Assembly: GCA_005880615.1 (NCBI GenBank)
Contig: VBID01000122.1
Coordinates: 1-56,612, forward strand
DNA length: 56,612 nucleotides
Direction: 5' to 3'
DNA from: Chloroflexota bacterium
GTDB lineage: Bacteria; Chloroflexota; Dormibacteria; CF-121
Under the pieces are notes generated by a model. The model was not told the DNA's origin. It searched no databases and saw nothing but the letters and a program-made list of their open reading frames with translations. Made by a program: the position numbers and the translations under genes. Of this stretch, positions 1 to 56,612 are shown piece after piece (the stretch's first letter is position 1; the number at the start of each line of letters is the position of its first letter).

Positions 1-136
1 AGTCATAGAACAGAAACGGGCCGTAGCCCGAGCGCTCGATGCGCTTCAAGAATTGCTTGGGCATGATCTGGTCGGTGTCGACGTTGGCCCGGTCGAGTGG
101 TGCCATCCGACCCTGAATCGTGCGGACGGGGTCCAT
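1..136 (-). CDS. leuD: 3-isopropylmalate dehydratase small subunit, N-terminal part (cut by window edge)
   Basis: This is the first 45 codons of LeuD, the small (swivel-domain) subunit of isopropylmalate isomerase. With LeuC it converts 2-isopropylmalate to 3-isopropylmalate in leucine synthesis. The translation starts [20 protein letters not shown] and goes on [11 protein letters not shown], the typical LeuD N-terminus in which 'NVDTDQIIP' is the conserved block. The ATG at 136-134 shares one base with the leuC stop (TGATG), so the two are translationally coupled and last in a leuB-hom-leuC-leuD operon. The rest lies outside the window. It is too short for an ORF list, but the motif makes the call safe. 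Confidence 0.93.
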
Positions 137-1512
137 CAGCCGACCTCCCTCACATCGACGAAATGGCCGGCCAGCGCGGCGGCCGCGGCCATCGGCGGGC
201 TGACCAGGTGGGTGCGGCCCCCTCTTCCTTGGCGCCCTTCAAAGTTTCTATTGCTGGTCGAGGCGCAGCGCTCCCCCGGTGCCAGGATGTCGGGGTTCAT
301 GCCCAGGCACATCGAGCAGCCGGCGTCGCGCCACTCGAATCCGGCCTGGCGAAAGACGGCGTCCAGGCCCTCGGCCTCCGCCGCCGCCTTGACGGAGGCG
401 GACCCGGGGACAACCATGGCGCGCACCCGCGGGTGGACGTGCTTCCCCTTGAGCACGGCCGCGGCCACCCGCAGGTCTTCGATGCGGGCGTTGGTGCAGG
501 AGCCGATGAAGACCCGGTCGAGCGGAATGTCCTGGATGGCGGTCCCCGCCTCGAGCCCCATGTACGCCAGGGCTCGCGTGTCGCCCTCCCCCGTCGGTGC
601 GGGGACGCGCCCGGTCACCGGGACCGACTGGCCGGGGTTGGTTCCCCAGGTGACGTACGGCTCCAGCTGGGCGGCGTCGATGCGGACCTCACGATCGAAC
701 CTGGCGTCGGGATCCGTCGGCAGCCGGCGCCAGTCGTCCAGGGCCTCGTCCCAGGCGCGACCGGTGGGCGCGAAGGACCGTCCCTCCAGATAGGCGAAGG
801 TAACGTCGTCGGGCGCGATCATCCCGGCCCGGGCGCCCGCCTCGATGCTCATATTGCAGACGGTCATCCGTCCGGCCATGCCGAGGCTGCGGATGGTCGA
901 GCCACGGTACTCGATGATGTGACCCTGTCCGCCCGCCACGCCGATCCGGGCGATGATGCCCAGGACGACATCTTTGGCCGTCACGCCGCGGGGCAGGTCG
1001 CCATCAACCGTCAGGGCCATCTGTTTTGGTGATCGCTGGCGCATGGTCTGGGTGGCCAGGACGTGCTCGACCTCGGACGTCCCCACCCCGAAGGCGATGG
1101 CCCCCAGCGCGCCATGGGTGGAGGTGTGCGAGTCCCCGCAGACGATGAACAGGCCGGGCTGGGTCAGCCCCAGCTCGGGGCCGATGATGTGGACGATCCC
1201 CTGGCGGGCGCTGCCCATGCCGTAGAGCTGGATGCCCTCACGCCGGCAGTTATCTTCGAGCGCCTCCATCTGCCGCTGCGCGATCGGGTCGGCGGCGGCC
1301 CGACCGCCCTGGGTGGGCACATCGTGGTCCATGGTGGCCAGCGTCAGGTCCGGCCGGCGCACCCGGCGGCCGGCCAGCCGCAGGCTCTCGAAGGCCTGGG
1401 GCGAGGTGACCTCGTGGACCAGGTGCAGGTCGACGTAGAGCAGGTCCGGCTCGCCCGCTGCCGTCGCCACGACATGGCGCTGCCAGACCTTGGTCGCCAG
1501 GGTTTGCGGCAT
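136..1512 (-). CDS. leuC: 3-isopropylmalate dehydratase large subunit
   Basis: LeuC (458 aa) is the large, aconitase-type [4Fe-4S] subunit of isopropylmalate isomerase. The N-terminus carries the family block around [16 protein letters not shown], and the middle has [20 protein letters not shown], which binds substrate and is a family hallmark. The cluster cysteines are visible: one in [14 protein letters not shown] (around residue 340) and two in [11 protein letters not shown] (around residue 400). The length is normal for bacterial LeuC (about 420-470). It ends one base into leuD and begins 5 nt after the hom stop, so all are one operon. The frame is complete and no key residue is missing. 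Confidence 0.97.
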
Positions 1513-1517
1513 TCAGC

Positions 1518-2546
1518 TTATGGTACGGAGGGGAAAGGCTCACCCGGCGGCCACGAACCCACCGGAGTCAGCGGCGCGCCGGCCAGCCGGGCCAGGGCGG
1601 CGCCCGCCATCGCCGGCGCATCGCGGGCGGCCCGGATTAGATCGGCAATGACCGCGCTGGCGGCGGCCTCCGGGCCGGCCCCCGCCCCCTGGAAGAAGAG
1701 CGGCCCGGCGGCTTGGGCGTCCACCCGAATGCCGTTCAGGGCCCCGCCCACCCGGGACAGGGGCTCGGCGGTGGGCAGGCTGCGCGGCCGGACATCGGCC
1801 TCGATTCCCGAGGCCACCGCCCGGGCGGCCGCAATCAGCTTGATGACCCGCCCCCGCCCCCGGGCCGCGCTCAGCTCCTGCGACGTGATGCCTCGGATGC
1901 CCACCCGGGGGATGGCGGCCACGTCGATGCGCCGGTGAAACGCCAGCATGACCAGGATGGCGAGCTTGGCCGCCGGGTCGTGGGCATCGACGTCGGCCGA
2001 CGGGTCGGCCTCGGCCAGCCCGGCCGCCTGGGCCTCGGCCAGCGCCGTCCCAAACTCGCGGCCCCCCGCCATCGCCTCCAGCAGCATGTTGGTGGTGCCG
2101 TTGAGGATGCCGCTGATCCCGGTGATGGTGTCCGCCGCCAGGTCGTCGGCGAGCGTTTCGACGATGGGGACGGCGCTGGCCACCGAGGCTTCGAACCGGA
2201 GCCGGCCCAGGCGGGCCAGCGCCGGACCGTGGGCGGCGATCACTTGCTTGTTGGCGGTGATGACCTGCAGACCGCGCGACAGTCCTCTTTCCAACAACGA
2301 ACGGGCCGGTTCGAGCCCACCGGCGACCTCGATCAGGGCGTCCAGCGACTTGTCGGCCATTAACGCGTCGGCCGAAACCAGCGGCGCGGGCGCGGTTCGG
2401 CCCTGGGGTCGCGCCACCGCGACGCCGACCAGCACCACCGGCCGGCCGGCCGCCTCGGAGATGGAGGGGCCTTCTGTGAGCCGCCGCGCCACTACTCCCC
2501 CCACGTGACCGAGACCGATCAGGCCTACCCGGAACTTGGCCGGCAT
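1518..2546 (-). CDS. hom: homoserine dehydrogenase
   Basis: This 342-aa enzyme reduces aspartate semialdehyde to homoserine with NAD(P)H, the branch point to threonine and methionine. The N-terminal Rossmann motif is GLIGLGHVGG (residues about 8-17). Family blocks include ITANKQVIAAHG, the substrate loop GILNGTTNMLLEAM and the catalytic segment EADPSADVDAHDPAAKLAIL with its Asp and Lys. It stops soon after the catalytic domain, so it lacks the C-terminal ACT domain found in longer Hom proteins (about 430 aa). From this I infer that it is not inhibited by threonine through an ACT domain. The gene sits between leuB (7 nt upstream) and leuC (5 nt downstream), which ties aspartate-family synthesis to leucine synthesis in one transcript. 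Confidence 0.95.
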   Translation of the reverse strand: MPAKFRVGLIGLGHVGGVVARRLTEGPSISEAAGRPVVLVGVAVARPQGRTAPAPLVSADALMADKSLDALIEVAGGLEPARSLLERGLSRGLQVITANKQVIAAHGPALARLGRLRFEASVASAVPIVETLADDLAADTITGISGILNGTTNMLLEAMAGGREFGTALAEAQAAGLAEADPSADVDAHDPAAKLAILVMLAFHRRIDVAAIPRVGIRGITSQELSAARGRGRVIKLIAAARAVASGIEADVRPRSLPTAEPLSRVGGALNGIRVDAQAAGPLFFQGAGAGPEAAASAVIADLIRAARDAPAMAGAALARLAGAPLTPVGSWPPGEPFPSVP

Positions 2547-2553
2547 TAATGCA

Positions 2554-3636
2554 CTAGAGGCGCTCCAGGATCGCCTGCGTCATGGCGGACGTGTTGAGAG
2601 CCTGGATACCGGGCCGGGCCAGGTCGGCGGTGCGCAGGCCGTCGGCGAGCGCCTTCGAAACGGCGCGTTCGATCGTGCCGGCCGCCGCTTCGGCATCGAG
2701 GGACCAGCGCAGGAGCAGTGCCACGCTGAGGATGGCGCCGATGGGATTGGCGATCCCCCGTCCCGCGATGTCGGGCGCCGAGCCGTGAATCGGCTCGTAG
2801 AGGCCGAGCGTGCCGGCACCCAGGCTGGCCGAGGGCAGCATCCCCAGCGACCCGACCAGCATGGAGGCCTCGTCTGTGAGCACGTCGCCAAACAGGTTCT
2901 CGGTGACGATGACGTCGAACTCGGCCGGCCGGCGGATGAGGGCCATGGCGAAGGCGTCGACCAGCATGTGGGTGACGCGCACCTGCGGGTAGCGCAACGC
3001 CATCCGATTCACGACGTCGCGCCACAGGCGTGAGGTCTCCAGCACGTTCGCCTTGTCGACCGAACAGAGCTTCCGGCGGCGGGTCATCGCCAGAGCGAAG
3101 GCGCGTTCGGCGATCCGCTCGATCTCCGCCGCCGAGTAGCGCATGGTGTCGACCGCGGCTTCGCCGCGCGCCGATGTGTAGCGCCGCTTGGGCCGGCTGA
3201 AGTAGAGCCCACCGGTCAGTTCCCGGACGACGATGAGATCAACGCCGGTGACCACCTCGGGGCGGAGGGTGGAGCTGTCGACCAGCGCCGGGTCGACCCG
3301 CACCGGGCGCAGGTTGGCGTACAGGCTGAGCGCCTTGCGCAAGCCCAGGATGGCCTCGCCCGGGCGGGCCTTCGCCAAGGCGTTGGCGTCGTCCCAGCGC
3401 GGGTCGCCCACCGCCCCGAACAGGATGGCCGCGGCGCGCTTGCACCGCTGCACGGTCTCGGGCCGGATGGCCACCCCGTAGGCGTCGATGGCCGCACCGC
3501 CCACGACGTCCGGGATCAGCTCGATGGGGATTTGATGCGTACGGGCCACCGCCTCCAGCACCTGGACGGCAGCGGCCGTCACCTCCACCCCGATCCCGTC
3601 GCCGGGAAGCACCACGATCTGCTGTGTTCGACTCAA
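2554..3636 (-). CDS. leuB: 3-isopropylmalate dehydrogenase
   Basis: LeuB oxidises and decarboxylates 3-isopropylmalate. The open frame runs far upstream antisense to proC, but family sequence begins at RTQQIVVLPGDGIGVEV, so I place the start at TTG 3636, giving 360 aa, the usual length. A GGAG lies about 10 nt before this TTG. Visible blocks are LPGDGIG (N-terminus), AILFGAVGDPRWD, LRKALSLYANLRPVR, the dehydrogenase segment DKANVLETSRLWR, and the NAD/metal-binding end with YEPIHGSAPDIAGRGIANP. The start is only 18 nt from that of the divergent proC, so its promoter must lie inside the 5' end of proC. It is the first gene of leuB-hom-leuC-leuD. Confidence 0.95.
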   Translation of the reverse strand: MSRTQQIVVLPGDGIGVEVTAAAVQVLEAVARTHQIPIELIPDVVGGAAIDAYGVAIRPETVQRCKRAAAILFGAVGDPRWDDANALAKARPGEAILGLRKALSLYANLRPVRVDPALVDSSTLRPEVVTGVDLIVVRELTGGLYFSRPKRRYTSARGEAAVDTMRYSAAEIERIAERAFALAMTRRRKLCSVDKANVLETSRLWRDVVNRMALRYPQVRVTHMLVDAFAMALIRRPAEFDVIVTENLFGDVLTDEASMLVGSLGMLPSASLGAGTLGLYEPIHGSAPDIAGRGIANPIGAILSVALLLRWSLDAEAAAGTIERAVSKALADGLRTADLARPGIQALNTSAMTQAILERL

Positions 3637-3640
3637 CCCG

Positions 3641-3646
3641 TACAAT
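3641..3646 (+). promoter_or_regulatory. -10 box (TACAAT) of a likely leaderless proC transcript
   Basis: TACAAT lies 8 nt before the proC ATG. With the usual 6-8 nt between -10 box and transcription start, the mRNA would begin at or next to the ATG. No good -35 is seen. The same spacing recurs at several genes in this window. Confidence 0.5.
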
Positions 3647-3654
3647 CTCCCGCT

Positions 3655-4524
3655 ATGAGCCCGCTGCGTGCCTCGACGCTTGGCGTGGTCGGCGCCGGCG
3701 TGATGGCTGAGGCCATGATCGCCGGGGTGTTGGAGCGAAAGCTCCTGTCGCCATCCGCCATCATAGCCAGCCATCCGCGGCCGGACCGGCGAGAGGCCCT
3801 CAAGCAGAAGTATGGGATCGAGGTCACCGAGCGCAACAGCGAGGCGGCCGCTCGGGGCGACATCGTGATGCTGGGCATCAAGCCCCAGGTCATGACTCGA
3901 GTGCTGGACGAGCTTCGCCCCTCCCTGGAGCAGGGCAAACTGGTGATCTCGATCATCGCCGGCGGCGCTACTGCGGCATTGCGAAAGGGGCTCGACCACG
4001 CGGCCATCGTGCGGGCCATGCCGAACACGCCGGCCCAGATCGGGCATGGGGTCACCGTCTGGTACGCGACCCCGGAGACCACGCCGGCCCAGCGGGAGCA
4101 GGCCAAGGCGCTGCTGGGCGCGCTCGGCCACGAGCAGCAGGTGGAGGACGAACGCTTCGTGGCCATGGCCACCGCGGTCAGCGGCACGGGTCCGACCTAC
4201 GTCTTCCTGGTGATGGAGGCGCTGATCGATACCGCGGTCCACCTGGGGTTCCCACGCCACGTCGCCCATGACCTGGTCCTGGAAACGCTGAAGGGATCGG
4301 TCGCCTTCGCCGAGCGCTCGGGCAAGCACCCCGCCCAGCTGCGCGACATGGTGACCTCGCCGGGCGGGACCTCGGCCGCGGCGCTGCACGAGCTCGAGCG
4401 CGGACGGCTCCGCACCGTGATGGCGGATGCGGTCTGGGCCGCCTACCGGCGCACCATCTCCCTGTCGCAGAGCCTCAGCGCCGGCAAGGATCCCGAGCCG
4501 ATGGCGCCCCGCGGGACAGACTAA
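3655..4524 (+). CDS. proC: pyrroline-5-carboxylate reductase
   Basis: ProC (289 aa) reduces pyrroline-5-carboxylate to proline. The start is chosen at the ATG giving MSPLRASTLGVVGAGVMAEA, where GVVGAGVMA is the Rossmann motif; the longer upstream frame overlaps leuB on the other strand. Family blocks are VMLGIKPQVM, VISIIAGGA, the signature RAMPNTPAQIGHGVT, and the C-terminal dimer/active-site segment DMVTSPGGTSAAALHELE, which corresponds to the PROSITE P5CR signature. The length is typical. It is divergent from leuB, with only 18 nt between starts. The next gene overlaps or closely follows its 3' end, so both may be cotranscribed. Confidence 0.96.
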   Translation: MSPLRASTLGVVGAGVMAEAMIAGVLERKLLSPSAIIASHPRPDRREALKQKYGIEVTERNSEAAARGDIVMLGIKPQVMTRVLDELRPSLEQGKLVISIIAGGATAALRKGLDHAAIVRAMPNTPAQIGHGVTVWYATPETTPAQREQAKALLGALGHEQQVEDERFVAMATAVSGTGPTYVFLVMEALIDTAVHLGFPRHVAHDLVLETLKGSVAFAERSGKHPAQLRDMVTSPGGTSAAALHELERGRLRTVMADAVWAAYRRTISLSQSLSAGKDPEPMAPRGTD

Positions 4525-5611
4525 CGTCGGGACCAAGCCACTTAGCCAGCGCGCGCTGAACCGCGCCTTGCTGGAGCGCCAGTGGCTGCTCCGTCGCCGC
4601 AGCGCGCCGGTCCCGGACGCCATCGAGCACCTCTGCGGCATGCAGGCACAGGTGCCCACCTCGCCCTACGTTGGGCTCTGGGCGCGTCTTTACGACTTCC
4701 ATCCCCAGGCCCTGGAAGACCTGATCACGACCCGGCGCGCCGTACGGCTGGCTCTCATGCGGTCGACCATCCACCTGGTGACCGCCCGCGACTGCCTTCG
4801 GCTCCGGCCGCTGTTCCAGGCCTTCCTGGAACGCGCCCTCCATACCGCCACACCGTTTGGCCGGCAGATGGTGGGAATAGACCTGACCGTGCTGGTGGCC
4901 GCAGCGCGGAAGGCGCTCGACGAACGACCCCGAACGCTTGCCGAGCTGGGGACGGTGCTGCACCAGCGCTGGCCCGATCGGGACCCGGCCTCCCTCGCAT
5001 ACGCCGTCCGCCACCTGGTGCCGCTGGTCCAGGTTCCACCCCGGGGCCTCTGGGGCCGAAGCGGCGCCGCGTGGTGCGCAACCGCGGAAACCTGGCTCGG
5101 CCGGCCGCTGCAGGCCAGGCCGTCGCTGGAGAAGCTGATCCTTCGCTACCTGGCCGCATTCGGCCCGGCGTCGGTCGGGGACATCCAGGCCTGGTCCGGC
5201 CTGCGGACGCTGCGACCGATCGTCGACCGACTGCGGCCGCAACTGCGCAGCCTGACGGACGCGGGCGGTCGCGAGCTGCTGGACGTGCCCGACGGGGTGC
5301 TGCCTGATCCCGACACCCCGGCTCCGCCGCGGTTCCTGCCTGAGTACGACAACCTGCTGCTGGCGCATGCCGACCGCACCCGCGTGGTGTCGGATCAGCA
5401 TCGCTCCGTGATTGGCTTCCGGACGCTCCTGGTCGATGGCCTGGTCAGGGCGACGTGGACGGTTGCGCGCCAGCCGGCGGCGGCCACCCTGACCGTGGAG
5501 TGCTTGACGCCACTCCGAAAGGTCGAGCGCACCGCGGTCGAGAAGGAAGGGACCCGGCTCCTGGCTTTCGTGGCCCCGCAGGCCACGCGCCGCGAGATTC
5601 GATTCGTGTAG
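4427..5611 (+). CDS. winged-helix DNA-binding domain protein (HTH_42 family)
   Basis: The conserved sequence begins at about residue 39 (LSQRALNRALLERQWLL, then AIEHLCGMQAQVPTSPYVGL) and runs to the end. This is the HTH_42 (PF06224) family pattern, with RSTIHLVTARDCL, the winged-helix part around LAAFGPASVGDIQAWSGL, and the C-terminal block FLPEYDNLLLAHADR. Proteins of this broad family include the crosslink glycosylase YcaQ, but most members, like this one, have no proven role. The start is unsettled: ATG 4427 overlaps proC by 98 nt, while the first other usual start (TTG 4568) would cut into the conserved N-terminus. A second family member is at 45440-46657. Family confidence is high; function is unknown. 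Confidence 0.82.
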   Translation: MRSGPPTGAPSPCRRASAPARIPSRWRPAGQTNVGTKPLSQRALNRALLERQWLLRRRSAPVPDAIEHLCGMQAQVPTSPYVGLWARLYDFHPQALEDLITTRRAVRLALMRSTIHLVTARDCLRLRPLFQAFLERALHTATPFGRQMVGIDLTVLVAAARKALDERPRTLAELGTVLHQRWPDRDPASLAYAVRHLVPLVQVPPRGLWGRSGAAWCATAETWLGRPLQARPSLEKLILRYLAAFGPASVGDIQAWSGLRTLRPIVDRLRPQLRSLTDAGGRELLDVPDGVLPDPDTPAPPRFLPEYDNLLLAHADRTRVVSDQHRSVIGFRTLLVDGLVRATWTVARQPAAATLTVECLTPLRKVERTAVEKEGTRLLAFVAPQATRREIRFV

Positions 5612-5647
5612 AAAAACGAAAAGGGCCACCCCAACGGGGGTGGCCCT
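5612..5647 (-). terminator. intrinsic terminator of the rpoBC transcript
   Basis: A perfect 11-bp stem (AGGGCCACCCC / GGGGTGGCCCT) with loop of four bases lies just after the rpoC stop. On the minus strand it is followed by TTTTCGTTTTTC, the U-rich tail of a Rho-independent terminator. The convergent HTH_42 gene ends at 5611, so the hairpin may serve both sides. Confidence 0.85.
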
Positions 5648-5661
5648 CTGTCGTCTGAGCT

Positions 5662-9927
<4,266 letters not shown>

Positions 9928-9937
9928 GAATTACCTC

Positions 9938-12900
9938 TTACGGAACCAGTGGATTCTGTGAGCGGGCGGCCGACCAATCGGATTCGTCGATCTCGTCGCG
10001 TTCCAGGTTGATGCCCAGGTCGAGCGGCATCTCGGAGATGTCGTCCTCGCTGAGCAGCACCTGCTTCTGGCCATCGGACTGGATCTCGACACCGAGCGCC
10101 AGGCCTTCCAGCTCCTTGACCAGCACCCGGAAGGACTCCGGGATCCCGGCTTCCAGCGTGTTCTCGCCCTTGACGATGGCCTCGTAGGCCTTCACCCGGC
10201 CCACGATGTCGTCGGACTTGACGGTCAGGATCTCCTGCAGGATGTGGGAGGCGCCGTAGGCTTCCAGCGCCCAGACCTCCATCTCGCCGAAGCGCTGCCC
10301 GCCGAATTGGGCCTTGCCGCCCAGCGGCTGCTGGGTGACCAGCGAGTATGGACCCGTCGAGCGGGCGTGGATCTTGTCTTCGACCAGGTGGGCCAGCTTC
10401 ATCATGTAGATGTAGCCGACCGTGACCGGGTGGTCGAACGGCTCGCCATGCCGGCCATCGCGCAGCGTGTTCTTGCCCGACATCGGCAACCCGGCCTTGC
10501 CCAGCTGCTCCTCGATGAACTCTTCGGAGGCGCCGTCGAACACTGGCGTGGCGACCTTCAGGCCCATCGCGTGCGCGGCCCAACCCAGGTGGGTCTCCAG
10601 GACCTGCCCCAGGTTCATCCGGCTGGGCACCCCGAGGGGGTTGAGGACGATCTCGACCGGCGTCCCATCCGGCATGTAGGGCATGTCCTCCACCGGCAGG
10701 ATGCGGGCGATGACGCCCTTGTTCCCGTGGCGGCCGGCCATCTTGTCGCCCTGGGCGATCTTGCGCTTCTGGGCGACGTAGACCCGGACCAGCTCGTTGA
10801 CGCCCGGCGCCAGCTCGTCCTTGGTCTCGCGGCTGAAGATCTTAACGTCGACCACGATCCCGCGCTCGCCGTGGGGCACGCGCAGGGAGGAGTCGCGGAC
10901 CTCGCGGGCCTTCTCGCCGAAGATGGCACGCAACAGGCGTTCCTCGGCCGAGAGCTCGGACTCGCCCTTGGGGGTGATCTTGCCCACCAGGATGTCGCCG
11001 GGATGCACCTCGGCGCCGATGTAGATGATGCCGCGCTCATCCAGGTTCTTCAGCGTCTCGTCGCTGACGTTCGGGATGTCGCGGGTGATCTCTTCGGGGC
11101 CCAGCTTGGTGTCGCGAGCCTCGATCTCGTACTCCTCAATGTGGATGGAGGTGTACTTGTCCTCGCGGACCACGGACTCCGAAATCAGGATGGCGTCCTC
11201 GTAGTTGTAGCCCTCCCAGGGCATGAATGCCACCAGGATGTTGCGGCCCAGCGCCAGCTCACCCTCCGAGGTGGCGGGCCCGTCGGCCAGCACGGTGCCG
11301 GCCTCGACGTGGGTGCCGGCTTCCACCAGCACCCGCTGGGAGAGGCAGGTGCCCTGGTTGGAGCGGACGAACTTGTGGATCGAGTACCACTCCTCCGGGG
11401 TCCCATCATCGGGCTTGAAGAGCACGCCAAATTCCTTCTTGGAACTCTCCGGGCCGCCGCCGGTCCCTGCCGGCGCCGGCGCCGCGCAGGACACCACGGT
11501 CCCGGCTTTGCGGGCGACGATCATCTCCCCGGAGTCCTTGGCCGCCGCCACCTCCATGCCGGTGCCGACGATGGGCGGTTCGGTGACCATCAAGGGCACC
11601 GCCTGGCGCTGCATGTTGGAACCCATCAACGCCCGGTTGGCGTCGTCGTGCTCCAGGAAGGGGATCAGCGCGGTGGCCACGCTCACGGTTTGCTTGGGCG
11701 ACACGTCCATGTACTCGATCCGCTCCACCGGCGACACCAGGAAGTGGTTCTTGGTGCGGGCCGTGGTGCGCTCTTCCAGGAAGTTGCCGTCGGCGTCCAC
11801 GGGGGCGTTGGCCTGGGCCACGATCCACTTGTCTTCCTCGTCGGCGGCCAGGAACTGGATCTCGGCGCTGACCCAGGGCTTGATCCGGATGTCACCGGCC
11901 TTGGCCTTGACCAGCTGGTCCGCCAGATCGCGATCGAGCACCTGCCCCGCCTTGACCAGCTTGGCCTTGCGGTTGGCGGGATCCGTCACGTCCTCGGTCA
12001 CCGTGCGGCCGGCCAGCCGGTCGCGGTAGTCGCGGGTGGCGGGCATGGCGTTGTACACCCGCCGGAACGGGGTTTCGATAAAGCCGTACTCGTTGACCCG
12101 GGCGAACGTCGCCAGGGAGCCGATCAGGCCGATGTTCGGGCCTTCCGGGGTTTCGATGGGGCAGATCCGGCCGTAGTGCGAGTGGTGAACGTCCCGGACG
12201 TCGAAGCCGGCCCGCTCCCGCGACAGACCACCCGGCCCCAGGGCCGAGAGGCGGCGCTTGTGGGTGAGCTCGGCCAGGGGGTTGGTTTGGTCCATGAACT
12301 GGGACAGCTGGCTGGACCCGAAGAACTCCTTGATGGCGGCTACCACCGGCCGGGCGTTGATCAGGCTGGCCGCGGTCACGGTGGCCGCGTCGGTGATGGT
12401 CATCCGTTCCTTGATGATCCGTTCCATCCGGATCAGGCCCATCCGGAACTGGTTCTGGAGCAGCTCGCCCACCGCCCGCACCCGGCGGTTGCCCAGGTGG
12501 TCGATGTCGTCCGGCTCCCCGCGCCCGTTGTTGAGCTCGATGAGCTTGCGGATGATGGCCAGGAAATCGTCGTTGGAGAGGGTGCGGACGTTCATGTCCG
12601 TGCCCAGGCCCAGCCGGCGGTTCAGCTTGAACCGGCCGACCTTGGACAGGTCGAAGCGCCGGGCGTTGAAGAACAGGGCGCTCAGCAGGGAGCGGGCGTT
12701 CTCCACCGTTGGCGGGTCACCCGGCCGGATCTTCTTGTACATCTCGATCAGGGCGTCGTTGACGTCCGTCGAGACGTCCTTCTCCAGCGTGGACTCGATG
12801 AACCGGTGATCCGGGTTGTTGTCCACGTCGGCGAAGAGCCGCTTGATCTCGTCGTTGGAGCCGTAGCCGAGGGCGCGCACCAGGGTGGTGACCGGGATCT

Positions 12901-13477
12901 TCCGCTTGCGGTCGATCTTGACGGTGAGCACGTCCTTGCCCGAGGTCTCGATCTCCAGCCAGGCGCCCCGGTTGGGAATGAGCTTGGCGGCGTACAGCAT
13001 CCGGCCGGACGCCCGGTCCTCGGCCGAGGTGAAGTAGATGCCCGGCGACCGCACCAGCTGGGAGACGACCACCCGCTCGGTGCCGTTGATGATGAAGGTG
13101 CCTTCCTCGGTCATGATCGGGAAGTCGCCCATGAACACCTCGGATTCCTTGATCTCGCCGGCGTTCTCGCCGGTTTTGATGGTCAGCCGAGTGTTGATCC
13201 GCAGGGGGGCCGCGTAGGTCATGTCCCGGTTGCGGCACTCTTCCTTGTCGAACTTGGGCAGCCCGAACTCGTAGTCCAGGAACTTCAGCTCATAGTTCTT
13301 GGTCGTGTAGTCAGTGATCGGGTTGATCTCTTCGAAGAGCTCCCGCAGGCCCTCCCGCTTGAACCAGGCGAACGAGCGCAGCTGGGTATCGATCAGGTTG
13401 GCGACGGGGAGCATTTCCGGGATTCGGCCGTAGTTGATCCGACGACCGTTCACGGGCGGAGCCGGCGCTTGGACCAT
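9938..13477 (-). CDS. rpoB: DNA-directed RNA polymerase subunit beta
   Basis: RpoB (1179 aa) is the beta subunit of RNA polymerase. Typical blocks run in order: the N-terminal lobe with [19 protein letters not shown], the rifampicin region at about residues 388-418 ([15 protein letters not shown], then [14 protein letters not shown]), [16 protein letters not shown], the [12 protein letters not shown] block, [13 protein letters not shown] and the C-terminal [20 protein letters not shown]. In the rifampicin pocket the residues equal to E. coli D516, H526 and S531 are D396, H406 and S411, the sensitive form. It starts at ATG with AAAGGAG about 10 nt upstream. It has its own promoter at 13.57-13.60 kb because a trpB-type gene separates it from rplL. 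The very large open frame on the other strand is only its shadow. Confidence 0.99.
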
Positions 13478-13566
13478 GAGACAGTGACTCCTTTAGATGA
13501 AGGGGAAGGTGGGCAAACCGGTAGTGCTGCAGGCGCGGAAAGGCCACCCAGCCAGCACGACCGCTA

Positions 13567-13596
13567 ATCCTAGCACGGTGGTATACCCACCGTCAA
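13567..13596 (-). promoter_or_regulatory. rpoB promoter with palindromic spacer
   Basis: On the minus strand a -35 TTGACG (13596-13591), an 18-bp spacer and a -10 TAGGAT (13572-13567) form a good sigma-A promoter about 90 nt before rpoB. The spacer and -35 end hold a palindrome, CGGTGG-GTATA-CCACCG, placed where a repressor or activator could sit. Confidence 0.75.
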
Positions 13597-13613
13597 GCAC
13601 GCACAAACCTGCC

Positions 13614-13658
13614 TCGCGAAGCGCCAGCTTCGCGAAAGGCCCGCAGCTCCCTGCGGGC
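13614..13658. other. two adjacent perfect stem-loops between trpB and rpoB
   Basis: The first hairpin has a 9-bp stem TCGCGAAGC / GCTTCGCGA (13614-13635, loop GCCA). The second has an 8-bp stem GCCCGCAG / CTGCGGGC (13639-13658, loop CTCC). They lie just upstream of the rpoB promoter and after trpB. Without a long U-run they may slow or end trpB transcription, or be a repeat remnant. Confidence 0.45.
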
Positions 13659-13743
13659 GGCTACCGGTCAGGCGTCAAATCGAAGGAAATCAGACTAATC
13701 GGAGGGATATTACCACGGTCCCCCCAGGTGAGGGTAGGGGTCC

Positions 13744-15108
13744 TTATAGGGCCCCTACCAGCTCCTGGATCCGCTCGTCCGACAGGGGCACATCTTCCAG
13801 CTTCCCGGCGAAGTAGGCGTCGTAGGCGCCCAGGTCCAGCAGCCCGTGGCCGCTCAGGTTGAACAGGATGGTCGGGGACTCCCCCGCCTCCCGGGCCCGG
13901 ACCGCCTCATCGATGACGGCCCGGACGGCGTGCGCGCTTTCCGGGGCGGGAATGGTGCCTTCCGCCCGGGCGAACTGGACCGCCGCCTCGAACACGGTCT
14001 TCTGGGGGTAGGCCACCGCCTCGATGATCCCGTGGTCAACCAGGCCGGAGACGAGGGGCGCCATCCCGTGGTAGCGGAGCCCGCCAGCGTGAATGGAGGC
14101 CGGCACGAACGTGTGGCCCAGGGTGTGCATCTTGACCAGCGGGGTCATCCCCACCGAGTCGCCGAAGTCGTACGTGTACTTGCCCTTGGTGATGGAGGGC
14201 GAGGCGTCCGGCTCGACGGCCAGGAAGCGGGTCTTTCGCCCGGACTTCAGGCGCTCCCGGACGAACGGCAGGGCCAGGCCGGAGAAGTTGCTGCCGCCGC
14301 CCACGCAGCCGACCACCAGGTCGGGCATGGCGCCGGCCCGCTCCATCTGGAGCATGGCCTCCTCGCCGATGATGGTCTGGTGCAGGAGTACATGGTTGAG
14401 GACGCTGCCCAGCGAATACTTGGTGTCCTCCCGGGAGGCCGCGTCTTCGACCGCCTCGGAGATGGCGATCCCCAGGCTGCCGGGCGAATCGGGGTCCTGC
14501 TCCCGGATCTGGCGGCCGGCCGCCGTCAGCGGTGACGGGCTGGGGACGACGTCCGCCCCCCAGACGTGCATCATGCTCTTGCGGTAGGGCTTCTGTTCGT
14601 AGCTGATCCGGACCATGTAAATCATGCACTCGAGCTCGAAGACCTTGGCCGCAAAGGCCAGGGCACTCCCCCACTGGCCGGCGCCGGTCTCGGTGCTGAG
14701 GCGCTTGGTGCCTTCGGCCTTGTTGTAGAAGGCCTGCGCCACGGCCGTGTTCGGCTTGTGCGACCCGGCCGGGCTGACGCCCTCGTACTTGTAGTAGATG
14801 CGGGCGGTGGTGTTGAGGGCTTGTTCCAGCCGGCGGGCCCGCAGCAGCGGGGTGGGCCGCCAGAGTCGGTAGATGTCCTGCACCGGCTGCGGGATGTCGA
14901 TGAAGCGGTCGGTGGAGACCTCCTGCTTGATCAGCTCCATCGGGAACAACGGCGCCAGGTCGGCCGGGCCGATCGGCTGGCGGGTCGCCGGATGGAGTGG
15001 CGGGCTGGGCGGGAACGGCAGGTCGGCCAGGATGTTGTACCAGCGAGTCGGCATCTCCTGCTCGTCGAGCAGGATCTTGGTGGCGGCGCTAGGCGCTTGA
15101 ACGCTCAT
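13744..15108 (-). CDS. trpB: tryptophan synthase beta chain, TrpB2 type
   Basis: This 454-aa PLP enzyme belongs to the TrpB2 branch of tryptophan synthase beta chains, which condense indole with serine. The PLP lysine is in the block [18 protein letters not shown]; TrpB2-type features include the long N-terminus ([14 protein letters not shown]) and [20 protein letters not shown]. The phosphate-binding glycine loop is [13 protein letters not shown]. The start ATG 15108 has AAGGAGGG upstream; the frame open further upstream is repeat sequence. The place is odd: between rplL and rpoB in the ribosomal/RNA polymerase cluster, with no trpA or other trp gene nearby. TrpB2 proteins often work alone on free indole. 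Confidence 0.93.
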
Positions 15109-15195
15109 GGAGCCCTCCCTCCTTAGTGGTGCCCCCGTTGTAGCACGGAGGGCCACCGGAGGGAAGGGTCGTTCTAGTCGCCGCGAATCAGACCG

Positions 15196-15236
15196 CCACC
15201 CCGACCCTCCGCGAGCGAGGGAGGGAGGAGAGGTCC
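15196..15236. repeat. GC-rich palindromic repeat, type A copy 1
   Basis: The sequence CCACCCCGACCCTCC ... GAGGGAGGGAGGAGAGGTCC lies between rplL and trpB. It is nearly identical to the copy at 15276-15318 and to an inverted copy at 19077-19130. It can form a hairpin of pyrimidine and purine arms. Confidence 0.7.
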
Positions 15237-15275
15237 TGACGGCCAAGTGTGCACCGCTACGGCGAATCGAGAGCC

Positions 15276-15318
15276 CCACCCCGACCCTCCCCCGCACGGG
15301 GGGAGGGAGGAGAGGTCC
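15276..15318. repeat. GC-rich palindromic repeat, type A copy 2
   Basis: Second copy of the type A element, with CCACCCCGACCCTCC, a perfect CCCCC-GCAC-GGGGG-like core and GGGAGGGAGGAGAGGTCC. It ends 10 nt before the rplL stop on the other side and may act as a 3'-end hairpin for the rplJL transcript. Confidence 0.7.
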
Positions 15319-15328
15319 GCAGAGCGGT

Positions 15329-15718
15329 CTACTTAATTTCGACTCCGGCGCCGGCGTCCTTGAGCTTCTTGGCCACGGCCTCAGCTTCCTCTCGGTTGAC
15401 GCCTTCCTTGACCGGCTTGGGCGCCTGGTCAACCAGGTCCTTGGCCTCTTTCAGGCCGAGGCCGGTGATCTCCCGGACGACCTTGATGACGCCGATCTTG
15501 GCGTCGCCGGGCCCGGTCAGGATGACGTTGAACTCCGTCTTCTCCGCCTCGGGGGCGGCCGCGGCTGCCCCGCCGGCGATGGGCGCCGCTGCCACGGCCA
15601 CGGGAGCGGCAGCCGTTACGCCGTACTCCTGCTCGATGGCCTTGACCGCGTTCATCACGTCGACCACGGTCCACTCCTTCAAGGCCGCTACGAAGTCGTC
15701 GACAGTTACCTTTGCCAT
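15329..15718 (-). CDS. rplL: ribosomal protein bL12 (L7/L12)
   Basis: bL12 (129 aa) forms the ribosomal stalk that recruits translation factors. The N-terminal dimer domain is [20 protein letters not shown], followed by an Ala/Pro-rich hinge and the C-terminal domain [20 protein letters not shown], then [19 protein letters not shown]. The last residues GVEIK are typical. The frame is open further upstream, but the ATG at 15718 gives the standard MAKVTV start and has AAGGAGG before it. It follows rplJ by 13 nt, and the two are cotranscribed under the L10 leader. Confidence 0.98.
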
Positions 15719-15731
15719 GATTCCTCCTTGA

Positions 15732-16313
15732 TTAGGCGGCCGGCGCCGGCGCGGTGGCCGGCGGTTCCGCCTTCTCTTTCTGGGTCCGAAGCGCGTCGAG
15801 GGTTCGGGCGAGCTGGCCGATGGGGGCCTGCAGCACGCTGGCCAGGCTGCCGAGCGGGGCCTGCATCGCCCCGAGCAGGCGGCTGAGCAGGACCTCCCTG
15901 GACGGCAGCTCGGCGAGCTGGCCCACGGTGTCGGCATTGAGCAGGCGCCCTTGCAGGATGCCGCTCTTGATCACCATCTTGCGATTGGCGCGGATGTATT
16001 CACTCAGGAGCCGGGCTGGAATGGCCGGATCGTCGCGACCGAAGATCATGGCCACCGGGCCGGTGAGCTCCTTCTCCAGCACACCCAGCCCGGCGGCATT
16101 GGCGGCCCGCCGCGCCAGGGTGTTCTTCACGACGACCATTTCCGCCCCACCGCCGCGCAACTTCCGGCGCAGGTCCTGCATCTGGGCGACGGTCATGCCG
16201 CGATAGTCGGCCAGCACGGCCGTGGACGCCCGGCGGAGCCGGTCGGTCAGCTGCTCCACCGTGGCCGCCTTCAGCGCTTTCTTGTCGACTTCGACTTTCT
16301 TCTTTTCTGCCAT
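15732..16313 (-). CDS. rplJ: ribosomal protein uL10
   Basis: uL10 (193 aa) is the stalk base that binds bL12 dimers and 23S rRNA. The start ATG 16313 gives [20 protein letters not shown]; the upstream in-frame part reads through the leader and is not coding. Conserved blocks are [48 protein letters not shown] and the C-terminal bL12-binding helix region. The end is an Ala/Pro tail ([10 protein letters not shown]). It is preceded by an L10-type RNA leader and attenuator, which indicates autogenous control by the L10(L12) complex. Confidence 0.98.
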
Positions 16314-16325
16314 CTCTTTACCTGC

Positions 16326-16360
16326 GACACCCTCCCCTACCCCTCCCTGAAGGGAGGGGA
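16326..16360. repeat. GC-rich palindromic repeat, type B
   Basis: The sequence CACCCTCCCCTACCCC followed by TCCCTGAAGGGAGGGG lies between the attenuator and the rplJ start. The hairpin core is CCCTCCC...GGGAGGG. Near copies are at 28111-28146 and 37417-37450, with decayed copies elsewhere. Confidence 0.7.
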
Positions 16361-16397
16361 AAATATAAAAACCTTCTGGCCAGCAGGGCAAGAAGGT
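16361..16397 (-). terminator. attenuator terminator in the rplJ leader
   Basis: On the minus strand ACCTTCT (16397-16391) pairs with AGAAGGT (16377-16371) and is followed by TTTTTATATTTT. It lies downstream of the L10 leader fold and about 60 nt before rplJ, the position of an attenuator that limits rplJL expression when free L10 is bound to the leader. Confidence 0.8.
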
Positions 16398-16413
16398 CCA
16401 TTCGCGTCCCTTG

Positions 16414-16460
16414 CCTGCGCAGGAGATTAAGCCGGCTGGGCCGGCACCTGCGGTCTCTGG
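16414..16460 (-). ncRNA. ribosomal protein L10 leader RNA
   Basis: The minus-strand RNA reads CCAGAGACCGCAGGTG, a hairpin CCGGC-CCA-GCCGG, then CTTAATCTCCTGCGCAGG. This matches the known L10 leader core, in which GCAGG pairs with CCTGC around a kink-turn and a 'CTTAA' joint after the inner hairpin. It lies between the rplA stop and rplJ, ahead of an intrinsic terminator. The identification is by recall of the Rfam L10_leader pattern, not by a covariance search. Confidence 0.85.
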
Positions 16461-16483
16461 CTATTCAATTTTTCGCGAGCGGA

Positions 16484-16489
16484 AGTATA
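16484..16489 (-). promoter_or_regulatory. extended -10 promoter for rplJL
   Basis: The minus strand has TGCTATACT, i.e. TATACT with an upstream TGn extension, just after the rplA stop and about 25 nt before the L10 leader core. No clear -35 is seen. It would give rplJL a separate start within the cluster. Confidence 0.55.
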
Positions 16490-16494
16490 GCAGG

Positions 16495-17199
16495 CTAGTT
16501 CATTCTGGAGGCCAGCGCGGGGTCGATCTGCACGCTGGGGCCCATCGTGGGCGCCAGGTAGACGGACCGCAGGAACTGGCCCTTGGCCGAGGACGGCTTG
16601 GCACGGACTACCGCGTCCATCAGCGCCGCCAGGTTCTCCCGGAGCTGCTGCTCGGTGTACGAGGCCTTGCCGATGTTGGTGTGGATGATCCCGGTCTTGT
16701 CCACCCGGTACTCGATCCGGCCGCCCTGGATGTCCTTCACGCCCTTGGCGATGTCAAACGTGACGGTGCCCGCTTTGGGGTTGGGCATCAGGCCCCGGGG
16801 GCCGAGCACCTTCCCCAGCCGGCCCACCATCCCCATCATGTCGGGGGTGGCCAGGGTCACGTCAAAGTCGAGCCAGCCTTCCTGGATCCGCTTGGCGAGG
16901 TCATCCCCGCCTACATAGTCGGCACCGGCCTCCTTGGCCTCCCGGGCCTTGTCGCCCTGGGCGAAGACGAGCACCCGGCGCTTCTTGCCGGTCCCGTGAG
17001 GCAGGGTGACCGAGCCGCGGACCATCTGGTCGGCATGGCGCGGGTCGACGCCTAGCCGGAGGTGCGCCTCGATCGAGCCGTCGAACTTCGACGTCGACGC
17101 GCCCTTGACCAGCTTGACCGCCTCATCGGGCGAGTACTGCTTGGCGTGCTCGATGGTCTTGGCGGCTTCCTTGTACTTTCGTGCGCGGGCTTGAGTCAT
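16495..17199 (-). CDS. rplA: ribosomal protein uL1
   Basis: uL1 (234 aa) forms the L1 stalk at the ribosomal E site and in many bacteria represses its own rplKA mRNA. Typical sequence: [77 protein letters not shown] and [19 protein letters not shown]. The length is normal. It lies 57 nt after rplK, preceded by AGGAGGAACAC, and is followed by the L10 leader. Confidence 0.98.
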
Positions 17200-17256
17200 G
17201 TGTTCCTCCTGTGGTCGTAGCGGGCTCCAGGCCCTGCCACGGGAATTGGGTTTCGC

Positions 17257-17685
17257 TTACTTGACGACGTCGATCCCCAGGGACCGGGCGGTCCCCTCGA
17301 TCATCTTCATGGCGGCCGCGACGTCAAACGCGTTCAGGTCCTTGAGCTTGAGCTCGGCGATCTCGCGCACCTGGCGCTCGGTGACCTTGCCCACCTTCTC
17401 CTTGTTCGGCTTGGCCGAGCCCTTCTCCACGCCGGCAGCCTTCTTCAGCAGGTCCGCCGCGGGCGGGGTCTTGGTGACGAAGGTGAAGCTGCGATCCTCG
17501 TAGATGGTCAGCTCGACCGGCACGATCTGGCCGGCCATGGACGCGGTCTTCTCGTTATAGGCGCGGACGAACTCCATGATGTTGACGCCGTGGGGGCCGA
17601 GGGCGGTGCCGATGGGCGGCGCCGGGGTGGCCTTGCCGGCCTCGATCTGGATCTTGACCTGGGCCTTGACCTTTTTCTTTGCCAT
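17257..17685 (-). CDS. rplK: ribosomal protein uL11
   Basis: uL11 (142 aa) binds the GTPase-associated centre of 23S rRNA and is needed for RelA activation. Typical sequence: [20 protein letters not shown] with [15 protein letters not shown] (the proline-rich loop), [17 protein letters not shown], and the C-terminal signature region [20 protein letters not shown] then [10 protein letters not shown]. It starts directly after the nusG stop with no gap. Confidence 0.98.
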
Positions 17686-18432
17686 TTACTTGAGCCGCTC
17701 CACCTGCAGGAGGTCCAGTTCCACGGGCGTCTCCCGGCCAAACATGTTGACCAGGACCTTGAGCTTGCCCTTGTCGGCGTTGATCTCGTCGACCTTGCCA
17801 TGGAAGTCGGAGAAGGGGCCGTCGATGACCCGCACGTTCTCCCCCACCCGGTACTCGACCCGGACCTTGGGCGCTTCGGCCTTGATCTGCTTCTGGATCG
17901 ACTTGATTTCCTTCTCCTGCAGCGCCACCGGCTTGTTGCCGGAGCCCACGAAGCTGGTCACACCCGGGGTGTTGCGCACCACGTACCAGGATTCGTCGGA
18001 CATGATCATGTTCACCAGGATGTAGCCGGGGAAGGTGCGCTTGGCCACGTGCCGGCGCTGCCCGTCCTTGATCTCGATGACGTCCTCGGTCGGCACCAGG
18101 ACGTCGAAGATCTGGTCGTGCATGTCCATCGACTCCACCCGCTTGAGCAGGTTGTTCTTGACCTTCTCTTCGTGGCCGGAGTAGGCGTGGACGACGTACC
18201 AGTGCGACTCCCCGGCCGGCGCCGTCCGGCTCGGTGCCTCCACGCGCATGGCGGAGAGGTCCGGATCCCCAGTGGCTACCGGGGCCGCACCCAGGCCGTC
18301 GCCGACCTGCACCCGCTCGCCGGTCCACACCCGGGCGCCTTCGGCTGCCTCCTTGGCAGCCGCCCGCGACCGGCGTTTGGGCGCTGGCTTCGAGGGCTCC
18401 GGGGCGGAGTTCAGGTTCTCTGGGTTTTCCAT
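17686..18432 (-). CDS. nusG: transcription elongation/antitermination factor NusG, with long N-terminal extension
   Basis: NusG links RNA polymerase with Rho and the ribosome. The NGN domain runs from [20 protein letters not shown] (about residue 76) through [11 protein letters not shown] and [13 protein letters not shown]. The KOW domain includes [19 protein letters not shown] and ends [15 protein letters not shown]. At 248 aa it is about 70 residues longer than E. coli NusG. The extra N-terminus is low-complexity and basic/Ala/Pro-rich ([17 protein letters not shown]), as in actinobacterial and some Chloroflexota NusG. It lies between secE and rplK in the standard order, 13 nt after secE. 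Confidence 0.98.
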
Positions 18433-18445
18433 GGGGTACTGCTTC

Positions 18446-18700
18446 CTAGCTAGGTTTCGCGAATTCGAACTTAACGATCGAGTGGGCCAGGACGTAGTCG
18501 ATCAGCCCCAGCACGAGGGAGACCACGATCACAGTCACGATCACGACGAACGTCATCGTCCGCAGCTCCGCCATGCTCGGCCAGATGACCTTGCGAAGCT
18601 CGTTGAAGATCTCTTCGAAGCCCCGGATGAGCCCGGTTCGGGGGCCAGGGGTGCGCTGCACTCGATTGGTCCTGGGGTCAGTGGGAATGGCTTTGGCCAC
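18446..18700 (-). CDS. secE: preprotein translocase subunit SecE
   Basis: SecE (84 aa) is the single-span clamp subunit of the SecYEG translocon. The N-terminus is basic; the amphipathic block FEEIFNELRKVIWPSMAELR is the SecE signature, followed by one membrane segment (TFVVIVTVIVVSLVLGLIDY). The short one-helix form is usual outside the enterobacteria. It lies between tRNA-Trp and nusG. Confidence 0.97.
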   Translation of the reverse strand: MAKAIPTDPRTNRVQRTPGPRTGLIRGFEEIFNELRKVIWPSMAELRTMTFVVIVTVIVVSLVLGLIDYVLAHSIVKFEFAKPS

Positions 18701-18753
18701 GCTTACTTATACCTCTTAACTAATGTGTGGAAACCCGGCGGCCGGGGCTGAAG

Positions 18754-18829
18754 TGGCAGGGGTGGAGCGATTCGAACGCCCGACCGGCGGTTTTGGAGAC
18801 CGCTGCTCTACCAACTGAGCTACACCCCT
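18754..18829 (-). tRNA. trnW: tRNA-Trp (anticodon CCA)
   Basis: A complete cloverleaf on the minus strand: acceptor AGGGGTG / CACCCCT, D arm AGCTCAGTTGGTAGAGC, anticodon loop with CCA in the stem GCGGT...ACCGC, T loop TTCGAATC, discriminator G and encoded CCA. Its place between rpmG and secE is the classical one. Confidence 0.97.
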
Positions 18830-18841
18830 GTGTCCCGGCTA

Positions 18842-19000
18842 TCACTTGGTCTCCCGGTGCGCGGTGTGCTTGCGGCACTGCGAGCAGAACTTCTTGACCT
18901 CTAACCGGTCCGGATCGTTCTTCTTGTTCTTGACCGTCGTGTAGTTGCGCGACTTACAGGTCTGGCACTGCAGCGTGATGATCGAAGCTTGGGCAGGCAT
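18842..19000 (-). CDS. rpmG: ribosomal protein bL33 (zinc-ribbon form)
   Basis: bL33 (52 aa) of the 50S subunit. The translation begins [20 protein letters not shown], goes on [18 protein letters not shown] and ends [14 protein letters not shown]. The two cysteine pairs (CQTC and CSQC) mark the zinc-binding C+ form of L33. It starts at ATG 19000 with GGGGA upstream and ends 13 nt before tRNA-Trp. It is the first gene of the rpmG-trnW-secE-nusG-rplKA transcript. Confidence 0.96.
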
Positions 19001-19014
19001 TTGGTCCCCGACAC

Positions 19015-19038
19015 AAAAAAGACCTAGCTTTTGCTAGG
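19015..19038 (-). terminator. terminator-like hairpin in the rpmG leader
   Basis: On the minus strand CCTAGC-AAAA-GCTAGG is followed by TCTTTTTT. It lies a few nt after the predicted start of the rpmG transcript and before its ribosome binding site. It could end transcripts arriving from upstream, or act as an attenuator on rpmG-secE-nusG. Confidence 0.65.
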
Positions 19039-19047
19039 CGAGAACAC

Positions 19048-19076
19048 ATATTAGCAGACGGCGCGTGAAGCGTCAA
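19048..19076 (-). promoter_or_regulatory. main promoter of the rpmG-secE-nusG-rpl cluster
   Basis: TTGACG (19076-19071), a 17-bp spacer and TAATAT (19053-19048) with an upstream TG (TGCTAATAT) make a near-consensus sigma-A promoter. It directly abuts a type A palindromic repeat. It is the strongest promoter sequence I see in the window. Confidence 0.85.
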
Positions 19077-19130
19077 CCGCTCTGCGGACCTCTTCTCCCT
19101 CCCCCCTTGCGGGGGAGGGCGGGGTGGGGG
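19077..19130. repeat. GC-rich palindromic repeat, type A copy 3 (inverted)
   Basis: Read on the minus strand this is CCACCCCGCCCTCCC, CCGCAAGGGG and GGGAGGGAGAAGAGGTCC, followed by GCAGAGCGG, matching the copies at 15.2-15.3 kb including the GCAGAGCGG flank. It lies between the L,D-transpeptidase 3' end and the rpmG promoter. Confidence 0.7.
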
Positions 19131-19148
19131 GTCTGCCCCGCCGCGAGG

Positions 19149-20525
19149 TTACCAGGTCACGACCACCGTCGTTCCGATCGTGGTCCAGCCGTACAGGATG
19201 CTCATCGGTCCGTAGGGGACGTTGACGCAACCATGGGTGCCCGCGCCGGTGTTGGAGCCCGGTCCATACCAGGTCCGCCAGGGGGCGTCGTGGATGAAGT
19301 ACCCGCCGCCTCGGAAGAGCATGGCGTAGGTAGTCCAGGAGGGCGGATACCAGGCGTCGCTGCCATACGCCCAGGGCGAAACGAAGAGGAAGGGCGAGTA
19401 CTTGGCCGTGACGGAGGTCACTCCCGGTGGCGTGGGCAGCCACGGCCGGCCGGTCGTCACGTAGGACGTGAGCACCGGCGTCCCATCCTGAAAAGCCGTC
19501 AGGACCTGCTTCGACAGCGAAACGACGATCAGTTTGCCGGGGCCGGCGTTCCAGCTGAGCTGGTTTTCTTTGGTCCAGATGGCGGCGGCCAGCGCCTGGT
19601 TCTGCTGCGACAGCTGGCTGGCCAGGGACTGGAAGGTCAGCGTGTTGGCGGCACTCTCCAGCTGCCAGGCCAGGCTGGCAATGGCGCCCGCGGGATCGGC
19701 CACCGGCAGCCCATCGGCGCGGGCGGTCGCCAGGGTGGCGCGGGCGTCGTTGAGTTGCGCGTACGCCCCGGCGCGGGCGTCGAGCAGCCCCTGGAGGCCG
19801 AGCGCGATCTGGGTGAGCTGGTCCTCAACCGGCGCGAACCCCGCGCTTGAATGGACATCCGGAACCTGGGCGGCCGCCGCCGTGATCTGCCTGGCAAACG
19901 CAGCGAGGTCCAGTTCCGGATACTGCTCGGCCGTCGCCAGCAGCGACCGCGCACTGGCCAGGCTCACCGAGGTCGCGGTCCTGGCTGCTCGGAACTCGCT
20001 CAGCCGATCCTGGAGGATCAGCAAGTGGTCGCCGAGGACATGGCTCAGCGTCGAGAAGTCATTGGGGGTGATGGCCAGCGTGGCGTAGTGGGCAAAGCGC
20101 CCCTGGGTCTCATCCAGGCCGTCCGTCGTAACCCCGCCCTGGTGCGCCTCGACGACGAGCTGATTCCAGAGATGGAGGGTGCGGAGGAAGCCATCGCGCT
20201 GCTCGCTCCGGCTGCGGGCGTACGCCCCGTCCAGGTCCGCCTGGAGAGTGGCGAGGTGGTCCAGGCGCTGGTGATCGCGAAGCGGGGTCTGCCACCAGGA
20301 CGTGGGTGCCGGATGCATCACCTGGTCGTAGCGCCACATGAGCTGATCGGCGCTGACCGGGTCCAGGCCGCCCGTGATGGCGCGGGTCAGAGCCTGGTCG
20401 AAGTTCGTCGCAGACTGCTGGATGCCCGACTGGAGCAGGGTCTCGCTGGCGGCGGCCGACATCGGGATCGCGGTGGCCAGGCCAACAGCCACAAGGATGA
20501 AGACAGCCCGCCGTAACCCCCGCAC
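19149..20525 (-). CDS. secreted L,D-transpeptidase (YkuD domain)
   Basis: This 458-aa protein starts with a signal peptide (RRAVFILVAVGLATAIPMSA). Residues about 30-320 are an Ala/Leu/Gln-rich, probably helical region of no clear family. The last ~130 residues are a YkuD domain: IVVSLSKQVLTAFQDGTPVL, VTTGRPWLPTPPGVTSV, FIHDAPWRTWYGPGSNTGAG and the catalytic THGCVNVPYGP (HxGC-type Cys and His). Such enzymes form 3-3 peptidoglycan crosslinks or attach proteins to peptidoglycan. It is monocistronic, and its 3' end runs into a palindromic repeat. Confidence 0.9.
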   Translation of the reverse strand: MRGLRRAVFILVAVGLATAIPMSAAASETLLQSGIQQSATNFDQALTRAITGGLDPVSADQLMWRYDQVMHPAPTSWWQTPLRDHQRLDHLATLQADLDGAYARSRSEQRDGFLRTLHLWNQLVVEAHQGGVTTDGLDETQGRFAHYATLAITPNDFSTLSHVLGDHLLILQDRLSEFRAARTATSVSLASARSLLATAEQYPELDLAAFARQITAAAAQVPDVHSSAGFAPVEDQLTQIALGLQGLLDARAGAYAQLNDARATLATARADGLPVADPAGAIASLAWQLESAANTLTFQSLASQLSQQNQALAAAIWTKENQLSWNAGPGKLIVVSLSKQVLTAFQDGTPVLTSYVTTGRPWLPTPPGVTSVTAKYSPFLFVSPWAYGSDAWYPPSWTTYAMLFRGGGYFIHDAPWRTWYGPGSNTGAGTHGCVNVPYGPMSILYGWTTIGTTVVVTW

Positions 20526-20740
20526 GACGCACCAACCCCCCTACGAGACTCCGTGGCCCGCGCATCGCGGGCATGATTGCTGGAGTCAATAACGAGGTGG
20601 GTCGTCGGAAGTCATCCCGGCGCACCACATCGTGACCGCCCGTCATGGCGGCGTGGGTGATGCAACGGCACCGCGAAAACCGCTACCGGCCCGTCAAACG
20701 CACACGGGAGGGCGGCAGCTGACACCCTCCCCGCAGATGT

Positions 20741-21610
20741 TTAGCGCTCGATCGGCGCCCCGATCAGGCTCCCCCACTCGGTCCACGACCCGTCGTAGTT
20801 GCGCACGTTCGGGTATCCGAGCAGGTATTGCAGGACGAACCAGGTGTGCGACGAGCGCTCGCCGATCCGACAGTAGGCGATCACCTGCTTGTCCGGGGTG
20901 ACGCCTTTGCTCCCGTAGAGCTCCTTCAGCTCGTCGGCCGACTTGAAGGTCCCGTCCTCGCGGACCGCCTGTCCCCAGGGGATGTTGGCGGCTCCGGGGA
21001 TGTGGCCGCCTCGCTGGGCGCCTTCCTGGGGCAGGTTCTCGGGTGCCAGCAGCTCACCGCTGTATTCCTTGGGCGAGCGGACGTCGACCAGCCTGGAGCC
21101 CGAGTCCTGGTAGCGGCTGCGGACGTCGTCGCGGAGGGCGCGGATCTTGGCGTTGGGATCCGAGGCACGGTACTGGGCCGGCTTGGCGGCCGGGCTCTCG
21201 GTCGCCAGCTCCCGGCCTTCGGCCTCCCATTTCTTCCGACCGCCATCCATCAGCCGGACGTCGCGATGGCCGTAATACTTCAAGTTCCAGACGAACCAGG
21301 CGGCGAACCAGTTGTTGTTGTCGCCGTAGGCGATGATCGTGTCGTCGGCGCTGATTCCATGCCGCGACAGCAGCGCCTCGAACTGATCCTTGGGCAGCAG
21401 GTCCCGAACCGGTTGGGCCTGCAGGTCCTTGCGCCAGTCCAGGCCGATGGCGCCCGGCACGTGCCCCTTGTCGTAGGCGGTGGTATCGACATCCACCTCC
21501 ACGACCTTGACCTTCGGGTCGGTCCGATGCGCCGCCACCCAGGCGGTATCGACCAGCACCTCGGGGTGGGCATACCCGGCGCGACTCACCTCGGTTGCAC
21601 TCGTTGCCAT
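20741..21610 (-). CDS. thiosulfate/3-mercaptopyruvate sulfurtransferase (two rhodanese domains)
   Basis: This 289-aa tandem rhodanese transfers sulfane sulfur. The inactive N-terminal domain has VLVDTAWVAAH, YDKGHVPGAIGLDW and IIAYGDNNNWFAAWFVWNLK. The catalytic C-terminal domain has LVDVRSPKEYSGE, GHIPGAANIPW and the active-site loop VIAYCRIGERSSHTWFVL, where Cys is the persulfide carrier. The loop CRIGERS fits the thiosulfate type (CRxGxR) rather than the mercaptopyruvate type (CGSGVT). It starts at ATG 21610 after AAGGAGAGG. A palindrome overlaps its promoter region. Confidence 0.94.
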   Translation of the reverse strand: MATSATEVSRAGYAHPEVLVDTAWVAAHRTDPKVKVVEVDVDTTAYDKGHVPGAIGLDWRKDLQAQPVRDLLPKDQFEALLSRHGISADDTIIAYGDNNNWFAAWFVWNLKYYGHRDVRLMDGGRKKWEAEGRELATESPAAKPAQYRASDPNAKIRALRDDVRSRYQDSGSRLVDVRSPKEYSGELLAPENLPQEGAQRGGHIPGAANIPWGQAVREDGTFKSADELKELYGSKGVTPDKQVIAYCRIGERSSHTWFVLQYLLGYPNVRNYDGSWTEWGSLIGAPIER

Positions 21611-21628
21611 GACGTTCCTCTCCTTCTA

Positions 21629-21640
21629 ATAGTTGACTAT
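21629..21640. promoter_or_regulatory. palindrome ATAGT-TG-ACTAT before the rhodanese gene
   Basis: This 12-bp inverted repeat sits 19 nt before the sulfurtransferase start in an unusually AT-rich stretch. ATAGTTGACT is also the left half of the IscR type-1 operator of E. coli, which suggests an Rrf2-type regulator. This is resemblance only; the right half of such a site is not clear. Confidence 0.35.
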
Positions 21641-21766
21641 CTAGATCGATTTAATCAAGAATCAGGCCTTCTACTGTACGGGGTCGGCTGGTCGGCGGTC
21701 AAGCCGAAACGCCAATCGGCACGCACAAGAAGGCCGGGGTCGGGGCGTTATGGAAGCGAGCAGCGC

Positions 21767-22918
21767 ATGAGCCAGGCCTGGCAGACGCCGGTCGTCCCCG
21801 ACCCCCCGCCGCCGCCGATGCCGGTGCCCCCGGCGCGGCCGAGCCGCGCGGGCCTGTTGATCGTGCCGGTGGTGCTGCTGCTGGTGCTGGCCACCCTCGG
21901 TGGAGGCTATGCCTATGCCAGCAACGCGTTTAGCCAGGGACAATCGTTGGAGAACCAGCATCAGTACGCCAGCGCCCTGGCCCAGTACCAGACGGCCGAT
22001 ACCATCGCCGGCAACGCCGTGGGCCGCCTGATCCTGAGCGACCTGGCCCAACGGTCAGAGCTAGGCCTGGCCCGCACCCACTTCGAGTTCGGCCAGGACC
22101 TCTCGCAGCTAGGCAAGTTCGATCAGGCCGAGCCGCAGTTCGACGCCGCCGTGACCAGCAGCTTCGCCGACTGGCAAGCCAAGGCGAATGCCGGCCTGGC
22201 CGCCATGTTCCTGGCGTGGGGGGATTCGCTGGCCCAACAGAAGAATTACGACACGGCCATCAGCCAATACCGCCGCGTAGCGGATTACGACCCGGCCGGC
22301 TTGCTCAAGGCCAAGACCGCGGCGGCGATGGCTACCACCTACGCCGCCTATGCCGCCAGCTATGCGACCAAGCCCGACTATCCGAACGCCATCATCTGGT
22401 ACCAGAACCTCATCAAGGAATTCCCCGACAGCCCGGAGGCCAAATTGGCCCTCACCGACACACTGCCCCACACCTATTACCTGGCTGGGCTCTACTACGT
22501 GACCCAGAAGCTTTACGACCAGGCCCGGGATGCCATGGGCAAGACGGTCAAGGACTACCCCAAGTCAACCTGGGCCGCCAAGGCCGCCGCGGCGCTGGCC
22601 ACCCCCCAACCCCTGACCGGCGAACTGATGGATGGCAACAGCAACCCCATCCCCAACCGCCCACTCCGGATCTCCACCCACTGGCGGATCGTGGCCCCGA
22701 ACACCTACGACGACAGCGGCGGCCAGATCTACTCCACGACCACAGATGCCCACGGCAACTTTTCGCTGATCCTGCCGCCCGGCCAGCACTACCTGGTGAC
22801 CTGGTGGGATCCCGCCCGCAACAACTGGGTCACCACGTTCGTGGGCGAATCGGCGCCCGTCAACCAGATCAACATCGATCCACTCCAGCCGGCACACGCC
22901 AATGTCGTGACTGCCTGA
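21767..22918 (+). CDS. membrane-anchored TPR protein
   Basis: A 383-aa protein with a proline-rich cytoplasmic start (VPDPPPPPMPVPPARPSRA), one membrane helix (GLLIVPVVLLLVLATLGGGY) and an extracytoplasmic part of tetratricopeptide-like helices, such as ENQHQYASALAQYQTADTIA, KNYDTAISQYRRVADYDPAG and KLYDQARDAMGKTVKDYPKS. The last ~90 residues look like a beta-sandwich (carboxypeptidase regulatory type): LMDGNSNPIPNRPLRIST, TTTDAHGNFSLILPPGQHYL. The start ATG 21767 follows the upstream frame that runs antisense to the rhodanese gene. TPR repeats suggest a scaffold for envelope proteins; the partner is unknown. It stands alone before tRNA-Thr. Confidence 0.85.
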   Translation: MSQAWQTPVVPDPPPPPMPVPPARPSRAGLLIVPVVLLLVLATLGGGYAYASNAFSQGQSLENQHQYASALAQYQTADTIAGNAVGRLILSDLAQRSELGLARTHFEFGQDLSQLGKFDQAEPQFDAAVTSSFADWQAKANAGLAAMFLAWGDSLAQQKNYDTAISQYRRVADYDPAGLLKAKTAAAMATTYAAYAASYATKPDYPNAIIWYQNLIKEFPDSPEAKLALTDTLPHTYYLAGLYYVTQKLYDQARDAMGKTVKDYPKSTWAAKAAAALATPQPLTGELMDGNSNPIPNRPLRISTHWRIVAPNTYDDSGGQIYSTTTDAHGNFSLILPPGQHYLVTWWDPARNNWVTTFVGESAPVNQINIDPLQPAHANVVTA

Positions 22919-22956
22919 AAAACCCCGTCGGCTCGATAGCACTAAAATCGGGCCAG

Positions 22957-23031
22957 GCCGACGTAGCTCAATGGTAGAGCAATGGTTTTGTAAACCATTG
23001 GTTGGGAGTTCGAGCCTCCCCGTCGGCTCCA
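22957..23031 (+). tRNA. trnT: tRNA-Thr (anticodon TGT)
   Basis: Complete 75-nt cloverleaf: acceptor GCCGACG / CGTCGGC, D arm GCTCAATGGTAGAGC, anticodon stem ATGGT / ACCAT with loop TTTGTAA (anticodon TGT), T stem GGGAG / CTCCC with TTCGAGC, discriminator T and encoded CCA. A -10-like TAAAAT lies at 22943-22948. Its 3' 32 bases are repeated at 25482-25514. Confidence 0.96.
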
Positions 23032-23032
23032 G
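23000..23032 (+). repeat. att-like repeat, left copy (3' end of tRNA-Thr)
   Basis: The stretch beginning GGTTGGGAGTTCGAGCC and ending GTCGGCTCCAG is repeated base for base at 25482-25514. It spans the T arm, acceptor 3' strand and CCA of tRNA-Thr, the usual attB of tyrosine-recombinase elements. Confidence 0.85.
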
Positions 23033-23035
23033 ATG

Positions 23036-23192
23036 TCAATTTAGGCCGCCCAGGCCGTCTGCAATATAGGCCGCGGACGGTGGGGCAGTCGTCATCGCGG
23101 TGTCTAAGCGACTTGTCATAGTCGCTGTGCGCCCGCTCCGCCTCACGGAGCAGAATCGCTAAGCGCTGCTGCAGGTTGCTCTTTCCGTCCAT
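23036..23192 (-). pseudogene. frameshifted small helical protein gene abutting the tRNA
   Basis: The minus strand starts at ATG 23192 after GGGAGGG and encodes MDGKSNLQQRLAILLREAER then AHSDYDKSLRHRDDD. I recall a family of short proteins with LxxLLREAExAHxxYE...DxDWPxWYAxYI. Here the frame then reads CPTVRG, while a shifted frame gives AAYIADGLGGLN and a TGA at 23038-23036. A 2-nt deletion at about 23085 would explain this. The 3' end is only 4 nt from the tRNA repeat, so it sits on the islet boundary. The family call is from memory. Confidence 0.5.
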
Positions 23193-23270
23193 CCCTCCCT
23201 CGATTGAAGCAAAGGGCCTCCACCGCGCGACCCGCGGCGCTACCATTGGGCTGGACGGAGGAGGTCACAC

Positions 23271-23624
23271 ATGTTGCGCTCAGAAGACATTCGCCGCTTC
23301 GAGGAGCGACTCAAGGTGGAGCGCGACGCCATCGAGTCGCGCATCGCCGCCAACAAACGAGGCGTTCAAGAGACGGTGCGAGACGAGTCCGGAGTCGGCG
23401 ATTTCGAGGACGAAGCAAATCTCCTCTCCGAGCGAGAGGCGGAGATCGACGAAAATGCCCGGGATCGGGAGGAACTCGCGCAGGTCAACAGAGCGCTCGA
23501 GCGTATCGCACAGGGAACATATGGACACAGCGAAGTGTCGGGCAAGCCCATCCCCATCGAACGCCTGGAGGCTCTTCCTCACGCCACAACCCTCGTCGAT
23601 GAGCGCCCACCCAAACGACCGTAA
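23271..23624 (+). CDS. TraR/DksA-like protein without zinc-finger cysteines
   Basis: The 117-aa protein starts at ATG 23271 with GGAGG upstream. It has the coiled-coil (IRRFEERLKVERDAIESRIA ... DESGVGDFEDEANLLSEREA) and C-terminal part (ALERIAQGTYGHSEVSGKPI, PIERLEALPHATTLVDE) of the DksA/TraR family, which bind the RNA polymerase secondary channel. In zinc-binding members the C-terminal part reads GTYGxCxxCGxxI...CxxC. Here all four cysteine positions hold other residues (His/Ser in GHSEVSG), so the zinc finger is lost, as in several Gram-positive TraR-like proteins. It lies in the tRNA-Thr islet. Confidence 0.85.
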   Translation: MLRSEDIRRFEERLKVERDAIESRIAANKRGVQETVRDESGVGDFEDEANLLSEREAEIDENARDREELAQVNRALERIAQGTYGHSEVSGKPIPIERLEALPHATTLVDERPPKRP

Positions 23625-23750
23625 GGATCTGCCATTCTGCCACCCCGGAGAATGCCTTGTCGGCGTGACTAGCGCCTCCGATGAAATCCAGGCTCAGGCG
23701 GAGTCTTCATTTTTGACACGAGTTCTGTTGAGTACGCGAGGAGCACAAGC

Positions 23751-24569
23751 ATGAAGACCGATTGGACCACCGACGTGAAGCGCAACGCCCAGTACGCAGC
23801 GGTCAACGGGATCAACCTCTACTACGAAACTCACGGGGCTGGGCGCCCGCTGATCCTGCTGCATGGTGGACTCATGTCGGGCGAGACGTTCGGCCCTGTT
23901 CTGCCACTGCTCGCGCAGCGCCACCAGGTCGTCGCCGTCGACCTGCAAGGACATGGCCGCACCGCTGACATCGATCGACCCATCGACCCACGTCTCATGG
24001 CCGACGACATAGCGGCGCTGATCGACCACCTCGCGCTGGCCAGCCCAGACGTCGTCGGGTACTCGCTGGGTGGCGGCGTAGCCCTGCACACGGCGGCGAA
24101 GTACCCATCGAAGGTCCGTCGGCTCGTGGCCGTTTCCGCGAACATCCGGCCCGACGCGATCTACCCGGAGATGCGGGTGCAGCAGGGCCAGGTGAACGCA
24201 GCCGCCGCCGAGTTCATGAAAGACACGCCTATGTACCAGCTCTACCAACGAGTCGCGCCACGCCCTGAGGACTTCCCTCGGTTACTGGACAAGATCGGGG
24301 CATCGATGGCGAAGGACTTCGACTTCACTGAAGAGGTCCGCGGTCTTAGGGTGCCGACGCTGATCGTCGCTGCGGATGCCGACATGGCGCCGCCGAGCCA
24401 CTACGTCGAGGTGTTCAAGCTGCTCGGTGGCGGGCTCAGGGACGGCGGCTGGATGGCCGAGGGCCGGCCAGAGGGCGGGCACGCGCTCGCGATCCTCCCG
24501 GGGCTAACCCACTACAACATTGGAAGCTCGCCATTATTCGCTGCGGTGACTCTCGCCTTTCTCGAATAG
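23751..24569 (+). CDS. alpha/beta hydrolase
   Basis: A 272-aa alpha/beta-hydrolase fold protein. The oxyanion region is PLILLHGGLMSGETF, the nucleophile elbow is VVGYSLGGGVALH (Ser in GYSLGG), the acid is probably in LIVAADADMAPP, and the catalytic His is near the end (PEGGHALAILPG or LTHYN). The start follows GAGGAGC by 8 nt. It resembles haloperoxidase-like or esterase members with unknown substrate. It is part of the islet between the tRNA-Thr repeats. Confidence 0.85.
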   Translation: MKTDWTTDVKRNAQYAAVNGINLYYETHGAGRPLILLHGGLMSGETFGPVLPLLAQRHQVVAVDLQGHGRTADIDRPIDPRLMADDIAALIDHLALASPDVVGYSLGGGVALHTAAKYPSKVRRLVAVSANIRPDAIYPEMRVQQGQVNAAAAEFMKDTPMYQLYQRVAPRPEDFPRLLDKIGASMAKDFDFTEEVRGLRVPTLIVAADADMAPPSHYVEVFKLLGGGLRDGGWMAEGRPEGGHALAILPGLTHYNIGSSPLFAAVTLAFLE

Positions 24570-24719
24570 CAGCCGAGCTGAAACAGACAGCATCCATCTC
24601 GCTTAGTCAGCTCGTTTCCTGCCTGGATATCTGGTGAACAGCGTCTGCCTGCACTTTGACCACAACACCGCCTCCGGTCCTGCCGGAGATGGCATGGTCG
24701 CGCGCTACCATGGGCCGAT

Positions 24720-25388
24720 ATGCCTGTCCGCACCGTCCTCGAACGTGGTCCCAAGGGGAAGATGGCGGTGGCGTTCGCCATCGACTGGCCTGGCTGGAGC
24801 CGGGGCGCCAGGACGCCCGACCTGTCGCTCGCGACGCTCGAATCGTATCGCCAGCGCTACCGTCCAATCGCCGTCGCGGCCGGGATGGCGGACGAGTTCG
24901 ACGCCACCGGTCGCCTCGACGTGATCGAGGACCGGGTCGGCACAGGCTCGACCGACTTCTGGGGCATCTCTTTCTCGCCGTCGAGCTCGGAACAGGGACC
25001 GATGGGCGACACCGAGATCGACCGCAAGATCAACTTGCTGCGGGCCTGCTGGGCGTTTTTCGACGGCGTGGCGGGGCGGGTGTCCGCGGAGATGCGCAAG
25101 GGGCCGCGCGGCGGCGGGCGCGACCGCGACAGGATCATCCGCCACACCATCCGCACCGAGAGCGAAGAGTTCGCGAAGCGGTTGGGGTTGCGGATACCGG
25201 AGGGCGACGCGCTCAGCGCGGACGGCCTCGTGGCTCATCGGGAAGCGTACGTCGCAGCGATGCGTGCCTACAACCGCGGCGAGGGGAAACGGATGGTGTC
25301 GTGGACGCTGCCGTTCCTCATCCGCCACAGCGCCTATCACGTCATGGATCACGCCTGGGAGATGGAGGACAAGGACCTCTCGGGCTAA
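24720..25388 (+). CDS. conserved hypothetical protein, DinB-like at the C-terminus
   Basis: A 222-aa protein starting MPVRTVLERGPKGKMAVAFA, followed by IDWPGWSRGARTPDLSLATL. Its C-terminal half (VSWTLPFLIRHSAYHVMDHA, then WEMEDKD) ends in a His-rich helix that resembles DinB/mycothiol-maleylpyruvate isomerase four-helix proteins, where such His residues bind metal. I do not recognise a specific function. A TACCAT box ends 8 nt before the ATG, consistent with a leaderless mRNA. It is the last gene of the tRNA-Thr islet. Confidence 0.75.
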   Translation: MPVRTVLERGPKGKMAVAFAIDWPGWSRGARTPDLSLATLESYRQRYRPIAVAAGMADEFDATGRLDVIEDRVGTGSTDFWGISFSPSSSEQGPMGDTEIDRKINLLRACWAFFDGVAGRVSAEMRKGPRGGGRDRDRIIRHTIRTESEEFAKRLGLRIPEGDALSADGLVAHREAYVAAMRAYNRGEGKRMVSWTLPFLIRHSAYHVMDHAWEMEDKDLSG

Positions 25389-25481
25389 GCCCAAGCGTGA
25401 TCAGGGCGTCGCTGGCAGCAAAGGGCTCGTGGGGCGATCCGGCCGAGTGCTTCGAGCACGTGATGTGATCTGTAGATCATG

Positions 25482-25514
25482 GGTTGGGAGTTCGAGCCTC
25501 CCCGTCGGCTCCAG
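25482..25514 (+). repeat. att-like repeat, right copy (tRNA-Thr 3' fragment)
   Basis: A perfect 33-bp copy of 23000-23032, i.e. T arm, acceptor 3' strand and CCA of tRNA-Thr, without the 5' half of a tRNA. It is preceded by the short palindrome TGATCTGTAGATCA. With the left copy it bounds 2.5 kb carrying three intact genes and one broken gene but no integrase. Confidence 0.85.
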
Positions 25515-25568
25515 CGCTGGGTCGTCTTCGTTCTATGAGCGGGTGCCCGCTCGGGCTAATGTGTGGGC

Positions 25569-26201
25569 ATGGCGGCTCTTCCACACCGAGGCGGTCTGTT
25601 GGCGGCCGTCGGGCTCGGCTTGGTCGTAGCCGTCGTGCTGCTGGCTGTGACCAGCTACTACTGGGTTCAGATTCCGTTTGTCAAGTTCACCCTGCAGGCG
25701 GGCGAATGCAAGTGGGGTCCACCGCTGGCGGGGGTGTATCTCTCCGGACGGCTTCGCCTGGTCGATCGCTGCCGGACGGTGAGCGGCACCGTCGATTGCC
25801 TCAAGGTCGAGCCCGATGGCGATATCCACCTGCGGCTTCGGCTGGATCCCCAATTCGTCGGCCTCCTGAAGCCGGCCAACTCCATCCAGGTGTGTGCCGA
25901 TCAGCCAGGACCCCACCTGGTGGTGGAGATTATTCCCCAGCGCCCACAGGGCATCCTCTTCCGCACCAACAATGCCGACGCGGGGGGCTTCATCGACCCC
26001 CGAACCCCGGCTCCGGGCGATCACATCACCGCCTCCGGACCCTACGTCATCGACACCAACATCCTGCACCGCGTGCTTTACCAGGGACGGGCGGCTGAAA
26101 ACTGGGCGGAAATTCACCCGGCTTGGGCGATCAGCGTGGATCGGCCGGCGCAGCCTGGCCAACCGAACCAGTTTGGTCCCGAGTTCGGAGAGACACAGTG
26201 A
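25569..26201 (+). CDS. membrane-anchored hypothetical protein
   Basis: A 210-aa protein with an N-terminal membrane helix (GGLLAAVGLGLVVAVVLLAV) and an extracytoplasmic domain with four cysteines (GECKWG, DRCRTVSGTVDCLKVEPDG, QVCADQPG). I do not recognise the family. A TAATGT box ends 6 nt before the ATG, so the mRNA may be leaderless; GTG 25563 is an alternative start. It lies just outside the right tRNA-Thr repeat. Confidence 0.7.
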   Translation: MAALPHRGGLLAAVGLGLVVAVVLLAVTSYYWVQIPFVKFTLQAGECKWGPPLAGVYLSGRLRLVDRCRTVSGTVDCLKVEPDGDIHLRLRLDPQFVGLLKPANSIQVCADQPGPHLVVEIIPQRPQGILFRTNNADAGGFIDPRTPAPGDHITASGPYVIDTNILHRVLYQGRAAENWAEIHPAWAISVDRPAQPGQPNQFGPEFGETQ

Positions 26202-26210
26202 CCTCCGCGG

Positions 26211-26238
26211 CACCCTCCCCTACGCCACCCTGAAAGGA
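26211..26238. repeat. decayed type B palindromic repeat
   Basis: CACCCTCCCCTACGCCACCC followed by TGAAAGG matches the left arm of the type B element (16326-16360), but the right arm is damaged. It lies 10 nt after the previous gene. Confidence 0.5.
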
Positions 26239-26269
26239 CAGGCCAACAAATTCGCGGCACGCTCCCAGC

Positions 26270-27070
26270 CTATCGGTGATGGAAACCTAAGCCGGAAGGC
26301 AAGAAGTAATCGCGACGCCGGGCGAGGATCAGCTCGGTGTGATAGGCGATCGTGATGCCGCCACCTAACTCGTCGATCGCCGCGCCGACAGCTTCCATCA
26401 GGGCGGCATACTGCCCCGGCGGAAGCAGCAGATGGTCGCTGTGCGTGCCGAGTTGGTCCAGCCACTCATCGACCGAATACCGTTTCTCCCAGACATACGC
26501 ACGGAGCTCGGGTATCTCGAACAACCCGGGGGCCGTGATGGCGGCGATATGGGCCGAGTCCTCGGCCCGAGTCTTCCCAATCGGCACGTAGCCCATCCGG
26601 AGAGCCGGCGCATGCCGCGCGTAGGCCCGATCGAGCAGGGCCTGCGTCTTTTGATCGTGGGTCGCCACGTTCCAGAACACCGCTAACCGACCCCCGCCGG
26701 CCAGGAGCGCCGCGGCTTTTACCGGACCCACGGCGGGGTCAACCCAATGCCAGGCCTGCCCGGAGACCACCAGATCGAAAGTGCGGCCAGACGGATCCCA
26801 GGCCTCGAAGGTCGCCGCCTCGACCGGGATGCCATACGAGCGGGCGACCGCCGCCATGCGTTCGTCGGGCTCGACGCCGAGCACGTGGCATCCCCGGGCG
26901 GCCAGCAGGCGTGCCGCCTTTCCCGTTCCGCAGCCGACGTCGAGCACACGCTGGCACGGTCCGCCGACGAGCTCATCGATCAGCGCGGTGGGATACGAGG
27001 GCCGGGCTCGCTCGTACCGCTGCGCGTCCTGGCCGAACGACTGGGCGCGGCGGCTTTCCTCGTGGACCAT
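26270..27070 (-). CDS. class I SAM-dependent methyltransferase
   Basis: A 266-aa Methyltransf_11-type enzyme. Motif I is RVLDVGCGTGKAARLLA, motif II VLGVEPDERMAAVAR, and FDLVVSGQAWHWVDPAVG is the post-II segment typical of this group (YDR-x-RPxYP at the N-terminus: ERARPSYP). The C-terminal part (WEKRYSVDEWLDQLGTHSDH) matches the same family. Substrate unknown. I chose ATG 27070; ATG 27082 and TTG 27085 are also in frame but lie almost inside a TATATT -10 box (27089-27084). It is divergent from the SDR gene. Confidence 0.88.
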   Translation of the reverse strand: MVHEESRRAQSFGQDAQRYERARPSYPTALIDELVGGPCQRVLDVGCGTGKAARLLAARGCHVLGVEPDERMAAVARSYGIPVEAATFEAWDPSGRTFDLVVSGQAWHWVDPAVGPVKAAALLAGGGRLAVFWNVATHDQKTQALLDRAYARHAPALRMGYVPIGKTRAEDSAHIAAITAPGLFEIPELRAYVWEKRYSVDEWLDQLGTHSDHLLLPPGQYAALMEAVGAAIDELGGGITIAYHTELILARRRDYFLPSGLGFHHR

Positions 27071-27149
27071 CAGGTCGATCATCAATATATGAGGAGGACG
27101 AAACGGTGACGGAATAATCGGACCTGCCGGCCGATATCAGGTGAAGAGT

Positions 27150-28085
27150 ATGGGCACGATGTGGACTGCGGAACAAATTCCGGACGAGGGCGGCCGCACC
27201 GCCATCGTGACGGGTGCCAACAGCGGTCTGGGCTTGATTGAAGCGCGCGAGCTGGCTCGCCACGGCGCGCAGGTGCTGATCGCAAGCCGGGACCTCGCGA
27301 AAGCCGAAGCCGCCGCCGCGGCGATTCGCCTAACGGTTCGCTCGGCGAGTCTCGAGGTGGCCCAGCTCGACCTCGCCAACCTGAACTCGGTCCGGACCTT
27401 TAGTCAGCGCTTCCTGGCCGGCCACCGCCGCCTGGACCTGCTGATCAACAACGCGGGGGTGATGGCCGCACCGTACCAGCGCACCATGGATGGCTTCGAG
27501 CTGCAGTTTGGCACCAATCACCTGGGTCACTTCGCACTCACCGGCTTGCTCCTCCCCGCACTCCGCGACCAGCCGGGGGCGCGGGTGGTCACCGTGAGCA
27601 GCAATGCGCACAAGCGTGGTCAGATGCGCTTCGACGACCTGCAGGGAGAGCGCCGTTACTCGCGGTGGGGCGCCTACGCTCAGTCCAAGCTGGCCAACTT
27701 GCTCTTTGCCTTTGAGCTCGACCGGCGGCTCAAGGCAGCGAGCCTGCCACTGATCAGCGTGGCGGCCCATCCTGGCTACTCCGCCACCAATCTGCAGCTG
27801 AGCGCGCCGCCGCTCCACGAGCGACTGGTCATGCGGTTGTCGAATCGCTTCATCGCCCAGACCGCCGAGATGGGGTCGCTGCCCATTCTGTACGCGGCAA
27901 CGGCCCCGGGCCTCGAGGGTGGATCCTATGTCGGCCCCGACGGCCGCGGCGAGCAACGGGGCTACCCAACCCTGGTCCAGGCGACTGACCGGGCGCGGGA
28001 CGCCGCGGACGCCCGACGTCTCTGGGAGATCTCGGAGCAACTGACCGGCGTCACGTACGACTTGCCGTCGCTCCTCAGGGCATAG
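27150..28085 (+). CDS. short-chain dehydrogenase/reductase (retinol-dehydrogenase-like)
   Basis: An SDR of about 311 aa. The cofactor motif is TAIVTGANSGLGLIEAREL (TGxxxGxG), NNAG is in LDLLINNAGVMAAPYQRT, Ser in VVTVSSNAHKRGQ, and the catalytic Tyr-Lys in YAQSKLANLLFAFELDRRL. SVAAHPGYSATNLQ is typical of the RDH11-14/WWOX-like oxidoreductase group. The substrate is unknown. The start at ATG 27150 has AGGTGA about 5 nt before it; GTG 27141 is also in frame. Confidence 0.9.
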   Translation: MGTMWTAEQIPDEGGRTAIVTGANSGLGLIEARELARHGAQVLIASRDLAKAEAAAAAIRLTVRSASLEVAQLDLANLNSVRTFSQRFLAGHRRLDLLINNAGVMAAPYQRTMDGFELQFGTNHLGHFALTGLLLPALRDQPGARVVTVSSNAHKRGQMRFDDLQGERRYSRWGAYAQSKLANLLFAFELDRRLKAASLPLISVAAHPGYSATNLQLSAPPLHERLVMRLSNRFIAQTAEMGSLPILYAATAPGLEGGSYVGPDGRGEQRGYPTLVQATDRARDAADARRLWEISEQLTGVTYDLPSLLRA

Positions 28086-28110
28086 GCCAAGGGGTACCTA
28101 CCCTTTCGGC

Positions 28111-28146
28111 TGCACCCTCCCCTACCCCTCCCTGAAGGGAGGGACG
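28111..28146. repeat. GC-rich palindromic repeat, type B
   Basis: TGCACCCTCCCCTACCCC with TCCCTGAAGGGAGGGA lies between the convergent SDR and methyltransferase genes. It is nearly identical to 16326-16360 and may act as a 3'-end hairpin for both genes. Confidence 0.7.
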
Positions 28147-28168
28147 AAGAGTGAAGCGAGGGGACTAT

Positions 28169-28900
28169 CTAAGAGGTTCGGCGGAGTGCCGTGATCACCA
28201 GGCCGTCCGTGATCTCGAGGCGGGAGGCTGGCGAGCTAGAGCGCCAGAGGGTGCGCAGCCGTGGCCAGCTCCCCGCAGATAGCCGGGGGCGGGGAGTTCC
28301 CAGCAGATCGATGTACTCGGGAAGATCCCCGGGGCCTCTCAAGCGGATGTGATACCGATGCCGGCGCCTCCCCTCCAGGGTGAAGGACCCGTCTCTGACC
28401 ACCCGATCGAGCGCGGCCTCGGCCGCCAGCAAGTAGCGGTCAAACGATGGGTTCACAAGCTTGCCGGCCGGCAACCGACGCGAGCCACTGACCACGGCAA
28501 GCCGGGCGTCGAAGCGCTCGGGTGTGATACTGACGGCAGCGCCTTTTGCCCGCAGGACTCCCCGGACCGCGTGAAGGGCATGGACCATGCCCCGCAACGC
28601 GGTTCATCACAGCGACCAGCTGAAGACGGCGACATCGAACGGGGCGCCCACCCGGCGGAGGGTCTCCCCGGCGCCGTAGACGAACTGCACGTTCCTGATG
28701 CCCTGCTGCCTGGCAGCTGCTTGAGCCTCGCAGAGCGCCTCGCGATCGGGATCGACGGCGACCACCGACGCGGCCAGGCGCGCCAGTTGCATCGTCAGCC
28801 GGCCATCGCCGCAGCCGATCTCGAGGACGCGACGGCGCCCCAAGGCGACAAAGCGTTGGATCAGCCGCACTTCGATGCCTGCGGCCGGGTACGGGTTCAT
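28169..28900 (-). CDS. class I methyltransferase, candidate selenoprotein with two in-frame TGA codons
   Basis: From ATG 28900 the frame reads MNPYPAAGIEVRLIQRFVAL, then RRRVLEIGCGDGRLTMQLA (motif I), ASVVAVDPDREAL (motif II) and FDVAVFSWSL. Codons 98-99 are then TGA TGA (28609-28604). The same frame goes on TALRGMVHALHAVRGVLRAK and GAAVSITPE, just where motif III (VRRVLRPGG...VSI) is expected, and stays open to a stop at 28169, 243 codons in all. Nothing else is broken. A strong stem-loop with a GGUC apical loop follows the TGAs directly. I infer tandem selenocysteines; the alternative is a pseudogene with nonsense changes in neighbouring codons. TGA is a normal stop in this genome (for example leuC). 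It lies 19 nt after a DUF5946 gene, probably in the same operon. Substrate unknown. Confidence 0.7.
28566..28603 (-). promoter_or_regulatory. candidate bacterial SECIS stem-loop
   Basis: Right after TGA-TGA the mRNA can fold: outer stem ACCGCG / CGCGGU, inner stem GGGCAU / AUGCCC, apical loop GGUCC. The GGUC begins 17 nt after the second TGA. In the E. coli fdhF SECIS a GGUC apical loop begins 18 nt after UGA on a short upper stem. The stem is inside coding sequence, as bacterial SECIS elements are. Confidence 0.65.
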
Positions 28901-28919
28901 CTCCACGTCGAGAGAGAGC

Positions 28920-29447
28920 CTATCGCATGAGTCCGGCATCGCCCAGGAGGCGCCCGGCCAGGGCCCCGGCGGCGCGATGCTGCGCGGACCAGGCCTGCCA
29001 GACGGATCGCGCCCACCGTCCCACGGCATCGGCGTGGCCGACCACCGAGCCAGCTCGAACGCCGGCCTCGGCCACATCGAGCACGGTGACGGTACCAACG
29101 TCCCGGGGACGGTCAAACGATGGCCAGGAGGGGTCCGGTTTGCCCATCCGCTGGTGCGCGCGTCGAACCTCGAGTCCATCCCGGCCTCGCTCCAGGGTGA
29201 GAAACAGGCCGACCAATGAATAGGTGACGCGAATGCTGCGGGCGTCATTTCCGGCGTGCTGCGCGCCGTAGGTGTCCACCATCAGCTGGTGATACTTGCC
29301 CAGCGGGACGAGGTGACCCAGCTCGAAGCCGAGCACTTCACCGTAGACCGCCCAGCATTCGGGTGACGCGTTCTGGCGCCGGTCGGGCGGCTGACCGCTG
29401 GCCGGCAGCTGGAGCGCGCATCCAGGGCATACGGACCAGGCGGGCAT
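28920..29447 (-). CDS. DUF5946 family protein
   Basis: A 175-aa protein starting WSVCPGCALQLPAS with a CPGC pair, then ASPECWAVYGEVLGFELGHL, the DUF5946 pattern (CxxC ... SpaCW..y.evl..e), and LMVDTYGAQHAG, typical for the family's central part. The later segment RSIRVTYSLVGLFLTLERG and the C-terminal helix (VGRWARSVWQAWSAQHRAAG) are also family-like. Function is not known; the Cys/His residues suggest metal binding. It is directly upstream of the candidate selenoprotein methyltransferase. Confidence 0.75.
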   Translation of the reverse strand: MPAWSVCPGCALQLPASGQPPDRRQNASPECWAVYGEVLGFELGHLVPLGKYHQLMVDTYGAQHAGNDARSIRVTYSLVGLFLTLERGRDGLEVRRAHQRMGKPDPSWPSFDRPRDVGTVTVLDVAEAGVRAGSVVGHADAVGRWARSVWQAWSAQHRAAGALAGRLLGDAGLMR

Positions 29448-29602
29448 GCTTCATTCATACGTCATCGAGGCGTCGGCACACCCGGGCCCACCCTCGGTCC
29501 ACGCCGGCAATGCAAGGAGTCGTACTCATCGTGTTCTCTTGCGAATCGAGGGAACCCGGCCTATGATCCCGGCACCGAGGCAGTCATCGTGGGGGTGCAA
29601 AA

Positions 29603-31723
29603 ATGATGCGCGCGTTCACTCGCAGTGTTGTTGCCGGCCTAGCAACGCTGGTGATCTTTCCCTTCGTTTCCGTCTCCGCGTCCGCCCAGGGCGTGCGTGA
29701 GCCGCACTTTGGGGCCGTCACGGCCGCGGAGGTCGGGGAGGTCACCGTCCGAAACCTGCCCACCGTCCAGACAAATTCGCATCGCGGGGGCGTTCGTCCC
29801 TTCCGCCACACCGGGAATCCGATCCGCTCGGATCACGGCTCCTCGGTCCAGGTCGCCGTGCCGCCCGAGAGCGCGACGGTGGCCACCGCCAGCACCGCCA
29901 CGGAGCAGGTTGTCACCGGGTTTACCGGGGTGACCCTGAGCCAGCAAGTCGCCGCGTTGGGCAACGATCAGGCAGTCGCGCCTCCCGATCCACAGATCGC
30001 CGCCGGGCCAGCCGCGCTGCTGGAGATGGTCAACAGCAGCGGGACGGTCTGGACCAAATCGGGCACCCTCGTCAAGATCTTCGACCTCAACCTGTTCTTC
30101 CAGCTACCGGCTGGCTACACGTTCTCCGACCCGCGCGTGCTGTACGACGCCATTAGCGGACGCTGGTTCGCCAATGGCGTGGCGTTCACCCAGGCCCTAG
30201 GCAGCCGCCTGGTGTTCGGCCTCTCGGACACCGACGACCCGGCGGGCACCTGGCACATCTACTTCGCGGGCGACTCATCGAACGTGCTCCACGATCAGCC
30301 AAAGATCGGGGTGAGTACTGATAAGGTGGCCATCTCCTTCAATGATTTCCTGAGCGGGGCGCTCTTCCTTGGCCAATCCACCTATGTGTTCTCGAAGGCG
30401 GCCATGCTGGCCAGCGCCAGCAGCATCCCCGGCGGAGCGATCGGTCCCGATTCGACCCGGGTCAGCATCGTGCCCGCCATCGAACTGGCCGCCACCGCCA
30501 CGGAGTACATGACCTATAACAACAGCGACTGCGGCTACTCCGGCTGCAACCGCGGGTATCCCGCCATCGGCGTGGTCTCTATCACCGGCGATCCGGCCAC
30601 CGGCACGCTGGCCTGGAATGAGTCGGACCCGGCAATCGCCGGCACCTCGGGGCCACCGAAGGCCGACCAGCCGGGACTGCCCGCCTCCATCGACACCAAC
30701 GACGACCGCTTCCTGACCACGGTCTGGCAGAACGGCAACCTGTGGACGGTGGGCAACGATGCCTGCACCCCGCCCGGTGACCTGGTGGTGCGGCCGTGCC
30801 CGCGCCTGATCCAGGTATCGACCGCCAGCCTGACCGTCAACCAGAACTTCGACCTGGGCCGGGCGGGGACTGGCTTCTTCTTCCCGGCCGTGCACCTCGA
30901 CAACGCCGGTGACATGTACGTCGTTTACAACATCTCCTCGCTGTCGGACTACGTCGGCGTGCGCATCACCGGCCAGCCAGCCGGCTCGGCCCCGCAACAG
31001 GTCGTCACCCCGCAGACGATTCAGCCCGGACAGGGGCTCTATACGTGCTTCTCTCGCTGGGGCGACTACTCCGGGGCGGCCCTCGACCCGGCCAGTCCCA
31101 CCGACGTCTGGGTGGCGGGTGAGTACGCGGGCGCCAGCACCACTAACTGCGAATGGGCGACCTTCGTGGCGCGGTTGACCCTGGGGGCGTCCGCGCCGCC
31201 GCCTGGCCCGGCGATCAGCTCCATCAGCCCCACCTCCGGTTCGGCGGCCGGTGGAACCACCGTCACGTTCCAGGGCAGCGGGCTGTCAGCCGGAGGGACC
31301 GCGACCGTGGTCAACTTTGGCGCCAACCAGGTGACCGCCACCTGTAGCAGCGCCGCCGCTTGCACCGCGGTCTCCCCGCCGGGCGTGGGCGGGCCGGTCG
31401 GCGTCACGGCCACGGTCGGCGGCATCACCTCCAACGCCGTCTCGTTCACCTACCTCCCAGTGCTGAGCACCATCAATCCCACGGCCGGGCCGCCTGCCGG
31501 CGGGACCTCGGTCACGATCACGGGGACTGGGTTCTCGACCACTGCCGGTGCCACGACCTTCGCGTTTGGCACCAACGCAGCCACCGGGGTGAGCTGCAGC
31601 AGCACCACGACCTGCACGGCCGTCACCCCACCCGGGCCGCGCTCCACGACCCTCTCGGTCACCGTTCAGGTGAACGGGGTGGCCGGGGCCAATTCGCTCT
31701 CATTCTTCTACCGGCGCAAGTAG
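29603..31723 (+). CDS. secreted protein with two C-terminal IPT/TIG domains
   Basis: A 706-aa exported protein with signal peptide (SVVAGLATLVIFPFVSVSAS). Residues about 100-530 form a probable beta-propeller-like domain: ALGNDQAVAPPDPQIAAGPA, SDPRVLYDAISGRWFANGVA, FGLSDTDDPAGTWHIYF and PKIGVSTDKVAISFNDF, as seen in secreted proteins of actinobacteria and Chloroflexota. Two IPT/TIG Ig-like domains follow: SSISPTSGSAAGGTTVTFQG and STINPTAGPPAGGTSVTITG. It is likely a cell-surface or extracellular protein whose role is unknown. A GGGGG lies before the ATG; a second ATG follows at once. It ends with a strong terminator. Confidence 0.85.
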   Translation: MMRAFTRSVVAGLATLVIFPFVSVSASAQGVREPHFGAVTAAEVGEVTVRNLPTVQTNSHRGGVRPFRHTGNPIRSDHGSSVQVAVPPESATVATASTATEQVVTGFTGVTLSQQVAALGNDQAVAPPDPQIAAGPAALLEMVNSSGTVWTKSGTLVKIFDLNLFFQLPAGYTFSDPRVLYDAISGRWFANGVAFTQALGSRLVFGLSDTDDPAGTWHIYFAGDSSNVLHDQPKIGVSTDKVAISFNDFLSGALFLGQSTYVFSKAAMLASASSIPGGAIGPDSTRVSIVPAIELAATATEYMTYNNSDCGYSGCNRGYPAIGVVSITGDPATGTLAWNESDPAIAGTSGPPKADQPGLPASIDTNDDRFLTTVWQNGNLWTVGNDACTPPGDLVVRPCPRLIQVSTASLTVNQNFDLGRAGTGFFFPAVHLDNAGDMYVVYNISSLSDYVGVRITGQPAGSAPQQVVTPQTIQPGQGLYTCFSRWGDYSGAALDPASPTDVWVAGEYAGASTTNCEWATFVARLTLGASAPPPGPAISSISPTSGSAAGGTTVTFQGSGLSAGGTATVVNFGANQVTATCSSAAACTAVSPPGVGGPVGVTATVGGITSNAVSFTYLPVLSTINPTAGPPAGGTSVTITGTGFSTTAGATTFAFGTNAATGVSCSSTTTCTAVTPPGPRSTTLSVTVQVNGVAGANSLSFFYRRK

Positions 31724-31743
31724 GGGCAGGCCCCCCCAACGCG

Positions 31744-31781
31744 ATAGCCGGCGTCCCCACGGGCGCCGGCTATTTCTTTTT
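31744..31781 (+). terminator. intrinsic terminator after the IPT/TIG protein gene
   Basis: A perfect 10-bp stem ATAGCCGGCG / CGCCGGCTAT is followed by TTCTTTTT on the plus strand. The last bases overlap the stop end of the convergent TfoX-like gene. Confidence 0.88.
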
Positions 31782-32132
31782 CGGTGGCAGACCCCGCGAC
31801 CACGCCAGGGATCGAGCAATCGAGCCCCGGGCTGCGGCCGGCTTCTTCTGCCAGCCGCCAGGCACGCACACGTAGCCTTTCATCGCCCGGCCCGGCATCG
31901 GCTCGAAGTCCGTGCCGCCCTGTTTCTTGAGCTGGTCGCGCTGGTCGTCCGGGAGACGGACAAAGAGGGCTTCGCCGAACAGGCCAGCGAACATATTGCC
32001 GTTGACAAAGGCCGCCAGGTTGCCAAACATCGGGCGGAGCGAGACCGCGGCGTCTTTAGGCATGAGCGCCCGGAAAGCGGTCTTCGCCTGCTCACTGGGC
32101 TTGGGCATCGCGCCGGGTTTCATGGAGCTCAT
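31770..32132 (-). CDS. TfoX N-terminal domain protein
   Basis: A 120-aa protein of the TfoX_N family (PF04993): AKTAFRALMPKDAAVSLRPM, FGNLAAFVNGNMFAGLFGEA, LFVRLPDDQRDQL, then GRAMKGYVCVPGG. The domain occurs in the competence regulator TfoX/Sxy and in many stand-alone proteins of unknown role, of which this is one. The C-terminus is a short Lys/Arg-rich tail (WSRGLPPKKK). MPKPSEQAK, 8 residues on, is an alternative start. Confidence 0.85.
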   Translation of the reverse strand: MSSMKPGAMPKPSEQAKTAFRALMPKDAAVSLRPMFGNLAAFVNGNMFAGLFGEALFVRLPDDQRDQLKKQGGTDFEPMPGRAMKGYVCVPGGWQKKPAAARGSIARSLAWSRGLPPKKK

Positions 32133-32150
32133 CGCTTGGTGAGACGCCCT

Positions 32151-32453
32151 CTACGACCCTCTCCGCAAGGAGGAGGAAGAGTCCCCAGCGTCTGGCGGTG
32201 AGGCGCCAGGCTCGGCTTCGTCGCCGTGCCCCAGGTAGGCGGCAGACTGCGCCCCGATATAGCCCAGAGCCAGGAGGGCTAGCGGGAGCTTGACGTACCA
32301 GGGGGCGTGGGGCATGGCCAGCCAGATGAGAACCGCGGCGCCCACGGCAGCGACCACCGGACCGATGAAGCGGCGCCGATCGCGAACCGGCGTCCCAGCC
32401 AGCAGCCGGACGATCCGGTCCCCTACCGATGGAGCGCCGACCTGCCTAGGCAT
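32151..32453 (-). CDS. small membrane protein, hypothetical
   Basis: A 100-aa protein with two predicted membrane helices (FIGPVVAAVGAAVLIWLAM and YVKLPLALLALGYIGAQSA) and an acidic/Ser-rich tail. I do not recognise the family. The start is set at ATG 32453, with a TACGCT box 6 nt upstream (leaderless pattern); the longer frame runs into the divergent HD-GYP gene. Confidence 0.6.
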   Translation of the reverse strand: MPRQVGAPSVGDRIVRLLAGTPVRDRRRFIGPVVAAVGAAVLIWLAMPHAPWYVKLPLALLALGYIGAQSAAYLGHGDEAEPGASPPDAGDSSSSLRRGS

Positions 32454-32558
32454 ACCACAAGCGTACCCCGCTACCTGCAAATTTACGCGGCAAGTTCGTC
32501 GATGGGCGGCCGTTGTTTTGGTGAAGGTCCAGGCGCCGCCCGGGACCGGACGCCCGAC

Positions 32559-34415
32559 ATGAAGCGCTACCAACGCGTCGAGCCGGGGCGACGAGCCGCC
32601 ATCCAACCCAAACAGATACGGGTGGCCGCTCGCCGTGAGCTTCGCCGCCTGCGCCGCCTGCTGCGCGAGGTGGTCCCCACCCTGCAGCGCCTCGCCACCC
32701 AAGCCCGCGAGGGCACGCTTCGTCTGCCGCAGACACGGGGGCTCAAGATTCCGAAGTCCGTTTTCCGGGTGGTCGCCATCGCCTTCTGGGCTGTTACCTC
32801 GGCCCGGGTGCTCGCCACCTACTCCGGTCCGGGCCTGCACGTGTCCTCATGGTCGGTGTGGATCGTTCCGGCCATCGGGTACCTGCTCGGCATCCTGCTC
32901 TGGATCCTGCCCTGGATCCGCATCCCGACCGACCAGGTTTTCGGCTCAATCGTGATCGGGATTGCGCTCCCCCTGCTCTACCTGAGCCTGGTCGGGAACG
33001 CACGCTCGCGCGACCTCCTCCCGATCCTGATCGCCGCGGCCGTGTTTACCGCCGCCCTGCTACCGCTGCGGACGGCCATGGCGGCGGCGCTCCTGGGTGC
33101 GGTGGCCGCCGCCATCCCGCTGCTGGCCGGTTGGTCCGGCTACTACGACCGATCGTTGCTGGTCCTGGTATCGGTGATCGGACTGCTTACCTATGTCCAG
33201 GCCCGGATGATGGGCACCATGGGTGTCGACAAGCGAAAGGCCGTGGAGGAGCGGCGCCAGATCGAGGAGAGCTACGTGGCCACCATCAGCGCCCTGGCCG
33301 CTTCCATCTTCGCCAAGGAAGGGTCGGCAGAGGCCCACTCCCGGGGGAGCGCGGCCCTGGCGGTAGCCGTGGCCCGCCGCCTGGGTCTGCGCAAGCGCCA
33401 GCTCGTGCTGCTGGAATACGCGGCGGTCCTGCAGGACGTCGGAAAAGTCGGCCTGCCGGGGTATGTCCTGAGCAAGCCGGGCAAGTTGACCGACGACGAG
33501 CTGACCATGATCCGGCAGCACCCCGTCATCGCTGAGCGGATCCTCTCAGTTGTCCCTGCCCTGGCGGGGATCACACCCGTGATTCGGGCCCAGTACGAGC
33601 GCTGGAACGGGAGCGGCTACCCGGACGGCCTGGCGGGGCGTGCCATCCCATTGGGGGCCCGCATCCTACACGTGTGCACGGCCTACCATGCCATGGCGTC
33701 AGACCGCCCCTATCGCCCGGCCCTGGCGCAGGATGAAATCTTGGCCGAACTCCGGGAACAGGCCGGCAAGCAGTTTGACCCCCGGGTGGTGGACGCCCTG
33801 ACCGTCGTGGTGCGAACCGGTGAGGTGGAAGCCATCAGCCACCGCGTCCCGGAGGAGGGACAGGGCTCGACCCCGCGCGAGTGGGTCCAGCAGCTCCAGA
33901 CCCTGGAGGGCCTGGGCAACCGGCTGGGAATCGAGGAGAGCGTCGAGCATATCTGCCGGGCCGTGGCGGAAACCGTGGCGGCCATGGTGCCGAACGATCA
34001 GTGCGGCATTCTGCTCTTGCAGGAGGAGAGCCAGCGGCTGGTACCCGGCTACCTCAGCCGGTCGGCCCCCGCGGAAGTGGCAGAGATGCCGGCCGTGCAG
34101 GAGATCGCCGTCGGCGAAGGCATAGCCGGCTCGGTGGCGGAGATGAAACGGGGAATCGTCGTCGGCGACGCCAACCGGCATCCGAAAGCCAGTCTGGCCC
34201 GCAAGGTGAACGAATCCATGGTGGTGGCGCCGGTCCTCTTCAAGCAGGAGGTGCTAGGTGTGGTCGTGGTGTCCAAGCTTGGTCTCAACCAGTACACCGG
34301 TGACCACCTCCGGCTGGTGACCATCCTGGCCAATCAGCTGGGTGTTTCCCTTGCCAACGCTCGCATGATCGAGCGGCTGGGCCAGGCCCGGGGACCGCAG
34401 CAGTCGGCCGCCTAG
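32559..34415 (+). CDS. membrane HD-GYP-like (degenerate) and GAF domain protein
   Basis: A 618-aa protein. Residues about 70-215 hold five or six membrane helices; about 255-395 is an HD-GYP-like domain; about 430-610 is a GAF domain (GNRLGIEESVEHICRAVAET ... GIAGSVAEMKRGIVVGD). HD-GYP proteins normally hydrolyse cyclic di-GMP. Here key metal ligands are changed: the HD pair reads QD (YAAVLQDVGKVGLP, residues 292-293), HHE reads QYE (IRAQYERWNGSGYPDG), and the late Asp positions are lost (CTAYHAMASDRPYR). H260 and H321 remain. I infer a non-catalytic sensor or c-di-GMP-binding protein. The start ATG 32559 is chosen because the upstream frame overlaps the divergent gene. Confidence 0.85.
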   Translation: MKRYQRVEPGRRAAIQPKQIRVAARRELRRLRRLLREVVPTLQRLATQAREGTLRLPQTRGLKIPKSVFRVVAIAFWAVTSARVLATYSGPGLHVSSWSVWIVPAIGYLLGILLWILPWIRIPTDQVFGSIVIGIALPLLYLSLVGNARSRDLLPILIAAAVFTAALLPLRTAMAAALLGAVAAAIPLLAGWSGYYDRSLLVLVSVIGLLTYVQARMMGTMGVDKRKAVEERRQIEESYVATISALAASIFAKEGSAEAHSRGSAALAVAVARRLGLRKRQLVLLEYAAVLQDVGKVGLPGYVLSKPGKLTDDELTMIRQHPVIAERILSVVPALAGITPVIRAQYERWNGSGYPDGLAGRAIPLGARILHVCTAYHAMASDRPYRPALAQDEILAELREQAGKQFDPRVVDALTVVVRTGEVEAISHRVPEEGQGSTPREWVQQLQTLEGLGNRLGIEESVEHICRAVAETVAAMVPNDQCGILLLQEESQRLVPGYLSRSAPAEVAEMPAVQEIAVGEGIAGSVAEMKRGIVVGDANRHPKASLARKVNESMVVAPVLFKQEVLGVVVVSKLGLNQYTGDHLRLVTILANQLGVSLANARMIERLGQARGPQQSAA

Positions 34416-34480
34416 CACCCCTCCCCGAGTCCTCCCTTACCCGGATCCACGGGGCTTAGGGCAGGGGACGATCGTTGCTC

Positions 34481-35521
34481 TCAGGCTGGCAGCGCGCCAA
34501 GCGCGGACCGGATCACCGCCGCCTGATCGCTCATCGCATGGCGAAACTCTCGCCAGCGATCGTGCTCCTCTGTCAACGTGGTATCGAAGGTGAGCACGGT
34601 CGCGTCGTGCTGGTCCGCCGTCCGCCGGGCAAACTCGAGCGAGGGCACGAGCCAGCAGTCGGGGAAGAAGCGCCGCAGGGGCTGTTCGAAATAGTAAAAG
34701 CCCAGCCAGAAGTCCTCCGCCGGGACAAAGGTGCGCCGGCGAACCAGGTGGCGGATGTTGTTCGGTGCCTCGAGGCGAGCTGTGCCTTTGATCTGCAGGT
34801 ACAGCGCACGGACAGAGTCCACCTGCTGGATCAGCAGGTCGCGGCCGGTGATATCGCTGGCCGGCCTGAAAGGCAGCAGGTCGTCGTCGCTGCCACGCAG
34901 GAGTTCCACGATCTGAGACAGCTCGTAGAAGGCGCCCTGATCCTGGTGCAACGATGGAAACTCCTGGATCGCGCCCACAGCCGGCAGTCGCGGGGAGGGG
35001 GCCAGCCGCTCCCAAAGCGCGGCCAACGTCGTTCTGTAGCGACTCATCGCATCCCGACCGGTGGGCGAAGCCGTGATCTCGAGCATCGCACCGGTCGCAC
35101 GGTCGTACCCACGGCCCGCCAGCCGGACCAGATGGTCGGCAGGCACACACCAGACCGGGTCCTGGAGGCGGCCCTGGGTGACGTCGATGATGCTGAAGAC
35201 CACCAAGAACCGCTCGTAGGGCGTGAAGTGCGCGGCGGGAATGTTCCAGCTGTAGCGGCCATCCGAACGCGCGACACTCGTTCCCTTGACCTGGACGAAC
35301 CAGGGTTGCCCGATACCGTCCCAGGCGTAGGCCCGGTCCACTCGCCGGCTATCGACGACCGGGAGGTAGGACTGCAGCCGCCCCTCGCTCCCCAGAAGGT
35401 TGGCACGGTCCAGGTCATGCTCCCCGAGCCAGCCCACTTGCTCGCGAGTCAGTCCACGGCGGGCCAGGACGGAGGCCTCGATGTCGACATCCACGCTGGT
35501 ATCCTCGCACGCCCAGTCCAC
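34481..35521 (-). CDS. protein with two PD-(D/E)XK nuclease-like repeats
   Basis: A 346-aa protein in which two halves resemble each other. Half one has VDRAYAWDGIGQPWFVQVKG, then HFTPYERFLVVFSIID and PVWCVPADHLVRLA. Half two has GRDLLIQQVDSVRALYLQIK, then TFVPAEDFWLGFYYFEQ and DCWLVPSLEFARRT. The D...(Q)xK core followed by G, then a helix and strand, is the pattern of PD-(D/E)XK-fold proteins such as DUF4365 and archaeal Holliday-type nucleases. Whether it cuts DNA is unknown. The start is a GTG; GTG about nine codons later is possible. No methylase or other restriction gene is adjacent. Confidence 0.65.
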   Translation of the reverse strand: MDWACEDTSVDVDIEASVLARRGLTREQVGWLGEHDLDRANLLGSEGRLQSYLPVVDSRRVDRAYAWDGIGQPWFVQVKGTSVARSDGRYSWNIPAAHFTPYERFLVVFSIIDVTQGRLQDPVWCVPADHLVRLAGRGYDRATGAMLEITASPTGRDAMSRYRTTLAALWERLAPSPRLPAVGAIQEFPSLHQDQGAFYELSQIVELLRGSDDDLLPFRPASDITGRDLLIQQVDSVRALYLQIKGTARLEAPNNIRHLVRRRTFVPAEDFWLGFYYFEQPLRRFFPDCWLVPSLEFARRTADQHDATVLTFDTTLTEEHDRWREFRHAMSDQAAVIRSALGALPA

Positions 35522-35566
35522 CGTGTCGCGGCGCTGAGTGGCACCCTGTCGCGTTCTCAGGTGGCT

Positions 35567-35920
35567 TCAGGAAGCCTCTACGCGCAGGAGGACGTATTGG
35601 CGGTCGCGGATGAGCCGCTTCAGACCTTCGGGCGTGGTGGCGCCCCACATTCCCCAGCGTTCGACGATCTGCGGCGCCACTGCCTCCACCTCGGACTCGG
35701 GCACGCCGTAAACCCGGCCCTCCGATGCGACGCTGGTTCCGGGAACGGTCAACCGCACCCAGGGATCCGAGCGCCAGCGGACGGCCTTCACCGAATAGGC
35801 CGAGGTGAACAGGTACACCACGCCCGGCGGGGTGACCACGAACCAGGCCCGGACGGTGCCTTCCCGGAAACCGTCTCGGGAGGTAACCAGGACGGTGTCC
35901 GCCTGCGCCAGGCGCGCCAA
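35567..35920 (-). CDS. FMN-binding split-barrel (PPOX-like) protein
   Basis: A 117-aa protein resembling pyridoxamine-5'-phosphate-oxidase-like/F420-dependent split-barrel proteins: ADTVLVTSRDGFREGTVRAW, FVVTPPGVVYLFTSAYSVKA, VRWRSDPWVRLTVPG. The start is weak: TTG 35920, with the frame open further upstream into the RHH gene (PTPLPTEFLARL), so the true start may be an unusual codon overlapping that gene. Substrate and flavin type are unknown. Confidence 0.7.
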   Translation of the reverse strand: MARLAQADTVLVTSRDGFREGTVRAWFVVTPPGVVYLFTSAYSVKAVRWRSDPWVRLTVPGTSVASEGRVYGVPESEVEAVAPQIVERWGMWGATTPEGLKRLIRDRQYVLLRVEAS

Positions 35921-35945
35921 GAACTCGGTCGGGAGGGGGGTCGGC

Positions 35946-36200
35946 TCAGCCGGCGGCGGCTGACTCAGCGGCAGACGCCTGGATCTTGGGGCGGCGCAGA
36001 CGGCGCCCGCGGGGCCCGCCCAGCGGCTTCCCCAGCAGATCGCGGCCAGAGGCGACCTGGTTCTCGATCAGGCGGCGGATGATCCAGGAGGCGGTCAGCC
36101 CGTATTGGCGCCGGTGCGCTTTCAGGAACTCCTGGTGCGTCCGGTCGAGCTGGAGCGTGATCCGAGGCCCCCGCCCATTTCGCTCTGCTGTTGCTGCCAT
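35946..36200 (-). CDS. small ribbon-helix-helix-like DNA-binding protein
   Basis: An 84-aa basic protein. PRITLQLDRTHQEFLKAHRR, then QYGLTASWIIRRLIENQVAS, fits a strand-helix-helix (RHH/CopG-type) fold, with ITLQL as the DNA-contacting strand. The tail is Arg/Ala-rich. AGGGG lies before the ATG. It is upstream of the split-barrel gene and may regulate it; it is not next to an evident toxin gene. Confidence 0.65.
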   Translation of the reverse strand: MAATAERNGRGPRITLQLDRTHQEFLKAHRRQYGLTASWIIRRLIENQVASGRDLLGKPLGGPRGRRLRRPKIQASAAESAAAG

Positions 36201-36306
36201 TTTGTGCCCCTGGATGCCAAATTCTGTCGGTTGTCATATCATAGCAACAGACCATTTCGCGGCCGGCCCGCCACTGAGTGTGGCCTGGGCGCCGAGTGGG
36301 TAGACC

Positions 36307-37404
36307 ATGTCCGTGGCCAAAGTCCTGATCCGCCCCCCCGAGAATGAGCTCGCCCGGCGAGCTGAATCCTTGATCGTGACGGGCAAGGAACAGGGGTTCC
36401 TGCGCCCGGATGACATCGTCGAGGCCTTCCCGCTCACCGGTGACAATGCCGACGACTTCTTCCGGGTGGCCGCCGTGTTCCGCGAGATGGGCATCACCGT
36501 CGGCGAGGACGAGGAAGAGGAGGCCGACGACGAGCTTCAGGATGAGGCGGAAGGCCTCGACGCCGCGGTGCTCGATGACCCGGTCCGCATGTACCTCAAG
36601 GAGATCGGCCGGGTGAGCCTGCTGACCAAGGCGCAGGAAGTCGAGCTGGCTCAGGCGATGGAGGGTGGGTCCGACGAGGCCCGCCGGCACCTTACCGAGG
36701 CCAACCTGCGACTGGTGGTGTCGGTTGCCAAGAAGTACTTGAACCGCGGCCTGCCCCTGCTGGACCTGATCCAGGAGGGTAACCTCGGCTTGATCCGGGC
36801 CGTCGAGAAGTTCGACTGGCGGCGCGGGTTCAAGTTCTCGACCTATGCCACCTGGTGGATCCGGCAGGCGATCACTCGCGCCATCGCCGACAAGTCGCGC
36901 ACCATTCGCATCCCGGTGCACATCGCCGACACCATGAACCAGCTGGTCCGGACGTCGCGCAACCTGGTGCAGGAGCTCGGCCGGGAGCCGACCGAGGCCG
37001 AGGTCGCCGCCGCTATGGGCCTGCCCGAGGACAAGGTTCGAGAGCTGATGAAGGTGGCCCGGGAGCCCGTCTCGCTGGAGAGCCCGATTGGCGAGGAAGA
37101 GGACTCGCGGCTGGCGGACGTGGTGGAGGACCGGGATGCCGTGGCTCCCTCCGAAGCGGCCAGCGCCACGGTGCTGCGGGACGAGATGGAAGACGTGCTG
37201 GGCACGCTGACTCCGCGGGAGCGGCGCGTGATCCAGCTTCGCTTCGGCCTGATCGACGACCAGCCGCGCACCCTGGAAGAGGTGGGCAAGCGCTTCGGCC
37301 TGACCCGGGAGCGGATCCGGCAGATCGAGGCCAGTGCCTTGCGTAAGCTGCGCCACCCGAGCCGGTCGAACATCCTGCGCGGCCACCTCGAGCAGGCTGT
37401 CTAA
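36307..37404 (+). CDS. rpoD: primary RNA polymerase sigma factor (sigma-70/SigA)
   Basis: A 365-aa housekeeping sigma factor. A short region 1 with an acidic stretch ([18 protein letters not shown]) is followed by region 1.2 ([20 protein letters not shown]), 2.1-2.4 ([40 protein letters not shown], then [20 protein letters not shown]), 3 ([16 protein letters not shown]) and 4.2 ([31 protein letters not shown]). The melting and -10 residues match the primary class, so it should read the TTGACA/TANNNT promoters seen here. The length fits SigA of Gram-positives and Chloroflexota. Confidence 0.96.
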
Positions 37405-37416
37405 CACCGCTGCGGC

Positions 37417-37450
37417 TGCACCCTCCCCTGCCCCTCCCCGAAGGGAGGGG
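37417..37450. repeat. GC-rich palindromic repeat, type B, supplying a ribosome binding site
   Basis: TGCACCCTCCCCTGCCCC with TCCCCGAAGGGAGGGG lies between rpoD and the next gene. Its right arm GGGAGGGG stands 4-5 nt before the GTG start at 37455, so the repeat seems to serve as the Shine-Dalgarno sequence. Confidence 0.7.
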
Positions 37451-37454
37451 AAAC

Positions 37455-38087
37455 GTGGAATTGGCTGAGCGACTGCCACACGTCCGCTGGATCGGTGGTG
37501 GAAGCGGGGCGGGCAAAACGACGGTCGCTGCGAGACTGGCCGCCGACCACGGACTGCGTCTCTACAGCTGCGATCCCATGCAGTCCGACCATGCTCGCCG
37601 GTCCAACCCCGTCGACCATCCGCTGCTTCACGACTTCCTGGCCATGGACATGGACGAGCGGTGGGTGAACCGCCCGCCATCGGTGATGCTCAAGACGTTC
37701 CACGGATTTCAGGGAGAGGGGTTCCACCTGATCCTGGAGGACCTCCTCGCACTCCCCGAGGAGCCTCCGATCCTGGCCGAGGGCTATAAGCTGCTGCCTC
37801 GGCTGGTTTCACCCCTCCTGAGCGGACCGAATCAGGCCGTTTGGCTCGTTCCCACGCCACCGTTTCGCCGCGTGGCCGTCGAGATGCGGGGATCCACCTG
37901 GGACATCGCGGGGAGGACCAGCAATGCCGAGCGGGCGTTGGTCAACCTGCTGGCCCGTGATGAGCTCTTCACGGGCGAGGTGGTCAAACAGGCGGCTGCC
38001 CTGGCGCTCCGAGTGATCGAGGTCGATGGAACTCTGAGCCTCGAGGACCTCACGATGCGAGTGGCCGAACGCCTCGGCCTGACCTAG
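37455..38087 (+). CDS. P-loop kinase-like protein
   Basis: A 210-aa P-loop protein: Walker A is WIGGGSGAGKTTVAARLA near the N-terminus, followed by LYSCDPMQSDHARR. ILAEGYKLLPRLV lies at the Walker B position, and LARDELFTGEVVKQAAAL is helical. It resembles small-molecule kinases of the AAA_33/zeta-like type, without a clear family. The GTG start directly follows a palindromic repeat whose arm serves as ribosome binding site. It overlaps the convergent efflux gene by 4 nt. Confidence 0.75.
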   Translation: MELAERLPHVRWIGGGSGAGKTTVAARLAADHGLRLYSCDPMQSDHARRSNPVDHPLLHDFLAMDMDERWVNRPPSVMLKTFHGFQGEGFHLILEDLLALPEEPPILAEGYKLLPRLVSPLLSGPNQAVWLVPTPPFRRVAVEMRGSTWDIAGRTSNAERALVNLLARDELFTGEVVKQAAALALRVIEVDGTLSLEDLTMRVAERLGLT

Positions 38088-39388
38088 GCCGAAACATCCG
38101 CCACCCCACCCTCCCCCGCCAGAGGGGAGGACGATTGACCGCGCCCGCGTCGGATCGAGGTCAGCAGTCCTGCCAGGACAGCGCCAACGCCCGAAGTCGC
38201 GATCACGGCCGCCATCGGAAGAGCCGTGCTGATCCCGGCGATGCCAACCAGGGGCGCGCCGGCTGCCCCAATCCCGCTCTGGATCACACCCAGCAGGGCT
38301 GACCCGGTGCCAGCCGCCTCGGGGTGTCTCGACAGGGCCAGCGCCACCGCGTTGGGCACCACGAAGCCGATGCTCGAGACCAGCACAAACAGAGGAGGAA
38401 GCACCGCGGCGAGGCCCAGGCCGCCGATAAGGATCACTGCCAGGAGCGCCAGCCCCGCGACCCCAGTGACCGTGACGCCGACCGTGAGGAGTCGCGCCGG
38501 AGGAATTCGACCCACCAGGCTTCCGTTGATCTGGCTGGTGATGACGAAGCCGAGCGCGTTGAGGCCGAAGATCAGGCTGAACGTTTGGGGTGAGACGTGG
38601 TAGATGCCCTGCAGCACGAATGGAGACCCCGCGATATAGGCGAACATCGCCCCAAACCCCAGCCCACCCGACACCGCATAGCCCAGGAACCAGGTATCGG
38701 CCGCCAGCCTCCGGAAGGTCTGGACGGTGTCGCCCAAGCTGCCGCTTCGACGGCGCTCAACCGGCAACGTCTCCGGCAGCGCCCGGGCTGCGCCGAGCCA
38801 GAGGAGCGCCGTGACTATCGCCAGCGCCAGAAAAATACCGTGCCAGGAGGTAAACCGCAAGATCTGAGCGCCCAACACCGGCGCCAGGATCGGTGCGATC
38901 CCAAAGATCAGGATCAGCCGGGAGAAGTAGCGCGCGGCGGCGGAGCCCGTGTAGAGGTCGCGCACGATCGCCCGGGCGATGACAATCCCGGCCGCGCCGG
39001 CTAAACCCTGCAGCAACCGCAGGGCCACCAGGATGGGCGCCGTGGGAGCGACCGCGCAGAGCAGCGATGCCAGCACGTATCCGGCCACCCCGATCAAGAG
39101 CGGCCGGCGCCGTCCCAAGGCGTCGCTCACCGGCCCGGCGACCACCTGGCCGATGGCCAGCCCGATCAAGCACGCCGTTAGGGTCAGCTGGATCAGCGAC
39201 TCACTGGCGGCCAGGTCCCGCCCAATTGCCGGAAGGGCAGGCAGATACATATCGATCGAGAGCGGTCCGAAGGCTGTCAGCCCCCCGAGTAGGACAAACA
39301 GGCGTGCCCGCCCGAGGGCGGTCATCGAATCGGCCACTGCGGAGCTTGGGCGGCGCGCCGCATCAGCCGCCGGCGGGCGGGCTGCCAT
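38084..39388 (-). CDS. Bcr/CflA family drug-resistance MFS transporter
   Basis: A 434-aa, 12-helix major facilitator of the Bcr/CflA (DHA1) group, which exports drugs in exchange for protons. Typical: FGPLSIDMYLPALPAIGRDL after helix 1, motif A GQVVAGPVSDALGRRRPLLI between helices 2 and 3, RLLQGLAGAAGIVIARAIVR (helix 4) and GIAPILAPVLGAQIL (motif C region, helix 5). The N-terminus is a short Ala/Arg-rich tail. The last ~18 residues (GQSSSPLAGEGGVADVSA) are encoded by a palindromic repeat that has extended or replaced the native end. Confidence 0.93.
   Translation of the reverse strand: MAARPPAADAARRPSSAVADSMTALGRARLFVLLGGLTAFGPLSIDMYLPALPAIGRDLAASESLIQLTLTACLIGLAIGQVVAGPVSDALGRRRPLLIGVAGYVLASLLCAVAPTAPILVALRLLQGLAGAAGIVIARAIVRDLYTGSAAARYFSRLILIFGIAPILAPVLGAQILRFTSWHGIFLALAIVTALLWLGAARALPETLPVERRRSGSLGDTVQTFRRLAADTWFLGYAVSGGLGFGAMFAYIAGSPFVLQGIYHVSPQTFSLIFGLNALGFVITSQINGSLVGRIPPARLLTVGVTVTGVAGLALLAVILIGGLGLAAVLPPLFVLVSSIGFVVPNAVALALSRHPEAAGTGSALLGVIQSGIGAAGAPLVGIAGISTALPMAAVIATSGVGAVLAGLLTSIRRGRGQSSSPLAGEGGVADVSA
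38099..38127. repeat. palindromic repeat inside the 3' end of the efflux gene
   Basis: CCACCCCACCCTCCCCCGCC followed by AGAGGGGAGGA is a variant of the dispersed element. It lies within the last codons of the MFS gene and is translated as SPLAGEGGVAD. Confidence 0.6.
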
Positions 39389-39436
39389 TAGTGGTTAGAA
39401 CCCGCCGGGCGGCGAAATGATTCCGGAAAAGTCGGG

Positions 39437-40588
39437 CTATGACTTGGGTATTTCCTTCTTTGGATCGATGAACGGCTTCGGCACGACCACGGCTTCGCGC
39501 TCGCCCCATGGCGTGCGCACCGGGAGGCCGGTGCCAGCCGCGGTGTGCGGCACGGACAGCATCGCGTAACCGATGTTCTTCTTCAGACGCGGAGAATGGA
39601 TCGCGGACGTGACGTGGCCGACCGGACGGCCGTCGTACCGGACCTCCCACTTGGTCTCATTGAACTCGATCGGGTCGCCGGCAATCTCCACCCCGACCAG
39701 TTGCCGGGTCATCGGCTCCCCTTTGATCCTGTTGAGGGCGGCCTTGCCGATGAAGTCGGCCTCCTGATCGAGATCAACCATCCAGCTCAGTCCGACCTGG
39801 AACGGATTGTCCGCCAGGGTCATGTCCGCACCGTAGTTGAGAATGCCTGCCTCGATGCGCCGGATGTCGGAGGGTCCGGTGGGCCGCAGCTGGTAGGGCT
39901 TGCCAGCGTCCATCACCCGATCCCAGAGATCCAGGCCCCGACTGCCGTCCCGGAGGTAGAGCTCGTACCCGATCTCGCCAGTCCAGCCGGTTCGAGTCAC
40001 CACCACAGGAATCCCGTTGAGCTGGGTGTCTCGGAGGTAGTAGTACGGCATCGATGCCACCGCTTCGCCGAAGAGGTCGCGGACGAGCGGCTTGGACTTG
40101 GGACCCTGCAACTGAAGTGGCCAGACGTCGGGTTCACCGATGTCGACGCGCAGGCCCCCATGGACCGCCACCCCTTTGGCCCAAAGCAGGACGTCGCTGT
40201 CGGCCAGCGACAGCCAGAAACGGTCCTCCGCCAGCCGGAGCAGAACCGGATCGTTGATAATGCCGCCATCCTCAGTGGTGATCAGCACGTATTTGCCCTG
40301 CCCAACCTGGCAGCGGCTCAGGTCACGCGGCGTGAGCCGCTGCACCAACCGGAGGGCATCAGGCCCCGTGATTTCGACCTGCCGTTCCACCCCGACGTCC
40401 CAGATGGCCACATGCTCGATCAGGTGGTAGTACTCGTCCACCGGGTCGGCGTAATAGCTCGGAAGGAAGGTGTGATTGTAGACCGTGTATGCCTGGCAGC
40501 CGTGGCGCTGGGTAGCCTCGAAATACGGCGAGCGCCGGAGACGAGCGCCGCGCTGGATCTGGCGCATGTCAAATTGGACGGACCGCAT
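39437..40588 (-). CDS. GcvT-family aminomethyltransferase, DmdA-like
   Basis: A 383-aa tetrahydrofolate-dependent enzyme of the GcvT family. It resembles dimethylsulfoniopropionate demethylase DmdA more than glycine-cleavage T-protein: RRSPYFEATQRHGCQAYTVY with NHTFLP, EHVAIWDVGVERQVEITGPD, QRLTPRDLSRCQVGQGKYVL, GGIINDPVLLRLAEDRFWLS with LADSDVLLWAKG, TRTGWTGEIGYELYL and RIEAGILNYGADMTLADNPF. These match what I remember of Pelagibacter DmdA block by block, but other methoxy or methyl-sulfur demethylases share them. Start ATG 40588 follows TATGCT by 6 nt (leaderless pattern). No gcvH or gcvP is near, so a glycine-cleavage role is unlikely. Confidence 0.82.
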   Translation of the reverse strand: MRSVQFDMRQIQRGARLRRSPYFEATQRHGCQAYTVYNHTFLPSYYADPVDEYYHLIEHVAIWDVGVERQVEITGPDALRLVQRLTPRDLSRCQVGQGKYVLITTEDGGIINDPVLLRLAEDRFWLSLADSDVLLWAKGVAVHGGLRVDIGEPDVWPLQLQGPKSKPLVRDLFGEAVASMPYYYLRDTQLNGIPVVVTRTGWTGEIGYELYLRDGSRGLDLWDRVMDAGKPYQLRPTGPSDIRRIEAGILNYGADMTLADNPFQVGLSWMVDLDQEADFIGKAALNRIKGEPMTRQLVGVEIAGDPIEFNETKWEVRYDGRPVGHVTSAIHSPRLKKNIGYAMLSVPHTAAGTGLPVRTPWGEREAVVVPKPFIDPKKEIPKS

Positions 40589-40616
40589 GCGAGCAGCATA
40601 ACGGCCCCGCCCGCGA

Positions 40617-41291
40617 CTAGAGCTTTCCGTAGACAGGGATGACGGCGCCGGTGACGGCCTGAGCCTCGTCACTGCAGAGGAACGCGATCACTGCGGCGAT
40701 CGCCTCCGGCGCCACGGCCTTCGCGAGCAGCTGGGCGGGGAGGTCGCGACGATTGGTTGGGGTATCGATCAATGCCGGCACGACGGCATTGACCCGAACG
40801 CCCGTGTCCTTGAGCTCTTCCGCCAGCACCTCGGTGAGCTTGACCACCGCGGCCTTCGCAATCGCATAGGCCGCGGCCCCGCGCTCGGCTCGCAGCCCGG
40901 AACGCGACGACACGTTGACGATGGCGCCACCGCCGGCACGCACCATCCTGGCAGCCGCGGCCCGCGACGACAGCCAGGCCGTGGTCAGGTTGAGGTCAAG
41001 CATGAACCGGTAGTCCTCGGGCGGCGTGTCGACCACCGTTCCGCCGCGATAGCCGCCAGTAGCGTTCACCACCCACCGGGGGATCGTCCCGGCCTTGTCC
41101 AAGCGCGCCCAGACGGCGTCCACGTCTTCGGGGCGGGTCAGGTCCGCAACCTCTGGCGTGACCCCGGTGAGCCTGGCCAGCTCATCACGCGAGCGGGCGA
41201 CGGCGATGACCTGGTCACCGCGCCTGAGGAAGGCAGCGACCACGGCTGGTCCGAGTCCGCCGGTCGCGCCGCACACCATGGCGATGCTCAT
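40617..41291 (-). CDS. short-chain dehydrogenase/reductase
   Basis: A 224-aa [23 protein letters not shown] is the cofactor motif (GATGGLG), NATGGYRGG takes the NNAG place, [20 protein letters not shown] with [17 protein letters not shown] gives the Ser-Tyr-Lys triad, and [17 protein letters not shown] follows. The end [18 protein letters not shown] is like FabG-type enzymes. The substrate is unknown. It is upstream of the DmdA-like gene on the same strand, 28 nt from its start, so they may be cotranscribed. Confidence 0.9.
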
Positions 41292-41362
41292 CTGGCTCTA
41301 CTCATCTCGCGGTTTGCTGGCCGAAGGTCGCGCAGACGATACTCCATAGACTGGAGGTGACA

Positions 41363-41890
41363 ATGATCTCATTTGCGCTCCTGATTCTTCGCCTGGTGGC
41401 GGGCCTGACCCTGGCCGCCCACGGCGCCCAGAAACTCCTGGGCTGGTTCGGCGGCGGCGGGATCACCGGGACCCGCGGCTTTGTCACCCGGCTGCAGTTT
41501 CGACCGACCGAGCTGTGGACCTGGGCCGTCATCCTGGGCGAGTTCGGCGGCGGGCTCCTGATTGCCCTCGGGTTGCTGAGCCCCGTCGGCAACTTCGGCG
41601 TCATGGGAGCCATGGCCATCGCCATCTGGGTCGTCCATCGGCCGAAGGGCTTCTTTAACGGGAAGGGCGGGATCGAATTCCCGCTGCAGCTCGCCACCGT
41701 CGCGCTGGTCCTCAGCCTCACGGGGCCTGGCCCATACTCGGTGGATAGTTTGCTCGGCATTTCGCTGCCCGAACCGGTGGCATGGATCGTTCTCGCGGTC
41801 GGGCTCACCATCGGTGTCGCGGCCGCACTCGCGAGTCGGCGGCAGAGCACTCCCCAGAGTACGGCGCCCGCCGCTGGGCCGGGCAGCTAG
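41363..41890 (+). CDS. DoxX family membrane protein
   Basis: A 175-aa protein with four membrane helices: ALLILRLVAGLTLAAHGAQK with LLGWFGGGG (the DoxX signature GxxKLxGWFGG), WAVILGEFGGGLLIALGLLS, VMGAMAIAIWVVHRPKGFF and FPLQLATVALVLSLTGPG. An extra C-terminal helix and Pro/Ser tail follow. DoxX proteins are linked to quinone or thiosulfate oxidation and oxidative stress, but most have no assigned reaction. GGAGG lies 6 nt before ATG 41363, which I prefer over GTG 41357. Confidence 0.9.
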   Translation: MISFALLILRLVAGLTLAAHGAQKLLGWFGGGGITGTRGFVTRLQFRPTELWTWAVILGEFGGGLLIALGLLSPVGNFGVMGAMAIAIWVVHRPKGFFNGKGGIEFPLQLATVALVLSLTGPGPYSVDSLLGISLPEPVAWIVLAVGLTIGVAAALASRRQSTPQSTAPAAGPGS

Positions 41891-41894
41891 ACAA

Positions 41895-43445
41895 TTAGCA
41901 GACGATGACGCCGTGCCACGGGTTTAGGGTCAGACTTCCGCGGGCGGCCTCCCCTTCTCGCTGGCGGTCGGTCGTGATGCGAACCACGCCGTTGACACCG
42001 TCCACCCGGACCTCGGCGTCCGACAGGTTGAGCGCGATGGTGGTGCCTCTACCTCGGTGCCAGGCCCAAACCCCCGATGGCCCGGGTAGGGAGGCGTAGG
42101 CCCCGCTGCGCAGGTCCGGCGATGTCCGGCGGAAAGCAATCAGGTCGCGCACGAAAGAGAGGACCGATCCGGGGTCGCGACGCTGATCCGCCACGTTGAC
42201 CGCCTTCACATCACCAAGCGGTTGCCAGGGCCGCGCCGTCGCGGTGGTGAAGCCGGCTCCGGGTCCCGATGTCCATGGCGTCGGGGTGCGCTCCGGGTCG
42301 CGGCTTCGACCGTTGCCGGCGCCCGCCCAATCCTGGATGTCCGCCAGGGCGATCGGCGTGTCGCGCATCCCGATCTCATCGCCGTAATAGAGAAAGGGCG
42401 TGCCCCGCAGAGTGAGCAGGCCCAGCAGCGCACAGCGGGCTTTGGCCTCGTCGCCATCGCACCAGCGAGTTGGAAACCGCGACATGTCATGGTTGGAGGC
42501 CGTATAGACCGGCCAGGCGGTGGTCGGGAGGGCTTTCTCGGTGGCCTCGATCACCCCGCGCAGCGCCTGTGCCTGGAACGGCGCCTCCGCGAAGGCGAAA
42601 TTGAAGGCCAGGTGGAGCTGGTCGTTGGCGCCGTAGTAGGCTGCCAGATCAGCCACCTGCGGCACGCCCGTCTCGCCAATGAGAATCGGCGGTGGGGAAT
42701 ATCCGTTGGCCAGACGTCGCCAGCGTTGGAAAACCTCGTGCACTTCCGGCTGGTTGGCGTTGTAGGTTATCGGCGGGCCCTGGCCGGAGACTGGAGGGTT
42801 GTCCCGCAGCTGGCGATCCTTGACGATCGCATTCGCGACATCGATCCGAAAGCCGGCCACGCCCCGGTCGAACCAGAAGCGAAGAATATCGTCGAAGGCG
42901 TCGCGCACATCGGGGTTCCACCAGTTGAGATCGGGTTGCTCGGGCAGGAACTGGTGCAGGTAGTACTGGCCTGTCATGCCGTCGAGGCTCCAGGCGGGGC
43001 CGCCAAACGCGCTCACCCAGTTGTTGGGCAGCCCGCCATCCGGCATGGGATCGGCCCAGACATACCGGTCTCGGTGGCGGGCCCGACGGGATGTCCGAGC
43101 ATCGAGGAACCAGGGATGCTGGTCGCTCGTATGGTTGGGTACCAGGTCCAGGATCACGCGGATGCCGCGCCGGCCGGCTTCGGCGATGAGCTCGTCCGCC
43201 GTACCCAGGTCGCCGAGGACCGGTTGGACCCGACAGTAGTCGGCCACGTCGTAGCCAAAGTCCTTGTCCGGTGAGACGGTGATCGGGTTCAGCCAGATCC
43301 CGTCGATGCCCAGCCACTGGAGGTAGTCGAGGTGGGCGATCACGCCGCGCAGGTCGCCGATCCCATCCCCGTTCGAGTCGGCGAATGACCGCGGGTAAAT
43401 CTGGTACAGGACGCCCTCGCGCCACCAGGCGGCTGGATCAGCCAT
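41895..43445 (-). CDS. GH13 alpha-glucosidase / oligo-1,6-glucosidase-like
   Basis: A 516-aa GH13 enzyme: WWREGVLYQIYPRSFADSNG with DGIGDLRG (start of the TIM barrel), DLVPNHTSDQHPWF (region I), GFRIDVANAIVKD (nucleophile Asp, region II), PILIGETGVP (acid/base Glu, region III) and YTASNHDMSRFPTRW (transition-state Asp, region IV). SPDKDFGYDVADYCRVQPVL and TPFLYYGDEIGMRDTP fit alpha-glucosidases and related transferases. It probably splits glucose from maltose-type or isomaltose-type sugars in the cytoplasm; no signal peptide is seen. It starts at ATG 43445, overlapping the grpB stop by 8 nt. Confidence 0.93.
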   Translation of the reverse strand: MADPAAWWREGVLYQIYPRSFADSNGDGIGDLRGVIAHLDYLQWLGIDGIWLNPITVSPDKDFGYDVADYCRVQPVLGDLGTADELIAEAGRRGIRVILDLVPNHTSDQHPWFLDARTSRRARHRDRYVWADPMPDGGLPNNWVSAFGGPAWSLDGMTGQYYLHQFLPEQPDLNWWNPDVRDAFDDILRFWFDRGVAGFRIDVANAIVKDRQLRDNPPVSGQGPPITYNANQPEVHEVFQRWRRLANGYSPPPILIGETGVPQVADLAAYYGANDQLHLAFNFAFAEAPFQAQALRGVIEATEKALPTTAWPVYTASNHDMSRFPTRWCDGDEAKARCALLGLLTLRGTPFLYYGDEIGMRDTPIALADIQDWAGAGNGRSRDPERTPTPWTSGPGAGFTTATARPWQPLGDVKAVNVADQRRDPGSVLSFVRDLIAFRRTSPDLRSGAYASLPGPSGVWAWHRGRGTTIALNLSDAEVRVDGVNGVVRITTDRQREGEAARGSLTLNPWHGVIVC

Positions 43446-44013
43446 CCGACGGGCCAGGGTGCCAGCCGGTTCGCCCGGCCCATTCCTCGGCCGCCACCAT
43501 GATGAGGTCGGTGGCGGGGTCCTTGATGTCCGCGTAGACATCGGTGTCCAGGGACAGGTGGGCAAGCCGGCGCTTGAGCGTGGCATACGAGGTCGCCGCC
43601 TCGGTGTGCGCCCGCAGGTAGTCGCGAAAGAGCAAGGAGTAGCGTTGATTGGGCCGCCCGTCGACCCGCAGGTGCAGGTTCAGCCGGCGCTGCCCGGGAC
43701 CCTCGACCATCAGTCGTTTGGCCCAGTCGGCCGCCGGACCGTCCCGTCCAGGCGGACGATGATCGCGGTTAATCGTGTGCGGCACGAACCCGGCCGCCCG
43801 CAGGGGCTCGACCAGAGCCGCCTCCGGATCCAGGGCCGCCACCGACACCTGCACGTCGATCACGTCCTTGGCCGCCAATCGGGGGACCGCTGTGGAGCCG
43901 ATGTGGTCGATCCGCAGGGCGAGTGGCCCCAGGGCCCGCCTGATGTCGGCCGCGACGGCCACGAATTCGCGCGGCCAGTTGGCATCGTAGGGGACGATCC
44001 GGGCCAGGGCCAT
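43438..44013 (-). CDS. GrpB family protein (UPF0157)
   Basis: A 191-aa nucleotidyltransferase-like protein of the GrpB family: ARIVPYDANWPREFVAVAAD, LRIDHIGSTAVPRLAAKDVI with DVQVSVA, RLNLHLRVDGRPNQRYSLLF, then RDYLRAHTEAATSYATLKRR. The function is uncertain; some members are fused to dephospho-CoA kinase. I chose the ATG giving MALARIVPYD (44013), with TACTTT 7 nt upstream as a leaderless -10 box, rather than the longer start at 44034. It is followed by the GH13 gene in the same operon. Confidence 0.9.
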   Translation of the reverse strand: MALARIVPYDANWPREFVAVAADIRRALGPLALRIDHIGSTAVPRLAAKDVIDVQVSVAALDPEAALVEPLRAAGFVPHTINRDHRPPGRDGPAADWAKRLMVEGPGQRRLNLHLRVDGRPNQRYSLLFRDYLRAHTEAATSYATLKRRLAHLSLDTDVYADIKDPATDLIMVAAEEWAGRTGWHPGPSDG

Positions 44014-44051
44014 TCGGAATAAAGTACTGGACAAGCAGAGTTCTCGGAGAC

Positions 44052-44333
44052 ATGAAGGCTATTTGGAACGATGTCACCTTGGCCGAAAGCGATGCCACCA
44101 TTGAGGTGGAGGGCAACCAGTACTTCCCGCCCGACACCATCAGGCGCCAGTACTTCCAGGAGACCCCGACCCACACCACCTGTGCCTGGAAGGGGCTGGC
44201 CAGCTACTACACCGTCACCGTCGATGGCAAGACCAACCCGGATGCGGCGTGGTTCTACCCGGATCCCAAGCCGGCCGCTGCCGAGATCAAGGACTACGTC
44301 GCCTTCTGGAAAGGCGTTCGGGTCCAGCCGTAG
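44052..44333 (+). CDS. DUF427 domain protein
   Basis: A 93-aa protein of the DUF427 (NTP_transf_9) family: MKAIWNDVTLAESDATIEVE, GNQYFPPDTIRRQYFQETPT, HTTCAWKGLASYYTVTVDGK and DAAWFYPDPKPAAAEIKDYV with AFWKGVRV. The fold is a small beta barrel; the function is unknown. CGGAGAC lies before the ATG. It is followed after 9 nt by the candidate selenocysteine rhodanese, so the two are probably cotranscribed. Confidence 0.92.
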   Translation: MKAIWNDVTLAESDATIEVEGNQYFPPDTIRRQYFQETPTHTTCAWKGLASYYTVTVDGKTNPDAAWFYPDPKPAAAEIKDYVAFWKGVRVQP

Positions 44334-44342
44334 GCCGCGCCG

Positions 44343-44792
44343 ATGATTGAGTATCGGGTCTCGCCAGGCCAGGCGAAGGCGCAACTGGACAACGGCGAGG
44401 CCATTGCGCTCGACGTGACCAGCTCGCTGGTCTATCCAGCCGTCAATGGCCGGATCCCGGGCGCCATGCGCGTCCCGCCCGAGCCCATCCTCCGTGGCAT
44501 CGCCCGCCGAGCGCCCTCCTCGGAGGTCATGGTGCACTTCCCAGCCCTGCCCGATGGGCGGCCGATTCTCGCCTACTGCACCTGACCCGACGAGAAAACC
44601 AGCGCCCGTGTGGCGCAATTCTTGCGGCGGCAGGGCCGAGACGCCTGGGCGCTGCAGGGCGGCCTGGCGGCCTGGCGCGCGGCGGGCTACCCGATGGAGC
44701 CCAAAGCGGTAACCGCTCCACTACCGGCGCACGACGCCGATTGCCCCGACTGTGATCAGCCGGTTGAGCAGCACCAGTTGGTAGCGACCTAG
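44343..44792 (+). CDS. rhodanese-domain protein, candidate selenoprotein (TGA at the catalytic position)
   Basis: From ATG 44343 the frame encodes MIEYRVSPGQAKAQLDNGEA, IALDVTSSLVYPAVNGRIPG and GRPILAYCT, then TGA at codon 81 (44583-44585), then in the same frame PDEKTSARVAQFLRRQGRDA, WALQGGLAAWRAAGYP, to a stop at 44790-44792. Single-domain rhodaneses have VLYCTCPDExTSARVA here, so the TGA takes the place of the persulfide-carrying Cys. Both halves are otherwise intact (149 codons). I infer selenocysteine. A hairpin with a 5-bp stem lies 17-31 nt downstream. The tail has a CPDC pair (DADCPDCDQPVEQHQ) that may bind metal. The alternative is a TGC-to-TGA nonsense change. It follows DUF427 by 9 nt. 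Confidence 0.72.
44602..44616 (+). promoter_or_regulatory. candidate SECIS hairpin in the rhodanese gene
   Basis: GCGCC-CGTGT-GGCGC forms a 5-bp GC stem with a five-base loop that begins 21 nt after the TGA and has G at its second position. Loop distance and G near the loop start agree with the bacterial SECIS consensus, though the stem is shorter than in the methyltransferase gene. Confidence 0.5.
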
Positions 44793-44802
44793 CGGAGCTG
44801 CG

Positions 44803-44866
44803 GAAGCTGCCCCTCCCCTGAGGGGAGGGGACGATAATTCGCCGCTCCCCAGAGGGAGCGGGATAG
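44803..44866. repeat. two small palindromes of the dispersed repeat family
   Basis: GCCCCTCCCCTGAGGGGAGG and, further on, CGCTCCCCAGAGGGAGCGG lie between the convergent rhodanese and lipoprotein genes. Each is a short perfect or near-perfect hairpin and may serve as a transcript 3' end. Confidence 0.55.
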
Positions 44867-44870
44867 AAGT

Positions 44871-45344
44871 CTAGTAGTTGGGCTTGGCCGCGCTCGGGGC
44901 CACAGGAAGAGCGGGGGTCGCGACAAACCATTTGCCACCGATACCCTGACCGAGCGCGTCGGCCTGAGCGCGGTCCCTGGCAAACATGTACAGCGGATGC
45001 CCGTTGTAGAGAATCTGCTTCCCGTTGGCCCCATTTAGGACGGTCAGCTTGCCGGGGAGGGTGGGCGATGCCGAGGGCGTGTCGGATGTGGCAATCAGCG
45101 GCGGCCAGTTCGTGGCGCAGGCGCCCGTGCAGGCTACCTTGGCCGACGTGTCCTGGGTGAAGTAGTAGAGCGTCAGTCCCATCGGATTCTTTAACACCGT
45201 CACGGACTTCCCGGCGACCGTGATGCTGGCCGTCGTGATGTCGGGAGCACCAGCCGGTGACGTCGTACCGGTGGCAGGCGTCCCGCCACAGGCCGCGAGC
45301 GTGAGGCTTGCGACCAGAAGTGCTGGCCAGATCAGATGTTTCAT
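44871..45344 (-). CDS. lipoprotein with secreted repeat of unknown function (PF03640-like)
   Basis: A 157-aa lipoprotein with signal and lipobox LTLAAC (Cys19). The mature part has ITVAGKSVTVLKNPMGLTLY, YFTQDTSAKVACTGACATNW with PPL, and LYNGHPLYMFARDRAQADAL. The pattern 'G.tLY.f..D....saC.g.Ca..WPP' is that of the lipoprotein_15/COG4315 repeats, here in two copies. The role is unknown; the conserved Cys pair (CTGAC) may form a disulfide. It is divergent from the YcaQ-like gene. Confidence 0.9.
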   Translation of the reverse strand: MKHLIWPALLVASLTLAACGGTPATGTTSPAGAPDITTASITVAGKSVTVLKNPMGLTLYYFTQDTSAKVACTGACATNWPPLIATSDTPSASPTLPGKLTVLNGANGKQILYNGHPLYMFARDRAQADALGQGIGGKWFVATPALPVAPSAAKPNY

Positions 45345-45439
45345 TCGTGGATGGCACCGCCCATGCTCTAGAAGGTACGTCTGCCGGTTACGGCCACCAA
45401 CTTCGCGCGTTTGTTCGTATCCTTCCTGATGCCTTGACT

Positions 45440-46657
45440 ATGGGTCCCACTATCTCGGTCAGTCACGCACGCCAACTCGCCATCACGCGGCAGGGCCTGG
45501 CCGGCAACCATCGCCCGCCCGGCATCCTGGATTTGGTCCGACAGATCGGCTGCCTGCAGCTGGACCCGATCAACGTCGTGGCCCGTAGCCATCTGCTCGT
45601 ACTCTGGAGCCGACTGGGCACCTTCGACCGCGCCGAGTTGGACCGCCTGCTCTGGAAGGACCGCTCGCTTTTCGAGTACTGGGCCCACGCGGCCTCCATC
45701 GTCCTGACGGAGGACTACCCCCTGCACGCCGGCATGATGCGCAAGTCGATACGTCGCGAGTCGCCCTGGGCAAAGCGGTTTGGGGAGTGGGCCGACCAGA
45801 ATCGGTCCCTGCGGCGACACATCCTGGCGGAGCTGCGGCAGAAGGGTCCGGTGGCGTCCAGGACGTTTGAGGATCGCGCGGCGGAAACCTATCAGTCAAC
45901 GGGCTGGAACCGCGATCGCAACGTCGGTCGGATGCTGGACTACCTCTGGACCACCGGGTCAGTGATGGTCGCCGGGCGCTCCGGCAACCAAAAGCTGTGG
46001 GACCTGGCGGAGCGGTGTCTCCCGCCATGGACGCCTCGCGAGCGGCTTTCCCCACGGGCGATCACGCGAAAGGCGGCCCAGCGATCCCTGCGCGCCCTGG
46101 GCGTCGCCCGGCCCCGCGACGTCGCCAACCACTTCATCCGCGGCCGGTACGCTGACCTGCCCCAAGTGCTGAAAGAACTGGAGCGCGCCGGCGCGATCGT
46201 GCCGGTCAGCGTGGTCGATGGCAAACAGGCGCTACGCGGGTCGTGGTACGTCCACGCCGACGACCTGCCCCTGGTTGAGGAACTCGGCCAGGGCGGATGG
46301 GAACCTCGTTCCACGCTTCTCTCCCCTTTCGACAACCTGATCTGCGACCGAGCCCGGACCAAGGACCTGTTCGGGTTCGACTTCCGCATGGAGATCTACG
46401 TCCCAGCGGGTAAGCGACTACACGGGTACTATGTGCTGCCGTTTCTCCATGGCGACCGATTTGTCGGGCGCGTGGACCTGGCGCTGGACCGGCCGCAGGG
46501 GCGTCTCCTGGTCAGGGCAGTCCACGCCGAGCCCCGCGCTGACGGTGAGGCGGGCCGGGAGCTGGCCGCAACGCTCACAGCGCTAGCCGGCTTCCTGGGC
46601 GCGCACGCGATCGAGTACCGGAGAGTGGCATCTGCCTGGCGCAAGGCGCTGGGCTAA
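45440..46657 (+). CDS. YcaQ-like winged-helix protein (HTH_42; possible crosslink-repair glycosylase)
   Basis: A 405-aa protein of the HTH_42 family, closer to YcaQ/AlkX than the one at 4.4 kb. SVSHARQLAITRQGLAGNHR is followed by VRQIGCLQLDPINVVARSHL and LVLWSRLG (the QxDxIN...R-H block), LFEYWAHAASIVLTEDYPLH, and the C-terminal core STLLSPFDNLICDRARTKDL, FGFDFRMEIYVPAGKRLHGY, with YVLPFLHGDRFVGRVDLALD. YcaQ of E. coli unhooks interstrand crosslinks, with QxD residues needed for catalysis; QLDPIN is present here. The start ATG 45440 is chosen by homology; the frame is open upstream. A decayed repeat lies downstream. Confidence 0.88.
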   Translation: MGPTISVSHARQLAITRQGLAGNHRPPGILDLVRQIGCLQLDPINVVARSHLLVLWSRLGTFDRAELDRLLWKDRSLFEYWAHAASIVLTEDYPLHAGMMRKSIRRESPWAKRFGEWADQNRSLRRHILAELRQKGPVASRTFEDRAAETYQSTGWNRDRNVGRMLDYLWTTGSVMVAGRSGNQKLWDLAERCLPPWTPRERLSPRAITRKAAQRSLRALGVARPRDVANHFIRGRYADLPQVLKELERAGAIVPVSVVDGKQALRGSWYVHADDLPLVEELGQGGWEPRSTLLSPFDNLICDRARTKDLFGFDFRMEIYVPAGKRLHGYYVLPFLHGDRFVGRVDLALDRPQGRLLVRAVHAEPRADGEAGRELAATLTALAGFLGAHAIEYRRVASAWRKALG

Positions 46658-46669
46658 CTGATCAAGTAA

Positions 46670-46703
46670 CTCCCCCGCTTGACCTCCCCCCAAAAGGGAG
46701 GAG
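46670..46703. repeat. decayed palindromic repeat between convergent genes
   Basis: CCCCCGCTTGACCTCCCCCC followed by AAAAGGGAGGAGC contains the CCTCCC-AAAA-GGGAGG hairpin and lies between the YcaQ-like and RHS genes, possibly ending both transcripts. Confidence 0.5.
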
Positions 46704-46708
46704 CCTGA

Positions 46709-49700
46709 TCACTCGCAGATGGTGTGTTCCGGGTCGAGGAGGACGGTCAGGAAGTCGTGGGCGTCCAGGCCCGCCCCCAGGCCCGTGCCGACGATCGAGC
46801 CGATTAATCCGGCTCCTGGGAATGGCTTCCAATAAACCCGCTCGTTCTCCACCACGAGGATTCGCGGACCTCCGGGGACAGCCCTGACCCCGCCTGGAGA
46901 ACGCACGAAGCCGTGGATGTCCCAGAAGACCTGGTACTCCACGCCCGAGATCGTGAACAGCTCGTTGGCGGCCCCTCCGACGGTTCCGTACAGGTTCCCG
47001 GCCGCGACCGCATCATGCAAGGGATCGTGCGGGCCGAAGGCGGCGTCGATGAAGGGGTTGTCGAGCAGCCCGATCGCCAGATCCCTCAATGAATGGGCGA
47101 GCGACCGGGAGATCGTCGCGCTGCTGAGGCCGTGGAAGTCCTTCAGGCCCGTATAGAGCAAGTTCCCCAGGCAGGCGGCGAAGGTGCCGATGGCCGTCCC
47201 CCGGTGGAACTGGTCGGCTACGAGCGCAAAGTACTCGATCAGCAGCGCCCCGCTGGGATCGTTGAAATCGACCGGATCATTGGCGGCATACGGGTAGGGG
47301 TTCAGATGCCGGATCGGGTCTTCACTGAGGAAGCGGCCGCTGTTGGGGTCGTAGTAGCGAGCGCGGTAGAAGTACAGACCGCTGCTCGAGTCGTATTCAC
47401 GCCCGGTGTACCTGAGCGGGTTGGTGACGGACCCGGTCGTCGTGCCGGGCACCCCGAACGCGTCGTAGGAGTAGGTGGCCGCGGTGGACCCGGCGAGATC
47501 CGTGAGTGCCACCACGCTGTTCGAGCCGTCCCGGAGATAGAAGTAGCGCTGCCCGCCCCGGGTCATCTCCAGCTGCTGATCGACGGTGGGGAGGCCGATG
47601 TAGCCGGCGACCAGGGTGTTCGCGCCGTCGTATTCGGCGGTCAGGTTCGGCCCATCGTAGGCGTAGCGGGTGACCACGCCCGCCGAATTGACCGCCACGC
47701 GGCGACCAAACGGATCGTACAGATAGGAGATTCCGGAGCCGCCAGGCAGCGTGATTCCGGAGAGCTGGCCACGGCCGTTCCAGCTGTAGCGGGTGACGGC
47801 GCCGGTGGCGTCGGTCTTGGTGAGCAGGCGGCCGCCGGCGTCATACGTGTAGGTGAAGGTCCCGTCCGAGGTCATCCGGTCGCCCGCGTCGTAGGTGTAG
47901 GCGCTGGTGCCGCGCATAAGACGGTTGCCCCGTCCATCGTAGGTGTACGCCACCGTCGCCGTGCTGGTGGCCACTGAGGTCAGGGATCCAAAGGCGTCGT
48001 GCGTGTAGCGGGTGACGGCGCCGCCGGCATCGGTCACCGAGGAACGACGCCCGGCCGGATCCACCGTGTAGCTGGAAGCCGTGACGATCCCGGCCGCCCG
48101 CTGCGACTGGATGCCGGCCAGGTGGCCGGCGGTGTCGTAGGTCATGCTGTCCGAGACACCGTTTGGCCGGGCCAGCCCCACCGGCCGGCCGAGGCTGTCG
48201 TAGGTGACTGCGAAGCTGCCGCCCGCCGGGTCGGTCACCCCCGTCAACCGCTCCAGGCTGTCGTACGCGTACCTCGTCGTTCCGGCGGGTCCGGTTGCGC
48301 TCAGCCGCCCGCCGACCGCGTCGTACGTATACGTCATCCCGGTGGTCGGGATGCCGCTGCCCCCGACCGCCGAGGTCGTTTCCGAGGCGACCCGGCCGGC
48401 CGTGTCGTAGGTCAGGGCCACGGAGGCCGATTCGTTCTGAACCTGGACCGTCCGACCCAGGGCGTCGTAGGCGGAGCTCGTGACCTGGGAACCGGCCGCC
48501 TGCCGTACCAGGCGGCCGTTGGCATCGTAGGCGTAGGTGGTCGTGACCCCGGACTGGTCAACGGTGCTGAGGACCCGGCCGTTGGCATCGTAGCTCAGGG
48601 TCGAGGCACGGCCCGAGAGGTCGCTGGTGGAGACCTGATGGCCGAGGCCGTCGTACGTGAGGCTCACCCGGTTGCCGGCCGCGTTCGTCATCGCGGTGAG
48701 CTGGCCGGCTGCGTCGTAGGTGAAGTTGATGACGCCTCCTAGGGGATCCGTGGCGCCCGTGACCCGGCCCGAGGCGTCGACGGCGAAGCGCGAGACCGCG
48801 CCGGCCGGGTCGGTGACCTGGACTGTGTGGCCGGCCGCGTCGTAGACGTACTGCGTCACGTTGCCCAGGGAATCAGTGATGCTGAGCGGATGGCCTTGTG
48901 CGTCGTAGGACATCGCGACCGATGACCCATCCGAGCGCGCCACCGTGAGCAAGTTTCCGGCCGCGTCGTACGTGTACCGATTCGGCGTCGTGCCGCCGGG
49001 CGCGGTGACCGACAACAGGTCCCCGTTCGCGTTGTAGGCGTAGGTCAAGATCCGGCCGAGGGCGTCGATCCCCTGGACCGGGTTCCCGGCCGCGTCATAG
49101 GTGGCCCGGACGGAGATCCCGCCGGGGTCTGTGCGGCTGGTGGGCCGCCCCTCGGCGTCGTAGGTGGAGGTCGTGGTCAGCGTTGGACCGGTGGTTGGCA
49201 CGACCTCCGAGCGCACCAGGTCACCCACATGGTCGAACGTGTCAATCCTGGTCGCCAGGGCCATCGGATCCGTGAAGGTCTGCTTTTGCCCGGGGACGTC
49301 GTTGGTGATCGGGGAGCGGTTGCCGTTGGCGTCGATGACGGCGACCAGCCGGCCGGCGGCATCGTACTCCAGCGCCTGCAGCACTGTTCCCGTGGCGCCG
49401 GTAACGCTGGTCAAGCGTCCGGAGGCGTCGTAGGCATAGGTCGTGACATTACCGTCCGGATCCGCGGAAGAGGTGAGGCTGCCGGCTGCGGAGTACGCGT
49501 AGGACAGCACCTGGCCCGAGGGGCCCGTCACCCGGCTGATCCGTCCCTGGCTGTCGCGGGTGAAGGTCAGCGACGCCCCGTTCGAGGCATGGACGCCGGC
49601 CGCGTCCACCGTCAGGGAGTTCCCGTGGCGATCGGTCATGGAGACCAATCCGGAAGTCGTGTCCAGGATCAGGACCTGGCCTTGGCGCGTCGTGAGGCGG

Positions 49701-52700
49701 AAGCGGGTTGGGTTGTAGATCCCCGAGCCGCCGTACAGGTTGCCGTCGAAGCCGTTGCTGAGACTGGCGTCGAGGGCCTCCAACGTCGAATGCGTCCCGG
49801 GGCGGGCGGTAAACGCGGCCGTGCCCTGAAAGTAGAGGATCCCGCTGCCACCGTTGGGGGTGAAGTCGAAGGTCTCCTGCTGTTGATCCGAGAAAGTCAC
49901 GGTGACATAGTGAGGAGTGGTGGTCTTGAACCCGTAGTCGCATATCCCGAAGATGCAGCGGGTCGGATACTCGGTCCAGCCTCCCGCTCCCAACTCACGG
50001 TTGGCGCTGATGGTGATGTTGGACACGGCCAGCCGCCAATGGGTTCCGAAATCGCTGCCGCGGGTATCGGTCGAGTCATACGTCCGGAGCACCGCCATCT
50101 GGAAGCCGCTGACCGGGACCAGGAGGTCGCGGATGGTGGTCACGTAACGGCCTAGCTTGAGCGAGCCGGCCACCGTGACCGCGGTCGTGAGGGCCTGCGT
50201 GCCGCCGCCGCTGGTCGTGGCCGAGATCGTGATCAGGTAGGTGTCGTTGCGCAGCAACGTTGGGTCGAAAATCGCCAGCGGCGACGGCGGGGCGCCGATC
50301 CCGGCCTTCAGCGTCACCACCGGTCCCCCTTCAGCTGGCTGGTAGGCGACGCTCCAGGCGGTCAGTGTCTCCCCTGGCGGTGGCGAGAATGTGGCGCTGA
50401 TCGGCGTTGGTTTGGTCACCACGGTGCCGTCCGGCGGCGAGGGTGCACTGATCCTGGGGGGCGCCAGGCTCGGATTCGGTCCCGGAACGGTCCAGGTCAC
50501 GGTTGCGGTGTTGGACACGCTCAAACGGCCGCCCAGGTTGGCGTTGGCCCCCACTTGATCGGTCCCGGCGGCAGCACCCACATACGAGATAGGAGCAAGG
50601 CCGGCGGCGTCGGTGGAAACCTGGAACTGCGTGGAGTTGGGCCCGGAGATGGTGACCGCGACCGGGACTCCCGGCACTGGCGCGCCGGTGCCATCCATCG
50701 CCGACACCGTCAGGTTGACTGTCTGCCCCACCGTGGCCCCGACAGAAGCGGGCTGGATTAGCAGGGTTGTGGCGGGCGGCAGCGGCCGGGTGACTGGCGC
50801 AGGCCCCTCGACGATCGTCACGTCAAGGGCCGTCGAATCGCAGGAAAAGTTCGCCTGGGCACCGGCATCAACGACGAAGTACAGGCTCTGCCCGGTGGTG
50901 ACGCTGATCTGGTTGAGACTCGCCCCGCCGGTGCCCTCGCTCAAGAACTGACCAGCGTTGGCGCCGAACGTGACCTGCCCCGAGGCGAGCCTGGTGCTGC
51001 CGGACAGCACGTTCCAGCGAACCCCATCGCCACAGGACTGGTCGAGGTGGGTCACCGCGCCTTCCACATGAACGGTGCCGGTAAAGGGGCTGGTCCAGCC
51101 CACCACTACGGCGGGCGTCCATGGGTGGACCCGGAAGACACCGTTTGGCCAGACGAACGTGGTCGGGTGCAGACTGCCGCCGCTGGCGTTGACACCGGCG
51201 GCCGGCAGCAGGTCCTGGGGGCTGGTGGATACGAATGAGCCAGTCCATTGCTGGAGGCCGGCCATGCCGAATGCCTGGCTGGTGAAGGTGGGCAGCTTGG
51301 TGTAGCCCGAAGGATCGAGCGGGTTGCTGCCCGATTGCAGATAGGACCAGACGCCGCCGTTACTGGGGTTTGCCTGGTTCGGCCCCAGCTGGAAGTCGTG
51401 GGCAATGTTCCAGGAGTGGCTGACGCCCACGCTGGTCAGGGTCACCGGGCGGCCAGCGGGGTCGAAGTCGACCACGTCCATACCGCAGGGGCTGCTGAAG
51501 ACGTTGTGGTAGGCGTTCCCGTTCACATCGGTCGTGACCAGCCCGATGGCCTGCCCGAGGGGGGTTAGCTGGAAGCCGCTCTCCGCGGCATTCGCGTTGA
51601 TCTCGTTGAGGCAGGGCAAAAAGCCGAACCTCCCGCTCGACGTCAGGCCGGAGAATCCCGATTCGGCGAATGCGACCAGGCCGCCGCCGTGGCTGACATA
51701 GGTGGCCAGGTCGGCGGAGCGGGCGTTGAGGATATCGAGCTCGTCTTGATGCAGCCAGCCGCCAAAGTCGGAGGCCACCACCACCACGTCATAGTTCGCG
51801 AAGACCACGGTGTGAAGGTCCAGCACGCCGGGAGCGCCTGAGCCAAAGTCGGCGACGGTATAGGTGAAGCCAGCCGCGGTCATCCCGGAGCGCGGATCGC
51901 TGGATCCGCTGCCGGGATTGCGCAGGTCCGTGACCAGCAGGACGCTGGGGTTGGCCTTGGCCCGCGTCACCGCCGCGATTGCGCGCTGGATGATGTGCTG
52001 GGCGCCCGGCGCGTTGGCACCCAGGAATGCGTGGAAGTCGGGGTCATGCCCCGTCACGAACACGCCGCCGGCGCTGGATCCGGTTGATCCGGATGGCGCT
52101 GGTGCGGTGGTGAGCGTCAGGGTCAGTGAGTCGGCGCCGGCTTCGAAGTAGTCGAGTTCATAGGTATAGACGCCGGCCGCCGGGAAATGAACGGTCACTT
52201 CGTCGGTGCGCGGCGCCGCCACCATCTGGTTGAACGCGCCGATCACCGGGTAGCCGGCAAAGGCGGTCGCGGCCGGTGGCGCCACGTAGATACCGCTCAC
52301 CCGAGTCGCCCCGTTGCCAATCCCGAGAATGAAGCCGTCGTCGTGGAAGATGACGAAGGTGACGTCGCCCGCGGCCTGGACGATAAAGCTGGCCTGCAGG
52401 GCGGTATCGAATGATTGCATCGTGTTCATGCCGGCCTGAAAGCCGCCACCCTGGGCGGGGATGGTGCCGGCGAAGTTGCCCACCAGGTCGGTCACGACGT
52501 CGGTGAAGGGTCGCGTCTGTGGTCCCACCCCGGAAACGTTGTGGGGCACGGCGCCCGCGGGTGGGTTGAAGTTGATGGTCGGAAAGTCTTGCCCGAAAGC
52601 AGGCGTATCACTTGTCGTGGCGACGAAGGTCTGGGCGCTGGCGGGCTCGGCAAAGAAATTGCCGTGGATCGTGGTCGAGGTAACGGGCTGGACCTCCGGC

Positions 52701-54190
52701 GGCACCCCGGTGGTGGTCACTCGGGTGGCGAACGAACTCGAGACGGGCCCGTAGGCATTGGCATTGGCGTCTTTCCAGCTCACCGCAGCTGTGTCGGTCA
52801 GGGTGCCCGGCGGCGCGGCGGCCGGGATGGCGTAGGAGGCACTGGCCGTGGCCGTCGCGGTGGATGCCAGGGCTGCCGGCACACCGCTGACGGTGCCCGA
52901 ACCACCATTAGAGAGCGTGTCGGTCACGGTCAGCGGGCCGGCGGTTGCTCCGCCACTGGTCTGCAAGGCCAGCTGGTAGGTCACGGTGGTGCCGGCATCA
53001 CGGGCCGTCGGCCCCGACTTGGTGATCCCGACGATGGGGACTTGCTCGATGGTGGCTGCCGTCGTGGGCGCCAGCACGGTCACGGGCCCGCTTGGCCCGG
53101 ATCCCGTCGCCGTCAGTGTGGCCTGGAGCGTGATGGCGTTGGTGGCGGCCAGGCGAGCCAGGTAGGCGGCGTCCGTCTCAGTGGCCCCCTTGGCGGCGAT
53201 CACTGGAACCGTATAGGTCGTCGTCAGCTTTACGGTGGCCCCTGGGGCCAGCGACGCCAGGGCGGGGGTGGTACTGGAGTTGAACAGCACGGGTTGGCCC
53301 GAGGGCAATGTAATGGTGACCACCACATTTGTGGCGGCCGCAGCGTTCGCCGCCTGCAGCGGATTCGCGATGCCGACGGCACTGGTGCTGGCCCGATTGT
53401 TCCGCTCGTCGTCACCGCCGGTGACCTGACGGTCATCGTGGCTCCTCGCCAACACCACTTCGAAGTGGGCGACGTTGCGCAGCCGGTGCACCTGGTGGGG
53501 ATCGGCCAACATGGCGATCTGAGCGGGCGTGAGGGTAACCGTGGCCTGGTACTGCCACGCGGCGATGGCTTTGGGGCCGATGCGGGTGCCCAAGATCGGA
53601 TCACCACTCGCCGGGTATGTGACTCCAGGGGACGCCAGCGACGTCGCCGTCAGGGTCATGCCGGCACCGAGGGTCGGCGGTTGCAGCGGCAGGTAATTCG
53701 GTTGGGACGCGACGAAACCGGCCAGCGCTTTCCAGTGGGGATTGCCCTCTTCGTTATCGCACTCGACGTCATCGCCGGGCTCGGTGTTCGCGGACCCGGC
53801 GCGCAGCCCGCCATGCGCGACTTTGGCCTCGTGGTCCTGCTCGGCCGGCTTCGCGCACCCCTGGAGCTCGTCCCAGTAGTAGACGATGGTGGTCTCGGCG
53901 TCCCCGTGGCTGCGGGCTGTGAACTTCCCGCGAAGGCTCAGAACCGCCCCCGGGTTGGTGACGGAGGCGATATAGGTCAGGGTGTCGCCTGGAATCGCCT
54001 GGGGCTTATCGACGGTCAAGCCGAGCGCCAGGACGGGAGTGAGGGCGGTCGAATCGACCGCCTTGCGCAGGGTGATCCCCGCCTCACCGTCGTTGGCAGC
54101 CACGCGGGCAGGCCACAGAGGGGCGAGCAGGGCCACCACGCAAAGCACGCCCGAAAGCCGGCCGAGACGTTTCCGCCGCAGACCGGCCAG
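46709..54190 (-). CDS. very large secreted RHS/YD-repeat protein
   Basis: About 2490 aa. The signal peptide is RRKRLGRLSGVLCVVALLAP followed by LWPARVAA. In order: DUF11-like adhesion repeats (GITKSGPTARDAGTTVTYQL), a PA14-like module (SFIVQAAGDVTFVIFHDDGF), a ThuA/glutamine-amidotransferase-like part (PSVLLVTDLRNPG ... LATYVSHGGGLVAFAESGF), a bacterial Ig-like domain (VNLTVSAMDGTGAPVPGVPV), some 20 YD repeats (GRLTSVTGATG..., RYTYDAAGNLLTV), and the RHS core end LYFYRARYYDPNSGRFLSED with NPYPYAANDPVDFNDPSG. The last ~180 residues differ and resemble the variable tip of polymorphic toxins. The frame is open to GTG 54295, but a TTGACA promoter lies between; CTG 54190 has GGAGGAA 6 nt upstream and gives a good signal peptide, so I prefer it. 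No immunity gene follows. Confidence 0.9.
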   Translation of the reverse strand: MAGLRRKRLGRLSGVLCVVALLAPLWPARVAANDGEAGITLRKAVDSTALTPVLALGLTVDKPQAIPGDTLTYIASVTNPGAVLSLRGKFTARSHGDAETTIVYYWDELQGCAKPAEQDHEAKVAHGGLRAGSANTEPGDDVECDNEEGNPHWKALAGFVASQPNYLPLQPPTLGAGMTLTATSLASPGVTYPASGDPILGTRIGPKAIAAWQYQATVTLTPAQIAMLADPHQVHRLRNVAHFEVVLARSHDDRQVTGGDDERNNRASTSAVGIANPLQAANAAAATNVVVTITLPSGQPVLFNSSTTPALASLAPGATVKLTTTYTVPVIAAKGATETDAAYLARLAATNAITLQATLTATGSGPSGPVTVLAPTTAATIEQVPIVGITKSGPTARDAGTTVTYQLALQTSGGATAGPLTVTDTLSNGGSGTVSGVPAALASTATATASASYAIPAAAPPGTLTDTAAVSWKDANANAYGPVSSSFATRVTTTGVPPEVQPVTSTTIHGNFFAEPASAQTFVATTSDTPAFGQDFPTINFNPPAGAVPHNVSGVGPQTRPFTDVVTDLVGNFAGTIPAQGGGFQAGMNTMQSFDTALQASFIVQAAGDVTFVIFHDDGFILGIGNGATRVSGIYVAPPAATAFAGYPVIGAFNQMVAAPRTDEVTVHFPAAGVYTYELDYFEAGADSLTLTLTTAPAPSGSTGSSAGGVFVTGHDPDFHAFLGANAPGAQHIIQRAIAAVTRAKANPSVLLVTDLRNPGSGSSDPRSGMTAAGFTYTVADFGSGAPGVLDLHTVVFANYDVVVVASDFGGWLHQDELDILNARSADLATYVSHGGGLVAFAESGFSGLTSSGRFGFLPCLNEINANAAESGFQLTPLGQAIGLVTTDVNGNAYHNVFSSPCGMDVVDFDPAGRPVTLTSVGVSHSWNIAHDFQLGPNQANPSNGGVWSYLQSGSNPLDPSGYTKLPTFTSQAFGMAGLQQWTGSFVSTSPQDLLPAAGVNASGGSLHPTTFVWPNGVFRVHPWTPAVVVGWTSPFTGTVHVEGAVTHLDQSCGDGVRWNVLSGSTRLASGQVTFGANAGQFLSEGTGGASLNQISVTTGQSLYFVVDAGAQANFSCDSTALDVTIVEGPAPVTRPLPPATTLLIQPASVGATVGQTVNLTVSAMDGTGAPVPGVPVAVTISGPNSTQFQVSTDAAGLAPISYVGAAAGTDQVGANANLGGRLSVSNTATVTWTVPGPNPSLAPPRISAPSPPDGTVVTKPTPISATFSPPPGETLTAWSVAYQPAEGGPVVTLKAGIGAPPSPLAIFDPTLLRNDTYLITISATTSGGGTQALTTAVTVAGSLKLGRYVTTIRDLLVPVSGFQMAVLRTYDSTDTRGSDFGTHWRLAVSNITISANRELGAGGWTEYPTRCIFGICDYGFKTTTPHYVTVTFSDQQQETFDFTPNGGSGILYFQGTAAFTARPGTHSTLEALDASLSNGFDGNLYGGSGIYNPTRFRLTTRQGQVLILDTTSGLVSMTDRHGNSLTVDAAGVHASNGASLTFTRDSQGRISRVTGPSGQVLSYAYSAAGSLTSSADPDGNVTTYAYDASGRLTSVTGATGTVLQALEYDAAGRLVAVIDANGNRSPITNDVPGQKQTFTDPMALATRIDTFDHVGDLVRSEVVPTTGPTLTTTSTYDAEGRPTSRTDPGGISVRATYDAAGNPVQGIDALGRILTYAYNANGDLLSVTAPGGTTPNRYTYDAAGNLLTVARSDGSSVAMSYDAQGHPLSITDSLGNVTQYVYDAAGHTVQVTDPAGAVSRFAVDASGRVTGATDPLGGVINFTYDAAGQLTAMTNAAGNRVSLTYDGLGHQVSTSDLSGRASTLSYDANGRVLSTVDQSGVTTTYAYDANGRLVRQAAGSQVTSSAYDALGRTVQVQNESASVALTYDTAGRVASETTSAVGGSGIPTTGMTYTYDAVGGRLSATGPAGTTRYAYDSLERLTGVTDPAGGSFAVTYDSLGRPVGLARPNGVSDSMTYDTAGHLAGIQSQRAAGIVTASSYTVDPAGRRSSVTDAGGAVTRYTHDAFGSLTSVATSTATVAYTYDGRGNRLMRGTSAYTYDAGDRMTSDGTFTYTYDAGGRLLTKTDATGAVTRYSWNGRGQLSGITLPGGSGISYLYDPFGRRVAVNSAGVVTRYAYDGPNLTAEYDGANTLVAGYIGLPTVDQQLEMTRGGQRYFYLRDGSNSVVALTDLAGSTAATYSYDAFGVPGTTTGSVTNPLRYTGREYDSSSGLYFYRARYYDPNSGRFLSEDPIRHLNPYPYAANDPVDFNDPSGALLIEYFALVADQFHRGTAIGTFAACLGNLLYTGLKDFHGLSSATISRSLAHSLRDLAIGLLDNPFIDAAFGPHDPLHDAVAAGNLYGTVGGAANELFTISGVEYQVFWDIHGFVRSPGGVRAVPGGPRILVVENERVYWKPFPGAGLIGSIVGTGLGAGLDAHDFLTVLLDPEHTICE

Positions 54191-54245
54191 CGGTCTTTCC
54201 TCCCTCTTCAGCGACCCACCCCGAGCGCCACAGGGCTGTTCGCTT

Positions 54246-54274
54246 ATCCCACCACAGAAGTCACCCCCTGTCAA
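54246..54274 (-). promoter_or_regulatory. probable promoter of the RHS gene
   Basis: TTGACA (54274-54269), a 17-bp spacer and TGGGAT (54251-54246) on the minus strand. Transcription from here would begin downstream of GTG 54295, which argues for the internal start near 54190. Confidence 0.5.
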
Positions 54275-54315
54275 CAACCAGCCACTCAGACGCACGCGTG
54301 GGTGCCGGGCTAGGC

Positions 54316-54321
54316 TATAGT
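54316..54321 (+). promoter_or_regulatory. -10 box (TATAGT) of a likely leaderless permease transcript
   Basis: TATAGT ends 8 nt before the GTG start of the permease gene. As with proC and the gene at 24720, the transcript would start at or beside the start codon. Confidence 0.5.
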
Positions 54322-54329
54322 TCGCCGTC

Positions 54330-55532
54330 GTGACTCAAACCCTGCAGGCGATCGCCCACGCCCTGGCCGCCTCCTTTGGCATGTTCTGGGAAATCCTCTG
54401 GCCCCTGGCGGTGGGCTTCATCCTGTCGGCCATCGTCCAGTCGCTGGTTTCCCGGCAGGCGGTCGCCAGGACGCTCGGTACGGACTCGCCGCGGAGCCTG
54501 ACCATCGCCTGCGGCCTGGGGGCCGCGTCCTCCTCCTGCTCCTACGCAGCGGTCGCCATCGCCCGGTCGCTCTTCGTCAAGGGAGCCAGTTTCATCAACA
54601 CCATCGTCTTCGAGTTCGCCTCCACCAACCTGGTTTTCGAGCTGGGCCTCATCCTGCTGATCCTGCTGGGATGGCAGTTCCTGGCGGCGGAGTTCGTGGG
54701 CGGACTGGTGATGATCGTCTTGCTGGCCTTCATCCTCCGCCAAACCCTCCGCCCGCGGCTGGTTGACGAAGCCCGGCGGCAGGCGGAACGCGGCCTGCGG
54801 GGGCGGATGGAAGGGCACGCCGCCATGGACATGGCCGTCACCGAGGGACCCTTCCTCAAGCGGCTGTTCTCCGCCCGCGGCTTTACCGCGGTCAGCCAGT
54901 CCTTCTGGATGGATGTCACCAGTCTGTGGACCGACATCGGCCTGGGCCTGCTGATCGCCGGAGCGCTGGCCGCCTGGGTGCCAGATTCTTTCTGGCAAAC
55001 CTTCTTCCTGACCCGCAATCCGACGCTGGCCGGGATATGGGGACCGCTGATCGGTCCGGTGATCTCCATGCTCAGCTTCGTCTGCTCGGTGGGGAATGTG
55101 CCGCTGGCCGCCGTCCTCTGGAAGGGTGGGATCAGTTTCGGCGGCGTGATCTCGTTCATCTTCGCGGACCTCATCATCATCCCCATCCTGAACATCTATC
55201 GGAAGTACTACGGGTCTCGGACGAGCCTCTACCTGCTGGCGGTCTCCTACTTAGCCATGGCGGTCGCGGGCTTCGTGATCGGGCTGATCTTCCAAGTGCT
55301 TGGCCTGACGCCCACGAACCGGAACGTGACGGTCTTCACCGCCACGCCGGTCTGGAACTACACGACCGTGCTCAACCTGATCTTCCTGGCGGTGATCGCG
55401 GTCTTAGGCTGGCGGTTTGTGCGTACCGGCGGCCTCGAGATGCTGCGCATGATGAACGCTCCCGCGGCCGCCGCCACCCACCAGGGACACGACCCACATC
55501 AGGCGCACGACCACCACATGCACGGGCATTGA
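54330..55532 (+). CDS. permease of the DUF318/ArsP family
   Basis: A 400-aa membrane protein with about ten helices in two related halves: LWPLAVGFILSAIVQSLVSR, CGLGAASSSCSYAAVAIARS with LFVKGASFINTIVFEFASTN, then IWGPLIGPVISMLSFVCSVG with NVPLAAVLWKGGISFGGVIS and FIFADLIIIPIL. The half-signatures SSSCSYAAVA(I)ARSLF.KGA and CSVGNVPLAAVLW.GGISFGG are those of the UPF0718/DUF318 permeases, which include ArsP, an exporter of trivalent organoarsenicals. The end is His-rich (HQGHDPHQAHDHHMHGH), which suggests metal binding. The GTG start has a TATAGT box 8 nt before it. Confidence 0.88.
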   Translation: MTQTLQAIAHALAASFGMFWEILWPLAVGFILSAIVQSLVSRQAVARTLGTDSPRSLTIACGLGAASSSCSYAAVAIARSLFVKGASFINTIVFEFASTNLVFELGLILLILLGWQFLAAEFVGGLVMIVLLAFILRQTLRPRLVDEARRQAERGLRGRMEGHAAMDMAVTEGPFLKRLFSARGFTAVSQSFWMDVTSLWTDIGLGLLIAGALAAWVPDSFWQTFFLTRNPTLAGIWGPLIGPVISMLSFVCSVGNVPLAAVLWKGGISFGGVISFIFADLIIIPILNIYRKYYGSRTSLYLLAVSYLAMAVAGFVIGLIFQVLGLTPTNRNVTVFTATPVWNYTTVLNLIFLAVIAVLGWRFVRTGGLEMLRMMNAPAAAATHQGHDPHQAHDHHMHGH

Positions 55533-55542
55533 GCGCTGACGC

Positions 55543-56403
55543 TCAGCTCTCGGTCGCGAGGGGATGCCGGGCGAAGAAGTTGCGCACCGCCGAGAAGTAG
55601 GCGTCTGGCTGTTCCAGGTAGCTCATATGCGCGGCGTCGGCGAGGATGACCAGCTCGCTAGCCTGGATCCCCGTGTGCATCTCCTGGGCGGCGCGCGGCG
55701 TGCAGGCGCGATCGAGCAAGCCGCTGACGATCAGGGTCGGGCGGCTGACGCGCTTCAGGCGGGATTCGAACTCCAGCGGATACTCCTGGCTGGCGGTATA
55801 GGCCAGCACTTCGGGGGCGTAGATGGTTTCGTCCGGGCGCTCCATGAAGGCGCGGTAGGCCTCGCTGTCCACCCGGGCGAAGTGAAAGGGCATTTGCATT
55901 CGGATCACCTCGGCGCAGTCTTCAGGAGTCGCCACGTACGGCTCGGATTCCCACGACCGAATGACCTGGTCTCGCAGTTCGACCGGCTCGAACTGCTGCA
56001 GGCTCGCCTGGACGTCCCGCATCAACTTCTTGCCGCTGGCGGCTCCATGCGAGATCACGTAGTGGGTGGCCCCTCGCTGCTCGATGGCATGCGCCAGAGC
56101 CACGATCGCGCCGTACGAGTGGCCGAGCACGGCGTAGCGTTTCAGGTCAAGGGCGGTCGCCAGCCCGGTCACGTCTTTGGCGAACAGGCTGGGGGTCAGC
56201 GTCCTGGGATCCACCCGCTCCGACCGCCCCTGCCCCCGCTGGTCGAGGTACAGGAGCCAGAACCAGTCGGCCAGGACGTCAAAGTAAGGATGGAGCTCGG
56301 TATGGTCCAGCCCGGGGCCCCCGTGGAGCAGGATCAGCGGGTGGTTTTTCTCTGAGCCAACCGGCTTCACGAAGAGGGAGATGCCGTCGACCATGACTTC
56401 CAT
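55543..56403 (-). CDS. alpha/beta hydrolase, proline iminopeptidase-like
   Basis: A 286-aa alpha/beta hydrolase. HPLILLHGGPGLDHTELHPY holds the HGGPG oxyanion motif of the prolyl-aminopeptidase (S33) group, with YLDQRGQGRSERVD next, the nucleophile in YAVLGHSYGAIVALAHA, the acid in LIVSGLLDRACTP and the His in LADAAHMSYLEQPDAYF. It could release N-terminal proline or act as an esterase or lactonase. It is convergent with the permease gene, with 10 nt between them. Confidence 0.88.
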   Translation of the reverse strand: MEVMVDGISLFVKPVGSEKNHPLILLHGGPGLDHTELHPYFDVLADWFWLLYLDQRGQGRSERVDPRTLTPSLFAKDVTGLATALDLKRYAVLGHSYGAIVALAHAIEQRGATHYVISHGAASGKKLMRDVQASLQQFEPVELRDQVIRSWESEPYVATPEDCAEVIRMQMPFHFARVDSEAYRAFMERPDETIYAPEVLAYTASQEYPLEFESRLKRVSRPTLIVSGLLDRACTPRAAQEMHTGIQASELVILADAAHMSYLEQPDAYFSAVRNFFARHPLATES

Positions 56404-56448
56404 CGGCCAAGCCGAGTCTAAGGCCTGACTGGGTACAATGGCCTTCGC

Positions 56449-56532
56449 GGGCAGGTACCGAAGCGGTCAAACGGGACTGACTGTAGATCAGTTGGCCTAG
56501 CGCCTTCGAGGGTTCGAATCCTTCCCTGCCCA
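56449..56532 (+). tRNA. trnY: tRNA-Tyr (anticodon GTA)
   Basis: An 84-nt class II tRNA: acceptor GGGCAGG / CCTGCCC, anticodon loop CTGTAGA in the stem ACTGA...TCAGT, a long variable arm (TGGCCTAGCGCCTTCGA region), T loop TTCGAAT and discriminator A. CCA is not encoded. A TACAAT -10 box lies at 56434-56439, 9 nt before the tRNA. Confidence 0.93.
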
Positions 56533-56549
56533 GTTCGACGCATCGGCGG

Positions 56550-56612
56550 GCCCACGTAGCTCAGGTGGTAGAGCGACGCCTTGGTAAGGCGTAGGTCACC
56601 GGTTCAACCCCG
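56550..56612 (+). tRNA. trnT: tRNA-Thr (anticodon GGT), 3' end beyond the window
   Basis: Starts GCCCACG with D arm GCTCAGGTGGTAGAGC and anticodon stem ACGCC / GGCGT around loop TTGGTAA (anticodon GGT), then the T arm ACCGGTTCAACCCCG. The acceptor 3' strand is outside the window. It follows tRNA-Tyr by 17 nt, so they form a tRNA operon (a Tyr-Thr order is common, often before tufB or rpmG). Confidence 0.92.

Follow-up and report, generated by a model that had tools for sequence, protein, structure and literature searches.

A candidate bacterial selenoprotein family of methyltransferases with two adjacent in-frame UGA codons

The minus strand of a 56,612-nucleotide stretch of DNA (hereafter, the window) from a soil-dwelling member of the Chloroflexota (genome of 3.59 Mb, 90.5% complete) carries a methyltransferase reading frame that contains two neighboring TGA codons and then stays open. 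We asked whether this pair ends the gene or encodes selenocysteine (Sec) and, if the latter, at one codon or at both. The findings discussed below favor, with a probability of roughly 0.86, an undescribed-looking bacterial selenoprotein family of class I SAM methyltransferases, in which both adjacent UGAs would be read as Sec and the resulting Sec98-Sec99 pair would occupy the position of an active-site His-His in relatives.

The methyltransferase frame and the selenocysteine machinery of its host

Translation bore out the frame proposed in a first-pass annotation of the window: an ATG at 28900-28898 opens 97 codons on the minus strand, codons 98 and 99 are TGA TGA (28609-28604, minus strand), and a further 144 codons lead to a TAG at 28171-28169. 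With both TGAs read as Sec, the gene (28169-28900, minus strand) encodes a predicted class I SAM-dependent methyltransferase of 243 residues, an assignment based on the translation, Pfam PF13649, 11 full-length relatives and an AlphaFold2 model. The predicted protein scored 59.3 bits against PF13649 (cut-off 27). Its model, built from an alignment of 20 sequences, reached a pLDDT of 92.8 and a pTM of 0.88, and Foldseek matched it to 1xxl (E = 9.4e-13), indicative of a class I SAM methyltransferase fold; searches of the PDB by sequence and by fold returned generic methyltransferases only. A DUF5946 gene (108.8 bits; 28920-29447, minus strand) has the same orientation and ends 19 nt 5' of the methyltransferase ATG; the two may share a common transcript.

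All four genes of the Sec pathway that the first-pass annotation had proposed to look for (selA, selB, selC and selD) were found in this genome. The tRNA-Sec scored 57.8 bits, with ARAGORN in agreement, and selA (554 bits) adjoins selB (351 bits). The selD gene is fragmented on two contigs, and its N-terminal fragment itself bears a Sec residue in the motif SHGAGUACK. TGA is the normal terminator of selA in the same genome and, in three relatives (L010, L016 and L018), the Sec methyltransferase itself stops at a TGA that follows the conserved C-terminus. Because TGA still acts as an ordinary stop, there is no need to invoke an altered genetic code or readthrough in general.

Sec use appears to be very widespread among Chloroflexota, with selA matched in 322 of 400 sampled genomes. 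Within this sample, selA was present in 45 of the 47 genomes that carry the Sec methyltransferase gene and in 277 of the 353 that do not (Fisher p = 0.003). The two remaining carriers, G029 and G351, gave no selA match, perhaps due to incomplete bins.

Distribution of the family and residues at the codon pair

A set of 100 related genomes contained 11 full-length relatives with 45-53% identity and TGA-TGA at the identical place, together with a second group, in the same class, of partial-length matches bearing one or two TGAs. A contig scan using the single window protein as query yielded no match, while the scan succeeded with an alignment query bearing X at the TGA columns. When 400 Chloroflexota genomes were searched with a profile, 47 proved to contain the family. 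All matches at E<=1e-20 carried one or two TGAs, except for the N-terminal piece of a split gene in G019. Since the profile has C at the pair columns, Cys-Cys proteins would have scored well; nevertheless, neither this search nor a pattern-free check revealed a Cys-Cys form. Named records containing the family derive from Chloroflexota, Actinomycetota, Acidobacteriota and Armatimonadota.

We compared the pair in 73 distinct sequences, picked by a pattern that demands a Sec-Sec (UU), Sec-Cys (UC) or Cys-Sec (CU) type pair. UU was found in 58, UC in 12 and CU in 3. Thus the first TGA (codon 98; 28607-28609, minus strand) is still TGA in UU and UC relatives, while the second (codon 99; 28604-28606, minus strand) is TGC or TGT in the latter. 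In the pattern-free check, the sole other state inside the Sec clade was Arg-Gln, found in an Anaerolineales member (L094), possibly reflecting Sec loss or a changed function; the outgroup, composed of the nearest Sec-free relatives from Desulfobacterota and others, has His-His. The first-pass annotation had looked to homologs with Cys-Cys or Sec at codons 98-99 for support, and its expectation held for Sec/Cys exchange but not for Cys-Cys. Two copies of the gene are broken. In G013 (L029, G013:C235), approximately residues 94-134, including the Sec pair and the hairpin described below, are unmatched and the frame shifts; in G019 (L021/L135, G019:C26), the gene is split shortly before the Sec pair.

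A tree obtained by a quick search without bootstrap grouped the Sec rows together, set apart from all others by a branch with an SH-aLRT of 100. On the same tree, UC corresponded to 8 changes, at least 6 of which were forced by well-supported branches, and CU to one change. UC accordingly arose repeatedly, while CU forms a single clade. Among close relatives, dN/dS was about 0.15-0.25 on the 3' side of the TGAs and similar on their 5' side, indicating purifying selection both before and after the pair.

A conserved hairpin and the decoding of the two UGAs

The putative SECIS core (28576-28592, minus strand) consists of the stem GGGCAU/AUGCCC and an apical loop, GGUCC. Scored in ungapped register 3' of the TGAs, this six-pair stem (positions 12-17 with 23-28 after the TGAs) was paired in 438 of 438 cells, and hence in 73/73 sequences from four named phyla. 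Variation within it included G-C to A-U changes, and 21 cells showed two-sided compensatory change. Stems slid to other positions as controls had only 24-60% of cells paired, and 0 of 1000 shuffles reached the observed values. The loop follows the consensus NGUNN, with G in 73/73 and U in 71/73 sequences. In one relative (L148:1474-2220), the stem is almost wholly rewritten (GAGUGU/ACACUC) at the same place, and the loop reads CGGCG, its U having changed to G. Third codon positions are near-frozen within the stem and free to either side.

The first-pass annotation had described a long stem-loop resembling the SECIS of E. coli fdhF. Both helices are indeed present in the window, where the outer one (ACCGCG/CGCGGU) extends the hairpin to 28566-28603 (minus strand; MFE -25.3 kcal/mol, z -2.06). 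In contrast to the inner stem, the outer helix occurs in the window only and is not conserved across relatives; the pair 4-35, for example, forms in 8/73 sequences. An Rfam search with the window hairpin gave chance miRNA matches only. With respect to fdhF, whose apical loop bears GGUC, the likeness extends to the GGUC 17 nt after the second TGA in the window and to the loop G-U, which is common to the family. The E. coli element also has a bulged U in its upper stem. No such bulge is found in the family, whose conserved stem runs through six pairs without interruption.

UC genes recode a single UGA, the first, which precedes the loop by 20 nt; in CU genes it is the second alone, at 17 nt. Because the hairpin lies in the same place in both kinds of gene, it must be capable of acting on a UGA at either distance. 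One SECIS therefore appears to serve both UGAs in UU genes. A single hairpin, with its loop 20 nt and 17 nt downstream of the respective codons, would recruit SelB and Sec-tRNA for each of them.

Taken together, these results demonstrate that the two UGAs are conserved as part of the coding sequence and are accompanied by an RNA stem of their own, in organisms that possess Sec machinery. The full sel set, the covarying stem, the exchange between UU and UC along with the CU clade, and purifying selection flanking the pair strongly support Sec at both UGAs, the fuller form of the earlier proposal, as does the lack of Cys-Cys forms in the genomes searched. We weighed this interpretation against two others. 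Were TGA-TGA a true stop, or the mark of a gene broken by mutation, assembly error or leaky readthrough, the downstream frame would be a remnant. TGA does ordinarily terminate in the window genome, as at selA, and broken copies of the family occur in G013 and G019. However, the same TGA pair recurs in independent assemblies from at least 4 phyla, and the region 3' of it is under purifying selection and contains the covarying stem; comparison of the relatives thus refutes this explanation, which we consider scarcely credible. Alternatively, only one UGA in UU genes might be decoded as Sec, the other being read poorly or by a near-cognate tRNA, such that the product would effectively be Sec-X and much of it would end at the pair. 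UC and CU genes indicate that a single Sec suffices in some species, and two successive UGAs might be expected to decode inefficiently. Nevertheless, UU predominates by a wide margin and persists over deep branches, Cys is the only alternative at each position in the clade apart from the one Arg-Gln protein, and a near-cognate residue would need no kept second TGA. We therefore view single decoding as improbable, and favor Sec at both codons.

Possible role of the Sec pair and comparison with known families

In the AlphaFold2 model, the Sec pair follows the beta strand formed by residues 88-94; in sequence alignment it corresponds to the His-His of RebM and AtmM. In WbdD, the His-His residues cluster around the SAM methyl group (PMC3482155). 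Since the aligned His-His of relatives is located at the SAM methyl group, a direct part for the Sec pair in catalysis or binding is suggested, and the site is likely catalytic or substrate-binding. The lack of any Cys-Cys counterpart in our searches suggests a chemistry for which one selenol or more beside the SAM methyl is essential. In these multi-phylum methyltransferases, the vicinal Sec-Sec is probably an active-site ligand or nucleophile by the SAM methyl group, with both UGAs decoded via one SECIS hairpin. More tentatively, the selenols of Sec98 and Sec99 might hold a soft substrate (a thiophilic metal(loid), a thiol or a selenol) beside the SAM methyl for transfer, an idea that we rate at somewhat less than even odds.

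A different role, entailing the same decoding, is that of a redox switch, in which a diselenide or selenenyl sulphide would control the methyltransferase rather than bind its substrate. The exchange among UU, UC and CU never removes both Sec residues, in keeping with a reversible dichalcogenide bond, and many selenoproteins are redox proteins (PMC13188914). The location of the pair, where the His-His of relatives sits at the SAM methyl group, suggests instead a direct part in catalysis or binding, and we regard the switch as rather unlikely. The gene neighborhood provided no family-wide partner and no conserved neighbor hinting at a substrate; lineage-specific neighbors were a zinc alcohol dehydrogenase, XdhC/YqeB, secreted SH3/fn3 and Bmp proteins. 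In a Thermoflexales/Anaerolineae subgroup (L076, L079, L063 and L066), the Sec methyltransferase adjoins or lies near yqeB (TIGR03309, 315 bits), and in L076 and L079 it is also beside an XdhC-type gene. As yqeB belongs to selenium-dependent molybdenum cofactor biosynthesis, this arrangement offers a lead, and only a lead, toward selenium-dependent molybdenum enzymes.

A table of 119 families and subfamilies in a 2026 review of prokaryotic selenoproteins contains no UU motif (PMC13188914), and the open-access literature yielded no description of bacterial tandem Sec or of Sec methyltransferases in Chloroflexota. Since methyltransferase selenoproteins are already represented in NCBIfam (MduS, ArsM/AhpD, ArsM/DUF2284 and MTase/UXPK), the earlier statement that no tandem-Sec methyltransferase had been described is too strong in general form: none is catalogued with the motif UU, but methyltransferases with 2-3 Sec residues are (MduS and the ArsM fusions). 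Judged against NCBIfam and the open-access literature, the family is apparently undescribed. It would add an apparently unnamed selenoprotein family spanning at least 4 phyla, whose genes are likely annotated as truncated methyltransferases and which, unlike many selenoprotein families, is without a Cys-Cys counterpart in our searches. TGA-TGA, TGA-TGY and TGY-TGA before the same hairpin constitute a natural allelic series with which to test how one SECIS and SelB recode two successive stops. If our interpretation is correct, the hairpin's ability to serve a UGA at two spacings is evident from the naturally occurring UU, UC and CU genes.

That the gene instead belongs to a catalogued family of selenoprotein methyltransferases (MduS, Sec-ArsM or MTase/UXPK) is very unlikely. 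The window protein does match such profiles weakly, via the common methyltransferase domain, but its scores of 30.3 bits against MduS (NF045649, cut-off 380) and 22.7 bits against the ArsM/AhpD selenoprotein (NF041537, cut-off 510) fall far short. The MTase/UXPK-star double selenoprotein (NF047649, cut-off 460 bits) was absent from the matches listed for the window; its best E-value was 2.3e-17 among 31 family members. The 400 Chloroflexota genomes contained neither an MduS nor an MTase/UXPK protein above cut-off. MduS, named as a methyltransferase domain-containing double selenoprotein, likewise combines a class I methyltransferase domain with two Sec residues, but has the motif CxxU and a profile of 338 positions. 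Sec-ArsM and its fusions (NF008823, NF041536 and NF041537) are also SAM methyltransferases with Sec, placed, however, in a C-terminal UxxG motif (UIGG in L159, UIAG in the window genome) rather than after beta strand 4. The window genome itself encodes a Sec-containing ArsM (WTGUIAGALP; L167, G000:C151:5581-6225), and Sec-ArsM-like matches with a single TGA are common in the phylum sample.

RebM, AtmM, WbdD and the Desulfobacterota relatives share the fold and the alignment position but are Sec-free, with His-His where the present family has Sec-Sec, Sec-Cys or Cys-Sec. Adjacent chalcogen residues also occur in the bacterial selenoproteins HgcA, SaoL, SaoC and MbdU, several of which have been suggested to handle metals; their pair motif is CU, and they are otherwise named families. 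Consecutive Sec-Sec is known from the algal PDI_e selenoprotein, in the motif GUGUU (PMC7539508), and is therefore not unprecedented in all life, although PDI_e is a eukaryotic protein disulphide isomerase that relies on the eukaryotic decoding machinery.
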